Shown here: one piece after another, positions 1 through 42,620 of the stretch
Layout of the letters: the number at the start of each line of letters is the position of its first letter
How positions within the stretch are numbered: the first letter of the stretch is position 1
Assembly: GCA_026702755.1 (NCBI GenBank)
Contig: JAPPBX010000048.1
Location: forward strand, 1-42,620
From: Candidatus Poribacteria bacterium
GTDB lineage: Bacteria > Poribacteria > WGA-4E > WGA-3G
Direction: 5' to 3'
Length of the DNA: 42,620 bases
Notes under the pieces: model-generated
The model's database searches: none
Told to the model about the DNA's origin: nothing
The model's input: the letters and a program-made list of their open reading frames with translations, nothing else
Made by a program: the position numbers and the translations under genes

Positions 1-396
1 ATCTTCAGTATCTGAATCGCCGAAGTAAGCAAACGCAAAAGGTTTGAAATGTTCATCCGCACATATAAAGAAGATTTCCTCCGGATTGATGTCTTGCTGG
101 GATAAACCTTTCGCGACCTTACGTAGAATTTCTGAAAAGTCTGACTCACGTCTAAATCGAACGAGGAATGGTCTCCGATCTCCTAAAGTATCCTGAGAAA
201 ATCCTCTGAAGTCTTGACAATCTATGATATGTTCAGAGATAGACTGGTCAAGCCCAAGAAATGGAAGTGGCAAGGGAAGAGCAATCTGTGCAAGCGTTGC
301 TTTTTCTGGAATGGGTAGGTCCAATTTCTCTTCCAAAAAGTGCATCAGCGTATCTTCATCACCGATGCATTGAATATCGTCTCGTGTTATTAACAT
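1..396 (-). CDS. N-terminal part of an unidentified protein, cut by the window edge
   Basis: An open frame of 132 codons runs from an ATG at 394-396 off the left edge, with a good AGGAG ribosome binding site 7 nt upstream. The visible part begins MLITRDDIQCIGDEDTL and is acidic and soluble, with no signal peptide or membrane segment. It contains a run LPLPLPFLGLD near residues 48-58 and a stretch (RPFLVRFRRES) near residues 87-97. I do not recognise the family with certainty. Its position downstream of a methyltransferase-like gene on the same strand makes a restriction-modification (Eco57I-like) protein a reasonable guess, but catalytic motifs would lie outside the window. The codon pattern and ribosome binding site make it a real gene. 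Confidence 0.6.
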   Translation of the reverse strand, partial: MLITRDDIQCIGDEDTLMHFLEEKLDLPIPEKATLAQIALPLPLPFLGLDQSISEHIIDCQDFRGFSQDTLGDRRPFLVRFRRESDFSEILRKVAKGLSQQDINPEEIFFICADEHFKPFAFAYFGDSDTED

Positions 397-655
397 TTAG
401 GTCTCCTTTGTTGACAGTGCGTAATGCCTTGTTATCTGGCTCGACTTAGAATTTCACTATATCGCTTGTGAAGGTGGTTCTTGCATGATAGGGATGACGT
501 AGCTCCGAATGGTGAAACCTTTGACAGTCTCCGTTTCTGTCCGGGGTGCTGGATTCTTCCGATGACGAACACAACATAGTATTACCCCGCTGCATCTCCA
601 AAGGACCTCGAGTTTCAAAAGTTTTCATCACATCTTCTCGCGGACTTTAGTGTTT
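397..655. other. Gene-free spacer
   Basis: This 259-bp spacer separates the partial gene at the left edge from the small lipoprotein gene. I see no convincing promoter, terminator or RNA gene. A 61-codon minus frame (446-631) starts with MMKTFETRGP but has no recognisable continuation; it could be a decayed gene start. Confidence 0.4.
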
Positions 656-973
656 TTAATCAGAATTGTTGCTGGTCTGCCCTACGGTCTTTTTACGTTT
701 GCGCCGCGTAAAGGAGATACCACCGAAGCCGCTGATAATCGCGATATAGAACCCAAGATCATACCACCACCCTGTGTTTTGAGGTTCATAGACACGGATA
801 TCTGGATTAAAAATTCCCCATATTAGTGAGATAGGGGCGATCCAGCCGTGCCAGATGCCCCAGAAAAAGCCAGCGGGTTTCTCGGTGGTGTGTTTGCCAT
901 CGCCGGGGACGCATCCTGCGGAAGTAATAAGTGTTATCAAAAGTAGTGTGCAGACGAATTTTTGGGTATTCAT
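656..973 (-). CDS. Small predicted lipoprotein/membrane protein
   Basis: 105 aa from the ATG at 971-973, which has a GGAG Shine-Dalgarno 7 nt upstream; a longer frame reaches 1039 but would overlap the upstream gene. The N-terminus has a lipoprotein-type signal ending LITSAGC (Cys21). The middle has a hydrophobic block with FFWGIWHGWIAPISLIWGIF (about residues 38-57), then WWYDLGFYIAIISGFGGISF (about 71-90) followed by a basic RRKRKK tail. The pattern FWGxWHGxIAPxSLI occurs in a widespread family of small uncharacterised membrane proteins; function unknown. The gene starts 4 nt after the stop of the methyltransferase-like gene, and its ribosome binding site overlaps that stop codon, so translation is probably coupled. 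Why such a protein should follow a methyltransferase is not clear. Confidence 0.7.
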   Translation of the reverse strand: MNTQKFVCTLLLITLITSAGCVPGDGKHTTEKPAGFFWGIWHGWIAPISLIWGIFNPDIRVYEPQNTGWWYDLGFYIAIISGFGGISFTRRKRKKTVGQTSNNSD

Positions 974-977
974 TCTT

Positions 978-2024
978 TTACTCCATATCAACAATAGCAC
1001 GCGACAATGCCCAATCCAATCGTCGTCGATAGCATCCATCGCGGCGTATGCCCTTGAAGGCTGTTAGGAAAACATCGTGAGTTTTCTCTCGGATTTTTGC
1101 TAAGCGCGCATTGAGCATATCTACGTCCACACGCCACGGTACGCCAATTTTTGTGATGGAGCGGCAATGGACACGGATAGGATAGTCTTTTAGTTCTTCT
1201 GGTGGACAAAAGCGGATAGACGCAGAAACGGTGTTATCTATAGCAATGAGTCCAAGGTTTCCGTTCGGGTCATTGAACACAATGTTACGATTGCTGGAAG
1301 ATTGAGGCAGGTGTGTCCGTAGTTCACGGAGTCCTCCGAGAAACTGATTGTTGCGCCATACCCTAACGTCCGATGTTACGTCCGGCGTAAACAGGGCGAG
1401 ACCTACCGGATGCTCGGTATCTTCAAACATATAGAAGGTGTCTCTTGGTTTATTTTTTTTTATGGTTTCACCTTCTGTTTGTGGGACTAAGGAGATGAAA
1501 TCGTGCAACCGTTGTCGGAACAGACCACTCCGAATGAACGCCTCTGGAATAATTGCTGCGACCCATCCACAGTGCACCAAGCACTGTTCAAGGGCATATT
1601 TGTAAAGGTCGTCGTAGCGGGTTGCTTTGGGAAAGGGTAAGCCGCGACGCGTTGCGGAATTGCGTGCCAGCCACGGTGGGTTGGTAATGCAAACATTGAA
1701 TCCTTTAGGAAAATCCGCGAGCGTGTCACGTTGTACAATGCCTTCTGTGCCCGGCTCAATGTCAAAAAATGACCAATCGCGGCACTGCAGATGTGCTTCG
1801 TCAATCAACTGTGGAATGTCTTTAGCACCGGCAAAGGGTTCTAAAGCGATCTGTTGTTCCAGATTGGATGCCTTTGCCCATGTCTGGAACGGTTCCAACT
1901 GAAACGGGTTTCCGCGAGTATAATAGCGTCCGCTTGCTCGTTTTTCGTCCATTTTCTTACGTGTTTTTCTAATCGGTAGGTCTCTGTGGGTATGTCTGTT
2001 CTTCTGTCCAAAGGGGTTAGACAA
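978..2024 (-). CDS. DNA adenine methyltransferase-like protein
   Basis: 348 aa if translation starts at the TTG at 2022-2024; an ATG at 1950-1952 (324 aa, MDEKRASGRYYTRG) is an equally good candidate. The N-terminal GRYYTRGNPF resembles the entry segment of gamma-type N6-adenine methyltransferases. ALEPFAGAKDI (about residues 60-70) is a plausible SAM-binding motif I, and TNPPWLARN (about 114-122) is the catalytic NPPW motif IV. At about 40 kDa it is short for a fused restriction-methylation protein, so specificity may come from another subunit or from the downstream partial gene. Both starts lack a good ribosome binding site. The AGGAGG seen upstream lies inside the promoter, between -35 and -10, so it cannot serve as one. 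Together with the lipoprotein it forms a two-gene unit. Confidence 0.75.
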   Translation of the reverse strand: MSNPFGQKNRHTHRDLPIRKTRKKMDEKRASGRYYTRGNPFQLEPFQTWAKASNLEQQIALEPFAGAKDIPQLIDEAHLQCRDWSFFDIEPGTEGIVQRDTLADFPKGFNVCITNPPWLARNSATRRGLPFPKATRYDDLYKYALEQCLVHCGWVAAIIPEAFIRSGLFRQRLHDFISLVPQTEGETIKKNKPRDTFYMFEDTEHPVGLALFTPDVTSDVRVWRNNQFLGGLRELRTHLPQSSSNRNIVFNDPNGNLGLIAIDNTVSASIRFCPPEELKDYPIRVHCRSITKIGVPWRVDVDMLNARLAKIREKTHDVFLTAFKGIRRDGCYRRRLDWALSRAIVDME

Positions 2025-2051
2025 CTCATTTGCGAATACACTGTGTGCATT

Positions 2052-2080
2052 AATATAAACTTATTCCTCCTAAATGTCAA
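2052..2080 (-). promoter_or_regulatory. Sigma-70-type promoter of the methyltransferase unit
   Basis: Reading the minus strand, TTGACA (2075-2080) is followed by a 17-bp spacer and TATATT (2052-2057). Transcription would start near 2043, leaving a leader of about 20 nt before the TTG start. The spacer contains AGGAGG, which therefore cannot be a ribosome binding site for this transcript. Confidence 0.6.
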
Positions 2081-2175
2081 GTTGAATTTTCGTGTGAGCC
2101 AGCGTCATTGAGTGTCCAGTTTTCTGTCCGTTGGATAAAATAAGTCGGCATTTAGTAGAAGAATGCCGTTTTCAA

Positions 2176-2204
2176 TTGACGTATTCGTTGTGTTTAGATA
2201 TAAT
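2176..2204 (+). promoter_or_regulatory. Sigma-70-type promoter, distal, upstream of the PhyH gene
   Basis: TTGACG (2176-2181), 17-bp spacer, TATAAT (2199-2204). It would give a leader of about 190 nt before the PhyH-like gene. No convincing gene lies between; a 12-codon ATG frame (MEEAERAKYYFL) near 2270 may be chance. Confidence 0.55.
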
Positions 2205-2326
2205 TGTCGGCAGTTTGGTTGTTGGTGTTAGTTGTCTGAATCAGGTGGTATCGAACACGCTCGGATCGCATGGAAGAAGCGGAACGGGCGAAGTATTACT
2301 TCCTTTAGCGGACCAGCAAAACAGAA

Positions 2327-2355
2327 TTGACAGCCGAGACCAAATTTGGTATCAT
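2327..2355 (+). promoter_or_regulatory. Proximal promoter with palindromic operator candidate
   Basis: TTGACA (2327-2332), 17-bp spacer, TATCAT (2350-2355), giving a leader of about 40 nt before the PhyH-like gene. A perfect 12-bp palindrome ACCAAATTTGGT (2339-2350) sits in the spacer and touches the -10 box, a typical place for a repressor site. Confidence 0.55.
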
Positions 2356-2403
2356 ACCCACACTATAAACTTCTGACCCACGTAAAGAAACGAGGATCTT
2401 CTG

Positions 2404-3231
2404 ATGCCGATTACGGATGCAATGCCGGAACTCAATCGAACACTTCAGTTTTTTCGTGTTGAAAACGACAATCCATCGACCTTAACGCATGCCCAAATTG
2501 AGCACTTCAACGAGAGAGGTTTTATTTCACCGTTGGATGTCTTTTCCGAAGCGGAGATGGCGGAACACCGCGCCTATTTCGATCAGCTCATGGAAAAGGC
2601 ACTCGCGGCAGGGATGAATAGCTACTCCATCAACGGATGGCATACCACCTGCCCCGGTATTCACGATCTGATTACCGAAGGCAGAATTCTGGATTATGTG
2701 CAAGATCTACTGGGTGAAGTGCTTATCTGTTGGGGAACGCACTATTTCTGCAAGATGCCGGGTGATGTAAAGCAGGTGAGTTGGCATCAGGACGCTTCCT
2801 ATTGGCCCCTTTCGCCAAGCAAGACTGTCACCGTATGGCTCGCGATTGATGATGCTGAGATTGAGAACGGTGCGATGACCGTCATTCCGAAATCACATTT
2901 ACACGGGCAAATCGCATTTGAACCGAGCACCGCTGAGGAAAAGAATGTACTGGGTCAGACGGTGCACGGGGCTACACAATACGGGGACGCGCCTTTTCCG
3001 TTTGAGATGAAAGCCGGGCAGATGTCTTTGCATTCAGATTTGCTATTGCACGGTTCTGAACCGAACACTTCAGATCGACGGCGTTGCGGGTTGACGATGC
3101 GATTTGTACCGCCTGAGGTCCGCGCCTCAAACGATTGGAATCAACGCGCGATTGTCGCCAGAGGCAGCGATCCGAGTGGACATTGGGTCCACAACCCGCG
3201 TCCAGACGAGGATAGCATTCCGAAAAGGTAA
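2404..3231 (+). CDS. Phytanoyl-CoA dioxygenase (PhyH) family oxygenase
   Basis: 275 aa. The family are non-haem Fe(II)/2-oxoglutarate oxygenases that hydroxylate small-molecule substrates in the cytoplasm. Visible metal ligands are His128 and Asp130 in SWHQDASYW and His216 in LLHGSEPN. The RRR cluster at residues 225-227 (DRRRCGLTMRFVP) supplies the likely 2-oxoglutarate-binding Arg. The length is usual for bacterial PhyH proteins, and the substrate cannot be read from the sequence. Two promoters lie upstream, the nearer with a palindrome in its spacer, so expression is probably regulated. The next gene, a transporter-like protein, starts 30 nt after the stop on the same strand, so the two are likely co-transcribed. 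Confidence 0.88.
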   Translation: MPITDAMPELNRTLQFFRVENDNPSTLTHAQIEHFNERGFISPLDVFSEAEMAEHRAYFDQLMEKALAAGMNSYSINGWHTTCPGIHDLITEGRILDYVQDLLGEVLICWGTHYFCKMPGDVKQVSWHQDASYWPLSPSKTVTVWLAIDDAEIENGAMTVIPKSHLHGQIAFEPSTAEEKNVLGQTVHGATQYGDAPFPFEMKAGQMSLHSDLLLHGSEPNTSDRRRCGLTMRFVPPEVRASNDWNQRAIVARGSDPSGHWVHNPRPDEDSIPKR

Positions 3232-3261
3232 AGAAATTTCTTGAAGGGACAACCCTACATA

Positions 3262-4494
3262 ATGTTTCCACGACGACTTATTTTCGCCGCGATTGCGATC
3301 AGTAGTGCCGCCTGTTTTGTGCTATTCGGTTATGAATTTATCCGTTCTGTCTCCACTTCCTTGTTTGTTGATGCTTACGGTGCAGAAAACCTCCCACGCG
3401 GTATGATGGCGATCCCGCCGAGTATGATCGTACTGCTCTACGGTTACGGACGTTTACTCTCATGGCAGGGTGCGACGCGTGCTTTGGTAGTGACCTTGCT
3501 TTTTTCTGCCGCTTTGATCCTCTGGTGTTATACTGCGCTTTCCCGCGGCATGCATTTCGCTGCGGCGATTATCTATGTGTTCCGTGAAGCGTATATCGTG
3601 ATTGTCATTGAGCAATTTTGGTCGTTTGTGAACAGTGTGCTGACAACTGAGCAGGCGAAGCGTATTAATGGACCCTTCTGCGCTGTCGCGTCTCTCGGTT
3701 CGTTCCTCGGTGGAACCCTTGTGAGTCAATTGGCAACTGTATTAGGCACTGAGGCGTTATTACTGTTCACAGCGGGGTCTCTCGTACCGACAGCGGTTCT
3801 CGGTGTAATGGCTTACAGGTTCGGCGGTGAACCCAAACCCAGCGAAGAAGAGACTGGTGGTAGACTCGGACACATTGGTATAAGAACCCTTTTTCGTTCC
3901 AAGTATCTGGTCTTTATCGGTGTGTTGATTATAAGCACACAAGTGGTGTCCACTGTGCTGGATCTTCGGTTCAATTTATTGGTGGAACTGGAGAGACCTG
4001 ATAAGGATATGCGGACAGCATTTTACGGTTCGGTGTATGGAAATCTCGGACTTGCCGCTGGTATTTTGCAATTGGTGGTGGTGCCGCTCGCGCTTAGGTT
4101 TGTTGCCCTGCGTTACATTCATCTCGTTATTCCAATAGTTCACTTCGTCAGTAGTCTTATTCTGACACTTTCCCCGTCACTTCGGACAGGAACAGCGGCG
4201 TACGTGATTTTTAAAGCCTTAGATTACTCGGTTTTTCGGGCAGGGAAGGAATTGTTCTATATGCCGCTCTCGTACGACTCACGCTATCGCGCGAAGCAAG
4301 TTATTGATTCGTTTGGATACCGCTTCTCAAAAGGTGGGAGTGCAGGTGTGATTGAATTGGTAAAATTGGTTGTAAAGACGATTCCGGGTATTGCGTTCTC
4401 AATTACGGCGATGGTGGCGGCGATGGTGTGGACACCGGTCGTCTTGAGTTTGACGCGGGCGTATCAGAGGTTAGTAAACACGGAAGAGGTGTAA
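3262..4494 (+). CDS. Nucleotide (NTP/NDP) exchange transporter-like membrane protein
   Basis: 410 aa from the ATG at 3262; a TTG at 3241 would add 7 residues, but GAAGGG at 3243-3248 more likely serves as the ribosome binding site. About 10-12 hydrophobic segments fill the protein. Two stretches resemble the ADP/ATP translocase (Tlc/Npt) family. RINGPFCAVASLGSFLGGTL (about residues 134-153) matches the Gly-rich segment. LFYMPLSYDSRYRAKQVIDS (about 332-351), continuing FGYRFSKGG, matches the RYxAKxxxDxxxxRxGD-type signature. Classic members exchange host ATP for ADP in obligate intracellular bacteria, but free-living bacteria carry homologues of unknown substrate. A generic MFS-like transporter is the alternative. 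It lies just downstream of the PhyH gene. Confidence 0.65.
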   Translation: MFPRRLIFAAIAISSAACFVLFGYEFIRSVSTSLFVDAYGAENLPRGMMAIPPSMIVLLYGYGRLLSWQGATRALVVTLLFSAALILWCYTALSRGMHFAAAIIYVFREAYIVIVIEQFWSFVNSVLTTEQAKRINGPFCAVASLGSFLGGTLVSQLATVLGTEALLLFTAGSLVPTAVLGVMAYRFGGEPKPSEEETGGRLGHIGIRTLFRSKYLVFIGVLIISTQVVSTVLDLRFNLLVELERPDKDMRTAFYGSVYGNLGLAAGILQLVVVPLALRFVALRYIHLVIPIVHFVSSLILTLSPSLRTGTAAYVIFKALDYSVFRAGKELFYMPLSYDSRYRAKQVIDSFGYRFSKGGSAGVIELVKLVVKTIPGIAFSITAMVAAMVWTPVVLSLTRAYQRLVNTEEV

Positions 4495-4504
4495 TTTTCG
4501 GCTG

Positions 4505-4529
4505 CTGGCGCGCGAGCGAAACGCGCCAG
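4505..4529. terminator. Hairpin between convergent genes
   Basis: CTGGCGCG (4505-4512) and CGCGCCAG (4522-4529) form an 8-bp GC-rich stem with a 9-nt loop, lying between the convergent transporter-like and E1 beta genes. There is no clear U-tract on either side, so it is either a bidirectional terminator or a dispersed palindromic repeat. Confidence 0.4.
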
Positions 4530-4546
4530 TGCTTCACCGAATGCAA

Positions 4547-5530
4547 TTAGATTTCATAACGGACGAGTTTCCTTGCGGCATCCGCAATTTGCTCGGCGTT
4601 CGGGATAACGAAATTCTCCATCACCGGTGCGAAGGGGACAGGCACGGGCATGGCTGCGACCCGCTCAATCGGTGCATCAAGATAGTCAAACGCCTCTCGC
4701 ACGACAAGTGCGGCGATCTCCGCACCGAAACCAGCCCTACCGACTGCCTCGTGTGCAATGAGTAGCCGATTCGTTTTCCGAACAGAGTCGAAGATGCTCT
4801 CTTTGTCGAGCGGCATTAGCGTTCTCGGATCGATGATTTCGGCAGAGATCCCTTCCTCAGCAAGTGTATCTGCGGCGATGAGTGCGTTCAAGACCATCCG
4901 CGATGTCGCGAGAATTGTTATATCATCACCCTCACGTTTCACGTCCGCGACACCCAACGGAATTGTATACTCTTCGTCAGGGATTTCTCCCTCTTCTGTA
5001 TAGAGGAGTTTATGCTCAATGAACATAATCGGATTGTCGTCTCGGATGGCAGTTTTCAGTAACCCTTTTGCATCGTAAGGTGTAGAGGGCATCACAACGA
5101 GCAAACCGGGGATGTGCACGAACCACGCTTCAAGGCTCTGTGCATGCTGCGCTGCGGAGGATCGACCGGCACCCCCCTGCGTCCGAATCACGAGTGGCAC
5201 ATCCAACTGCCCGCCGACCATATAACGAATCTTCGCGACCTGGTTCACGATCTGGTCCATACCCACCGCTGTGAAGTCGATGTACATCAACTCTGCGACG
5301 GGACGCATACCTGTGACCGCTGCACCGAGCGCAGTACCAATGATGGCGGCTTCCGAGATCGGCGTGTTTCGGATGCGGTCCTTTCCAAAATCTTGGAACA
5401 GTCCGTCTGTTACTTTATAAGCACCGCCGTACTCAGCGATGTCTTCACCCATCAGAAAGACGGCATCATCGCGTTCCATCTCTTCTACGAGTGCTTCCTT
5501 GAGCGCGTCCCGATACGTAATCGTCTTCAT
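4547..5530 (-). CDS. Alpha-ketoacid dehydrogenase E1 component, beta subunit
   Basis: 327 aa, the normal length for the beta subunit of heterotetrameric pyruvate, acetoin or branched-chain 2-oxoacid dehydrogenase E1. Conserved stretches are MGEDIAEYGGAYKVTDGL (N-terminal), NTPISEAAIIGTALGAA, MDQIVNQVAKIRYM, and the C-terminal transketolase-type domain starting near IDPRTLMPLD. It binds thiamine diphosphate together with the alpha subunit and catalyses oxidative decarboxylation of a 2-oxoacid. No alpha subunit, E2 or E3 gene is adjacent, so the partners must be encoded elsewhere, and the exact substrate is open. The ribosome binding site AAAGGAGA precedes the ATG. It lies 44 bp downstream of the aminotransferase-like gene on the same strand, probably in one transcript. 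Confidence 0.9.
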   Translation of the reverse strand: MKTITYRDALKEALVEEMERDDAVFLMGEDIAEYGGAYKVTDGLFQDFGKDRIRNTPISEAAIIGTALGAAVTGMRPVAELMYIDFTAVGMDQIVNQVAKIRYMVGGQLDVPLVIRTQGGAGRSSAAQHAQSLEAWFVHIPGLLVVMPSTPYDAKGLLKTAIRDDNPIMFIEHKLLYTEEGEIPDEEYTIPLGVADVKREGDDITILATSRMVLNALIAADTLAEEGISAEIIDPRTLMPLDKESIFDSVRKTNRLLIAHEAVGRAGFGAEIAALVVREAFDYLDAPIERVAAMPVPVPFAPVMENFVIPNAEQIADAARKLVRYEI

Positions 5531-5574
5531 TCAATCTCCTTTACCTTTTGATAGCGTGCTATATGAATCCATCT

Positions 5575-6921
5575 TTAAAACGCGTTTTCCGCCTTCAACC
5601 ATTCAAGCGTCTGTGCAAATGCTGCAACTGTTTTCGTGATGTCTTCCTCCGTATGCGCTGCCATCGTCATTCCACCGTTACTGGCGAGATCAACGCCGTT
5701 CAGCAACAGGCCACAGCGGAGACGCTCCAGCATATCTGGATCGCTGTTACCTTTCAGTTTCCGATAATCCCACGTGTGCGGATCGAAATCGGAGGCACGG
5801 ACATCTTTTTCACCGTGTCCTATGAGCAGTCTAATCCCCGAAAATTCGCCGTAAACCACCCAGTCGAGTCCGTAGTCATCAATAACGCTGTTGAGCTCTG
5901 TGCGAAGTTGTGTTGCGATCCGATGCGCCTGCTTGTGCGGTTCGCCTGTTTTAATGATGTTGAGCATGGCGATCCCCGCGGCGGCAGAGAGTGGGTTCGC
6001 GTTGAAGGTGCCGGGGTGTGGCATTTTCAAGCCGTCGCGTTCTGATTTCATGGAGATCAATTCAAGGATCTCTTCTTTGCCAACAAGCGCGCCACCGGGG
6101 AGTCCACCCGCCAAAATCTTCGCCAGCGTTGTCATGTCTGGTGTGACGTTGTAATGTGCTTGCGCACCGCCGGGTGCGACCCGGAATCCGGTGATTACTT
6201 CATCGAAAATCAACAACACGTCGTGTGCTGCTGTCAGTTCACGCAGCTGCTTTAAAAATGTCCCGTCCGTCGGAACGATGCCGAAGGATGCGCCTGTCGG
6301 TTCGAGGATGACACAGGCGATGTCTTCGTCTGTTTTCAGCAGTGTCTCAACAGCGTCAATGTCGTTGGGTGGACATAGCAACGTTGTATCTTTTATCTCT
6401 TGTGGGATACCGGGAACACTCATATCGAAAGGTGGATATGCGCCTAAGATGAGGCTGTCGTGCCAACCGTGGAAATGTCCAGCGAATTTCAACACTTTAT
6501 TTTTTCCTGTATAGGTCCGCGCAAGGCGGATTGCCATCAGTGTTGCTTCCGTGCCGGAACTAACGAATCGGACGCGTTCCGCTGAAGGAATTAACTGCGT
6601 CACGAGCGAACCCCATTCTAATTCCAATGGATGACATGCACCATAGTGTGTACCGCGTTGCATCTGTGTTGTTACGGCTTCCACGACTTCCGGTGGATTG
6701 TGTCCGAGGAGCAGTGCCCCGTGTCCCGCCCAGTAATCGATGAACTCCCTATCCTCAAGCCCCCACTTTTTTGAGCCTTCGGCACGGGTGATGTAAACCG
6801 GAAAGGGTGACATATACCGTCCATCGTGCGTTACGCCATCGGGAAACAGATGGTTCGCAGCGTCTGACATCTCTCTATCTTTTGCAAAAGTTTTTTGGTA
6901 GCGTTCTAAAATGGTGTGCAT
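5575..6921 (-). CDS. Class III aminotransferase, glutamate-1-semialdehyde 2,1-aminomutase-like
   Basis: 448 aa PLP enzyme. SSGTEA (121-126) binds the cofactor phosphate, FDEVITGFR starts at 239 with Asp240 for the pyridine nitrogen, and Lys268 in TTLAKILAGGLPGG is the Schiff-base lysine. The fold class matches HemL, but the N-terminus (FPDGVTHDGRYMSPFPVYI) and the C-terminal insert (KLKGNSDPDMLERLRCGLLL) fit the broader group of aspartate-aminotransferase-family or GSAM-like proteins that act on other amino ketones, so hemL is not assigned. GAGGAAA upstream of the ATG is a moderate ribosome binding site. It heads a likely two-gene unit with the E1 beta subunit, which suggests a shared catabolic role; that link is inference. 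Confidence 0.85.
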   Translation of the reverse strand: MHTILERYQKTFAKDREMSDAANHLFPDGVTHDGRYMSPFPVYITRAEGSKKWGLEDREFIDYWAGHGALLLGHNPPEVVEAVTTQMQRGTHYGACHPLELEWGSLVTQLIPSAERVRFVSSGTEATLMAIRLARTYTGKNKVLKFAGHFHGWHDSLILGAYPPFDMSVPGIPQEIKDTTLLCPPNDIDAVETLLKTDEDIACVILEPTGASFGIVPTDGTFLKQLRELTAAHDVLLIFDEVITGFRVAPGGAQAHYNVTPDMTTLAKILAGGLPGGALVGKEEILELISMKSERDGLKMPHPGTFNANPLSAAAGIAMLNIIKTGEPHKQAHRIATQLRTELNSVIDDYGLDWVVYGEFSGIRLLIGHGEKDVRASDFDPHTWDYRKLKGNSDPDMLERLRCGLLLNGVDLASNGGMTMAAHTEEDITKTVAAFAQTLEWLKAENAF

Positions 6922-7138
6922 CTTTATTTCCTCGTCTTTTTTCAGTATTTGCGAATAATTATATCATACTTCCATTTTATTTGCTTTTTAATTTTACTTT
7001 TTTATTTTACCTTGCGGAGGAACAGCGTGCGTTCAACTCTCACATGCGTTTCTCAAATCCGTCCTCCACTACGTTACGGACTACAGGTTTGGAACTAAAG
7101 AACACCTTGATTTCGCCAGTCGTTCTGATAAGGGAGTA

Positions 7139-7160
7139 CTGACAACTGACGACTGATAAC
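7139..7160. repeat. Heptad-repeat remnant (CTGACAA/CTGACGA/CTGATAA)
   Basis: Three 7-bp units CTGACAA, CTGACGA and CTGATAA followed by C. The same period-7 pattern ends the small inverted-repeat elements near 12.2, 29.7 and 32.2 kb, and appears near 23.4 kb. Here only one end is visible. Confidence 0.55.
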
Positions 7161-7173
7161 TATTTTTTATCTT

Positions 7174-7202
7174 TTGACATTTCCTTCAAGACATAGTATA
7201 AT
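7174..7202 (+). promoter_or_regulatory. Consensus sigma-70 promoter of argJ
   Basis: TTGACA (7174-7179), 17-bp spacer, TATAAT (7197-7202): both boxes match the consensus perfectly. The start would be near 7209, leaving a leader of about 26 nt with AAGGAG before the argJ ATG at 7235. Confidence 0.75.
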
Positions 7203-7234
7203 TTTGCCCTACATCATTTCTCAAGGAGCGTTTC

Positions 7235-8440
7235 ATGAAACAGATAGATGGCGGGATCACCGCGGTTTCGGGTATCCGGGCATCAGGTATCCATGCCGGA
7301 ATTAAAGCAGCCGATGCAAAGGACGTAGCACTCATCGTTACCGATACGCCAGCGACCACCGCTGGAGTCTTCACAAAGAATAGCGTCACCGCTGCGCCAG
7401 TTCTTGTATGTCGCGAGCATCTCAGCGATGGACATGCACAAGCCGTTATTGTCAATAGCGGGAATGCCAACGCTTGCACCGGCGAGGTAGGCATGGCAAA
7501 CGCACGACGGATGGCTGCCGCAACCGCCGAACAACTCGGTATAGATGCGAATCTCGTTCTCGTCTCCTCCACTGGCGTTATCGGACAGCAATTGCCAATG
7601 GACAAAATCGAAAGCGGGATCCAAGCCGCCGCGAGTGCTCTCAGCACCGAAGGTGGTGCCGATGCCGCGGAAGCGATTATGACGACCGATACGCATCCGA
7701 AATCTGTCGCCGTAGCGGTGGAGGTTGACGGTGTACCTGTGAAAATCGGTGGGATCGCCAAAGGGTCCGGTATGATCGCCCCCAATATGGCGACGATGCT
7801 CTCCTATCTGACCACGGATGTCCGAATCAGTGCCGAAATGCTCCAAACTGCCTTAAACCGCGTCGTAGATGATACCTACAATCTCTTGACGGTTGACACC
7901 GACCGCAGCACGAATGATACTGTGCTGATTCTCGCGACCGGTGTTGCTGATAACGCCAATATCGTTGCAACGGATGGAGAAGATTACGAAGCGTTTTGTG
8001 AGGGACTCCAGTTTGTCTGCACCGAGTTGGTAAAGATGCTCGCCCGTGATGGCGAAGGTGCAACGAAACTCGTTGAGGTGATCGTCAAACACGCCAAAAA
8101 TCGGAGCGATGCTGAAAGCGCGGCGCGTGCAGTTGCGGAGTCGCCACTCGTTAAAACTGCCGTTTTTGCCAACGATGCCAATTGGGGGCGAATCATGATG
8201 GCGATTGGAAAATCGGGAGCGGAATTTGACCCGTATCAGGTGGATGTCTATCTTGCCGATTATCGACTCGTCGAAAACGGAATGGACGCTGGTTACGATG
8301 AAGACAAAGCCACCGCGCTGTTCGCCCAGGATCCAGTGCGGATCACGATTGATCTTCGCGCTGGGGACACTGAGATAACGATGTGGACCTGCGATTATTC
8401 CTACGATTATATTCGGATTAATGCGGATTACCGCACTTAG
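7235..8440 (+). CDS. argJ: Bifunctional glutamate N-acetyltransferase/amino-acid acetyltransferase ArgJ
   Basis: 401 aa, the usual ArgJ length. ArgJ transfers acetyl from N-acetylornithine to glutamate (the cyclic arginine pathway) and in bifunctional forms also uses acetyl-CoA. The conserved self-cleavage site is present: IAKGSGMIAPNMATMLSYL, with Thr187 as the nucleophile exposed when the precursor is cut between Ala186 and Thr187. FVCTELVKMLARDGEGATKL and VFANDANWGRIMMAIGKSG are further family blocks, and the C-terminus (RINADYRT) matches typical ArgJ ends. Whether it is mono- or bifunctional cannot be decided by eye. It has its own strong promoter and AAGGAG ribosome binding site. No other arginine gene is adjacent, and the tRNA cluster follows. 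Confidence 0.95.
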   Translation: MKQIDGGITAVSGIRASGIHAGIKAADAKDVALIVTDTPATTAGVFTKNSVTAAPVLVCREHLSDGHAQAVIVNSGNANACTGEVGMANARRMAAATAEQLGIDANLVLVSSTGVIGQQLPMDKIESGIQAAASALSTEGGADAAEAIMTTDTHPKSVAVAVEVDGVPVKIGGIAKGSGMIAPNMATMLSYLTTDVRISAEMLQTALNRVVDDTYNLLTVDTDRSTNDTVLILATGVADNANIVATDGEDYEAFCEGLQFVCTELVKMLARDGEGATKLVEVIVKHAKNRSDAESAARAVAESPLVKTAVFANDANWGRIMMAIGKSGAEFDPYQVDVYLADYRLVENGMDAGYDEDKATALFAQDPVRITIDLRAGDTEITMWTCDYSYDYIRINADYRT

Positions 8441-8473
8441 TCTGTTGGTACGTCTCGGTGGTGTCAAAAATTT

Positions 8474-8534
8474 TTGACAAAAAATCAAATTTTTGCTATT
8501 TTAATTTGACATTTAAAAGCAAATATATTAAACT
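8474..8534 (+). promoter_or_regulatory. Tandem promoters upstream of the tRNA cluster
   Basis: Two sigma-70-like pairs lie in a row: TTGACA (8474-8479), 17 bp, TATTTT (8497-8502); and TTGACA (8506-8511), 17 bp, TAAACT (8529-8534). The second would start about 45 nt before tRNA-Gly. They fit expression of the three tRNAs as one transcript. Confidence 0.55.
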
Positions 8535-8585
8535 ATATATGCTTTGAAGATGTGTACTCTCTTCTGCGCAAATTATCAATATTAT

Positions 8586-8660
8586 GCGGGAGTAGCTCAG
8601 TGGTAGAGCTCCACCTTGCCAAGGTGGAGGTCGCGAGTTCAAATCTCGTCTCCCGCTCCA
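8586..8660 (+). tRNA. tRNA-Gly (GCC)
   Basis: Complete cloverleaf: acceptor GCGGGAG pairs with CTCCCGC, the D arm is GCTC/GAGC, the anticodon stem CCACC/GGTGG carries GCC at 8618-8620, and the T arm GCGAG/CTCGT has the TTCAAAT loop (its last pair is G-T). The 3' CCA (8658-8660) is encoded. It is first of three tRNA genes on this strand, with 6 nt before the next. Confidence 0.96.
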
Positions 8661-8666
8661 TCTTTT

Positions 8667-8741
8667 GGTGGCGTAGCCAAGTGGTAAGGCCAGAGTCTGC
8701 AAAACTCTTATTCGTCGGTTCGATTCCGACCGCCACCTCCA
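8667..8741 (+). tRNA. tRNA-Cys (GCA)
   Basis: Acceptor GGTGGCG pairs with CGCCACC. The D arm is GCC/GGC, the anticodon stem AGAGT/ACTCT carries GCA at 8699-8701, and the T arm TCGGT/CGACC has the TTCGATT loop. The 3' CCA is encoded. It is the middle gene of the cluster. Confidence 0.95.
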
Positions 8742-8756
8742 TTCTTTTCTCTAAAC

Positions 8757-8830
8757 GGGCGATTAGCTCAGGTGGCTAGAGCGTTTGCTTGACATGCAAG
8801 AGGTCGCTGGTTCAAGTCCAGCATCGCCCA
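8757..8830 (+). tRNA. tRNA-Val (GAC)
   Basis: Acceptor GGGCGAT pairs with ATCGCCC. The D arm is GCTC/GAGC, the anticodon arm TTTGC/GCAAG carries GAC at 8791-8793, and the T arm GCTGG/CCAGC has the TTCAAGT loop. Unlike the two upstream tRNAs, the 3' CCA is not encoded (TCC follows the discriminator A), so it must be added after transcription. Confidence 0.93.
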
Positions 8831-8883
8831 TCCTTCCACAATTCTTGCTCCAACGGATGTCCGCTGCGAAGTTCCCTCAAAAC

Positions 8884-8931
8884 TGCACCGCTTTGTGCAT
8901 TTTTTTAGATTGGTTTGCCCTTTTTCGTGCA
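8884..8931 (+). promoter_or_regulatory. Candidate upstream activator sites (GTGCA boxes)
   Basis: An inverted pair TGCAC (8884-8888) and GTGCA (8895-8899) is followed by GTGCA (8927-8931). The last GTGCA begins 56 bp before the GG of the sigma-54 element, the same distance as at the 19-kb paralogue. These are candidate sites for an enhancer-binding activator. Confidence 0.5.
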
Positions 8932-8981
8932 ATTCAACGACTGTAAAGCCGGTTTTATCGCTCTATTGAGCGTGTTTTCAT

Positions 8982-8997
8982 TGGCATAGAAATTGCA
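8982..8997 (+). promoter_or_regulatory. Sigma-54 promoter of the LVIVD lipoprotein gene
   Basis: TGGCATAGAAATTGCA contains GG (8983-8984), 10 bp and GC (8995-8996), as required for -24/-12 elements. The start is expected near 9007, about 57 nt before the GTG start codon at 9064. Confidence 0.75.
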
Positions 8998-9063
8998 TCA
9001 TATTTCTTATGAATAATAGTTGTAGAAATATCATTGGGTCAGTCTTTGCCAAGGAGTGAAACA

Positions 9064-10239
9064 GTGCGAACAATTTTTGCCAGATCAACTTTTGTTTTTG
9101 TGATTGTGCCGCTAATTGTCATTATTAATATGGGATGCGGTTTGGGCGTTTTCAAACAAAGCCGAGAAACTGCAATTCCCGTAAAAACACAAGGGAGTAC
9201 TTTCATTGTTGTAGATACTACGGATGTGAAAAATCCGATAGTTGCGAGTTCTATTCCGCTGCCGTTCCGTGTCGGTTCAAACAACAACGTTGTCTTTTCA
9301 GGGCAGTACGCTTATATTACGACAACGCAACACCTACACGTCATTGAACTATCTGCCCCTCAGTATCCATCTTATGTAACATCTCTGGCGTTCTCTGATG
9401 AAATTGGCAAGGCACGCGTAGTTGGAGATCAGGTCTATATAGCGAGTCGTTATAAACTTTATGTTGTCAATGTCTCAAATCCGAATCGTCCAGTACTGCG
9501 ATCTATCGTACGCTTAAACCACACAAACAAAATCAAAGATTTTGATGTTCATGAATCTTACCTATATGTTATGGATACCAATGACTATCTGCATATTTTT
9601 CATTTAGCAAAGGAGAACGCTCAATTCGTTGACGCTGTTGCCCTACCGCAATTCTGGTTTTTAGGGCTTATACCCAAGGGACCTACAGTAAAACCGATTC
9701 ATAGAGCCAAGTCTTGGCAGGTCCTACTTGCCTATCAAAATGGGAACTTCTTGGAGTTATGTGGTGATAGATATGATAAACTCCGATTTTCAAAGGATTA
9801 TCTGGTATTTGCTAACTATAGAGACTCAAACCCGTATATTACAATTGTCTGGCCAAGATCACGCTACGTGCGGCGTGGCGGCATGCTTGAACATTACGAC
9901 GTGACGGGAAACTGTCTCGCGCATCTCTACACGGTCAATCTCGGAAAACGTACAGATGTGTATGCCGCTAACGCAGGAAATGTACTTTTGGTCGCTCAAG
10001 ATCAGTGGAGTCATCTGATATCCGCTAAAGATAAAGTGGGAGCCCTCACAGATTTTCAGATTTCAGGTGATCTGCTTTACACATCAAACGCGAACGGATT
10101 CTTCTCTATTATTGATCTTGTTGAAGGTCACACGGATCGTTTTTTATCGGTCGCCCGCCTTGGAACATTACATCCAATGAGTATAGCCGTTGGTGAGAAC
10201 TACACCGGTGTGTTATGTGATTCGGACGATTTGAAATAG
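9064..10239 (+). CDS. LVIVD-repeat beta-propeller lipoprotein
   Basis: 391 aa from the GTG at 9064, chosen because AGGAG lies 7 nt upstream; a TTG at 9034 lacks a ribosome binding site. The N-terminus is a lipoprotein signal with the lipobox ending IINMGC (Cys25), so the mature protein is probably attached to a membrane facing the periplasm or cell surface. The body has repeated blade-like units of the LVIVD type, for example YAYITTTQHLHVIELSAPQY and QVYIASRYKLYVVNVSNPNR, consistent with a beta-propeller. LVIVD proteins have no fixed biochemical role. The gene stands alone and is preceded by a sigma-54 promoter with GTGCA boxes like those of the DUF4159 genes, which suggests shared control (inference). 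Confidence 0.75.
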   Translation: MRTIFARSTFVFVIVPLIVIINMGCGLGVFKQSRETAIPVKTQGSTFIVVDTTDVKNPIVASSIPLPFRVGSNNNVVFSGQYAYITTTQHLHVIELSAPQYPSYVTSLAFSDEIGKARVVGDQVYIASRYKLYVVNVSNPNRPVLRSIVRLNHTNKIKDFDVHESYLYVMDTNDYLHIFHLAKENAQFVDAVALPQFWFLGLIPKGPTVKPIHRAKSWQVLLAYQNGNFLELCGDRYDKLRFSKDYLVFANYRDSNPYITIVWPRSRYVRRGGMLEHYDVTGNCLAHLYTVNLGKRTDVYAANAGNVLLVAQDQWSHLISAKDKVGALTDFQISGDLLYTSNANGFFSIIDLVEGHTDRFLSVARLGTLHPMSIAVGENYTGVLCDSDDLK

Positions 10240-10444
10240 CGAAGTCCTTTATACCGTAAACCTCATCGTCAATCGAATAAAACCCTCCAAAAACTAAGCG
10301 GTTTGACTTGACAGGTTTTTTAATTGGCATTTCCGCCTTATATCGTGTAGAATTATTTCGTAAACGGAGTCCGAAAAAGGACGTTAAATCTATTAAGACC
10401 AATTTTGAAACCTACACGAATGGACATATAGAGAGTAAACCGCA
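10240..10444 (+). other. thrS leader and weak promoter candidate
   Basis: A possible sigma-70 promoter is TTGGCA (10324-10329), 18 bp, TAGAAT (10348-10353), leaving a leader of about 85 nt before thrS. I see no T-box motif or terminator in the leader. Confidence 0.3.
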
Positions 10445-12232
10445 ATGCGTGAACCCAATCAACCTGAAGATTACGAACAACGCCTACGCCATTCGACCGC
10501 GCATATCATGGCGTATGCCGTACAAAAACTATTTCCAGATGGCGAACGTACCGTTAAACTCGCAATCGGACCGCCGATTGAAAACGAGTTCTATTACGAT
10601 ATGGAGGTGCCACGCCCGATTACACCCGACGATTTCCCCGAAATCGAAAAGCACATGAAGGCGATGATTAAATCCAATGTGCCTTTTGAACACGAAACCT
10701 GGACCTACGATGATGCCCGTGAATGGTTCGGTGAACGAGACCAAAAATTCAAACTTGAATTAATAGACGGAATCTCTGACCGGGAAGTTAGTGCGAGCGA
10801 TGAGGGTGTTGCCGACGAAGGTGTCTCTATCTATCACAACGGTGATTTCACAGACTTATGTAAAGGACCACACGTTGAAAAAACAGGCGAATGCCGATAT
10901 TTCAAACTGCTCCGCGTTTCAGGAGCCTATTGGCGCGGTGATAGCAATCGCGAGCAGTTGCAACGAATTTACGGCACCGCATGGGAGACTAAAGCCGACC
11001 TTCAGGCATACTTAACACAACGCGAAGAAGCCGCCAAACGCGACCATCGCAAACTCGGACGTGAGTTGGAACTCTTTCAGATGCATCCCGAATCTCCCGG
11101 CAGTGCGTTTTGGCTCCCCAAAGGCGCGTTTATCTATAATCTCCTGTCTGAGAAAGTGCGGAAACTCTATCTCAGCGAAGGCTATCAAGAGGTACGGACA
11201 CCTCTTATCTACGATAGTAGTCTCTGGGAAACTTCTGGGCATTGGGAACACTATAAAGACGACATGTTCCTCGTCGAAAGCGATGATGGTGAATCAGTAA
11301 GTGCGCTCAAACCGATGAACTGTCCGGCGCACATGCTCATTTATAAAAGCACACGCCACAGTTACCGAGACCTGCCCTACCGCCTACACGACCAAGGCGT
11401 ATTGCATCGCAACGAAGCCACAGGTACACTGACTGGCTTATCGCGCGTCCGCCAAATGTGTCAGGATGACGCTCACAACTTTGTCACCGAAGACCAGATT
11501 GCGGATGAATACGAGCGCATTCTTGGACTCTTCCAACGCATTTATGGCACTTTCGATTTACCGTTCCGATGTGATTTGAGTACACGAAACCCGGAGAAGT
11601 TTATGGGCGATGTGGAGGTCTGGGATCGCGCGGAAACAATTCTTAAGGATGTGTTAAAAAACAATCAGGTTGAGCACACTATTGATCCCGGCGAGGCAGC
11701 ATTCTACGGTCCCAAACTCGATTTTCAAGTGCGGGATTCACTGAACCGAGATGTGCAGTGTGCTACCGTGCAACTCGATTTCCAACTGCCCGAACGGTTT
11801 GATCTCGTTTATGTCGCACCGGACGGGTCTGAAAAGCGTCCCGTGGTTATCCATCGTGCGATTTGTGGAAGTTTTGAACGCTTCATCGCGATGCTGATTG
11901 AGCATTATGCCGGAGCCTTTCCGACATGGCTCTCTCCGGTCCAATGTGTTGTGATGACGATCAGCCAACGCTTCGTTGCCTACGGCAAAGAGGTCGAGCA
12001 GCTTCTCTCGCAAAAAGGGTGTCGTGTTGCGTTGGATAACAGCGACGACAAGATTGGCGCGAAGATTCGCCAAGCCCGCTTGCAGCGTGTTCCATATATG
12101 CTAATTATTGGTGGACGCGAGGAGGAGAGTCGCACCGTCAGCGTTCGCAGTCGAGATGAAGGCGACATCGGTGCAATGGCACTTGACACCTTCGTTGACA
12201 AAATCGTTCAGGAAGCCGACTTAGATTTTTAA
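10445..12232 (+). CDS. thrS: Threonyl-tRNA synthetase lacking the TGS domain
   Basis: 595 aa class II synthetase charging tRNA-Thr. The protein starts directly with the editing region: HxxxH at His16/His20 and LCKGPH with Cys139 and His143, so proofreading of Ser-tRNA-Thr should work. The catalytic core has motif 1 near residue 253. The zinc ligands are Cys293 (MNCPAH), His344 (DDAHNF) and His470 (VVIHRAICGS), with motif 3 ending GSFERFIAMLIEH. The anticodon-binding domain fills the last 100 residues (ISQRFVAYGKEV onward). Typical bacterial ThrRS (about 640 aa) begins with a roughly 60-residue TGS domain that is absent here, and no in-frame extension is seen. The ribosome binding site is weak (GAGAG). 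Confidence 0.95.
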   Translation: MREPNQPEDYEQRLRHSTAHIMAYAVQKLFPDGERTVKLAIGPPIENEFYYDMEVPRPITPDDFPEIEKHMKAMIKSNVPFEHETWTYDDAREWFGERDQKFKLELIDGISDREVSASDEGVADEGVSIYHNGDFTDLCKGPHVEKTGECRYFKLLRVSGAYWRGDSNREQLQRIYGTAWETKADLQAYLTQREEAAKRDHRKLGRELELFQMHPESPGSAFWLPKGAFIYNLLSEKVRKLYLSEGYQEVRTPLIYDSSLWETSGHWEHYKDDMFLVESDDGESVSALKPMNCPAHMLIYKSTRHSYRDLPYRLHDQGVLHRNEATGTLTGLSRVRQMCQDDAHNFVTEDQIADEYERILGLFQRIYGTFDLPFRCDLSTRNPEKFMGDVEVWDRAETILKDVLKNNQVEHTIDPGEAAFYGPKLDFQVRDSLNRDVQCATVQLDFQLPERFDLVYVAPDGSEKRPVVIHRAICGSFERFIAMLIEHYAGAFPTWLSPVQCVVMTISQRFVAYGKEVEQLLSQKGCRVALDNSDDKIGAKIRQARLQRVPYMLIIGGREEESRTVSVRSRDEGDIGAMALDTFVDKIVQEADLDF

Positions 12233-12238
12233 TTGGCA

Positions 12239-12342
12239 ATCAGCCATCAGCAGTCAGCGATCAGAAAGAGAACCTTGTGGTGGTTATCGTAAACATTCCT
12301 GCCATACTGTGCCCTGCTGACAACCGAATGCTGATGGCTGAG
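12239..12342. repeat. Small inverted-repeat element with heptad ends
   Basis: The left end has TCAGCCA, TCAGCAG, TCAGCGA, TCAG. The right end (to about 12342) is its inverted copy, including a perfect 12-bp match TCAGCCATCAGC (12240-12251) against GCTGATGGCTGA (12330-12341) and about 19 of 24 positions overall. The element is about 100 bp, carries no gene, and ends just before the lpoB-like ribosome binding site. Confidence 0.6.
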
Positions 12343-12369
12343 AACTATTCGCAAAAAGGAGCATTTCTA

Positions 12370-13002
12370 ATGGATAAAATTTTGACAGTCAAGCCTATCG
12401 TTTATAGCCTTACAATTTGCGCCTTCCTCACCGGAATAATAGTTTTTAGCGGTTGCAGTTCTTCTAAACAAGTTACCCGTGTTGCTGCCGACACCACGAT
12501 TGATCTGTCTGGACGTTGGAATGACACAGATTCTCGCATGGTTGCTAATAAGATTATTGGCGATTGCTTAAATCACCCGTGGATAAACGATCACGGTATA
12601 AATACCGGTGGGAAACCGGTTGTGATTGTAGGCGGCATCCGTAATAAAAGCATGGAACATATCCCTGTCGCTACATTTATAACCGATATTGAGCGCGCCT
12701 TCATTAATTCGGGGAAGGTCCGCACTGTATCAAGTTCGAGTGAACGTAGTGAGATTCGCGAAGAACGCGCCGACCAAGGAGAATTCGCTGCACTCGAAAC
12801 CGTTAAACGGATGGGACGCGAACTCGGTGCCGACTACATGATGACAGGTGAAATCAATACGATTGAGGACCGTGAGGGCGGCGATCAGGTCGTCTTCTAT
12901 CAAACAGATCTCACGTTGACAAACATTGAGACGAACGAGAAGATTTGGATCGGTCAGGAGAAGATTAAGAAGTTCGTTGGACGAGGCAAGTTTAAAATGT
13001 AA
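12370..13002 (+). CDS. LpoB-like lipoprotein (penicillin-binding protein activator family)
   Basis: 210 aa from the ATG at 12370, with AAGGAG upstream; an upstream in-frame extension to 12277 would run through the repeat element and spoil the signal peptide. Lipobox IIVFSGC (Cys29). The mature part begins with the family-typical LSGRWNDTDSRMVANKIIGD, then a VVIVGGIRNKSMEHIP strand and ELGADYMMTGEI near the C-terminus, as in LpoB-type proteins. E. coli LpoB is an outer-membrane lipoprotein that stimulates the synthase PBP1b; homologues outside gamma-proteobacteria have less certain partners. The gene is followed after 75 bp by a COG3014-like lipoprotein, a pairing known from other bacteria, which supports the call. 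Confidence 0.8.
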   Translation: MDKILTVKPIVYSLTICAFLTGIIVFSGCSSSKQVTRVAADTTIDLSGRWNDTDSRMVANKIIGDCLNHPWINDHGINTGGKPVVIVGGIRNKSMEHIPVATFITDIERAFINSGKVRTVSSSSERSEIREERADQGEFAALETVKRMGRELGADYMMTGEINTIEDREGGDQVVFYQTDLTLTNIETNEKIWIGQEKIKKFVGRGKFKM

Positions 13003-13019
13003 AACGTTCGCGATGCGTC

Positions 13020-13047
13020 TGTTGGGGCGGGTCCCCGTGCCTGCCCG
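13020..13047. repeat. GC-rich intergenic repeat remnant
   Basis: TTGGGGCGGGTCCCCGTGCC followed by TGCCCGC has the flavour of the GTAGGGG-type palindromes elsewhere in the window, but its arms pair only imperfectly. It lies between the LpoB-like and COG3014-like genes. Confidence 0.3.
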
Positions 13048-13077
13048 CTATTATTCGCTTCATATTTACGGAGACCG

Positions 13078-14412
13078 ATGATCAAAACACTCCCTTTTCT
13101 GCTTATTATTTCCCTGATGATAGGGTGTGGCGGCTATAAATTTCAAGAAGTCATAGAACCACTGGAGAGTGGACAGCCAGAAAGTGCCTACACCTATCTT
13201 CAGAAACACGCACCGAAAACACCGGATATTCCATACCAGTTTGAATTGGGGTTGGTCGCCCATTACGCCAACCATTTTACGGAAAGCAATGCAGCACTTG
13301 ACATAGCCGGAGATATTGCAGAGGACCGTTATACGAAAAGTGTTTCAAAAGAGTTAGGTTCCTTGGTCACCTCCGACAAATTACGTCCTTATTCTGGTAC
13401 GCAGTATGAACGGCTGCTAAGCCACTATTATCGTGCGCTCAATTATGTCTATCAAGGTCAGTTAGATGGCGCATTGGTAGAGTGCCGCCGTGCCACGAAT
13501 CTCATTAACTACTTCAAGGGTGAAGACGAGAAGTATGATTTCTTCGGCACTGGTTTTTTGGCATACCTTTCTGGCGTATTATTTGAAGCCACTGGTGAGT
13601 GGAATGATGCCTTGATTTCTTACAAGCAAGCCGCCGAATACTATAAAAACGCCTCAGAAAAAACCGGCGTGGAAACACCAAAAGACATCGGAAACGCACT
13701 GGTCCGATTGACACGCAGGCTTGGGTTTGCTGATGAGTTTGAGCGTTACCAGCAGCAATATGGTGAACTTCCACCACGTCCTGAAAATACCGGCGAGTTG
13801 ATTCTCTTTTATGAAAGCGGCTACGTCCCTGCCAAAACTGAAGAGTCTTTGACGTTTCCGATCCTGAAAAAAGATGATGTGGAAGATGAAAAGTTTGTTC
13901 CTACGCTGATAGGACGCCAAGGAATGGTCTTTGAGGATGTCGAATTGGAATATCTCCTGCGGGTCGCGATTCCGACAATTAGTTCCCATCGTCCGCGCTT
14001 CGCAGGAATCAAAATAGCAGTAGGACAAGATCAAAAGACAGGCGTGCTTGTAGAAGATGTGGAAACCATCGCAATAGAAACCTTCAATGCACAACGTCCT
14101 CTCATTCTCTTGCGAACTTTAGCACGTGCCTTAGGGAAATACCTACTGACTCGACAGGCAAATAAGAAACACGAAGCTTTAGGTCTCCTTACGAATCTCG
14201 CGGGCGTTTTAACAGAGCAGGCGGATACGCGTTCTTGGCGAACACTGCCGAATCAGATTTTTATGGTGCGGATGCCGCTCCCCGCAGGCACGCATACACT
14301 CAATCTCTCATTTTTAGATGCAAATGGACGGGTCCGCGGAAGTCAGTCCGTGCCGGACATTAAGATTGATGCAAATCGGATAACCTTTTGGAATCATCGA
14401 ACTTATGAGTGA
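13078..14412 (+). CDS. COG3014-like TPR lipoprotein
   Basis: 444 aa. Short lipoprotein signal ending SLMIGC (Cys17). The first half is helical with TPR-like pairs: YQFELGLVAHYANHFTESNA (about residues 53-72), RLLSHYYRALNYVYQGQLDG (about 112-131) and GVLFEATGEWNDALISYKQA (about 165-184). The second half carries beta-rich stretches with GELILFYESGYVPAKTEES, as in COG3014 proteins. The biochemical function is unknown; an envelope role is likely from the lipid anchor and the LpoB-like neighbour. GGAG precedes the ATG by 6 nt. The next gene, the cysteine desulfurase, follows after 31 bp but is functionally unrelated. Confidence 0.7.
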   Translation: MIKTLPFLLIISLMIGCGGYKFQEVIEPLESGQPESAYTYLQKHAPKTPDIPYQFELGLVAHYANHFTESNAALDIAGDIAEDRYTKSVSKELGSLVTSDKLRPYSGTQYERLLSHYYRALNYVYQGQLDGALVECRRATNLINYFKGEDEKYDFFGTGFLAYLSGVLFEATGEWNDALISYKQAAEYYKNASEKTGVETPKDIGNALVRLTRRLGFADEFERYQQQYGELPPRPENTGELILFYESGYVPAKTEESLTFPILKKDDVEDEKFVPTLIGRQGMVFEDVELEYLLRVAIPTISSHRPRFAGIKIAVGQDQKTGVLVEDVETIAIETFNAQRPLILLRTLARALGKYLLTRQANKKHEALGLLTNLAGVLTEQADTRSWRTLPNQIFMVRMPLPAGTHTLNLSFLDANGRVRGSQSVPDIKIDANRITFWNHRTYE

Positions 14413-14443
14413 TCCTCTTTGAATCGTAATTTGGACAAAAAAC

Positions 14444-15604
14444 ATGGAACGGATTTATTTAGATTACAACGCCACAACACCACTCCATCCGGAAGTCCGG
14501 GACGCGATGATGCCCTATCTTACCGAGGCATTCGGCAACGGCTCCAGTATCCACGCTTATGGGCGGGAGGCACGCACTGCGATTGACACCGCACGCGAAC
14601 AGGTCGCGGAACTTATCGGTGCCAAAAGTCCGAGTGAGATTGTTTTCACTGGGAGCGGTACCGAAGCAGATAACCACGCCATCAAAGGGTTGACCGAGTT
14701 GCAAAAGAGCCGCGGCGCAGGCAACCATATTATCACCTCCTCTGTAGAACATCACGCTGTCTTGCATACCTGTCAATATTTGGAACAGTGCGGTTTTGAG
14801 GTAACTTATCTTCCCGTAGATAGGTATGGACGAATTGATATTGAGCAGCTCCGCGAGGCGATCCGCGACACGACGGTGCTGATCTCCATCATGCACGTCA
14901 ACAACGAGAATGGTACTGTCCAGCCGCTTGAAAAGATATGTGAAATCGCTCAGGAACACGAGATCCCTCTCCACACCGATGCCGTGCAATCGGTTGGAAA
15001 GTTGGAGATGAACGTCCAAGCACTCGGCGTGAATCTCTTGGCGTTTTCTGGGCACAAGATTTACGCGCCCAAGGGTATTGGTGTCCTCTATATCCGCCGC
15101 GGCACTCGGTTGGCGAACCTCGTCCACGGGGGTTCGCATGAACGCAACCGACGTGCCGGATCCGAAAACGTCCCTGCTATCGTAGGGCTTGGTGCTGCTG
15201 CTGATCTTGCGAAACAGGAGCAGCGTACCTACGCACAGCATCTTGACTCATTAACCCAGCAATTGCGCGAAGGATTGGATACACACATTGATCGGTTACA
15301 CTACAATGGACACCCCGACCACTGTGCACCCGGCACGCTTAACGTCTCCTTTGAAAATGTGGAGGGCGAAAGCCTCATCTTACGCTTGGATATGGAAGGC
15401 ATCTGTGTCTCAACGGGTTCGGCGTGTACTTCCGGCTCTATGGAGCCGTCGCATGTCCTCGCCGCACTCGGTTTACCGCCACGTTTAGCACAAGGCACCG
15501 TCCGTTTTTCGCTCGGTAGAAACACAACCGAAGCCGAGATTGACGCGGTTATTGCCAAACTACCAAAAGTCATCCAGCAGATGCGTACACTATATAGAGG
15601 ATAG
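14444..15604 (+). CDS. Cysteine desulfurase (NifS/IscS family)
   Basis: 386 aa PLP enzyme that removes sulfur from cysteine as a persulfide for Fe-S clusters, thiolated tRNA and other uses. YLDYNATTPLHP opens the fold, His104 (SVEHHAV) stacks on the cofactor, the Schiff-base lysine is Lys205 (SGHKIYAPKG), and the persulfide-carrying Cys328 lies in STGSACTSGSMEPSHVL. The TSGS-type loop and length fit the class I NifS/IscS branch. No iscU, iscA or mnmA gene is adjacent, so its acceptor is not evident and I do not choose between nifS and iscS. The ribosome binding site is weak. The tnpB element follows 16 bp after the stop codon. Confidence 0.93.
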   Translation: MERIYLDYNATTPLHPEVRDAMMPYLTEAFGNGSSIHAYGREARTAIDTAREQVAELIGAKSPSEIVFTGSGTEADNHAIKGLTELQKSRGAGNHIITSSVEHHAVLHTCQYLEQCGFEVTYLPVDRYGRIDIEQLREAIRDTTVLISIMHVNNENGTVQPLEKICEIAQEHEIPLHTDAVQSVGKLEMNVQALGVNLLAFSGHKIYAPKGIGVLYIRRGTRLANLVHGGSHERNRRAGSENVPAIVGLGAAADLAKQEQRTYAQHLDSLTQQLREGLDTHIDRLHYNGHPDHCAPGTLNVSFENVEGESLILRLDMEGICVSTGSACTSGSMEPSHVLAALGLPPRLAQGTVRFSLGRNTTEAEIDAVIAKLPKVIQQMRTLYRG

Positions 15605-15711
15605 ATTTTCCATCAATCTTCGGGCAGGAGACCCCATGCTTTAGCTTGGGGAGGAATGCCCACACCTATATTTTTTTTCTTGATATTGGTTCAAGATGTA
15701 ATATGATGATA

Positions 15712-15801
15712 GTATCACGTTGAAAACCAGCAAGACGAGCATAGTCTCTCGGAAACCATGTGCTGGTTTCCTCCCACTTGTCAGGGATAAACGCGTGATA
15801 C
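15712..15801 (+). other. Structured leader of tnpB
   Basis: Nested inverted repeats: GTATCACG (15712-15719) with CGTGATAC (15794-15801), AAACCAGCA (15724-15732) with TGCTGGTTT (15761-15769), and AGAC/GTCT inside (15733-15747). In RNA this could fold into a branched hairpin ending 10 nt before the tnpB ATG at 15812. Confidence 0.45.
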
Positions 15802-15811
15802 GTGCGACTCC

Positions 15812-16966
15812 ATGAAAAAGAAACGAAAAAGAAAACAGCACCGCAGAGTGTATAAATATCAGATACGCGAACACCCACAAAGTATGCGTCTTGGCAACAT
15901 GCTTGACGACTTGTGTGATGTGCATAACCATTTTCTCAAACTTGAGAACCGCTATTACCGTATCTATGGTAAGTATGCGGGGCGTTATCGGTTGCAGCCC
16001 CATTTGACACATTTGCTCCAACGCACACACCAACATTGGGCATGGATACCGCGCGACACCCTTGACGCTGTGATTATTCGTCTGCACCTTGCTTGGGAAA
16101 GTTTTTTTGACATACCAGGTTGTGGTCGTCCAAAGTTTAAGCGTAAAGGTCGTTATCGTTCCGCCAAGTTTCAAACTGCCTATCTTCTTGAAGAAGGTCG
16201 TGTGCGTATTTCGTTCAAAGAATGGGACGAATCGACACAAACATTTAAGTTCAATAAACGCTGGTTCTCTTTCCACCAGCACCGTGAATGGCAGGGGAAG
16301 GTCTGCTATATCCAAATCCTTCGCGATGCTGCTGGCACTTACTATCTGTATATCGTGACAGATGACAATTCGAGAGAAATCTTGCCTGCTACAGGTGAAA
16401 GCGTAGGAGCAGATTTCGGTATAGATACATACTTGACCCTTAACACGGGTGAGAAAATACAACACCCACAACCTTTGAAACAATCCTTGAACGAACTCCG
16501 AAAACGCAACAAAGCACTCAGCCGAAAAGTCAAAGGTTCTAACAATTGGTGGCGTGCTGTCGGTGAACTTGCGAGACTGTATCGGCATATTGCTAACCAA
16601 CGCAAAGACTGGCACTACAAACTTGCGACAGATCTTTGCCGAAGGTTTGACTTTATCGCGACCGAGACGCTGAACCTTGAAGGTATGAAACGGCTTTGGG
16701 GACGTAAAGTCTCTGACCTTTCGTTTGGACAGTTTGTTGACATATTGAAGTTCAAGTGTTTCAAACATAATCGCGAGTTCCGTCAAGTCGGGCAGTGGAC
16801 CCCTACAACAAAACCGTGTTCGGATTGCGGGTATCACAACAAAAATCTTTCTCTTTCAGATAGGCAGTGGACATGTCCGGAATGTGGTTCATACCACGAC
16901 CGCGACATAAACGCTGCGATAAACATTTTACGGGCTGCTCGTGGTCCCGTTGTGGAGACGGTGTAA
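15812..16966 (+). CDS. tnpB: TnpB RNA-guided nuclease (IS200/IS605 type)
   Basis: 384 aa, full length for TnpB. The RuvC-like catalytic residues are all present: Asp201 (GADFGID), Glu285 (TETLNLEGM) and Asp365 (DRDINAAINIL). The zinc finger is intact with Cys336/Cys339 and Cys355/Cys358 (CSDCG, CPECG). The N-terminus is strongly basic (KKKRKRKQHRR), fitting RNA binding. TnpB proteins use an omega RNA from the right end of the element to cut DNA and keep the element in the population. The gene therefore looks functional although no tnpA accompanies it. GACTCC before the ATG is a poor ribosome binding site, and the upstream inverted repeats may control translation. Confidence 0.93.
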   Translation: MKKKRKRKQHRRVYKYQIREHPQSMRLGNMLDDLCDVHNHFLKLENRYYRIYGKYAGRYRLQPHLTHLLQRTHQHWAWIPRDTLDAVIIRLHLAWESFFDIPGCGRPKFKRKGRYRSAKFQTAYLLEEGRVRISFKEWDESTQTFKFNKRWFSFHQHREWQGKVCYIQILRDAAGTYYLYIVTDDNSREILPATGESVGADFGIDTYLTLNTGEKIQHPQPLKQSLNELRKRNKALSRKVKGSNNWWRAVGELARLYRHIANQRKDWHYKLATDLCRRFDFIATETLNLEGMKRLWGRKVSDLSFGQFVDILKFKCFKHNREFRQVGQWTPTTKPCSDCGYHNKNLSLSDRQWTCPECGSYHDRDINAAINILRAARGPVVETV

Positions 16967-17044
16967 GACGATTGACGCGTTTGCGAAAACCGCTACCGTC
17001 TACGAAGCACAAGCCCCTGCCTTTAGGCAGTGGGTGCCTTGACT
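16956..17044 (+). ncRNA. Putative omega RNA scaffold at the right end
   Basis: The tnpB 3' end and element right end contain AGACGGT (16956-16962) pairing with ACCGTCT (16995-17001) across the stop codon, then the TTTA-loop hairpin (17014-17034). In this family the guide is the DNA just past the right end, here beginning near 17045. The 5' limit is unknown. Confidence 0.45.
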
Positions 17045-17099
17045 CTCACCCAACCGAGGTAAGTACGGTTTCCAACTGGGATTCCTGCTCGTTACTGGC

Positions 17100-17136
17100 G
17101 AAGAGGTGCCGTTCTTCCAACTGGTAACACCTCTTC
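17100..17136. terminator. Hairpin upstream of the DUF4159 array
   Basis: GAAGAGGTG (17100-17108) and CACCTCTTC (17128-17136) form a perfect 9-bp stem with a 19-nt loop. A weak T-rich run follows. It may end transcripts from tnpB or the desulfurase. The rest of the 16967-17312 spacer holds the element end and the sigma-54 promoter. Confidence 0.4.
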
Positions 17137-17195
17137 ACTTTGATTTGACTGCAGCCCCTTTTTGTATATTTTAAAAATACGATTGTTCATTTTTT

Positions 17196-17200
17196 GTGCA
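17196..17200 (+). promoter_or_regulatory. GTGCA box of DUF4159 paralogue 1
   Basis: TTTTTTGTGCA: the GTGCA begins 57 bp before the GG of the sigma-54 element, against 56 bp at the 9-kb and 19-kb genes. Confidence 0.45.
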
Positions 17201-17251
17201 GCTTGCCTCGTTGAATCTACACATTTCCCGCGAATTCGGCGTATTCAACAT

Positions 17252-17267
17252 TGGCACGAAAATTGCT
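17252..17267 (+). promoter_or_regulatory. Sigma-54 promoter of DUF4159 paralogue 1
   Basis: TGGCACGAAAATTGCT: GG at 17253-17254, 10 bp, GC at 17265-17266, a full match to the TGGCAC-N5-TTGCT consensus. The start is expected near 17277. Confidence 0.8.
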
Positions 17268-17312
17268 ACTACCTTCATATCAACAGTTTTACGTTTTGGA
17301 GGTAAGGACATA

Positions 17313-18779
17313 ATGAACAGAAAAGTAACCTCGCATGCTTTAATGATTGCATTGATGTGTCACGTTATTATTGCTTTTGTTGTCGGAATCTATCTGCTCG
17401 GACAGACGAGAGAGTTTAAGGATCTGATAGGTATCGAAATCCTGGAACTGAAGGAACGACCGACACCTAAGGTGGCGACGTATGTCGTGAAACCTTCCAT
17501 TAAACCGAGTATTCCGATGCAAAGCACTGTCATTGAACAGATTCAGATGCAGCCCCGTGTGGAGACGATACCTCCTCGCGAGTCTCGGTTCCAGCCACAG
17601 ACAGGCCTGAAATTTTCGAGCCAAACCGTTAAAGTAAAGCCCCCAACAGATCCGAACGTCCCGAAAGTAAACACCTTGAATCCGAGGGTGCCAACAAGTG
17701 TGATACACGGTGAGGTGTTGATGTTAGATGCACCTGATGCTTTGGCATTTTCTGCACCTGTGGTAACAGCCCTTTCCGTTCAAGCGAGAAACGTCAACCG
17801 CGGTATTGCAGGACAGTTAAAAGTCACCCTTGAACGTCCACCGGGTCTGACAATGGTTGAGAACGTTGGTGCTGCACGCGATGCGCTTGACGATGTCGTC
17901 AAGAACGTTACGCTTTCCAAGTATGTTGTCCCACCGCTACCGAATGGGGAACCAGGGGGGCGCGTGATTGGCAAAGGCAGAGACATCCAAGGCGTATTTC
18001 GTTTTACACGCATCCGACACACGCTCTCTGACTGGTGGGCGGATGCTTCTGCGCTCAACTCATTGACGCAATGGCTCAATGAACGCACCAAAATTAAAGC
18101 CGATATGAACGTTGAAGGCGGCGCATTGAAACTCAACGATGCCAGCCTCTTCAAAACGCCGCTCGTTTTTATGACCGGACATGATCCAGCAGTTGTCCGA
18201 TCTCGCGATCTCCACCGAAAAAATTATGGTGCTGGTAGAATAGATGGTCGTTTCTCTGACAACGAAGCAGCAGGACTGCGTCGCTATCTCGTCGAAAAAG
18301 GTGGGCTCCTCGTCTTTGACGACTGCGGTGTAGAGGCACCTGCACAGGCGATGACTCGCCTCTTCCTGGCGCAGATGCGATACATTATGCCTGAATATCA
18401 CATTGGGCGCATTTCCAACGATCACGAAGTCTATAATAACTTCTATGGGATGGGTGGACCTCCGATCGGATATGACATCTTCTGGTGGGGCACACGTCCA
18501 CCGAAACGGAACTACCTCGAAGGTATCTCCATCGGTGGCAAACTCTCCGTTATCGTTATCCGTCGTGACTACATGTGCTCAATGGAGTCTATCAGTCTCC
18601 CTGTGCGTAGTGTTCACTATTCACCTGGTGTCTTTCGTTTCATGACAAACGTTGTAGTATACGCGTTGACACACGGCGCGATTTCCGACTACTCCGGTTA
18701 TGTCCCGAAGGATTTATTACGTGAAAAGGAACTTCCGACGCGTCCACCTGCTGCCGCGAGGGTTGGTAGTTTCGAGTAG
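17313..18779 (+). CDS. Membrane-anchored DUF4159 protein, paralogue 1
   Basis: 488 aa from the ATG at 17313 with GGAGG upstream; an in-frame GTG at 17196 lies upstream of the promoter and is not used. One N-terminal membrane segment (about residues 8-29, ALMIALMCHVIIAFVVGIYL) resembles the inner-membrane anchor of TonB-like proteins. A Pro/Lys/Val-rich linker follows to about residue 225, then a DUF4159 domain (from FRFTRIRHTLSDWWADASAL at about 228 to the end). That domain has the family blocks FMTGHDP, GLRRYLVEKGGLLVFDDCG and MTNVVVYALTHG. DUF4159 has a glutamine-amidotransferase-like fold in its wider family but no known reaction. It is the first of three tandem paralogues, behind a sigma-54 promoter. 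Confidence 0.8.
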   Translation: MNRKVTSHALMIALMCHVIIAFVVGIYLLGQTREFKDLIGIEILELKERPTPKVATYVVKPSIKPSIPMQSTVIEQIQMQPRVETIPPRESRFQPQTGLKFSSQTVKVKPPTDPNVPKVNTLNPRVPTSVIHGEVLMLDAPDALAFSAPVVTALSVQARNVNRGIAGQLKVTLERPPGLTMVENVGAARDALDDVVKNVTLSKYVVPPLPNGEPGGRVIGKGRDIQGVFRFTRIRHTLSDWWADASALNSLTQWLNERTKIKADMNVEGGALKLNDASLFKTPLVFMTGHDPAVVRSRDLHRKNYGAGRIDGRFSDNEAAGLRRYLVEKGGLLVFDDCGVEAPAQAMTRLFLAQMRYIMPEYHIGRISNDHEVYNNFYGMGGPPIGYDIFWWGTRPPKRNYLEGISIGGKLSVIVIRRDYMCSMESISLPVRSVHYSPGVFRFMTNVVVYALTHGAISDYSGYVPKDLLREKELPTRPPAAARVGSFE

Positions 18780-18830
18780 CATCTTTACCTTCCAGCGCGT
18801 CCAAGTTTCCTTGAAGGAACTAAAAAGTAG

Positions 18831-18857
18831 GTTGGGTTGAACGCAGTGAAACCCAAC
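18831..18857. repeat. Palindromic repeat (GTTGGGTT/AACCCAAC)
   Basis: GTTGGGTT (18831-18838) and AACCCAAC (18850-18857) around GAACGCAGTGA. It resembles dispersed AGGTTGGGTT-type repeats of other bacteria and the 37.3-kb palindrome here. It may also terminate paralogue 1 transcripts. Confidence 0.5.
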
Positions 18858-18938
18858 TTATTCTCTAATTTCACACTGCCCTCGTAATTCCAAGTCTTAC
18901 CGTACTTGCCATAGTTCCACTGAAGGTTGCCCTTTTTT

Positions 18939-18965
18939 GTGCAATCTGATGCCCCCTTCCGTGCA
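18939..18965 (+). promoter_or_regulatory. GTGCA boxes of DUF4159 paralogue 2
   Basis: Two GTGCAAT boxes begin at 18939 and 18961, 22 bp apart (two helical turns). The second begins 56 bp before the sigma-54 GG, exactly as at the 9-kb gene. Confidence 0.5.
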
Positions 18966-19015
18966 ATTTAACCCGTTTAAGCCACGAATTACCGCAGATT
19001 CAGCGTTGTTTGCAT

Positions 19016-19031
19016 TGGCACAGAAATTGCA
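19016..19031 (+). promoter_or_regulatory. Sigma-54 promoter of DUF4159 paralogue 2
   Basis: TGGCACAGAAATTGCA: GG at 19017-19018, 10 bp, GC at 19029-19030. It is nearly identical to the element at 8982-8997. The start is expected near 19041, about 30 nt before the ATG. Confidence 0.8.
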
Positions 19032-19070
19032 TTTACCTCTAACAACGATTATTTTTGGAGGTAATAACGA

Positions 19071-20546
19071 ATGCGTACGAAAAGAACCTCAGGTGCCTTG
19101 TTGACTTCTTTGGGACTTCACCTTGTGTTAGCGTTTGTTGCTGGTCTTTATCTGATTGCTCAAACGCCTCATTTCCAAGAATTCATAGGTGTTGAAGTAC
19201 TCAAACAGCAAGCACCACCGAAACCTACGGTACGGAAACTTATTGTGAGATCTTTTACGAAACCGACTGTTCCGACGCAAAATACAATTGTTGTTGAACA
19301 GGCGCCAGTGAAACCCCGTGTAACAACCGTCTTCGGTGATAAGGATATTTTCCGACCCCAGACAGTGCTTGGGGTTTCAAATCAGACTGTCAAAGTCGAA
19401 GCACCAATCAATCCAAATGTGCCGAAAGTGGTCGCCCCGAATGCGTCAGTCCCACCAACTGTAACACATACAGATGTTCCAGTTTCAAACGCTCCCGATG
19501 CCTTGGCGTTCTTTGCTCCTGTGGCAAGTGTCCCAGCTGGACCGGCTAATATTGGTCGTGGTGTTGCTGGCACTGCAGTTCAGGTAAAGATTGCTTTTGA
19601 GCATCCACCTGGACTTGCGATGGTCGAATATGTTGGTGCCGTAAATAGCAGTATTGATCATGTTAATAGAAGAATAAATCTTGGTTCTGACGAAGTGCCA
19701 CCTGCTCCCAGGGGTGAGCCGCATGGCCACGTTATCGGAAGAGGGAAAGACATCCGTGGTGTATTCCGTTTCACACGGGTCAAACATAGTCTCTCTGACT
19801 GGTGGGCGGATGCTTCTTCCTTGAACGCGTTAACCAAGTGGCTCAACGAGCGAACGAAAATCAAAACCGACATGAATGTTGAAGGTGGCGCAGTGAAGCT
19901 CACCGATGCCAACCTCTTCAAAATGCCGCTCGCCTTTATGACAGGACATGATCCAGCACTTGTCCGTTCTCGAAACCTCCTTGGACGGCAATATGGTGGT
20001 GGTAAACTGGATGGCCGTCTCAGTGAGGCTGCGGCTGCGGGGCTGCGTCGGTACCTTGTTGAGAAAGGTGGATTCCTTGTCTTTGACGACTGTGGTGTGA
20101 ATGCACCTGCACAGGGGATGGTTCGTCTGTTTCTCGCACAGATGCGTTATGTGATGCCTGAGCATCAGGTTGAGCGGATCCCAAATGATCACGAAGTTTA
20201 TAACAACTTCTATGAAATGGGGGGTCCTCCCGTCGGCTTCGACATCTTCTGGTGGGGCACACGTCCACCGAAACGGAATTATCTTGAAGGTATCTCTGTT
20301 GGGGATAAGTTGTCTGTTATCGTTGTCCGTCGCGACTATATGTGCTCGATGGAAGCCGTGAGTCTCCCGACGCGTCCTGTTCACTATTCACCGGGTGTAT
20401 ATCGTTTCATGACGAATGTTGTGGTGTATGCGTTGACACACGGTCAGATTTCTGACTACTCTGGTTATGTGCCGGAGAATAAGTTAGCGAAGACAGAGCT
20501 CCCGACACGCGCCCCTCAAGCCGCAAGAGTCGGTAATTTTGAATAG
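19071..20546 (+). CDS. Membrane-anchored DUF4159 protein, paralogue 2
   Basis: 491 aa, same layout as paralogue 1: a single TonB-like N-terminal membrane segment (LLTSLGLHLVLAFVAGLYLI, about residues 10-29), a Pro/Val-rich linker, and a C-terminal DUF4159 domain with FRFTRVKHSLSDWWADASSL, FMTGHDP, GLRRYLVEKGGFLVFDDCG and FWWGTRPPKRNYLEGIS. The C-terminal halves of the three paralogues are nearly superimposable, whereas the linkers differ more, as expected for a duplicated gene whose linker is under weaker constraint. It has a GGAGG ribosome binding site and its own sigma-54 promoter. It probably works in the envelope facing the periplasm; partner and reaction are unknown. Confidence 0.8.
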   Translation: MRTKRTSGALLTSLGLHLVLAFVAGLYLIAQTPHFQEFIGVEVLKQQAPPKPTVRKLIVRSFTKPTVPTQNTIVVEQAPVKPRVTTVFGDKDIFRPQTVLGVSNQTVKVEAPINPNVPKVVAPNASVPPTVTHTDVPVSNAPDALAFFAPVASVPAGPANIGRGVAGTAVQVKIAFEHPPGLAMVEYVGAVNSSIDHVNRRINLGSDEVPPAPRGEPHGHVIGRGKDIRGVFRFTRVKHSLSDWWADASSLNALTKWLNERTKIKTDMNVEGGAVKLTDANLFKMPLAFMTGHDPALVRSRNLLGRQYGGGKLDGRLSEAAAAGLRRYLVEKGGFLVFDDCGVNAPAQGMVRLFLAQMRYVMPEHQVERIPNDHEVYNNFYEMGGPPVGFDIFWWGTRPPKRNYLEGISVGDKLSVIVVRRDYMCSMEAVSLPTRPVHYSPGVYRFMTNVVVYALTHGQISDYSGYVPENKLAKTELPTRAPQAARVGNFE

Positions 20547-20591
20547 CGTTTTGTGTCTAAGAGCAGTTAAAAACTGTTCACTTTATCCAAG

Positions 20592-20626
20592 GTTGTTCAG
20601 TTATCTACCGCTGGTAACTGAACAAC
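20592..20626. terminator. Strong inverted repeat between paralogues 2 and 3
   Basis: GTTGTTCAGTTA (20592-20603) and TAACTGAACAAC (20615-20626) form a perfect 12-bp stem with an 11-nt loop, 46 bp after the paralogue 2 stop. It lacks a long U-tract, so it is either a terminator or a binding site upstream of paralogue 3. Confidence 0.45.
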
Positions 20627-20637
20627 TCTATTAGGAT

Positions 20638-20653
20638 TGGCATCAAAATTATA
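20638..20653 (+). promoter_or_regulatory. Degenerate sigma-54 element of paralogue 3
   Basis: TGGCATCAAAATTATA keeps the -24 GG (20639-20640), but the -12 GC is AT (20651-20652). No GTGCA box is seen upstream. The promoter may be inactive or weakened. Confidence 0.4.
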
Positions 20654-20664
20654 TTTGTCTCGAT

Positions 20665-20700
20665 AAGTTTATCTTTTCGAGGAAGTTTATCTTTTCGAGG
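20665..20700 (+). repeat. 18-bp tandem duplication covering the ribosome binding site
   Basis: AAGTTTATCTTTTCGAGG occurs twice in a row (20665-20682 and 20683-20700) with no mismatch. Each copy ends in GAGG, and only the second is well placed for the ATG at 20710. Confidence 0.85.
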
Positions 20701-20709
20701 TGATGACGA

Positions 20710-22173
20710 ATGCGTGAGAAAATAACTTCAGGTGCGTTAATAACTTCGTTGGTCCTTCATCTTATCATCGCTTTTGTTGCTGGTATCTATCTTGTCACAC
20801 AGACTGAACGGTTTAAAGACTTGATGGGCATTGAAGTGCTCCAACCCGAAGAGCCACCGAAACCTATGATTGGGCGGTCTCTTGTAAAACCCGCTGTTAA
20901 GCCGACTGTTCCAACACGAAAAATTGTCATTGAGCAGATTCAGGTGCCACCACGTTTGGATACTGTGTTTCTCCGTGAACCGACGTTCCGATCGCAGAAG
21001 GTACTTGGGTTTTCGTACCAAACCGTCAGAGTAAAACCGCCAATAGATCCAAACAGACTGAAAGTAGTTACGCCGAACCGGGCAGTGCCAACAGATGTGA
21101 TACATGCTGATTTACTCGTGTCAGATGCCCCAGATGCCTTAGCATTTTCCGCGCCTGTGATAACGGTACCTTCCGCACGAACGAAAGATGTTGTCCGTGG
21201 TATCGCAGGACATTTGAAGGCCACTCTTGAGCATCCACCGGGACTCTCAATGGTTGAAAATGTCGGTGCTGCACGCGATGCGCTCGGCGATGTCGTCGAA
21301 AACATTACCCTTTCCAGTTATGTCGTACCACCTCTTCCCAAAGGCGAACCGGGTGGACGCGTCATCGGTAAAGGTAGGGACATCCACGGTGTGTTCCGTT
21401 TTGCTCGCGTCCGGCATGAACTTTCTGACTGGTGGGCAGATGCTTCTGCACTCAACGCCCTGACGCAATGGCTCAACGAACGCACGAAAATCAAAACCGA
21501 TATGAACGTTGAGGGAGGCGCGGTGAAACTCAACGATGCAAACCTCTTCAAGACACCGCTCGCCTTTATGACAGGACATGATCCGGGGCTCGTCCGTTCT
21601 CGGAAGATGTATGGATGGAAGTATGGTACCGGTAGAATAGATGGTCGCCTCAGCGAGTCTGAAGCCGCTGGTATGCGTCGCTATCTCGTTGAAAAAGGCG
21701 GCTTTCTCGTCTTTGACGACTGTGGTGTGAATGCTCCTATGCAGGCAATGGTTCGCCTTTTTCTCTCACAGATGCGTTACGTCATGCCTGAATATCAAGT
21801 TGAACGGATCTCCAACAACCACGAAATTTACAATAACTTCTATGGGATGGGGGGTCCTCCAGTCGGTTTTGACATCTTCTGGTGGGGCACACGTCCACCG
21901 AAACGGAACTACCTTGAAGGTATCTCTGTTGGTGAGAAGTTGTCCGTTGTTGTCCGTCGCGATTACATGTGCGCGATGGAGACTGTCAGTTACCCGACGC
22001 GTAGTGTCCACTATTCGCCAGGAGTCTACCGTTTCATGACGAATGTGGTAGTGTATGCGTTGACGCACGGCTCGATTCCTGACTATTCCGGTTATGTGCC
22101 GGAAGACTTATTACTTGAAAAAGAACTTCCGACGCGTCCACCTGCCGCTGCGAGGGTTGGCAGTTTTGAATAG
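20710..22173 (+). CDS. Membrane-anchored DUF4159 protein, paralogue 3
   Basis: 487 aa with the same organisation as its two neighbours: an N-terminal membrane segment (LITSLVLHLIIAFVAGIYLV, about residues 10-29), a linker, and the DUF4159 domain (FRFARVRHELSDWWADASAL, FMTGHDP, GMRRYLVEKGGFLVFDDCG). The end RPPAAARVGSFE is identical to that of paralogue 1, and the linker start (LKATLEHPPGLSMVENVGAARDAL) is also closest to paralogue 1, so the two are probably the most recent duplicates. Its upstream region differs: the -12 element is degenerate and an 18-bp duplication sits before the start. This may mean altered expression or shared transcription from paralogue 2. Confidence 0.8.
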   Translation: MREKITSGALITSLVLHLIIAFVAGIYLVTQTERFKDLMGIEVLQPEEPPKPMIGRSLVKPAVKPTVPTRKIVIEQIQVPPRLDTVFLREPTFRSQKVLGFSYQTVRVKPPIDPNRLKVVTPNRAVPTDVIHADLLVSDAPDALAFSAPVITVPSARTKDVVRGIAGHLKATLEHPPGLSMVENVGAARDALGDVVENITLSSYVVPPLPKGEPGGRVIGKGRDIHGVFRFARVRHELSDWWADASALNALTQWLNERTKIKTDMNVEGGAVKLNDANLFKTPLAFMTGHDPGLVRSRKMYGWKYGTGRIDGRLSESEAAGMRRYLVEKGGFLVFDDCGVNAPMQAMVRLFLSQMRYVMPEYQVERISNNHEIYNNFYGMGGPPVGFDIFWWGTRPPKRNYLEGISVGEKLSVVVRRDYMCAMETVSYPTRSVHYSPGVYRFMTNVVVYALTHGSIPDYSGYVPEDLLLEKELPTRPPAAARVGSFE

Positions 22174-22206
22174 CGTTTCTCCGGTAGCAACAATTCCCTT
22201 TTCCTC

Positions 22207-22234
22207 TTGACAAAAAAGACATATTCCATACAAT
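22207..22234 (+). promoter_or_regulatory. Sigma-70-type promoter of the Ldh-family pair
   Basis: TTGACA (22207-22212), 16-bp spacer, TACAAT (22229-22234), with a leader of about 58 nt before the ATG at 22299. Confidence 0.55.
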
Positions 22235-22298
22235 AGGATGCATTGTTTCCAGAATCTATCACACTGCTAACTAAATTTATATCTAAAGGACCCACATA

Positions 22299-23375
22299 AT
22301 GGAAAAAACGCATCTACTTCAGGCACCACACCTCCATGCGATTGCACGCAATATCTTCGTTGCCGCCGGTGCATCGCGGCACATTGCAGAGGATGTCGCC
22401 GAAATCCTTGTTAACGCCAACCTCGCCGGACACGATTCACACGGTGTGCTACGTGTACCTGCTTATCTACGCGGCATTGATGATGGACACTTGAATCCTG
22501 CCGCTGAACCCGAAGTCCTCGCGGAAACCCCTAATACTTTACGTGTTGATGCGCAACGTGGATTTGGACACTATGTCTCGCGTTGGTCAATTAGCAAAGC
22601 CATTGAGAAAGCAAAAACTGCTGTCTCCTGCTCTGTCAGCATCAGCAACATTGGACATATCGGACGATTGGGCGAATATGCAGAGGCAGCGGCGAAGTCC
22701 GGATGTATTGGACTTATCAGCGTAGGATCAGGTGGTAAAGGTGGGGGGCCGACGGTGCCTTATGGTGGTTCGCAAGGCACTTTCAGCACAAACCCAATTG
22801 CCTTGGGGGTGCCAACCGGCGATGACAGTCCTTTTATCGTTGATTATGCCACGAGTATGATTGCTGAGGGGAAGATCCAGGTCGCGCGGAGCAAAGGTAT
22901 CGACTTACCGGAGGGCTGCATCCTTGATAAAGAGGGGATGCCGAGTGTCAAACCCGCCGACTTCTACGATGGTGGTGCACTCCTTGCATTTGGGAAACAT
23001 AAAGGTTATGCTCTTGCTATGTTCACTTGTCTCCTTGGTGGATTGGCTGGGACATTTGACACAGAAAGTGGCAGAATGGGTGGCACTTTCATGCAAGCCA
23101 TTGATGTCAACGCTTTCACACCGGTTGATGAATATCAGAGAGGTGTCCGTGCCTTCTTAGACGGCATCAAATCCACACCACCGGCACCGGGCTTTGATGA
23201 GGTATTGGTTCCTGGTGATTTTGAGCACCGGTTCCGCACACAGCGATTGGTGGAAGGGATTGAGATACCCGATACTATCTACAATCAACTTCAGGAAGCT
23301 GCAGACAAATTGGGCGTTTCCATCGGCGAGGAAACCATTGAGGAAGACGACAAGGCACACTATGGTACGCTTTAG
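22299..23375 (+). CDS. Ldh-family (malate/L-lactate-type) NAD(P)-dependent oxidoreductase 1
   Basis: 358 aa member of the family that contains malate, sulfolactate, ureidoglycolate and 2,3-diketogulonate dehydrogenases, unrelated to classical LDH. The catalytic motif DSHGVLR is at 46-52 with His48, SNIGHIGRLGEYAE follows near residue 120, and the nucleotide-binding parts GGKGGGPTVPYGG and FSTNPIALGVPTGD are present. The true substrate cannot be read. A C-terminal tail (EETIEEDDKAHYGTL) extends beyond the paralogue. It is followed after 112 bp by a paralogue of similar length, and a sigma-70 promoter lies upstream. Confidence 0.88.
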   Translation: MEKTHLLQAPHLHAIARNIFVAAGASRHIAEDVAEILVNANLAGHDSHGVLRVPAYLRGIDDGHLNPAAEPEVLAETPNTLRVDAQRGFGHYVSRWSISKAIEKAKTAVSCSVSISNIGHIGRLGEYAEAAAKSGCIGLISVGSGGKGGGPTVPYGGSQGTFSTNPIALGVPTGDDSPFIVDYATSMIAEGKIQVARSKGIDLPEGCILDKEGMPSVKPADFYDGGALLAFGKHKGYALAMFTCLLGGLAGTFDTESGRMGGTFMQAIDVNAFTPVDEYQRGVRAFLDGIKSTPPAPGFDEVLVPGDFEHRFRTQRLVEGIEIPDTIYNQLQEAADKLGVSIGEETIEEDDKAHYGTL

Positions 23376-23381
23376 AAACGG

Positions 23382-23405
23382 CAGTCAGCAGTCAGTAATC
23401 AGCAG
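23382..23405. repeat. Heptad-repeat remnant (CAGT CAGCAGT CAGTAAT CAGCAG)
   Basis: Period-7 CAG units of the same type as at 12.2 kb, in the 112-bp gap between the Ldh paralogues. No matching right end is seen. The gap also holds CCTTCC repeats and the leader CCGCAAGGGAAATTAAAAAA before the next ATG. Confidence 0.5.
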
Positions 23406-23487
23406 AGAGAATGGAAGCATGGAAGACGGGCACCTAACCTTCCTGCCTTCCTACCTTCCAACCAAACGCCGCAAGGGAAATTAAAAA

Positions 23488-24525
23488 ATGGAAAGGCACA
23501 TATTTGAAGCCGCACACCTTCAGGCATTTACAAATAACCTATTTGTGGCGGCAGGCACACCGCAGCACATCGCCGATAACGTTGCCGAGATTTTGATAAA
23601 AGCCAATCTTGCTGGGCACGATTCGCACGGTGTGCTTCGTATCCCCTCCTACCTTGACGGGATTGAAAACGGTGGTATCCGTCCGGCTGCTGAGCCAGAC
23701 GTACTACGGGAAACCGATGAGACGCTTCATATTGATGGTGGGAACGGCTTCGGACACTACACCGCTCGCTATGCAATTCGGCGCGCAATCGAAAAAGCAA
23801 AAGTTGGACGCACCTGTTTCGCGACACTCACCCAGACGGGGCATATCGGCAGGGTTGGGGAATACGCACAAGAAGCCGCTGAATCGGGTTGTATCGGAAT
23901 GATTACCGTCGGTGGTGGTTCAAAAGGCGGCGGACGTATTCTTCCGTTCGGCGGTGCAGTTGGTGCACTCGGCACGAATCCGATCGCTATCGGTGTCCCG
24001 ACAGGCGATGACACACCCTTTCTCATTGATTTCGCAACCAGTATGATCGCAAACGGTAAAAGTTACGTTGCTGACAGCGAAAATCGCGATCTGCCAGAGG
24101 GATGTGTTGTTGACAAACATGGGAACCCCACCGTCAAAACTGCTGAGTACCGCGATGGTGGACATCTCCTCGCTTTCGGCAGGCACAAAGGTTATGCGCT
24201 ATCTCTCTTCGTCTGTTTGCTCGGTGGGTTGGGAGGGACCTTCAACATTGACGCTGGACAGATAGGTGGTCTCTATATGCAGGTGATTGATGTCAATGCG
24301 TTTACACCCCTTGAGAAGTATCAAGAAGGGGTCCGCGCTTTTTTGGATGCGATCAAGACGACACCCCCTGCCCCCGGTTTTGATGAAGTGTTGGTGCCCG
24401 GTGATTTTGAAGTCAATACTCGAACCCATCGCCTCGCAAACGGTATTGATGTCCCAGATACCATCTATCAGCAGCTGCGCGAGTGTGCTGAAAAGTGGAA
24501 TGTTCCTATGGTAGAAACCCGGTGA
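23488..24525 (+). CDS. Ldh-family oxidoreductase 2
   Basis: 345 aa paralogue of the preceding gene. It has DSHGVLRIPSYLDGI (His48), TGHIGRVGEYAQEAA, GGSKGGGRILPFGGAVGALG and TNPIAIGVPTGDDTPFLIDF at matching positions. The two differ mainly at the N-terminus, at the substrate-pocket segment after GHYTARYAI, and at the C-terminus, so they may handle related substrates. It is probably co-transcribed with the first. The start is supported by the leader CAAGGGAAATTAAAAAATGG, with AAGGGA about 10 nt before the ATG. No neighbouring sugar-acid or sulfonate gene points to a pathway. Confidence 0.88.
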   Translation: MERHIFEAAHLQAFTNNLFVAAGTPQHIADNVAEILIKANLAGHDSHGVLRIPSYLDGIENGGIRPAAEPDVLRETDETLHIDGGNGFGHYTARYAIRRAIEKAKVGRTCFATLTQTGHIGRVGEYAQEAAESGCIGMITVGGGSKGGGRILPFGGAVGALGTNPIAIGVPTGDDTPFLIDFATSMIANGKSYVADSENRDLPEGCVVDKHGNPTVKTAEYRDGGHLLAFGRHKGYALSLFVCLLGGLGGTFNIDAGQIGGLYMQVIDVNAFTPLEKYQEGVRAFLDAIKTTPPAPGFDEVLVPGDFEVNTRTHRLANGIDVPDTIYQQLRECAEKWNVPMVETR

Positions 24526-24584
24526 TTCGGCTATAGAACCTACTGACATAAAATCAAAAGCGACTGACTCCGGAAATTCACCCT

Positions 24585-27044
24585 ATGCGATTCAAGCCTC
24601 TGTTTCTCACGATAACCGTTTTATTAACACTCCCATTCATTGCCACTGCTCAGCAAGAACACACCATATTTAGACATGGCGGAGGTATCCAGACGGTAGC
24701 ATATTCACCGGTGAATTCCTCCCTCATTGCGAGTGCTGGTGATAATGGCACCATAAAGTTGTGGGATTTGCAAAACGATACTGTATTGACTCTCAGGGGA
24801 CATACGGGGCAAATCAACTCTGTAGCCTTCTCTCCGGATGGACAATTACTTGCCAGCGGCGGTGATGATTGGACCTTCAGATTGTGGAATGTCCGCACGC
24901 GACAACGCATTGCTACCCTTGAACATATTACCGATCGGACTCGGTCTCCAATTGAGGAGGTCGCGTTTTCCTCGGATGGACAACTCCTCGCCACTGCGGG
25001 TCTACATGTAAAATTATGGCAAGTCAGCACGCAGACCGAGATAGCAACACTTCGACACGACGAATACGTCCGGGCGTTAGCGTTCTCTCCGGATGGACAA
25101 CTTCTCGCCGCCGGAGACCGTGATGGTCTTGTGAAGGTTTGGAACCTTCAGGATCGACAGGTTATTTCTCAACTTGATGGTGATACTGTTATTGTTTATA
25201 CGCTCGATTTTTCCCCTGATGGCAGAACCCTCGCCAGTGCAGGTTACGACGGTCAGATTAAATTGTGGACTGTCTCTGATTGGACACTTCTCGGAACATT
25301 CCAAGATCGAGAGACAGCTTATACGCTTGATTTCTCGCCAGATGGGAAAGCACTCGTCAGCACCGGACATGCAGCGGTAATTCTCTGGTCGGTTGAAAGT
25401 GGGGAGGAAATCACTTCCTTGATCGGACATTCCGGTTGGGTTAACGGATCTGCGTTTTCCCCTGATGGAAAGACGCTTGTCAGTGGTGGAGACGATGGCA
25501 CTGTCCGAGTCCAGAACATAGAATCCTATCTGCAGACATTGCAACAACGAGAAATGGTACGGCTCATCTATTTTCTTCCACGTAACCGTATCGCGCAACA
25601 AGATATTGACACAAAATTGGATACCCTCATAAAGGACGTGCAGCAGTTTTACACCCAACAGATGAACGCTCATGGGTTCGGTGGGAAAACCTTCACGTTT
25701 GAAACCGATGCAACCGGCAACGCCGTCGTGCATCACGTGAAGGGTAGATTCAGCGACGCGTATTACCGCAAAGAGACGTTTGACAAAATTATAGAGGAAG
25801 TTGAGGAACGATTTGATTTGTCAAAAAATATCTACTTAATTTCCATAGATACCGGCAGTGAAAAGATTGATGTCCAATGGTGTGGTAAAGGTGGCATCCA
25901 TGGGACGACAGGAGGCAAGGCAGTTGTCCCCGCTTCTGGTGGTTGCTTCGTTGGAGACCAGGGCATTGACACCGCTGCACACGAACTCGGACACGCCTTT
26001 GGCTTAGATCACGATTTCCGAGATGATGCCTATCTGATGTCTTACGGATCCGACCCCAACCAATTATCATATTGTGCCGCCGAGTGGTTAGATGTCCACC
26101 ACTACTTCAACACGCATCAAACTTCCTTCAACGAACCCACAGTAATTACGATGCTTACCCCTCTTGCATTGCCATCCAATGCGATCCGTTTCCGTTTCAA
26201 AGCAGCCGATGCTGATGGACTCCATCAAGCGCAGTTGATTATCCCAACTTCCAAGGGGGACCCAGCGGATGGTGTCAAGCTACACAGTTGTGAGGTTTTA
26301 AACAGCGAAATTAACCAGATCGCATTTACCACAACCGAAGTAACACCAGGATTCGCGACGGAAGTAACACTTCGAGTGATTGATGTATATGGTAACTTCA
26401 TGCAGGAGACATACCCAATTAGCGCGAATGATGTCGCGTATGTCGATGTCAACGCCGACGGTGTGATGGATGTTGATGATTTGGTGGTGGTTGCTTCTCA
26501 CTTCGGCACAGCCACCCTTCGCGGGGCAGATCCAAACCCAGATGTCAACAACGACGGGGTTGTGAATCGTGAGGATCTCCTATTAGTTGTGGAGGCGTTG
26601 GAGTCTCAGGAAAGCACGCCTACCGCACCTACCCTCATCGCTGACAACTTACAAAGATGGATATTTGAGGCGAAACGACGCAACTATAGAGATACCGCCC
26701 TTCAAAGCGGTATCGTAGTGTTAGAGCAACTGCTAACGCAGTTCCATCCAAGAGAGACAGCACTACTGCCAAACTACCCGAACCCGTTTAATCCGGAGAC
26801 CTGGATTCCGTATCAACTCGCAGCCCCTGCGGATGTCTCACTGAGCATCTATGCTGTCAACGGGCAGATCGTTCGGCAGTTAGCACTCGGATATCAGCCC
26901 GCAGGGGTGTATCAGAGCCAAAGCACAGCCGTCTATTGGGACGGGCGGAATGAACTGGGTGAACCTGTAGCGAGTGGAGTTTACTTTTACACGCTGTCTG
27001 CTGGAGACTTCACAGCAACGCGTAGGATGTTGATTCAGAAATAG
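24585..27044 (+). CDS. Secreted WD40 / metzincin-type protease / dockerin / FlgD-like multidomain protein
   Basis: 819 aa. A signal peptide ends near ATAQQ (residue 24). Seven or so WD40 repeats (about 30-310) carry AFSPDGQLLASGGDD-type turns. A protease-like domain (about 325-510) has the zinc motif HELGHAFGLDH (His466, Glu467, His470, His476) and the Met-turn YLMSYG (Met485), as in metzincins. A calcium-binding dockerin-like pair follows (DVNADGVMDVDDL, about 621-633, and DVNNDGVVNREDL, about 653-665). The C-terminus (about 727-819) is a FlgD-like domain with NYPNPFNPETWIPYQL and DGRNELGEPVASGVYFYTL, often linked to export or surface sorting. The protein is probably secreted; its substrate is unknown. 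The start lacks a clear ribosome binding site. Confidence 0.85.
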   Translation: MRFKPLFLTITVLLTLPFIATAQQEHTIFRHGGGIQTVAYSPVNSSLIASAGDNGTIKLWDLQNDTVLTLRGHTGQINSVAFSPDGQLLASGGDDWTFRLWNVRTRQRIATLEHITDRTRSPIEEVAFSSDGQLLATAGLHVKLWQVSTQTEIATLRHDEYVRALAFSPDGQLLAAGDRDGLVKVWNLQDRQVISQLDGDTVIVYTLDFSPDGRTLASAGYDGQIKLWTVSDWTLLGTFQDRETAYTLDFSPDGKALVSTGHAAVILWSVESGEEITSLIGHSGWVNGSAFSPDGKTLVSGGDDGTVRVQNIESYLQTLQQREMVRLIYFLPRNRIAQQDIDTKLDTLIKDVQQFYTQQMNAHGFGGKTFTFETDATGNAVVHHVKGRFSDAYYRKETFDKIIEEVEERFDLSKNIYLISIDTGSEKIDVQWCGKGGIHGTTGGKAVVPASGGCFVGDQGIDTAAHELGHAFGLDHDFRDDAYLMSYGSDPNQLSYCAAEWLDVHHYFNTHQTSFNEPTVITMLTPLALPSNAIRFRFKAADADGLHQAQLIIPTSKGDPADGVKLHSCEVLNSEINQIAFTTTEVTPGFATEVTLRVIDVYGNFMQETYPISANDVAYVDVNADGVMDVDDLVVVASHFGTATLRGADPNPDVNNDGVVNREDLLLVVEALESQESTPTAPTLIADNLQRWIFEAKRRNYRDTALQSGIVVLEQLLTQFHPRETALLPNYPNPFNPETWIPYQLAAPADVSLSIYAVNGQIVRQLALGYQPAGVYQSQSTAVYWDGRNELGEPVASGVYFYTLSAGDFTATRRMLIQK

Positions 27045-27200
27045 TATCAAATGACCTTATGATAGTTGGAATGCTGATGTTTATTAGTTTCCCTGCCACG
27101 TTCATGAGCGGGTTGCGTTGGATTTGCGAGCATCTTCTTTGAAAAATGCTGCTTTTGGGATAAAAGTGCCTAAAGTATAGCAAAACCGGGAACAATTATC

Positions 27201-27230
27201 TTGACAAAGGGGCTTGACGTGTGTTAGACT
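27201..27230 (+). promoter_or_regulatory. Promoter of the Rpn-like nuclease gene
   Basis: TTGACA (27201-27206), 18-bp spacer, TAGACT (27225-27230). The start near 27237 supports the ATG at 27292 rather than the upstream GTG at 27214. Confidence 0.5.
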
Positions 27231-27291
27231 CTCTGACATAAGTTGGATGCGTGTGCCTCTGATGGGCCTCGGTGTCCGAAGAGGAGGATGC

Positions 27292-28368
27292 ATGTTCATA
27301 GAACGCGACCTTCGGGAGTTGTCAAATGTTTCAAACATCCACTTCCCCGATAGGAGCATGAAATGGTTGCTTCGCCAGCGCGAACACCTCCAGGCGTTGC
27401 TGAGAATGTTTGGGAGTGAGATCGCCGATGCCCTTGACTTTGAGCACGTCGAACAACTCAATCGGAGTTTTATCTCCGATGAACTGCGGACCCAAGAATC
27501 CGATATGGTCTTCAGGGTGCCGTTTCGGTCGCCGACACAAACAGGTCAGGAAGTCATCGTCTATCTGCTCATAGAGCACCAATCCACCGTTGACGCGTCC
27601 ATGGGGCTTCGGTTGCTCTCTTACATGACGCAGATATGGATGGAGGAGCGACGGGAGTGGCAGGAAAAGAAACGTCCGCGGGGAGAGTGGCGGTTGACAC
27701 CTATCCTGCCGATTGTCTTTTACACCGGGCATGGTGAATGGAAAGCCCCGCTATCGCTAACTGCCCTCATGAACATCCCGGAAATCCTCACCCGCTTCGT
27801 CCCGACCTTTGACACCTTGCTCCTCGATGTCAAAGCTACAGCCCCTGACGAACTGACCCAAACAGGGCACGCCTTGGGATGGTTATTGACAGTCCTACAG
27901 CACGAGCAATCCGAGGCACCCGTTATGCGTCAAGCACTCCTTGACGCTTTAGAAGGGCTGAGGGACTTGCAGACACACGACGCAGCGCAGTATACGCGCG
28001 CGATATTGTATCTGTTTCTCCTCATCTTACATCGCAGAGACGCGGCCGAACATCAAAACCTACTTCGTATCCTCACTCAAGAGAATACACAGAATCAGGA
28101 GATCGTCAACATGGCAGCATCTATCATTGAAATCAGTGAACAACGTGGACTTCAACAAGGCATCGAGCAAGGTATAGAGCAAGGGGAGATCCGTGGCAAA
28201 CAAGAGGCACTTCTGAAGCTGCTACACCACCGTTTTCAGAGCGTTCCTGATACGGTTCTCATGCGGGTGCGTACCCTGCAGAGCCTTGTTGAGCTGGATG
28301 TGCTCTTTGAAAAGAGCCTGACAGCGGAAAGCCTTGAAGACCTTCAGGAGTCATCCGGTGCAGATTGA
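27292..28368 (+). CDS. Rpn/PD-(D/E)XK nuclease-like protein
   Basis: 358 aa from the ATG at 27292, just behind AGGAGG; the longer frame from 27214 begins upstream of the predicted transcription start. The N-terminal half has an Rpn/YhgA-like arrangement: DMVFRVPF with Asp71 and VYLLIEHQSTVD with Glu95 and Gln97, matching the D...ExQ core of PD-(D/E)XK nucleases. The C-terminus (about 275-358) is a charged helical region with repeated GIEQG units (GLQQGIEQGIEQGEIRGKQE), which is frequent in the family. Rpn proteins promote recombination in E. coli and are often called putative transposases, but they occur as scattered, numerous copies with no proven role in most genomes. Preceding and following DNA is repeat-rich. 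Confidence 0.75.
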   Translation: MFIERDLRELSNVSNIHFPDRSMKWLLRQREHLQALLRMFGSEIADALDFEHVEQLNRSFISDELRTQESDMVFRVPFRSPTQTGQEVIVYLLIEHQSTVDASMGLRLLSYMTQIWMEERREWQEKKRPRGEWRLTPILPIVFYTGHGEWKAPLSLTALMNIPEILTRFVPTFDTLLLDVKATAPDELTQTGHALGWLLTVLQHEQSEAPVMRQALLDALEGLRDLQTHDAAQYTRAILYLFLLILHRRDAAEHQNLLRILTQENTQNQEIVNMAASIIEISEQRGLQQGIEQGIEQGEIRGKQEALLKLLHHRFQSVPDTVLMRVRTLQSLVELDVLFEKSLTAESLEDLQESSGAD

Positions 28369-28518
28369 GATACGGCTAACATCCCCGGACAGAGGAGGCG
28401 GCGTTGCTTGTCCATCACCTTACGCTTCGTCTTCCCATTCTTTCTGCTTGCCGGGTAGATTCGATGTGCCTCTCATGAAGAGCATGTTGGTGATGTCAAT
28501 ATATCTACCTGTTAGGTG

Positions 28519-28543
28519 AACTCATATTATGAGTTTAACTCAT
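28519..28543. repeat. AACTCAT palindrome cluster
   Basis: AACTCATA (28519-28526), T, TATGAGTT (28528-28535) is a perfect 8+1+8 palindrome, and a third AACTCAT follows at 28537-28543, so that GAGTTTAACTC also forms a palindrome. The arrangement looks like overlapping operators or a small recombination site. Confidence 0.6.
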
Positions 28544-28719
28544 GGGGTCATTTGATACAAACTATAAGTGAAAACGGCACCGCTGGGGACCGCCATCCTG
28601 TGAATCCTTGAATTCTGCAAATCCTGATTCAGACAATGAACCCCTAAATGCCTCATTATTTACATCCTTGAACCTTCATGAGAACGCACCTGCCGTTTTC
28701 GAGATAACAGAAATTGCGC

Positions 28720-28748
28720 TTGACATTACACTGTCGTAGTGTTATACT
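28720..28748 (+). promoter_or_regulatory. Strong promoter with operator in its spacer
   Basis: TTGACA (28720-28725), 17-bp spacer, TATACT (28743-28748). ACACT (28728-28732) and AGTGT (28738-28742) form an inverted repeat around GTCGT inside the spacer, a typical repressor position. It may serve the SDR gene through a leader of about 190 nt. Confidence 0.6.
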
Positions 28749-28945
28749 TAATCTGGTAAAATCAATTCCGTTTTTTGAAAGGACGTAGGGCGTTGTGACG
28801 GTGGACCGAAAACTTATAGAAATGAGTTAAGAGCGGAGCAGAGGGAAAACATTAAGACCGTATACATTCTCAGTTGCCTCGCGATTCACCAGACACCATC
28901 GCGAAACGAAGTGAAGCGATGCCCAGGAGCCCATAGTTAAAAAAA

Positions 28946-29737
28946 ATGAATCTCGGACTCACGGATAAAATTGCAGTCGTAGGTGCCTCGAGCAAAGGGC
29001 TTGGACGCGCGATCGCCCTCGGTTTGGCACAGGAAGGTGCGAAAGTCACCATCTGCGCGAGAGATAACGACATACTGGAAGCAACAGCAGATGACATTCG
29101 CAAACAGACCGATACTGAAGTTTTAGCAGTACCGACCGATGTTAGTCAGCCGGAACAGGTTGAAAACCTCATTCATACAGCGATTGATCATTTCGGTGGT
29201 ATTGATATTTTAGTTAACAACGCTGGTGGACCCAGAGCCGGACGGTTTGATGACTTGGAAGCACAGGATTATCAGGATGCTGTCCAGTTGAATCTGATGA
29301 GTACGATAAATCTCTGTCGTGCTGTCGTCCCGACGATGCAGGCGCGTGGGGGTGGACGGATTATCAATCTCACCTCTGTTTCCGTTAAGCAGCCTGTAGA
29401 TAATCTCATGTTATCAAACATGGCACGGACAGGTGTAATCGGCTTTGCGAAAACACTCGCCACGGAGTTAGCACCGGACAAAATCCTTGTTAACAACGTC
29501 TGTCCGGGTATTATCTTTACGGATCGCATCCAGCAGCTCGCAACGGTACGTGCGGAAGAGGCAGGCATCACATTTGATGAGGCACTCGCAAATATGACGG
29601 CGGACATCCCACTTGGTAGAATTGGCGATCCCGATGAGTTCGCGAACTTAGTTGTATTCCTCGCCTCGGAGCGCGCAAGTTACATAACAGGAACAACGAT
29701 TCAGGTAGATGGCGGCATGGTGAAATCACTGCTTTAA
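28946..29737 (+). CDS. Short-chain dehydrogenase/reductase with an atypical active site
   Basis: 263 aa Rossmann-fold SDR. The cofactor motif GASSKGLG is at 13-20, DVSQPEQV near 65, NNAGGPRAG at 91-99 and the catalytic Ser144 in NLTSVSVKQP. The expected YxxxK is missing: the corresponding positions read S157 and R161 in LSNMARTGV. The end is typical (PLGRIGDPDEFANLVVFLAS, then ITGTTIQVDGGMVKSLL). This SxxxR variant occurs in a recognised set of FabG-like SDRs, so the gene is probably intact but may use another mechanism or have no redox role. No ribosome binding site lies close to the ATG; AGGAG is about 19 nt away. Confidence 0.85.
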   Translation: MNLGLTDKIAVVGASSKGLGRAIALGLAQEGAKVTICARDNDILEATADDIRKQTDTEVLAVPTDVSQPEQVENLIHTAIDHFGGIDILVNNAGGPRAGRFDDLEAQDYQDAVQLNLMSTINLCRAVVPTMQARGGGRIINLTSVSVKQPVDNLMLSNMARTGVIGFAKTLATELAPDKILVNNVCPGIIFTDRIQQLATVRAEEAGITFDEALANMTADIPLGRIGDPDEFANLVVFLASERASYITGTTIQVDGGMVKSLL

Positions 29738-29738
29738 T

Positions 29739-29822
29739 GGTTATCAGTTGTCAGTTGTCGGTTAAGAGAGGGTTTATGGAATTGACGCAATATACAACCG
29801 CCATAAGTTTTAACTGATAACC
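29739..29822. repeat. Small inverted-repeat element with heptad end
   Basis: GGTTATCAGTT (29739-29749) and AACTGATAACC (29812-29822) are perfect 11-bp inverted ends. The left end continues GTCAGTTGTCGGTTAAGAG, that is three 7-bp CAGTTGT-like units. The element is 84 bp long and carries no gene. Confidence 0.6.
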
Positions 29823-29845
29823 CTTAGACGGAGGCGTGATGAACG

Positions 29846-30571
29846 ATGTTAATATCTGTGATCATTCCTGCGTTTAACGAAGAGCAGACAATCGGACAGG
29901 TGCTGGAGGCACTATGTGCCCTGCCATTTGAGAAACAGTTTATTGTTGTTAATGATGGTTCGACCGATGGGACTTATGAGGTGCTTGAGGAGCTGCGAGC
30001 GACTTATGAATTGACAGTCGTGCATTGTAAAGAGAACAGAGGTAAAGGCTTCGCGATTCGGAGTGGACTTCCATACGTAAAAGGAGAGGCGGTCGTTATT
30101 CAAGATGCGGACATGGAATTGGCTCCGGCGGATCTCCCTGAACTGTTGAATTCGCTGCAAAAGGAGAACGTTCAGGTGGTTTACGGTTCAAGATTTCTAA
30201 ATGGACGAGGGAACGCCAGTCTTCATAACTTCATCGCAAATCGTATTCTCGCTATCTACACGAATCTCCTCTATGGGTGTCGAATTACGGATGAGTCTAC
30301 AGGTTATAAAGCCTTTTCAACAGAACTGATAACGCGGTTAAATTTAACGTGTGAAGGATTTGAATTCTGTCCGGAGGTCACAGCAAAAATTTTGCGCGCT
30401 GGTTATTGTATTGATGAGGTACCGGTTTCTTATTTTCCGCGTACGAAGAAGGAAGGCAAGAAACTTCGCTTCTGGTCAGATGGGTTATTTGCCGCATGGA
30501 CGCTCTTAAAATATCGATTCATTTCAAAAACGGAACTTTTCAAAGACACAACGCAAAAAGAATTGCGTTAA
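29846..30571 (+). CDS. Family 2 glycosyltransferase, polyprenyl-phosphate type
   Basis: 241 aa GT-A fold enzyme, DPM1-like. It starts LISVIIPAFNEE, has NDGSTDGTYEVL near 36-47 and the metal-binding DAD in VIQDADMEL (Asp87, Asp89), then the acceptor-region block YGSRFLNGRGN (from about 111) and a STGYKAFSTELITRL segment. There is no C-terminal membrane pair, so it should be a soluble or peripheral enzyme that transfers a sugar to a lipid carrier such as undecaprenyl phosphate. It is followed by a gene for a secreted protein. GGAGG lies 11 nt before the ATG, and a second ATG frame at 29839 is out of phase. Confidence 0.85.
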   Translation: MLISVIIPAFNEEQTIGQVLEALCALPFEKQFIVVNDGSTDGTYEVLEELRATYELTVVHCKENRGKGFAIRSGLPYVKGEAVVIQDADMELAPADLPELLNSLQKENVQVVYGSRFLNGRGNASLHNFIANRILAIYTNLLYGCRITDESTGYKAFSTELITRLNLTCEGFEFCPEVTAKILRAGYCIDEVPVSYFPRTKKEGKKLRFWSDGLFAAWTLLKYRFISKTELFKDTTQKELR

Positions 30572-30602
30572 CGTCGAACATTTGGAGGTTAAATTAATAA
30601 TT

Positions 30603-32216
30603 ATGTCTAAAAAAATCGTTTATTCTATGCTCATCTTTCTGCTGGTAGGTGGTGTGTCCTTTTCTGCACTTGGGCACGGTAATCTTCCGACGCTGCTGGA
30701 GGATGTTAACAAAGACGGGATCGTGAACATTCAAGACTTGGTGCTTGTTGCTGCGTCCTTTGGACAACCGAGGGATCGCAATGCCGAGCAGGATCCTGAT
30801 GTAAATCGCGATGGGATCGTCAATATCCTGGACCTCGTTCGGGTGAGCAACAGTTTTGGGCAAACTGCACCGGATGAAAACTCGGCATATCATGATATTC
30901 AGGAGTATGTCTTTGATAAAAGTTGTGCGAACAGCATCTGCCACGCAGCTCCTGCAAACGCTGGTAATTTAAATCTCACCTACGGTCTCTCTTATGAGGA
31001 TTTGGTTGGGAGCGTGCCACAGAACCCTGCGGCGGCAGCGGCAGGTATGAAACTCGTTGACCCGGGAAATCCAGAGAACAGTTTTCTTTTAACGAAACTG
31101 ATGGGGCCCACAGCACCAGAACAGGGTGCCAGAATGCCGTTTGGTGGCGGCGTACTCCACACTGGGAAAATAAATGCGGTTCGTACATGGATTGAGGCAG
31201 GCGCGCCACAGACCGGTAAAATAGCAGGTATCGGGGACCTCGGTGTCCTACGCGATCCTGACGAAAAATTTGAACCGCCCGCGCCACCAGCCCCTGGAGA
31301 AGGGTATCAACTCCGTTTACCGCCGTTCAAGATTGAACCCGGCACTGAACGCGAAATTTACTATACCACCCAAATCACTGATGAAAACGGAGATCCGGTA
31401 CACGGAGACATCTTTATTAATAGAGTTGAGATTTTCTATCCTGCTGGTAGCCATCACTTCATTCTATATCGGTTTACCGAAGAAGGTTTGGCGAACGGGG
31501 TTCCAGAGAGGGGTATCACACCCGGAATTGGTGTTGACCCAGCAGATTCTTTCCGTGAACTTGACACACAGGATCCGCTGGTACTCGGCAATTTTGGTGT
31601 TGATAGGCTTTTCGTTGTTGGAACGCAAACCGATGATACCCTCTTTGAGTTCCCTGAAGGTGTAGGCTTACGTCTGCCCGGCGACACGATTTACGACCTC
31701 AATTCGCACTACATCAATCTGCTCGGTGACGAGACACTGATTGGCGAAACCTACGTTAACATCTATACGATTCCAGAGGAAGAAGTCCAATACGAGGCAG
31801 TTGAAATTTTCGTTTCTAATCGTCAAATTAACGTGCCACCCGGAACAACGCGTGTCGCCAAAATGACATGGTATATTGAAGATGAGCTGGAACGCCGAGG
31901 TCACGACCCGGGAACAGCGTTAAACGTCTTTTTATTGACATCTCACATGCATCGGCATGGAGAATTGTTTGAAATTTTTCAGGGATCAACAGGCGATTTG
32001 CTGCATCGGAGTGTCGCTTACGATGATGCCCCCATTAGCCTTTTTGATCCAGTCCTTAGTTTAGATTCGGACGATACAATCAGGTTCCAGTGTATCCACA
32101 ACAACTACGATACAAATGAACCGCTCGAATTTGGACTTACGTCTGAGGATGAGATGTGCATTATCTTCGGTTATTATTATATCCCGACTGAAAGCGCGGG
32201 AGAAATAATTAAGTAG
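30603..32216 (+). CDS. Secreted dockerin / cytochrome-c-like / copper monooxygenase-like protein
   Basis: 537 aa from the ATG at 30603; the TTG at 30582 lies inside the only nearby ribosome binding site. A signal peptide ends near SALGHG (residue 26). A dockerin-like calcium pair follows (DVNKDGIVNIQDL, about 34-46, and DVNRDGIVNILDL, about 66-78). A c-type-haem-like segment (about 95-205) has C108-x4-C113-H114 and a possible axial Met178 in RMPFGGG; the spacing is x4 rather than the usual x2. The rest matches the copper type II monooxygenase fold: HH at 284-285 and His369 as one copper site, His448/His450 (SHMHRHG) and Met518 as the other, as in peptidylglycine monooxygenase-like enzymes. 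Probably exported; the substrate is unknown. Confidence 0.8.
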   Translation: MSKKIVYSMLIFLLVGGVSFSALGHGNLPTLLEDVNKDGIVNIQDLVLVAASFGQPRDRNAEQDPDVNRDGIVNILDLVRVSNSFGQTAPDENSAYHDIQEYVFDKSCANSICHAAPANAGNLNLTYGLSYEDLVGSVPQNPAAAAAGMKLVDPGNPENSFLLTKLMGPTAPEQGARMPFGGGVLHTGKINAVRTWIEAGAPQTGKIAGIGDLGVLRDPDEKFEPPAPPAPGEGYQLRLPPFKIEPGTEREIYYTTQITDENGDPVHGDIFINRVEIFYPAGSHHFILYRFTEEGLANGVPERGITPGIGVDPADSFRELDTQDPLVLGNFGVDRLFVVGTQTDDTLFEFPEGVGLRLPGDTIYDLNSHYINLLGDETLIGETYVNIYTIPEEEVQYEAVEIFVSNRQINVPPGTTRVAKMTWYIEDELERRGHDPGTALNVFLLTSHMHRHGELFEIFQGSTGDLLHRSVAYDDAPISLFDPVLSLDSDDTIRFQCIHNNYDTNEPLEFGLTSEDEMCIIFGYYYIPTESAGEIIK

Positions 32217-32220
32217 TTAA

Positions 32221-32450
32221 CAGTTAACAGTTTTCAGTTAAAGAGGTATATTGTCTACAGCGCATTTCATAGATAGGTCAGATTATGCCAATTGTTGTAG
32301 CGCAGTTTCCTGTTAGTCGGTGCATGTGCGTCCACAATCTTGTAGATAGCAACTTGGGTTAGATTACATACAAGTTGCTATTTACGAGATAGCCCTTAAT
32401 CAAAACCTCTTTTAACTCTCACTGCGAGGCAAACTGATAACTGACGACTG
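32221..32450. repeat. Inverted-repeat element with heptad ends
   Basis: CAGTTAACAGTTTTCAGTT (32221-32239) and AACTGATAACTGACGACTG (32432-32450) are inverted copies (15 of 19 match). Inside, AGTTAAAGAGG (32237-32247) pairs with CCTCTTTTAACT (32406-32417). The element ends 6 bp before the ATG of the next gene, so it supplies that gene's leader. Confidence 0.6.
32346..32381. terminator. Perfect hairpin inside the 32-kb repeat element
   Basis: ATAGCAACTTG (32346-32356) and CAAGTTGCTAT (32371-32381) form an 11-bp stem with a 14-nt loop. It may end the upstream transcript, but there is no U-tract. It could also be a separate palindromic repeat nested in the element. Confidence 0.4.
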
Positions 32451-32456
32451 AATACT

Positions 32457-34322
32457 ATGTTAAAAAAAGATAACTTCATGGAAGTCCTCGCGCGCCGAGT
32501 TTTAGTGTGCGACGGTGCTATTGGAACCGAACTCCGTAAAAGGATTCCTTCACACTTACAGTGCGTCGATGCCTGCAATATTTCTACAGAACATGCTGAG
32601 AAAGTTGTAGCGGTTCATCGCGCTTACATTGACGCGGGTGCCGATGTCATCCAAACAAACACCTATCAGGCAAATAGGGAGGCATTGGCTATCCACGGCT
32701 TGGCTGATCAGGTTAAGGAAATTAACAGGACGGGCGTATTGCTGGCGCGCGAGGCAGCCCAAGACACCTGTTATGTGGCTGGTTCCGTAGGGCAAATTTC
32801 GTTCCAAACCTTAGATACGCCAGGCCCTTCCACCAAGGCAATCCGACGGCTTTTCAAGGAGCAGATGGACGCGCTTGTTGAGGGAGGCGTTGATCTTCTT
32901 GTACTTGAGACCTTCGTTTCTCCCAAGCAAGCGGAAATTGCAACAAAACAGGCACTCACTTACGATGTTCCGGTCATCGTTGAAATCAGTGGTGTTTCAG
33001 GTGGCACTGTGGGCGCTGGATTGGATGTACGCGTCTTTGCACAAGAATTGGAACAGCTCGGTGCACATGCAGTCGGTATCAACTGTAGGGGACCACATGA
33101 TCTCGTTGAGGCGATGGAGCTCCTTGCCCCCGTTATTAAAGCCCCTATTGTGGTGCAGCCCAATGCTGGTAATCCGAGAGTAGAGCAAGGGGAAATTGCG
33201 CTGTCCTACACAGTCGAAGCTGAGGTTTTCAGGGACTACGTTGGAAAGTTAGTCGAACTTGGTGCAAATATGATTGGCGGTTGTTGTGGCACAACACCGG
33301 CGTATACTGCGAAAATCCGACAGGCTATCGCTGGGCGCGAACCTGTAGAACGGCAACAGCGTATCTTCGTCCTTCCAAAGATTAGATCAGTAGGGGCGAG
33401 GTCACCTCGCCCCTACGATAACCCTGTGCAGCAGGTATTTGAAACACGCAAGCACATCGTAAGTGTAGAGATGCGCGCCAATACATTTCCACAATTGCGG
33501 GCAATGTTGAAGGAGGCAAAAGGTCTCGCCGCAATAGGGGTAGACCTATTTGATGTGACTGACAATTCCGGTGCGGCGGTGAACATCGGGGCTATTGCCA
33601 CAGCGTATCGCCTTCAACAGGCAACCCAAATTCCGACGCTCATCCATTGGACAACCCGATCTCGTAATCTCATCAGTATGCAATCACATCTGCTGGAGGC
33701 GGAAGCGTTGGGTATTCGCGGTATTGTTGCCTTATCCGGTGACCATCCGAAAGCCGGTCCTTATGAGGCAGCAAGCCTTGTTCCCGATGTCCGTGGTGCG
33801 GTTCAATTGATGGGACTCATCTCTCGGTTGAATCAAGCGGAACTCGCCGACGGTTCGTCGATTGGTGAACCTTGCGGTTTCTATTACGGTGGCGGTTTCA
33901 CGATTGCTGAGAATTTGCAGCCGCACGTCAAGCATCTGACAAACAAAGTGGCACAAGGGGCGAAGTTCGCCTATACCCAACCCGTTTGGACCTATCAGGA
34001 CATCGTGAGAACGCAGCAAGCGACAGAACATCTCGGTATAAAGATCCTTTACGGTATTTTGCCACTCACAAGTTTTCGTAGCGCATCCTACTTACGCGAT
34101 AATTTGGGGCTTTACATCCCACAGTTTATCGTTGACAAATTCCGAGACCTTGGAGATACCGCTGGACACGAACTCGGTATGCAATTGTGCTTAGAATTGG
34201 TTCGAGACATCCGCAATCAAGATGAATGCACAATTGACGGTATCTACCTCATTCCACCCGCCCGTATGAATTGGAAAAACAGGGCACGGGTCATCTCAGA
34301 AATCGTTAAAACCTACCGCTAA
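32457..34322 (+). CDS. Bifunctional homocysteine S-methyltransferase / methylenetetrahydrofolate reductase
   Basis: 621 aa fusion of the YitJ type. Residues 1-295 are the homocysteine methyltransferase barrel with zinc ligands Cys210 (GINCRGP) and Cys276/Cys277 (GGCCGTT). Residues about 330-620 are the MTHFR barrel (SVEMRANTFPQ, then LFDVTDNSGAAVNIGAIATA and GGGFTIAENLQPHV). Together they would make 5-methyltetrahydrofolate and use the methyl group, or another methyl donor, to form methionine. The linker carries a 27-nt palindrome encoding VGARSPRPY (312-320), most likely an inserted repeat. No good ribosome binding site is seen; the repeat element lies directly upstream, and an alternative ATG is at 32478. 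Confidence 0.9.
   Translation: MLKKDNFMEVLARRVLVCDGAIGTELRKRIPSHLQCVDACNISTEHAEKVVAVHRAYIDAGADVIQTNTYQANREALAIHGLADQVKEINRTGVLLAREAAQDTCYVAGSVGQISFQTLDTPGPSTKAIRRLFKEQMDALVEGGVDLLVLETFVSPKQAEIATKQALTYDVPVIVEISGVSGGTVGAGLDVRVFAQELEQLGAHAVGINCRGPHDLVEAMELLAPVIKAPIVVQPNAGNPRVEQGEIALSYTVEAEVFRDYVGKLVELGANMIGGCCGTTPAYTAKIRQAIAGREPVERQQRIFVLPKIRSVGARSPRPYDNPVQQVFETRKHIVSVEMRANTFPQLRAMLKEAKGLAAIGVDLFDVTDNSGAAVNIGAIATAYRLQQATQIPTLIHWTTRSRNLISMQSHLLEAEALGIRGIVALSGDHPKAGPYEAASLVPDVRGAVQLMGLISRLNQAELADGSSIGEPCGFYYGGGFTIAENLQPHVKHLTNKVAQGAKFAYTQPVWTYQDIVRTQQATEHLGIKILYGILPLTSFRSASYLRDNLGLYIPQFIVDKFRDLGDTAGHELGMQLCLELVRDIRNQDECTIDGIYLIPPARMNWKNRARVISEIVKTYR
33390..33416. repeat. 27-nt palindrome inserted in a coding region
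   Basis: Perfect 12-bp arms GTAGGGGCGAGG (33390-33401) and CCTCGCCCCTAC (33405-33416) around TCA. The 27 nt equal exactly nine codons, so the reading frame is kept. The sister copy at 37300-37326 has the same length and GTAGGGG arms. Confidence 0.85.
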
Positions 34323-34343
34323 TGATGTTTTAATTGACACCCG

Positions 34344-36272
34344 ATGCATGGACAAAAAACTTTGACCTCATCAGCACGCGTTACTGGACGTTCGCTTCTT
34401 TTAGGCGTTTTATTCATTCCGATCAATGTCTATTGGATGACAATTGTTGAGGTGAAGTACTACTCCCTTGACGGTTCGTGCCTACCTCTTTTTATCCAAC
34501 CTATTTTCATTATGTTCGTCTGTGTCCTCGCTAATTGCGTGTTGAAACGTCTTGCGCCGCGACAGATGCTGCAGCAAGGCGAGTTGCTGGCTATCTACAT
34601 TATGGTGGCAATCTCCTGCACATTTGCCGGACACGACACGATGCAAAATATGTTCGGTAGTATCGCGCATCCGTTCCGATTTGCGACGGAAGAGAATGAG
34701 TGGCAGGCACTCTTTTTTCGGTATCTACCGTCGTGGCTCACCATTTCCGATGCCCAGAGTCTACAAGGCTTTTACGAGGGCGAAGCCACCTTTTATACAA
34801 GGCGTAACTTTTCCATTTGGGCGAAACCGTTGGCATTCTGGGGACTTTTTTTCCTCATTATGATGTTTATGATGCTTTGCATCAACACACTTGTCCGGAA
34901 ACGGTGGGCGGAACAAGAGAAACTGGCGTATCCAATTATCCAGCTCCCGCTTCGACTCTCAGAAGATGGCGGAATTCTCCTACTGAAGAATCGGATGATG
35001 TGGGTTGGTTTCAGCATCGCTGTAGCTATCGGCGTGATTAACGGGGTTCACTACCTCTTTCCCCAGTTTCCAGAGATTCCTTATATCAAACGGACCGCCG
35101 TATTCCGAGATATTTTTACTGATCGTCCGTGGAGTGCTATTCGTGGAACCCGTATTTCCGTCTATCCATTTGCTGTCGGGTTAGCATTTTTCCTGCCTTT
35201 GGACCTCTCCTTCTCGTGTTGGTTTTTCTTCGTTGTGCGTTTAGCAGAATTTGTGATCGCCGCTGCACTCGGGACGCGTTATTTCCCTGCGTTAAACGAA
35301 CAGGCGTATGGCGCGTGGATCGCGCTCTTCCTGCTTGCAGTCTGGGTCACGCGGCGGCACTTGACTGAGGTAATGAAAAAGGTGTTCGGGTTCAAATCGC
35401 GTCTTGATGATTCGGACGAACCGATGCCGTATCGTGCCGCATTCTTAGGGATTATCGGATCGCTTATCGCGCTCGGTATCTTTTCCTCTATAGCGGGAAT
35501 GGCGTTATGGGTTGCGGGGGTCTTCTTTGGGGTCTATTTCTTGCTCTCCTTTGCCATCACTCGTGTCCGGGCGGAACTCGGCACGCCGCATGAGATTTAC
35601 TATGTCAATCCGCACGATATGTTGGCGACAGTGGGTGGCACTCGACAGTTTGATGCGAGTAGCCTCACCATTATGTCGCTGTTCTATTGGTTCAATCGTG
35701 GTTACCGCAATCACCCGATGCCGAATCAGATTGAAGCGTTCAAATTGGCGGAATCGACCGGGATGGGCAACCGACGTTTATGGGTAGCGATGCTGATCGC
35801 GATTGTTATCGGGATTTTAGCGACTTTTTGGGCGAATCTTGACATCACCTTCCGAAATGGTGCCGTGGCGAAGGCGGGTGGATTCAAGGGATGGGTCGGC
35901 AGAGAGTCGTTCGGTCGGCTCCAGCGATGGCTCCATAATCCAACCGAACCAAATATGGTCGGCATCGGTTTTATGGGTATCGGCGCGCTTCTGACGTTTG
36001 TGATGATGTATATGCGGATGCATTTCTTGTGGTGGCCCTTCCACCCAGCGGGTTACGCCCTCGCAATCAGTTTCGCGATGGACTACTTCTGGTTTGCCTT
36101 CTTCGTGGCGTGGTTCCTAAAGTTGATGATTTTACGGCATGGAGGTTTGAAGCTGCATCGTCAAGTCGCACCACTCTTTTTAGGACTCATCTTAGGCGAT
36201 TACGTTATTGGTAGTATCTGGGCGATCATTGGACCTACACTCGGCTTGCGGACCTATAAAATTTTTATTTGA
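34344..36272 (+). CDS. DUF6785-like polytopic membrane protein
   Basis: 642 aa with about 12-14 hydrophobic segments, beginning SLLLGVLFIPINVYWMTIVE and ending GLILGDYVIGSIWAIIGP. Landmarks are QEKLAYPIIQLPLRL (about residues 193-207), FAITRVRAELGTPHEIYYVNP and YWFNRGYRNHPMPNQIEAFKLAE, which fit the DUF6785/DUF6784 proteins common in Poribacteria and other little-cultured phyla. They look distantly like oligopeptide-transporter proteins, but no substrate is known. It follows the methionine-synthesis fusion by 21 bp, and the AIR-synthase-like gene overlaps or abuts its stop codon, suggesting one transcript. Confidence 0.75.
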   Translation: MHGQKTLTSSARVTGRSLLLGVLFIPINVYWMTIVEVKYYSLDGSCLPLFIQPIFIMFVCVLANCVLKRLAPRQMLQQGELLAIYIMVAISCTFAGHDTMQNMFGSIAHPFRFATEENEWQALFFRYLPSWLTISDAQSLQGFYEGEATFYTRRNFSIWAKPLAFWGLFFLIMMFMMLCINTLVRKRWAEQEKLAYPIIQLPLRLSEDGGILLLKNRMMWVGFSIAVAIGVINGVHYLFPQFPEIPYIKRTAVFRDIFTDRPWSAIRGTRISVYPFAVGLAFFLPLDLSFSCWFFFVVRLAEFVIAAALGTRYFPALNEQAYGAWIALFLLAVWVTRRHLTEVMKKVFGFKSRLDDSDEPMPYRAAFLGIIGSLIALGIFSSIAGMALWVAGVFFGVYFLLSFAITRVRAELGTPHEIYYVNPHDMLATVGGTRQFDASSLTIMSLFYWFNRGYRNHPMPNQIEAFKLAESTGMGNRRLWVAMLIAIVIGILATFWANLDITFRNGAVAKAGGFKGWVGRESFGRLQRWLHNPTEPNMVGIGFMGIGALLTFVMMYMRMHFLWWPFHPAGYALAISFAMDYFWFAFFVAWFLKLMILRHGGLKLHRQVAPLFLGLILGDYVIGSIWAIIGPTLGLRTYKIFI

Positions 36273-36283
36273 AAGCGAGAAAC

Positions 36284-37303
36284 ATGAATCTGCCTGTTGG
36301 GAAACTGAAACACGATTTTTTAAAAGAACTTCTACCGACGCATAATAGAAACGCAGGCGTGGTTGTCGGTCCACAACTTGGTGAAGATGCCGCAGTCATA
36401 GAGTTAGGCGACAACTATCTCGTTGCGACCAGTGATCCGATTACCTTTGCGACTGAAGATATTGGGTGGTATGTGGTATGCGTCAATAGCAACGACATTG
36501 CAGCGATGGGGGCTGTACCGAAATGGTTGCTGGTAACCCTGTTGTTACCCGAAGACGCGACGACACCCACAATGGTTCGAGACATCATGGCGCAACTCAC
36601 GCAGGCATGTGTAGAGTTCAACATTGCGCTGTGTGGTGGACATACCGAAGTTACGCCTGCTGTAACACAACCCATTGTCATAGGACAAATGATGGGGGTT
36701 ACCGATAAAAATGCCTTGTTCACTTCAGCGGATGCTTGTGTAGGGGATGCGTTAATTCTCACAAAAGGACTCGGTATCGAAGCCACTGCGATCATCGCGC
36801 GTGAATGTGAGGAGCAGTTGCGTGAAAAGTGCGATGCCCTATTCTTGGAGCAGGCGAAGAACTATCTCATAAATCCCGGAATTTCCGTCCTAAAGGACGC
36901 GCAAATTGCGATCACTACCGGCGGTGTACACGCTATGCACGATGTCACAGAGGGCGGTGTCGCAACTGCCGTGTATGAGTTGGCAACCGCCGCCGAGTTA
37001 GGGGTGACTGTCTATTCGGATAAACTTTTAGATTCGCCAGTATTGTACGGAAACATAACACGGACGTTGTGTGATATGTTCGGACTCAATCCGCTCGGTG
37101 TTATTTCGTCTGGTGCCATGTTAATTGCGTCGGAACCTGAAAAAGGTGAAGCAATCTGTCAAGCTCTCGGTGTGGCTGGTATCAACGCCGACATCATCGG
37201 AGCGTTTTTGCCATCTGAGCATGGACTGTGGTTGGAAAATGCCACCGGTACACGACAACCACTGCCTATTTTTGAGACGGACGAAATCGCCAAGCTTTTG
37301 TAG
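36284..37303 (+). CDS. AIR-synthase-related (PurM/HypE/ThiL-like) protein
   Basis: 339 aa from the ATG at 36284; a TTG at 36269 overlaps the upstream stop. The PurM-like N-terminal domain has QLGEDAAVIELGDNYLVATSDPI and NSNDIAAMGAVPKWLLVTLLLP, with ALCGGHTEVTP further on. The C-terminal domain has ITTGGVHAMHDVTEGGVATAVYELA. This fits the hydrogenase-maturation HypE branch or ThiL-like kinases, an ATP-dependent family, but no hydrogenase genes are near, so the reaction is unresolved. The TAG stop (37301-37303) belongs to a 27-nt palindrome, so the C-terminus was probably set by insertion of that repeat. Confidence 0.75.
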   Translation: MNLPVGKLKHDFLKELLPTHNRNAGVVVGPQLGEDAAVIELGDNYLVATSDPITFATEDIGWYVVCVNSNDIAAMGAVPKWLLVTLLLPEDATTPTMVRDIMAQLTQACVEFNIALCGGHTEVTPAVTQPIVIGQMMGVTDKNALFTSADACVGDALILTKGLGIEATAIIARECEEQLREKCDALFLEQAKNYLINPGISVLKDAQIAITTGGVHAMHDVTEGGVATAVYELATAAELGVTVYSDKLLDSPVLYGNITRTLCDMFGLNPLGVISSGAMLIASEPEKGEAICQALGVAGINADIIGAFLPSEHGLWLENATGTRQPLPIFETDEIAKLL

Positions 37304-37326
37304 GGGTTGGGTAACCCAACCCCTAC
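37300..37326. repeat. 27-nt palindrome that supplies the stop codon
   Basis: Perfect 12-bp arms GTAGGGGTTGGG (37300-37311) and CCCAACCCCTAC (37315-37326) around TAA. It has the same length and GTAGGGG/CCCCTAC ends as the intragenic copy at 33.4 kb. It may also act as a terminator-like hairpin. Confidence 0.85.
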
Positions 37327-37382
37327 CCTACGCCGGACGGCGTACCTTTGCATCACAGCCCCTTTGGGGTGTCGTAAGAGAA

Positions 37383-38048
37383 ATGAAAATCCAATTGCGA
37401 GACTATCCCCTAACGAGTACCATCATCAAGTTAAAAACTGGTCGGGTTCAACTCACACTTATAGAGGAACCCGATTGGTTTCTCGAACAACTCAGTCGAG
37501 AGGACAAAGAAGGAAAACTCTATCTTCCCTACTGGACCTACCTCTGGGAATCTTCGATTGGTCTCGCTCACCATATAGAGAAAATGGGTGCGCGGTTAAA
37601 AGGTTCACATATTTTGGAGATTGGATGTGGGTTTGGATTGACTGGGATTGTCGCCTGTCAGATGGGAGCGCGGGTGATTTTCACGGACGCAGAACGAGAG
37701 GCACTCCGTTTCGCACAACATAACGCGGATCAGAACAGTGTTCACCAGCACGCCGATTTCGTCCAGATGGATTGGAACACCCCCTGCTTCAATCACAAAT
37801 TTCCGTACATTCTCGCTGCCGATGTTATTTACGAAGAACATCACTGGACACCGATTGTAAATTTACTTCAAGGGTATCTCGCACCTAACGGAGTTGCCCT
37901 CTTCTCCGAACCGAGCCGAAGTAACGCGACTGGGTTTTTCAAACAACTCTCCGATAACGGTTTTGTCCATCAAAAATCTATCTGTCCTGTCACATTGGAC
38001 AGACAAACTTGCGAAGTGTGTATTTACACTGTGCGTCGCGATGCATAG
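37383..38048 (+). CDS. Class I SAM-dependent methyltransferase, METTL21/ETFB-KMT-like
   Basis: 221 aa from the ATG at 37383; a longer frame from 37125 overlaps the AIR-synthase gene heavily and includes the palindrome. LPYWTYLWESSIGLAHHI (about residues 54-71) is the family-typical entry, ILEIGCGFGLTGIVACQMGA is SAM motif I, VIFTDAEREALRFAQHNAD follows, and ILAADVIYEEHH is the motif before the product-side strand. This group includes lysine methyltransferases acting on proteins and other nucleophiles; the substrate is unknown. The ribosome binding site is weak. It is the last gene of the run starting at 32.5 kb, and a terminator lies 67 bp downstream. Confidence 0.78.
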   Translation: MKIQLRDYPLTSTIIKLKTGRVQLTLIEEPDWFLEQLSREDKEGKLYLPYWTYLWESSIGLAHHIEKMGARLKGSHILEIGCGFGLTGIVACQMGARVIFTDAEREALRFAQHNADQNSVHQHADFVQMDWNTPCFNHKFPYILAADVIYEEHHWTPIVNLLQGYLAPNGVALFSEPSRSNATGFFKQLSDNGFVHQKSICPVTLDRQTCEVCIYTVRRDA

Positions 38049-38055
38049 CGTTCAT

Positions 38056-38101
38056 TGCTAAAAAAATAGGAAAAATGCCTGTTTTCTGCTAAAAAAATAG
38101 G
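38056..38101. repeat. Paired AT-rich repeat (31-bp spacing)
   Basis: TGCTAAAAAAATAGG occurs at 38056-38070 and again at 38087-38101, exactly 31 bp apart, which is close to three helical turns. Confidence 0.65.
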
Positions 38102-38114
38102 CAAAAATTTACGT

Positions 38115-38144
38115 CCCGCGGGCACTCCGTGGGGTTTTTGTTTT
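38115..38144 (+). terminator. Intrinsic terminator after the methyltransferase
   Basis: CCCGCGG (38115-38121), loop GCACT, CCGTGGG (38127-38133), then TTTTTGTTTT. The stem has one G-U pair. It ends the 32.5-38.0 kb transcript. Confidence 0.75.
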
Positions 38145-38188
38145 GCAGAAGCCTTGCGCGCCTTAGAGAAACCAGTGTTCAGTGTTTT

Positions 38189-38203
38189 TGGCAAGGTTTT
38201 TGC
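38189..38203 (+). promoter_or_regulatory. Sigma-54 promoter of the ANTAR regulator gene
   Basis: TGGCAAGGTTTTTGC: GG at 38190-38191, 10 bp, GC at 38202-38203. The start is expected near 38214, about 68 nt before the ATG at 38282. No GTGCA box is seen at the -80 position. Confidence 0.75.
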
Positions 38204-38281
38204 TAATGCTTTTGTGTAAGGTTAACATTCCTTGTTGTTTCCAGCACATTTGCGTTGAATTAACTTGGGAAAGGGTAGAGG

Positions 38282-38911
38282 ATGGAAACGGTCACCTCAA
38301 CACCGGAATCCCCACCCGTTACTGGGAAGGGGCGAGTCCTAATCATTGATAACAATCCGGATCGGGCGAATTCGTTAATCGATATTCTGAAAGCCGGTCG
38401 TTATAAAGTCGCTGTGCCTATGCGTTTACAAGAGGGTGTGGCTGAACAGGTTGCCCTGATAAAGCCAGATGTTATACTGATTGGTGTCGATTTTCCGGGG
38501 GGCGCGGTACTCAGTTGGGTCGCGTCTCTCCACGAAAGTTATCCATGCCCCACAGTCATGTTCTCTCGAGATGAGCGATCCGAAACGATTCAAGCAGCGA
38601 CCCGTGCGGGCGTGTCGGCGTATGCTGTTGGAAAACTCACTGGTGCCCGGGTTAAAACCATTATTGAAGCGGCTGTCGCCCGGTTTTATGAATTTCGGGC
38701 ATTGCAAGAGGAACTTGAAAAGACAAAAACAAACCTTGCCGAACGCAAAATCATCGAACGCGCAAAGGAACTGGTCGCGCAACAACGCGGTTGTAACGAA
38801 GCGCAGGCGTATCAAATTTTGCGGAAGATGGCGATGAATCGCAGGAAACGTCTCGCGGAAGTTTCGCGGGATATACTATCAGTTGCAGAAGTATTGACGA
38901 ATAAATTATAG
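38282..38911 (+). CDS. ANTAR-domain antitermination regulator, NasT-like
   Basis: 209 aa. The N-terminal receiver-like domain (about 17-135) has VLIIDNNPDRANSL with the acid pocket near Asp23 and KPDVILIGVDFPGG; the position of the phosphorylated Asp is Gly68 (four residues before Pro72), so classical phosphorylation is unlikely. A coiled linker (about 136-155) leads to an ANTAR RNA-binding domain (156-209) with the typical ERKIIERAKELVAQQRG and AYQILRKMAMNRRKRLAEVSR. NasT proteins bind paired hexaloop hairpins and prevent termination; in NasS-NasT systems the activity is set by a nitrate sensor, which is not in this window. Likely control target: the nirA leader directly downstream. Expression from a sigma-54 promoter fits nitrogen control. 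Confidence 0.9.
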   Translation: METVTSTPESPPVTGKGRVLIIDNNPDRANSLIDILKAGRYKVAVPMRLQEGVAEQVALIKPDVILIGVDFPGGAVLSWVASLHESYPCPTVMFSRDERSETIQAATRAGVSAYAVGKLTGARVKTIIEAAVARFYEFRALQEELEKTKTNLAERKIIERAKELVAQQRGCNEAQAYQILRKMAMNRRKRLAEVSRDILSVAEVLTNKL

Positions 38912-38991
38912 CAGGGATATCCGTTCTCACTGAAACTGCGCGGGTTCAAGGGTGAACAGCGCGTGCACATTAGGATTACTTATTTTGTTCA

Positions 38992-39059
38992 GTAGGGGCG
39001 AGGAATGTAATGCAAGGAACGGATTTGGTCTATTTAAAGACCAAATCCCCTCGCCCTAC
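38992..39059. repeat. Composite palindromic repeat between nasT-like and nirA genes
   Basis: Outer arms GTAGGGGCGAGG (38992-39003) and CCTCGCCCTAC (39049-39059, one C shorter) enclose a hairpin GGATTTGGTCT (39021-39031) / AGACCAAATCC (39038-39048). The segment 39004-39034 reappears with one mismatch at 42323-42353. Confidence 0.7.
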
Positions 39060-39086
39060 GGGCAGGCAATATAGATAATAACAACA

Positions 39087-39172
39087 CCCAACCAATGGTG
39101 GTTTGGGACTGGACACAGGTGTCTATCTGGCTGAGTTTTACACTCGCTGATAGATGCCTTTTTTTATTTTTT
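39087..39172 (+). promoter_or_regulatory. ANTAR-type antitermination leader of nirA
   Basis: Hairpin P1: CCCAACC (39087-39093), hexaloop AATGGT (39094-39099), GGTTTGGG (39100-39107, one bulge). Hairpin P2: TGGAC (39110-39114), hexaloop ACAGGT (39115-39120), GTCTA (39121-39125). Both loops have A at position 1 and G at position 4, as ANTAR targets require. The terminator arm GGTGTCTATC (39118-39127) overlaps P2 and pairs with GATAGATGCC (39149-39158; ten pairs, two G-U), followed by T7-A-T6 (39159-39172). P2 and the terminator are therefore mutually exclusive. Confidence 0.85.
39118..39172 (+). terminator. Conditional terminator in the nirA leader
   Basis: Stem GGTGTCTATC / GATAGATGCC with a U-rich tract, about 100 nt before the nirA start codon at 39272. 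It overlaps the second ANTAR hexaloop hairpin, so it should be read through when the regulator is bound. Confidence 0.8.
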
Positions 39173-39271
39173 ATCAGTCAGAGACCATGCGTGGTAGGAA
39201 CCCAAAAACGACTGGATATTAACCGAAAGCTGGTGACCCATGACCAACAGCCATGCCAAGGAGGTTCAAAG

Positions 39272-40849
39272 GTGAACGAATTAAAAAAGAAAACTATTCT
39301 GCCAAACAGAAAGGTGCGTTCAGCACCAACAGCGGCTGGGAAAAAAAGGAAGTCCAAAATAAATGCTGCAGAACTCCTCAAGCAGCAGAAAAACGGACTT
39401 GAGGTAATCAATGACATTCCAAACTACATTCGGGATGGATGGGAATTGATTCCGCCAAACGAACGCGACCGACTCAAGTGGGTAGGTGTCTTTTACCGAA
39501 AGCAGACACCTGGGGCGTTTATGATGCGGCTCCGTATGTCCAGCGGTTTTAGTAACGCCGAGCAGCTCCGCGCGATCGCTGAAATCAGTGAGGCACACGG
39601 ACCCGGATTCGTGGATCTCACGACGCGTCAACAGATTCAACTCCGAGGTTTCGCAATTGAGAACGTTCAGCACATCTGGAATCGACTTGAAGAGGTCGGT
39701 TTAGGTTCACTCCAAACGGGTTTTGACAACATTCGCGGTGTAATTGGATGTCCGGTTGCGGGATTAACACCGAATGAACTCTTTGATGCTTCGCATGTTT
39801 GTAGAGAATTCACAAGACTCATTGTCGGCAACAAGGAATTTACCGATATTCCGCGCAAGTTTAATGTCGGTATCACAGGCTGTTTGGATAACTGCACGCA
39901 TACCTCCTCGCAAGACATTGCCCTTACACCTGCTGTAAAGGAGGTTGATGGTCAAGAGACGAATGGTTTTAACGTTGCTGTTGGCGGAAAGATGGGATCT
40001 GGTGGTTACACACTCGCGCAACCGCTTGATGTGTTTATTACCCCTGAAGAAGCCGCAGTTTTGTGTGCAGACATTACGCTAATTTTTCGAGATCACGGAC
40101 CTCGGACAGCTCGCAATAAATCTCGCCTCGCTTTTCTGATTGCGGATTGGGGTGTAGAAAAATTTCGAGAAGAATTAGAAAGACTACGGCACAGAAAACA
40201 ACCGCTCCTGACTGCGGGTAAAGATATGCGCGGGAAAAACAGGACCGACCACACCGGTATCTTCTCACAGAAAGAGCCACACCTCAACTATGTCGGGCTT
40301 GTTGTACCGGTCGGACGCATCACGGCGGCGCAACTTTTTGAGGTCGCCCGACTTGCAGATGAGTACGGTAACGGCGACATCCGCCTCACCCAAGGGCAGA
40401 ATCTGATTATCACTAACGTGCCGGACACAAAGATCGGCGACTTAACTGCCGAACCGCTCCTTCAGGAACTCCGCTATGACCCCTCGGAGATCATGCGCGG
40501 GATGGTGAGTTGCACGGGGATCGACTACTGCCACTTCTCGCTTATTGAAACGAAAGAACGGGCGATGGAAGCGATTCGGCATTTGGAAGCAAAACTCGGT
40601 AATACCAAACCGCTGACGATCCATTGGTCTGGGTGTCCTAATGGCTGCGGCAACCACGCTGCAGCGGACATCGGGCTGCTCGGCAAGAAGATTAAGATTG
40701 ATGGGATTGTTACCGATGCAGTGGACGTGTTCCTCAAGGGCGATGCCAGTGCGAACCCTAAAGTCGCACCAAAGTTATTGGAAAATGTACCCTGCGACGA
40801 TTTACCGCAGGTACTTGAAGGACTCGCTCCTTACCTTTCACGGAGGTAG
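39272..40849 (+). CDS. nirA: Ferredoxin-nitrite reductase
   Basis: 525 aa from the GTG at 39272, chosen because AGGAGG lies 7 nt upstream; the longer frame from 39095 starts inside the terminator. The assimilatory enzyme reduces nitrite to ammonium with six electrons from ferredoxin. The siroheme/4Fe-4S ligands are Cys414 and Cys420 (SCTGIDYC) and Cys455 and Cys459 (SGCPNGCG). Two ferrodoxin-reductase-like halves are visible: RMSSGFSNAEQL with DLTTRQQIQLRG, and the second with RLTQGQNLIITNVP. A Lys-rich N-terminal extension (about residues 1-45) is unusual. The first structural gene of the nitrate cluster, it is controlled by the antitermination leader. Confidence 0.93.
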   Translation: MNELKKKTILPNRKVRSAPTAAGKKRKSKINAAELLKQQKNGLEVINDIPNYIRDGWELIPPNERDRLKWVGVFYRKQTPGAFMMRLRMSSGFSNAEQLRAIAEISEAHGPGFVDLTTRQQIQLRGFAIENVQHIWNRLEEVGLGSLQTGFDNIRGVIGCPVAGLTPNELFDASHVCREFTRLIVGNKEFTDIPRKFNVGITGCLDNCTHTSSQDIALTPAVKEVDGQETNGFNVAVGGKMGSGGYTLAQPLDVFITPEEAAVLCADITLIFRDHGPRTARNKSRLAFLIADWGVEKFREELERLRHRKQPLLTAGKDMRGKNRTDHTGIFSQKEPHLNYVGLVVPVGRITAAQLFEVARLADEYGNGDIRLTQGQNLIITNVPDTKIGDLTAEPLLQELRYDPSEIMRGMVSCTGIDYCHFSLIETKERAMEAIRHLEAKLGNTKPLTIHWSGCPNGCGNHAAADIGLLGKKIKIDGIVTDAVDVFLKGDASANPKVAPKLLENVPCDDLPQVLEGLAPYLSRR

Positions 40850-40899
40850 GATGGAAGGTTGGAAGAAGCATCTTCCCACAATCCGCCAGTTTTCCATCC
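40849..40899. repeat. Inverted repeats between nirA and the transporter gene
   Basis: GGATGGAA (40849-40856, overlapping the nirA stop codon) pairs with TTCCATCC (40892-40899). An inner hairpin GGAAGA (40861-40866), AGCA, TCTTCC (40871-40876) is present. It could moderate read-through within the operon. Confidence 0.5.
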
Positions 40900-40942
40900 T
40901 TCCCGTCAAAATTCTTAACAATTTAAAAAAATGGGGACCTTC

Positions 40943-42295
40943 ATGGATATTAAAAATAAAGCAACACAGATAAACCTCTTTAGCTTAAAAACGATCCAGA
41001 TGCGAACCTTTCATACCACATGGTTTGCGTTCTTTTTAGCCTTTTTCGGGTGGTTCGGCATTGCCCCACTTATGGCGATTGTCCGTGAAGACCTGATGTT
41101 AACAAAAGCGCAAATTGGTAATACGATTATCGCTTCCGTAGCGATTACGGTGCTGGTTCGTGTCTTAATCGGACCGCTCTGCGACAAGATCGGTTCCCGA
41201 AAGGCGTATACATGGCTTCTAATTCTCGGTTCACTGCCCGTCATGGGTATCGGGCTTGCCCAAAATTATGAAACATTTCTCCTTTTTCGATTGGCGATTG
41301 GTGCCATCGGTGCCTCGTTCGTCATTACACAATATCATACATCGGTGATGTTTGCACCCAATTGTATCGGCACAGCGAATGCGACAACGGCAGGATGGGG
41401 CAATCTCGGCGGCGGTGTTACGCAGATGGTGATGCCTCTCATATTTACCGCTGTTCTCAGTTTCGGTGTGAACGAATTCCTTGGATGGCGACTGGCGATG
41501 ATTGTTCCCGGTATTGCGCTATTTATCACTGGGTTCGCTTATTACTTTCTTACCCAAGATGCACCAGATGGCAACTATAAAGAGCTCCGTGAACGGGGTG
41601 AACTTGAACCTTCGGAAGGTAAAGGCAAAGAATCTTTCATGCTGGCGATTAAAGATTACCGCGTCTGGGCACTTTTCGTCATTTATGCCGCCTGTTTCGG
41701 AGTTGAGTTGACTATTAACAATGTCGCTGCGCTCTACTATCACGACCAATTCCAGTTGGATGTCAAGACCGCAGGACTCATCGCTGGATTGTTCGGTTTG
41801 ATGAACATCTTTGCGCGAACCGTCGGCGGTGCCTTCTCCGATTTCTTTGCCAAAAAGATGGGGCTACGTGGACGCGTTATGTTCCTCTTTGTTGTCCTGT
41901 TAGGTGAGGGGGTCATGCTGATGCTATTCTCACAAATGGCTGTGCTTGTGCTTGCTGTTGGAACGATGATTGTCTTCAGCCTCTTCGTGCAGATGTCCGA
42001 AGGCGCGACGTTTGGAATCGTTCCGTTTATCAATAGGAAGGCGTTGGGGGCTGTTGCTGGTATCGTCGGTGCTGGTGGAAATGCTGGCGCGGTTGCAGCA
42101 GGGTTTCTATTCCGCTCCGAGAGTATCACGATGCAGCAAGGCTTACTGTATCTCGGCGTAATGGTCGCAGTTGCCTCAGTTGCCACGGCGTTGGTGAGAT
42201 TCTCACCGGCAGTTCAAGATGCAGAGAAGAAGGCGTTTGATGCAGCGCTCGCTGAGAGGCAACGTCTAAAAGCCGATGTGATACAAAGCGCGTAA
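40943..42295 (+). CDS. Nitrate/nitrite transporter (NNP family, MFS)
   Basis: 450 aa from the ATG at 40943, with GGGGA just upstream; an in-frame ATG at 40931 lacks a ribosome binding site. About 12 membrane segments. The two NNP signatures are visible: AGWGNLGGGVTQMVMPLIF (about 150-168) and GIVGAGGNAGAVAAGFLF (about 370-387). MFS loop motif GPLCDKIGSRKAYTW is present. It is expected to bring nitrate into the cell for reduction by the enzymes encoded on both sides, and lies between nirA and a molybdopterin oxidoreductase gene. Both narK and nasA-type names are in use, so no symbol is assigned. Confidence 0.92.
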   Translation: MDIKNKATQINLFSLKTIQMRTFHTTWFAFFLAFFGWFGIAPLMAIVREDLMLTKAQIGNTIIASVAITVLVRVLIGPLCDKIGSRKAYTWLLILGSLPVMGIGLAQNYETFLLFRLAIGAIGASFVITQYHTSVMFAPNCIGTANATTAGWGNLGGGVTQMVMPLIFTAVLSFGVNEFLGWRLAMIVPGIALFITGFAYYFLTQDAPDGNYKELRERGELEPSEGKGKESFMLAIKDYRVWALFVIYAACFGVELTINNVAALYYHDQFQLDVKTAGLIAGLFGLMNIFARTVGGAFSDFFAKKMGLRGRVMFLFVVLLGEGVMLMLFSQMAVLVLAVGTMIVFSLFVQMSEGATFGIVPFINRKALGAVAGIVGAGGNAGAVAAGFLFRSESITMQQGLLYLGVMVAVASVATALVRFSPAVQDAEKKAFDAALAERQRLKADVIQSA

Positions 42296-42322
42296 TCCGT
42301 AACGAAGCGAGGGCGTTTTGGC

Positions 42323-42353
42323 AATGTAATGCAAGGAACGGATTTAGTCTATT
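42323..42353. repeat. Second copy of the nirA-leader repeat
   Basis: 31 bp starting AATGTAATGCAAGGAACGG match 39004-39034 with one difference. The hairpin that follows in the first copy is not conserved here. It lies in the gap before the molybdopterin oxidoreductase gene. Confidence 0.7.
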
Positions 42354-42420
42354 CCCAGACTCAACCCAGTGTTTCTTCAGTTCTAAGAACAGGCGCGCTA
42401 AATACCTAACTCACCTCACT

Positions 42421-42487
42421 GAACCGCAAGGAAAATTAAAAAAAATGCACAATCTACCTGACGGAACCGCAAGGAAAGTTAAAAAAA
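42421..42487 (+). repeat. Direct repeat around the oxidoreductase start codon
   Basis: GAACCGCAAGGAAA followed by (A/G)TTAAAAAAA occurs at 42421-42444 and 42464-42487, 43 bp apart. The first copy contains the presumed ribosome binding site; the second is inside the coding region. A similar leader precedes the gene at 23488. Confidence 0.75.
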
Positions 42488-42620
42488 CAGGAAAAGCGGT
42501 ATGCCCTTATTGTGGGGTCGGTTGCGTTATTCGCGCAACCGTCCAGGAGAATAAAATTACAAGGATTTCAGCGGACGACGATGTCGCCCCGAATTACGGT
42601 ATGCTCTGTCCAAAAGGCGC
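42445..42620 (+). CDS. Molybdopterin oxidoreductase, N-terminus (probably assimilatory nitrate reductase)
   Basis: 58 codons are visible before the window ends. The start is the ATG at 42445, with AAGGAAAA upstream. After a short Lys-rich lead, CPYCGVGC (about residues 20-27) and CPKGA (about 54-58) supply the four cysteines of the N-terminal 4Fe-4S cluster of the formate dehydrogenase/nitrate reductase family. The nitrate-assimilation neighbours favour the catalytic subunit of assimilatory nitrate reductase (NarB/NasA type), but the motif alone would also fit a formate dehydrogenase. The first 14 or so codons derive from a duplicated leader, so the true start could be debated. Confidence 0.85.
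   Translation, partial: MHNLPDGTARKVKKTGKAVCPYCGVGCVIRATVQENKITRISADDDVAPNYGMLCPKG

Follow-up and report, generated by a model that had tools for sequence, protein, structure and literature searches.

In the 42,620-nucleotide stretch of Candidatus Poribacteria DNA analysed here, hereafter the window, the leader of the nitrite reductase gene nirA is very probably a protein-dependent transcription attenuator of the ANTAR type, which would control nirA-narK(-narB). Judged from its sequence, it is a well-supported and typical ANTAR target RNA, of a known kind, in a lineage for which a full-text literature search found no earlier report of such an RNA. It comprises two neighbouring hairpins with ANNGNN hexaloops (AATGGT and ACAGGT) followed by an intrinsic terminator, at window positions 39087-39172. 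The ANTAR-type antitermination leader that the initial annotation had proposed for nirA is supported, with a Pfam-recognised ANTAR gene just upstream and NirA just downstream, and two elements come in addition to that proposal, namely a third hairpin with an A1/G4 loop, P0, and a whole nirA-narK-narB operon behind the leader.

Architecture of the locus and of its leader

From position 38282 to 42295 of the window, the ANTAR regulator gene is followed by 360 nt of intergenic DNA, then by nirA and a gene for a NarK-type transporter, with the following features:

38282-38911, + strand: NasT-like regulator gene, Asp-less (pseudo-)receiver plus ANTAR domain, 209 aa (Pfam ANTAR, E 3.9e-17, 62 bits)
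38934-38967, + strand: P0, third conserved hairpin, A1/G4 hexaloop AAGGGT at 38948-38953, 23 nt past the ANTAR stop codon
39087-39107, + strand: P1, first putative antiterminator hairpin, hexaloop AATGGT at 39094-39099 (sequence, conservation and covariation, with 4 pairs changed on both sides)
39110-39125, + strand: P2, second putative antiterminator hairpin, hexaloop ACAGGT at 39115-39120, overlapping the terminator (sequence, covariation and conservation)
39117-39159, + strand: intrinsic terminator stem-loop, 5' arm 39117-39127 common with P2 (fold, covariation and shared-base test)
39159-39172, + strand: U-tract, T7 A T6, TTTTTTTATTTTTT (sequence)
39258-39264, + strand: ribosome-binding site AAGGAGG of nirA (sequence; same motif before nirA in relatives)
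39272-40849, + strand: nirA, ferredoxin-type nitrite reductase (Pfam NIR_SIR and NIR_SIR_ferr)
40931-42295, + strand: NarK-family nitrate/nitrite transporter of the MFS (Pfam MFS_1; TIGR00886 308.6 bits, cut-off 311.7)

P1 reads CCCAACC-AATGGT-GGTTTGGG, with 7 pairs and a one-nt bulge, and is separated by a two-nt gap from P2, which reads TGGAC-ACAGGT-GTCTA with 5 pairs, while the 5' arm of the terminator begins within the P2 loop. The sequence thus bears out the coordinates, the loop letters, the A1/G4 positions and the terminator overlap first described; the terminator stem, given at the time as ten pairs, comprises about 18 in the predicted fold, 11 of them consecutive. To be set against the ANTAR reading, RNA folding may close A1-U6 of a hexaloop and leave a tetraloop. 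A motif scan for paired A..G.. hexaloops with an overlapping terminator returned this leader as the single match in the window, with none on the opposite strand. Since 60 dinucleotide-shuffled versions of the window gave one match in the same scan, the arrangement is not ascribed to chance, a point settled by its conservation in 55 relatives.

Rfam, searched with the whole window and locally, gave no relevant match for the leader, and no sign of an ANTAR RNA family was seen in Rfam 15. No promoter was recognised by a sigma-70 scan upstream of the leader. An ATG at 39095, inside P1, opens a frame running through the leader into nirA but without a ribosome-binding site, and was judged a coincidence. 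Window positions 38992-39059, between P0 and P1, are occupied by a palindromic repeat, GTAGGGGCGAGG...CCTCGCCCTAC.

Conservation, covariation and alternative folds

A genome scan with the regulator retrieved Candidatus Poribacteria metagenome-assembled genomes at 68-94% identity, the lineage of the window itself. Among the 194 genomes searched, one ANTAR gene each was present in 36 genomes of the genus (that of the window included), 15 others of the family and 5 others of the order. The 55 related loci (L032-L086) were fetched, giving 56 leaders with that of the window, and three loci of other phyla (L087-L089) besides. The alignment of leaders from related genomes, proposed by the initial annotation as a check on its reading, was carried out, and both the A1/G4 loops and the overlap with the terminator proved conserved. 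In P2, A1, G4, G5 and the C:G closing pair are found in 56/56 leaders. Adjacent six-base-loop hairpins are present in the window and 45 relatives, and in these uninterrupted leaders the P1 loop shows G4 in 46/46 and, by automatic count, A1 in 43/46, with a C:G closing pair in 45 of the 46. The distance between the P1 and P2 loops is 15 nt in the window, as in 39/46 leaders altogether, and 14 nt or fewer in the rest.

Base pairing is maintained beyond the loops. In P1 and P2 together, 5 pairs changed on both sides, with a covariation score of 0.200 vs. 0.131 after shuffling and at most 0.094 for slid partners. The terminator has 8 such doubly changed pairs, with 94.5% of cells paired. The strongest single test of alternative folds is provided by the base common to P2 and the terminator, which finds a partner in either fold in 56/56 leaders. 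The triplets formed by this base and its two partners are G-C-G (31 leaders), A-T-A (12), A-T-G (7) and G-T-A (6); in other words, wherever the shared base is C both partners are G, and wherever it is T both are A or G. It follows that selection maintains both alternative folds, and folding, covariation and the shared base concur in making P2 mutually exclusive with the intrinsic terminator.

A covariance model of the leader matched once in the window's genome (68.4 bits, the next match scoring 13.5), which reveals no further target there; among the ANTAR-bearing relatives searched, each one whose P1 is uninterrupted gave one strong match. No match of comparable strength was obtained in ANTAR-less relatives. 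Weak matches in G001, G015, G040, G045 and G067 were set aside as chance or repeats, as they need long loop insertions and also occur in ANTAR-less genomes.

In ten more leaders, all from members of the genus (L038, L039, L042, L046, L053, L054, L056, L060, L063 and L064), P1 is interrupted in its 3' arm by a dispersed palindromic repeat, AAATTGTGCC-N5-GGCACAATTT, of which genome G024 holds many copies. These odd hairpins, considered as a possible new type of P1, were ruled out as such, being copies of the repeat. On the NirA tree, the insertion corresponds to at least two independent events. That these ten genus members still keep P2, the terminator and the ANTAR gene is a counterpoint to the reading as an ANTAR leader, as are the fact that A1 of P1 falls short of universal, the lack of a recognised sigma-70 promoter and the missing sensing partner. 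A palindromic repeat resembling the one between P0 and P1 of the window sits inside the terminator loop of L038, L042, L046, L053 and L056, leaving the stem unbroken.

The nitrate-assimilation operon behind the leader

Judged from gene order in relatives, the leader would stand before a nirA-narK-narB nitrate-assimilation operon as a whole, since narB, encoding the assimilatory nitrate reductase, follows narK in relatives and is found in the window's genome at the edge of another contig. For NirA, the best NCBIfam model is ferredoxin--nitrite reductase (537 bits, under the cut-off of 594), and a full-length homologue (72-95% identity) comes after the ANTAR gene in 51/55 relatives. In L048 (genome G018), nirA is broken, as the match is restricted to the last 67-82 residues and contains a stop; leader and narK are retained there. 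Family f4 (three genomes) has another reductase in the place of nirA after the leader, namely a 1060-aa NirBD-type protein with FAD/NAD, BFD, NIR_SIR and Rieske domains; there, the enzyme was swapped and the RNA switch and transporter were kept. ANTAR gene, leader and nitrite reductase co-occur across relatives, and among 17 ANTAR-less relatives tested none (0/17) has a nirA orthologue, the search returning either nothing or sulfite-reductase-like proteins at about 30% identity. A partial survey of the neighbourhoods saw no conserved sensor gene near the operon. DUF1670 HTH genes occur after narB in the one genome examined for them.

A regulator without phospho-acceptor

The regulator is the sole ANTAR protein of the window's genome, as a single match was obtained in the genome search. 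The positions contacting RNA in EutV (R142, K143, K149, E160, Y164, M172 and R177, as listed in PMC8934654) are kept in 56/56 regulators. The receiver-like part, for which the Response_reg match is under the Pfam cut-off, has lost the phospho-acceptor Asp in 56/56 proteins (G in 53, C in 2 and N in 1; D54 replaced by G in the window), and the switch Lys is likewise lost. With this Asp missing, the protein does not appear to fit a phosphorelay response regulator of the EutV kind. The loss has a precedent, since Asp-less receivers fused to ANTAR domains form a known class (PMC4395418). No NIT domain was found in the regulator either.

When compared with what defines a NasS-NasT system, the protein has the REC-like and ANTAR domains, and the NasS partner was not found: neither the window's genome nor those of f4 yielded a NasS-like NMT1_2 protein, and other members gave weak or partial matches only, in some of the genus. 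As the window's genome is 96% complete, the absence of NasS from it is likely rather than certain. Outside the Poribacteria, the closest relative to come out of the genome scan is a nasT (37% identity) that keeps the Asp and adjoins a nasS-like gene.

The leader is presumed to respond to nitrate, a wording kept cautious because the sole ANTAR protein is devoid of Asp and the genome of a NasS-like sensor. These same two observations would suit a leader working as described but answering redox or general nitrogen status, for which a different partner protein might be the intermediary, as would the ammonium transporter gene that immediately precedes the ANTAR gene in f4. Against such a signal, which is possible but rather doubtful, the operon is one of nitrate assimilation (nirA, narK, narB) and the known ANTAR regulators of such operons, NasR and NasS-NasT, answer nitrate or nitrite (PMC7496416; PMC3795266).

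A third hairpin and other candidate targets

P0 has an A1/G4 six-base loop in 43/56 leaders (the window and 42 relatives) and is missing or altered in 13. When its loop was searched without requiring these letters, A1 was found in 41/44 and G4 in 43/44. Its outer arms pair better with their own counterpart (-8.3 kcal/mol) than with arms from other genomes (-5.4 kcal/mol, sd 0.36), bearing in mind that this shuffling ignores relatedness. This supports, without proving, that P0 is an RNA helix. Two observations disfavour a symmetric DNA operator: loop position 4 is nearly fixed (G in 43/44) but position 3, its counterpart by symmetry, is unconstrained, and the outer arms vary in sequence yet stay complementary. 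Tentatively, the regulator might need neither NasS nor phosphorylation and act on a three-hexaloop RNA (P0, P1 and P2) in which P0 would be a further binding site.

Elsewhere, genomes G021 and G035 contain a second dual-hexaloop leader with an overlapping terminator (P1 loop AACGTT, P2 loop AGAGGT; L149 552-600, - strand, and L150 590-637, + strand) before a gene for an Alginate_exp-type outer-membrane barrel, and this leader may be a further target of the regulator. No such leader accompanies the porin homologues of two f2 genomes. In f4, the ANTAR gene is itself preceded, downstream of the ammonium transporter gene, by a P2-like hexaloop (GGAC-AAAGGC-GTCC) with an overlapping terminator and no clear P1 (L085 988-1028, same place in L084 and L086), a possible case of autoregulation.

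Proposed mechanism and remaining alternatives

By analogy with EutV, NasR and NasT (PMC3369931; PMC8934654; PMC7496416; PMC3795266), the nascent leader would by default form the terminator (39117-39172 with its U-tract) and RNA polymerase would halt before nirA. In its RNA-binding state, the NasT-like regulator from the adjoining upstream gene would grip the P1 and P2 hexaloops as a dimer; because P2 uses bases of the terminator 5' arm, the terminator could not form and nirA-narK(-narB) would be transcribed. The sequences show two mutually exclusive folds, their conservation and covariation, intact RNA-contact residues in the regulator and the need for read-through to reach the gene; from the analogy, it is expected that the regulator binds the P1P2 RNA, that the control is an activation and that the signal is nitrate or nitrite.

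It is very improbable that the stem-loop is instead a constitutive terminator of the ANTAR gene, with nirA expressed from its own downstream promoter and incidental hexaloops. Its position between the ANTAR stop codon and nirA, together with the 100 nt from U-tract to nirA start in the window, would agree with such an arrangement. In several relatives, however, as few as 21-28 nt separate the end of the U-tract from the start codon, a space taken up by the ribosome-binding site, and that of the f4 reductase starts immediately after the U-tract; with no promoter room there, transcription can arrive at the gene in these genomes only by passing the terminator. Besides, A1/G4 of the P2 loop are invariant though a plain terminator needs neither, and P1 covaries yet stands outside the terminator. 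As for a riboswitch or leader-peptide attenuator operating without an ANTAR protein, it is barely credible, for although mutually exclusive terminator and antiterminator are also a riboswitch layout and the ATG in P1 opens a frame into nirA, the leader matches no Rfam family and has no compact ligand-binding core, its antiterminator consists of two small hairpins obeying the published ANTAR loop rule, and it occurs together with an ANTAR gene and a nitrite reductase.

Comparison with known ANTAR systems

The attenuator proposed here closely resembles the NasR/nasF leader of Klebsiella oxytoca, where two A1/G4 hexaloop hairpins with C:G closing pairs, the second overlapping an intrinsic terminator, precede a nitrate-assimilation operon (PMC7496416); the C:G pair closing each loop is also a SELEX result (PMC7496416). 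Unlike the Poribacterial protein and its Asp-less receiver-like domain, NasR has a nitrate-sensing domain of its own. With NasS-NasT of Paracoccus, Azotobacter and Bradyrhizobium, it shares a REC-ANTAR protein, nitrate-assimilation genes and antitermination, but differs in that no NasS was found in the window's genome and that the Asp, kept in the 37%-identical nasT relative, is lost. The loop rule, the P2-terminator overlap and the RNA-contact residues are those of EutV and the eut leaders of Enterococcus faecalis (PMC3369931; PMC8934654), where, in contrast, EutV is phosphorylated by EutW on Asp54. An ANTAR protein with a non-phosphorylatable pseudo-receiver is also known as AmiR in Pseudomonas aeruginosa (PMC8934654; PMC4395418), which is held by AmiC, whereas no partner was found for the present regulator.

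The very short 2-nt linker reported initially stands when counted from the outermost P1 pairs, whereas its novelty does not, since actinobacterial ANTAR RNAs have been accepted with linkers of 2-25 nt (PMC8164766). The linkers of the E. faecalis eut leaders measure 5-12 nt, and shortening that of eutP to 3 nt led to poorer induction (PMC3369931). Counted from the unbulged inner stem of P1, the Poribacterial linker is about 6-7 nt. Loop-to-loop distance is a fairer measure, because the protein contacts the loops and only the top stem pairs. Judged by the accepted range, the linker length appears suitable.

Concluding remarks

Little has been learnt so far about nitrogen regulation in Candidatus Poribacteria, which are uncultured symbionts of sponges. 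The present analysis extends ANTAR antitermination, with covariation support, to this phylum. It further provides a clear example, extending across the phylum, of a NasT-like regulator that lacks its known sensor, and makes the question of what an orphan Asp-less ANTAR protein senses testable with one protein and one RNA.
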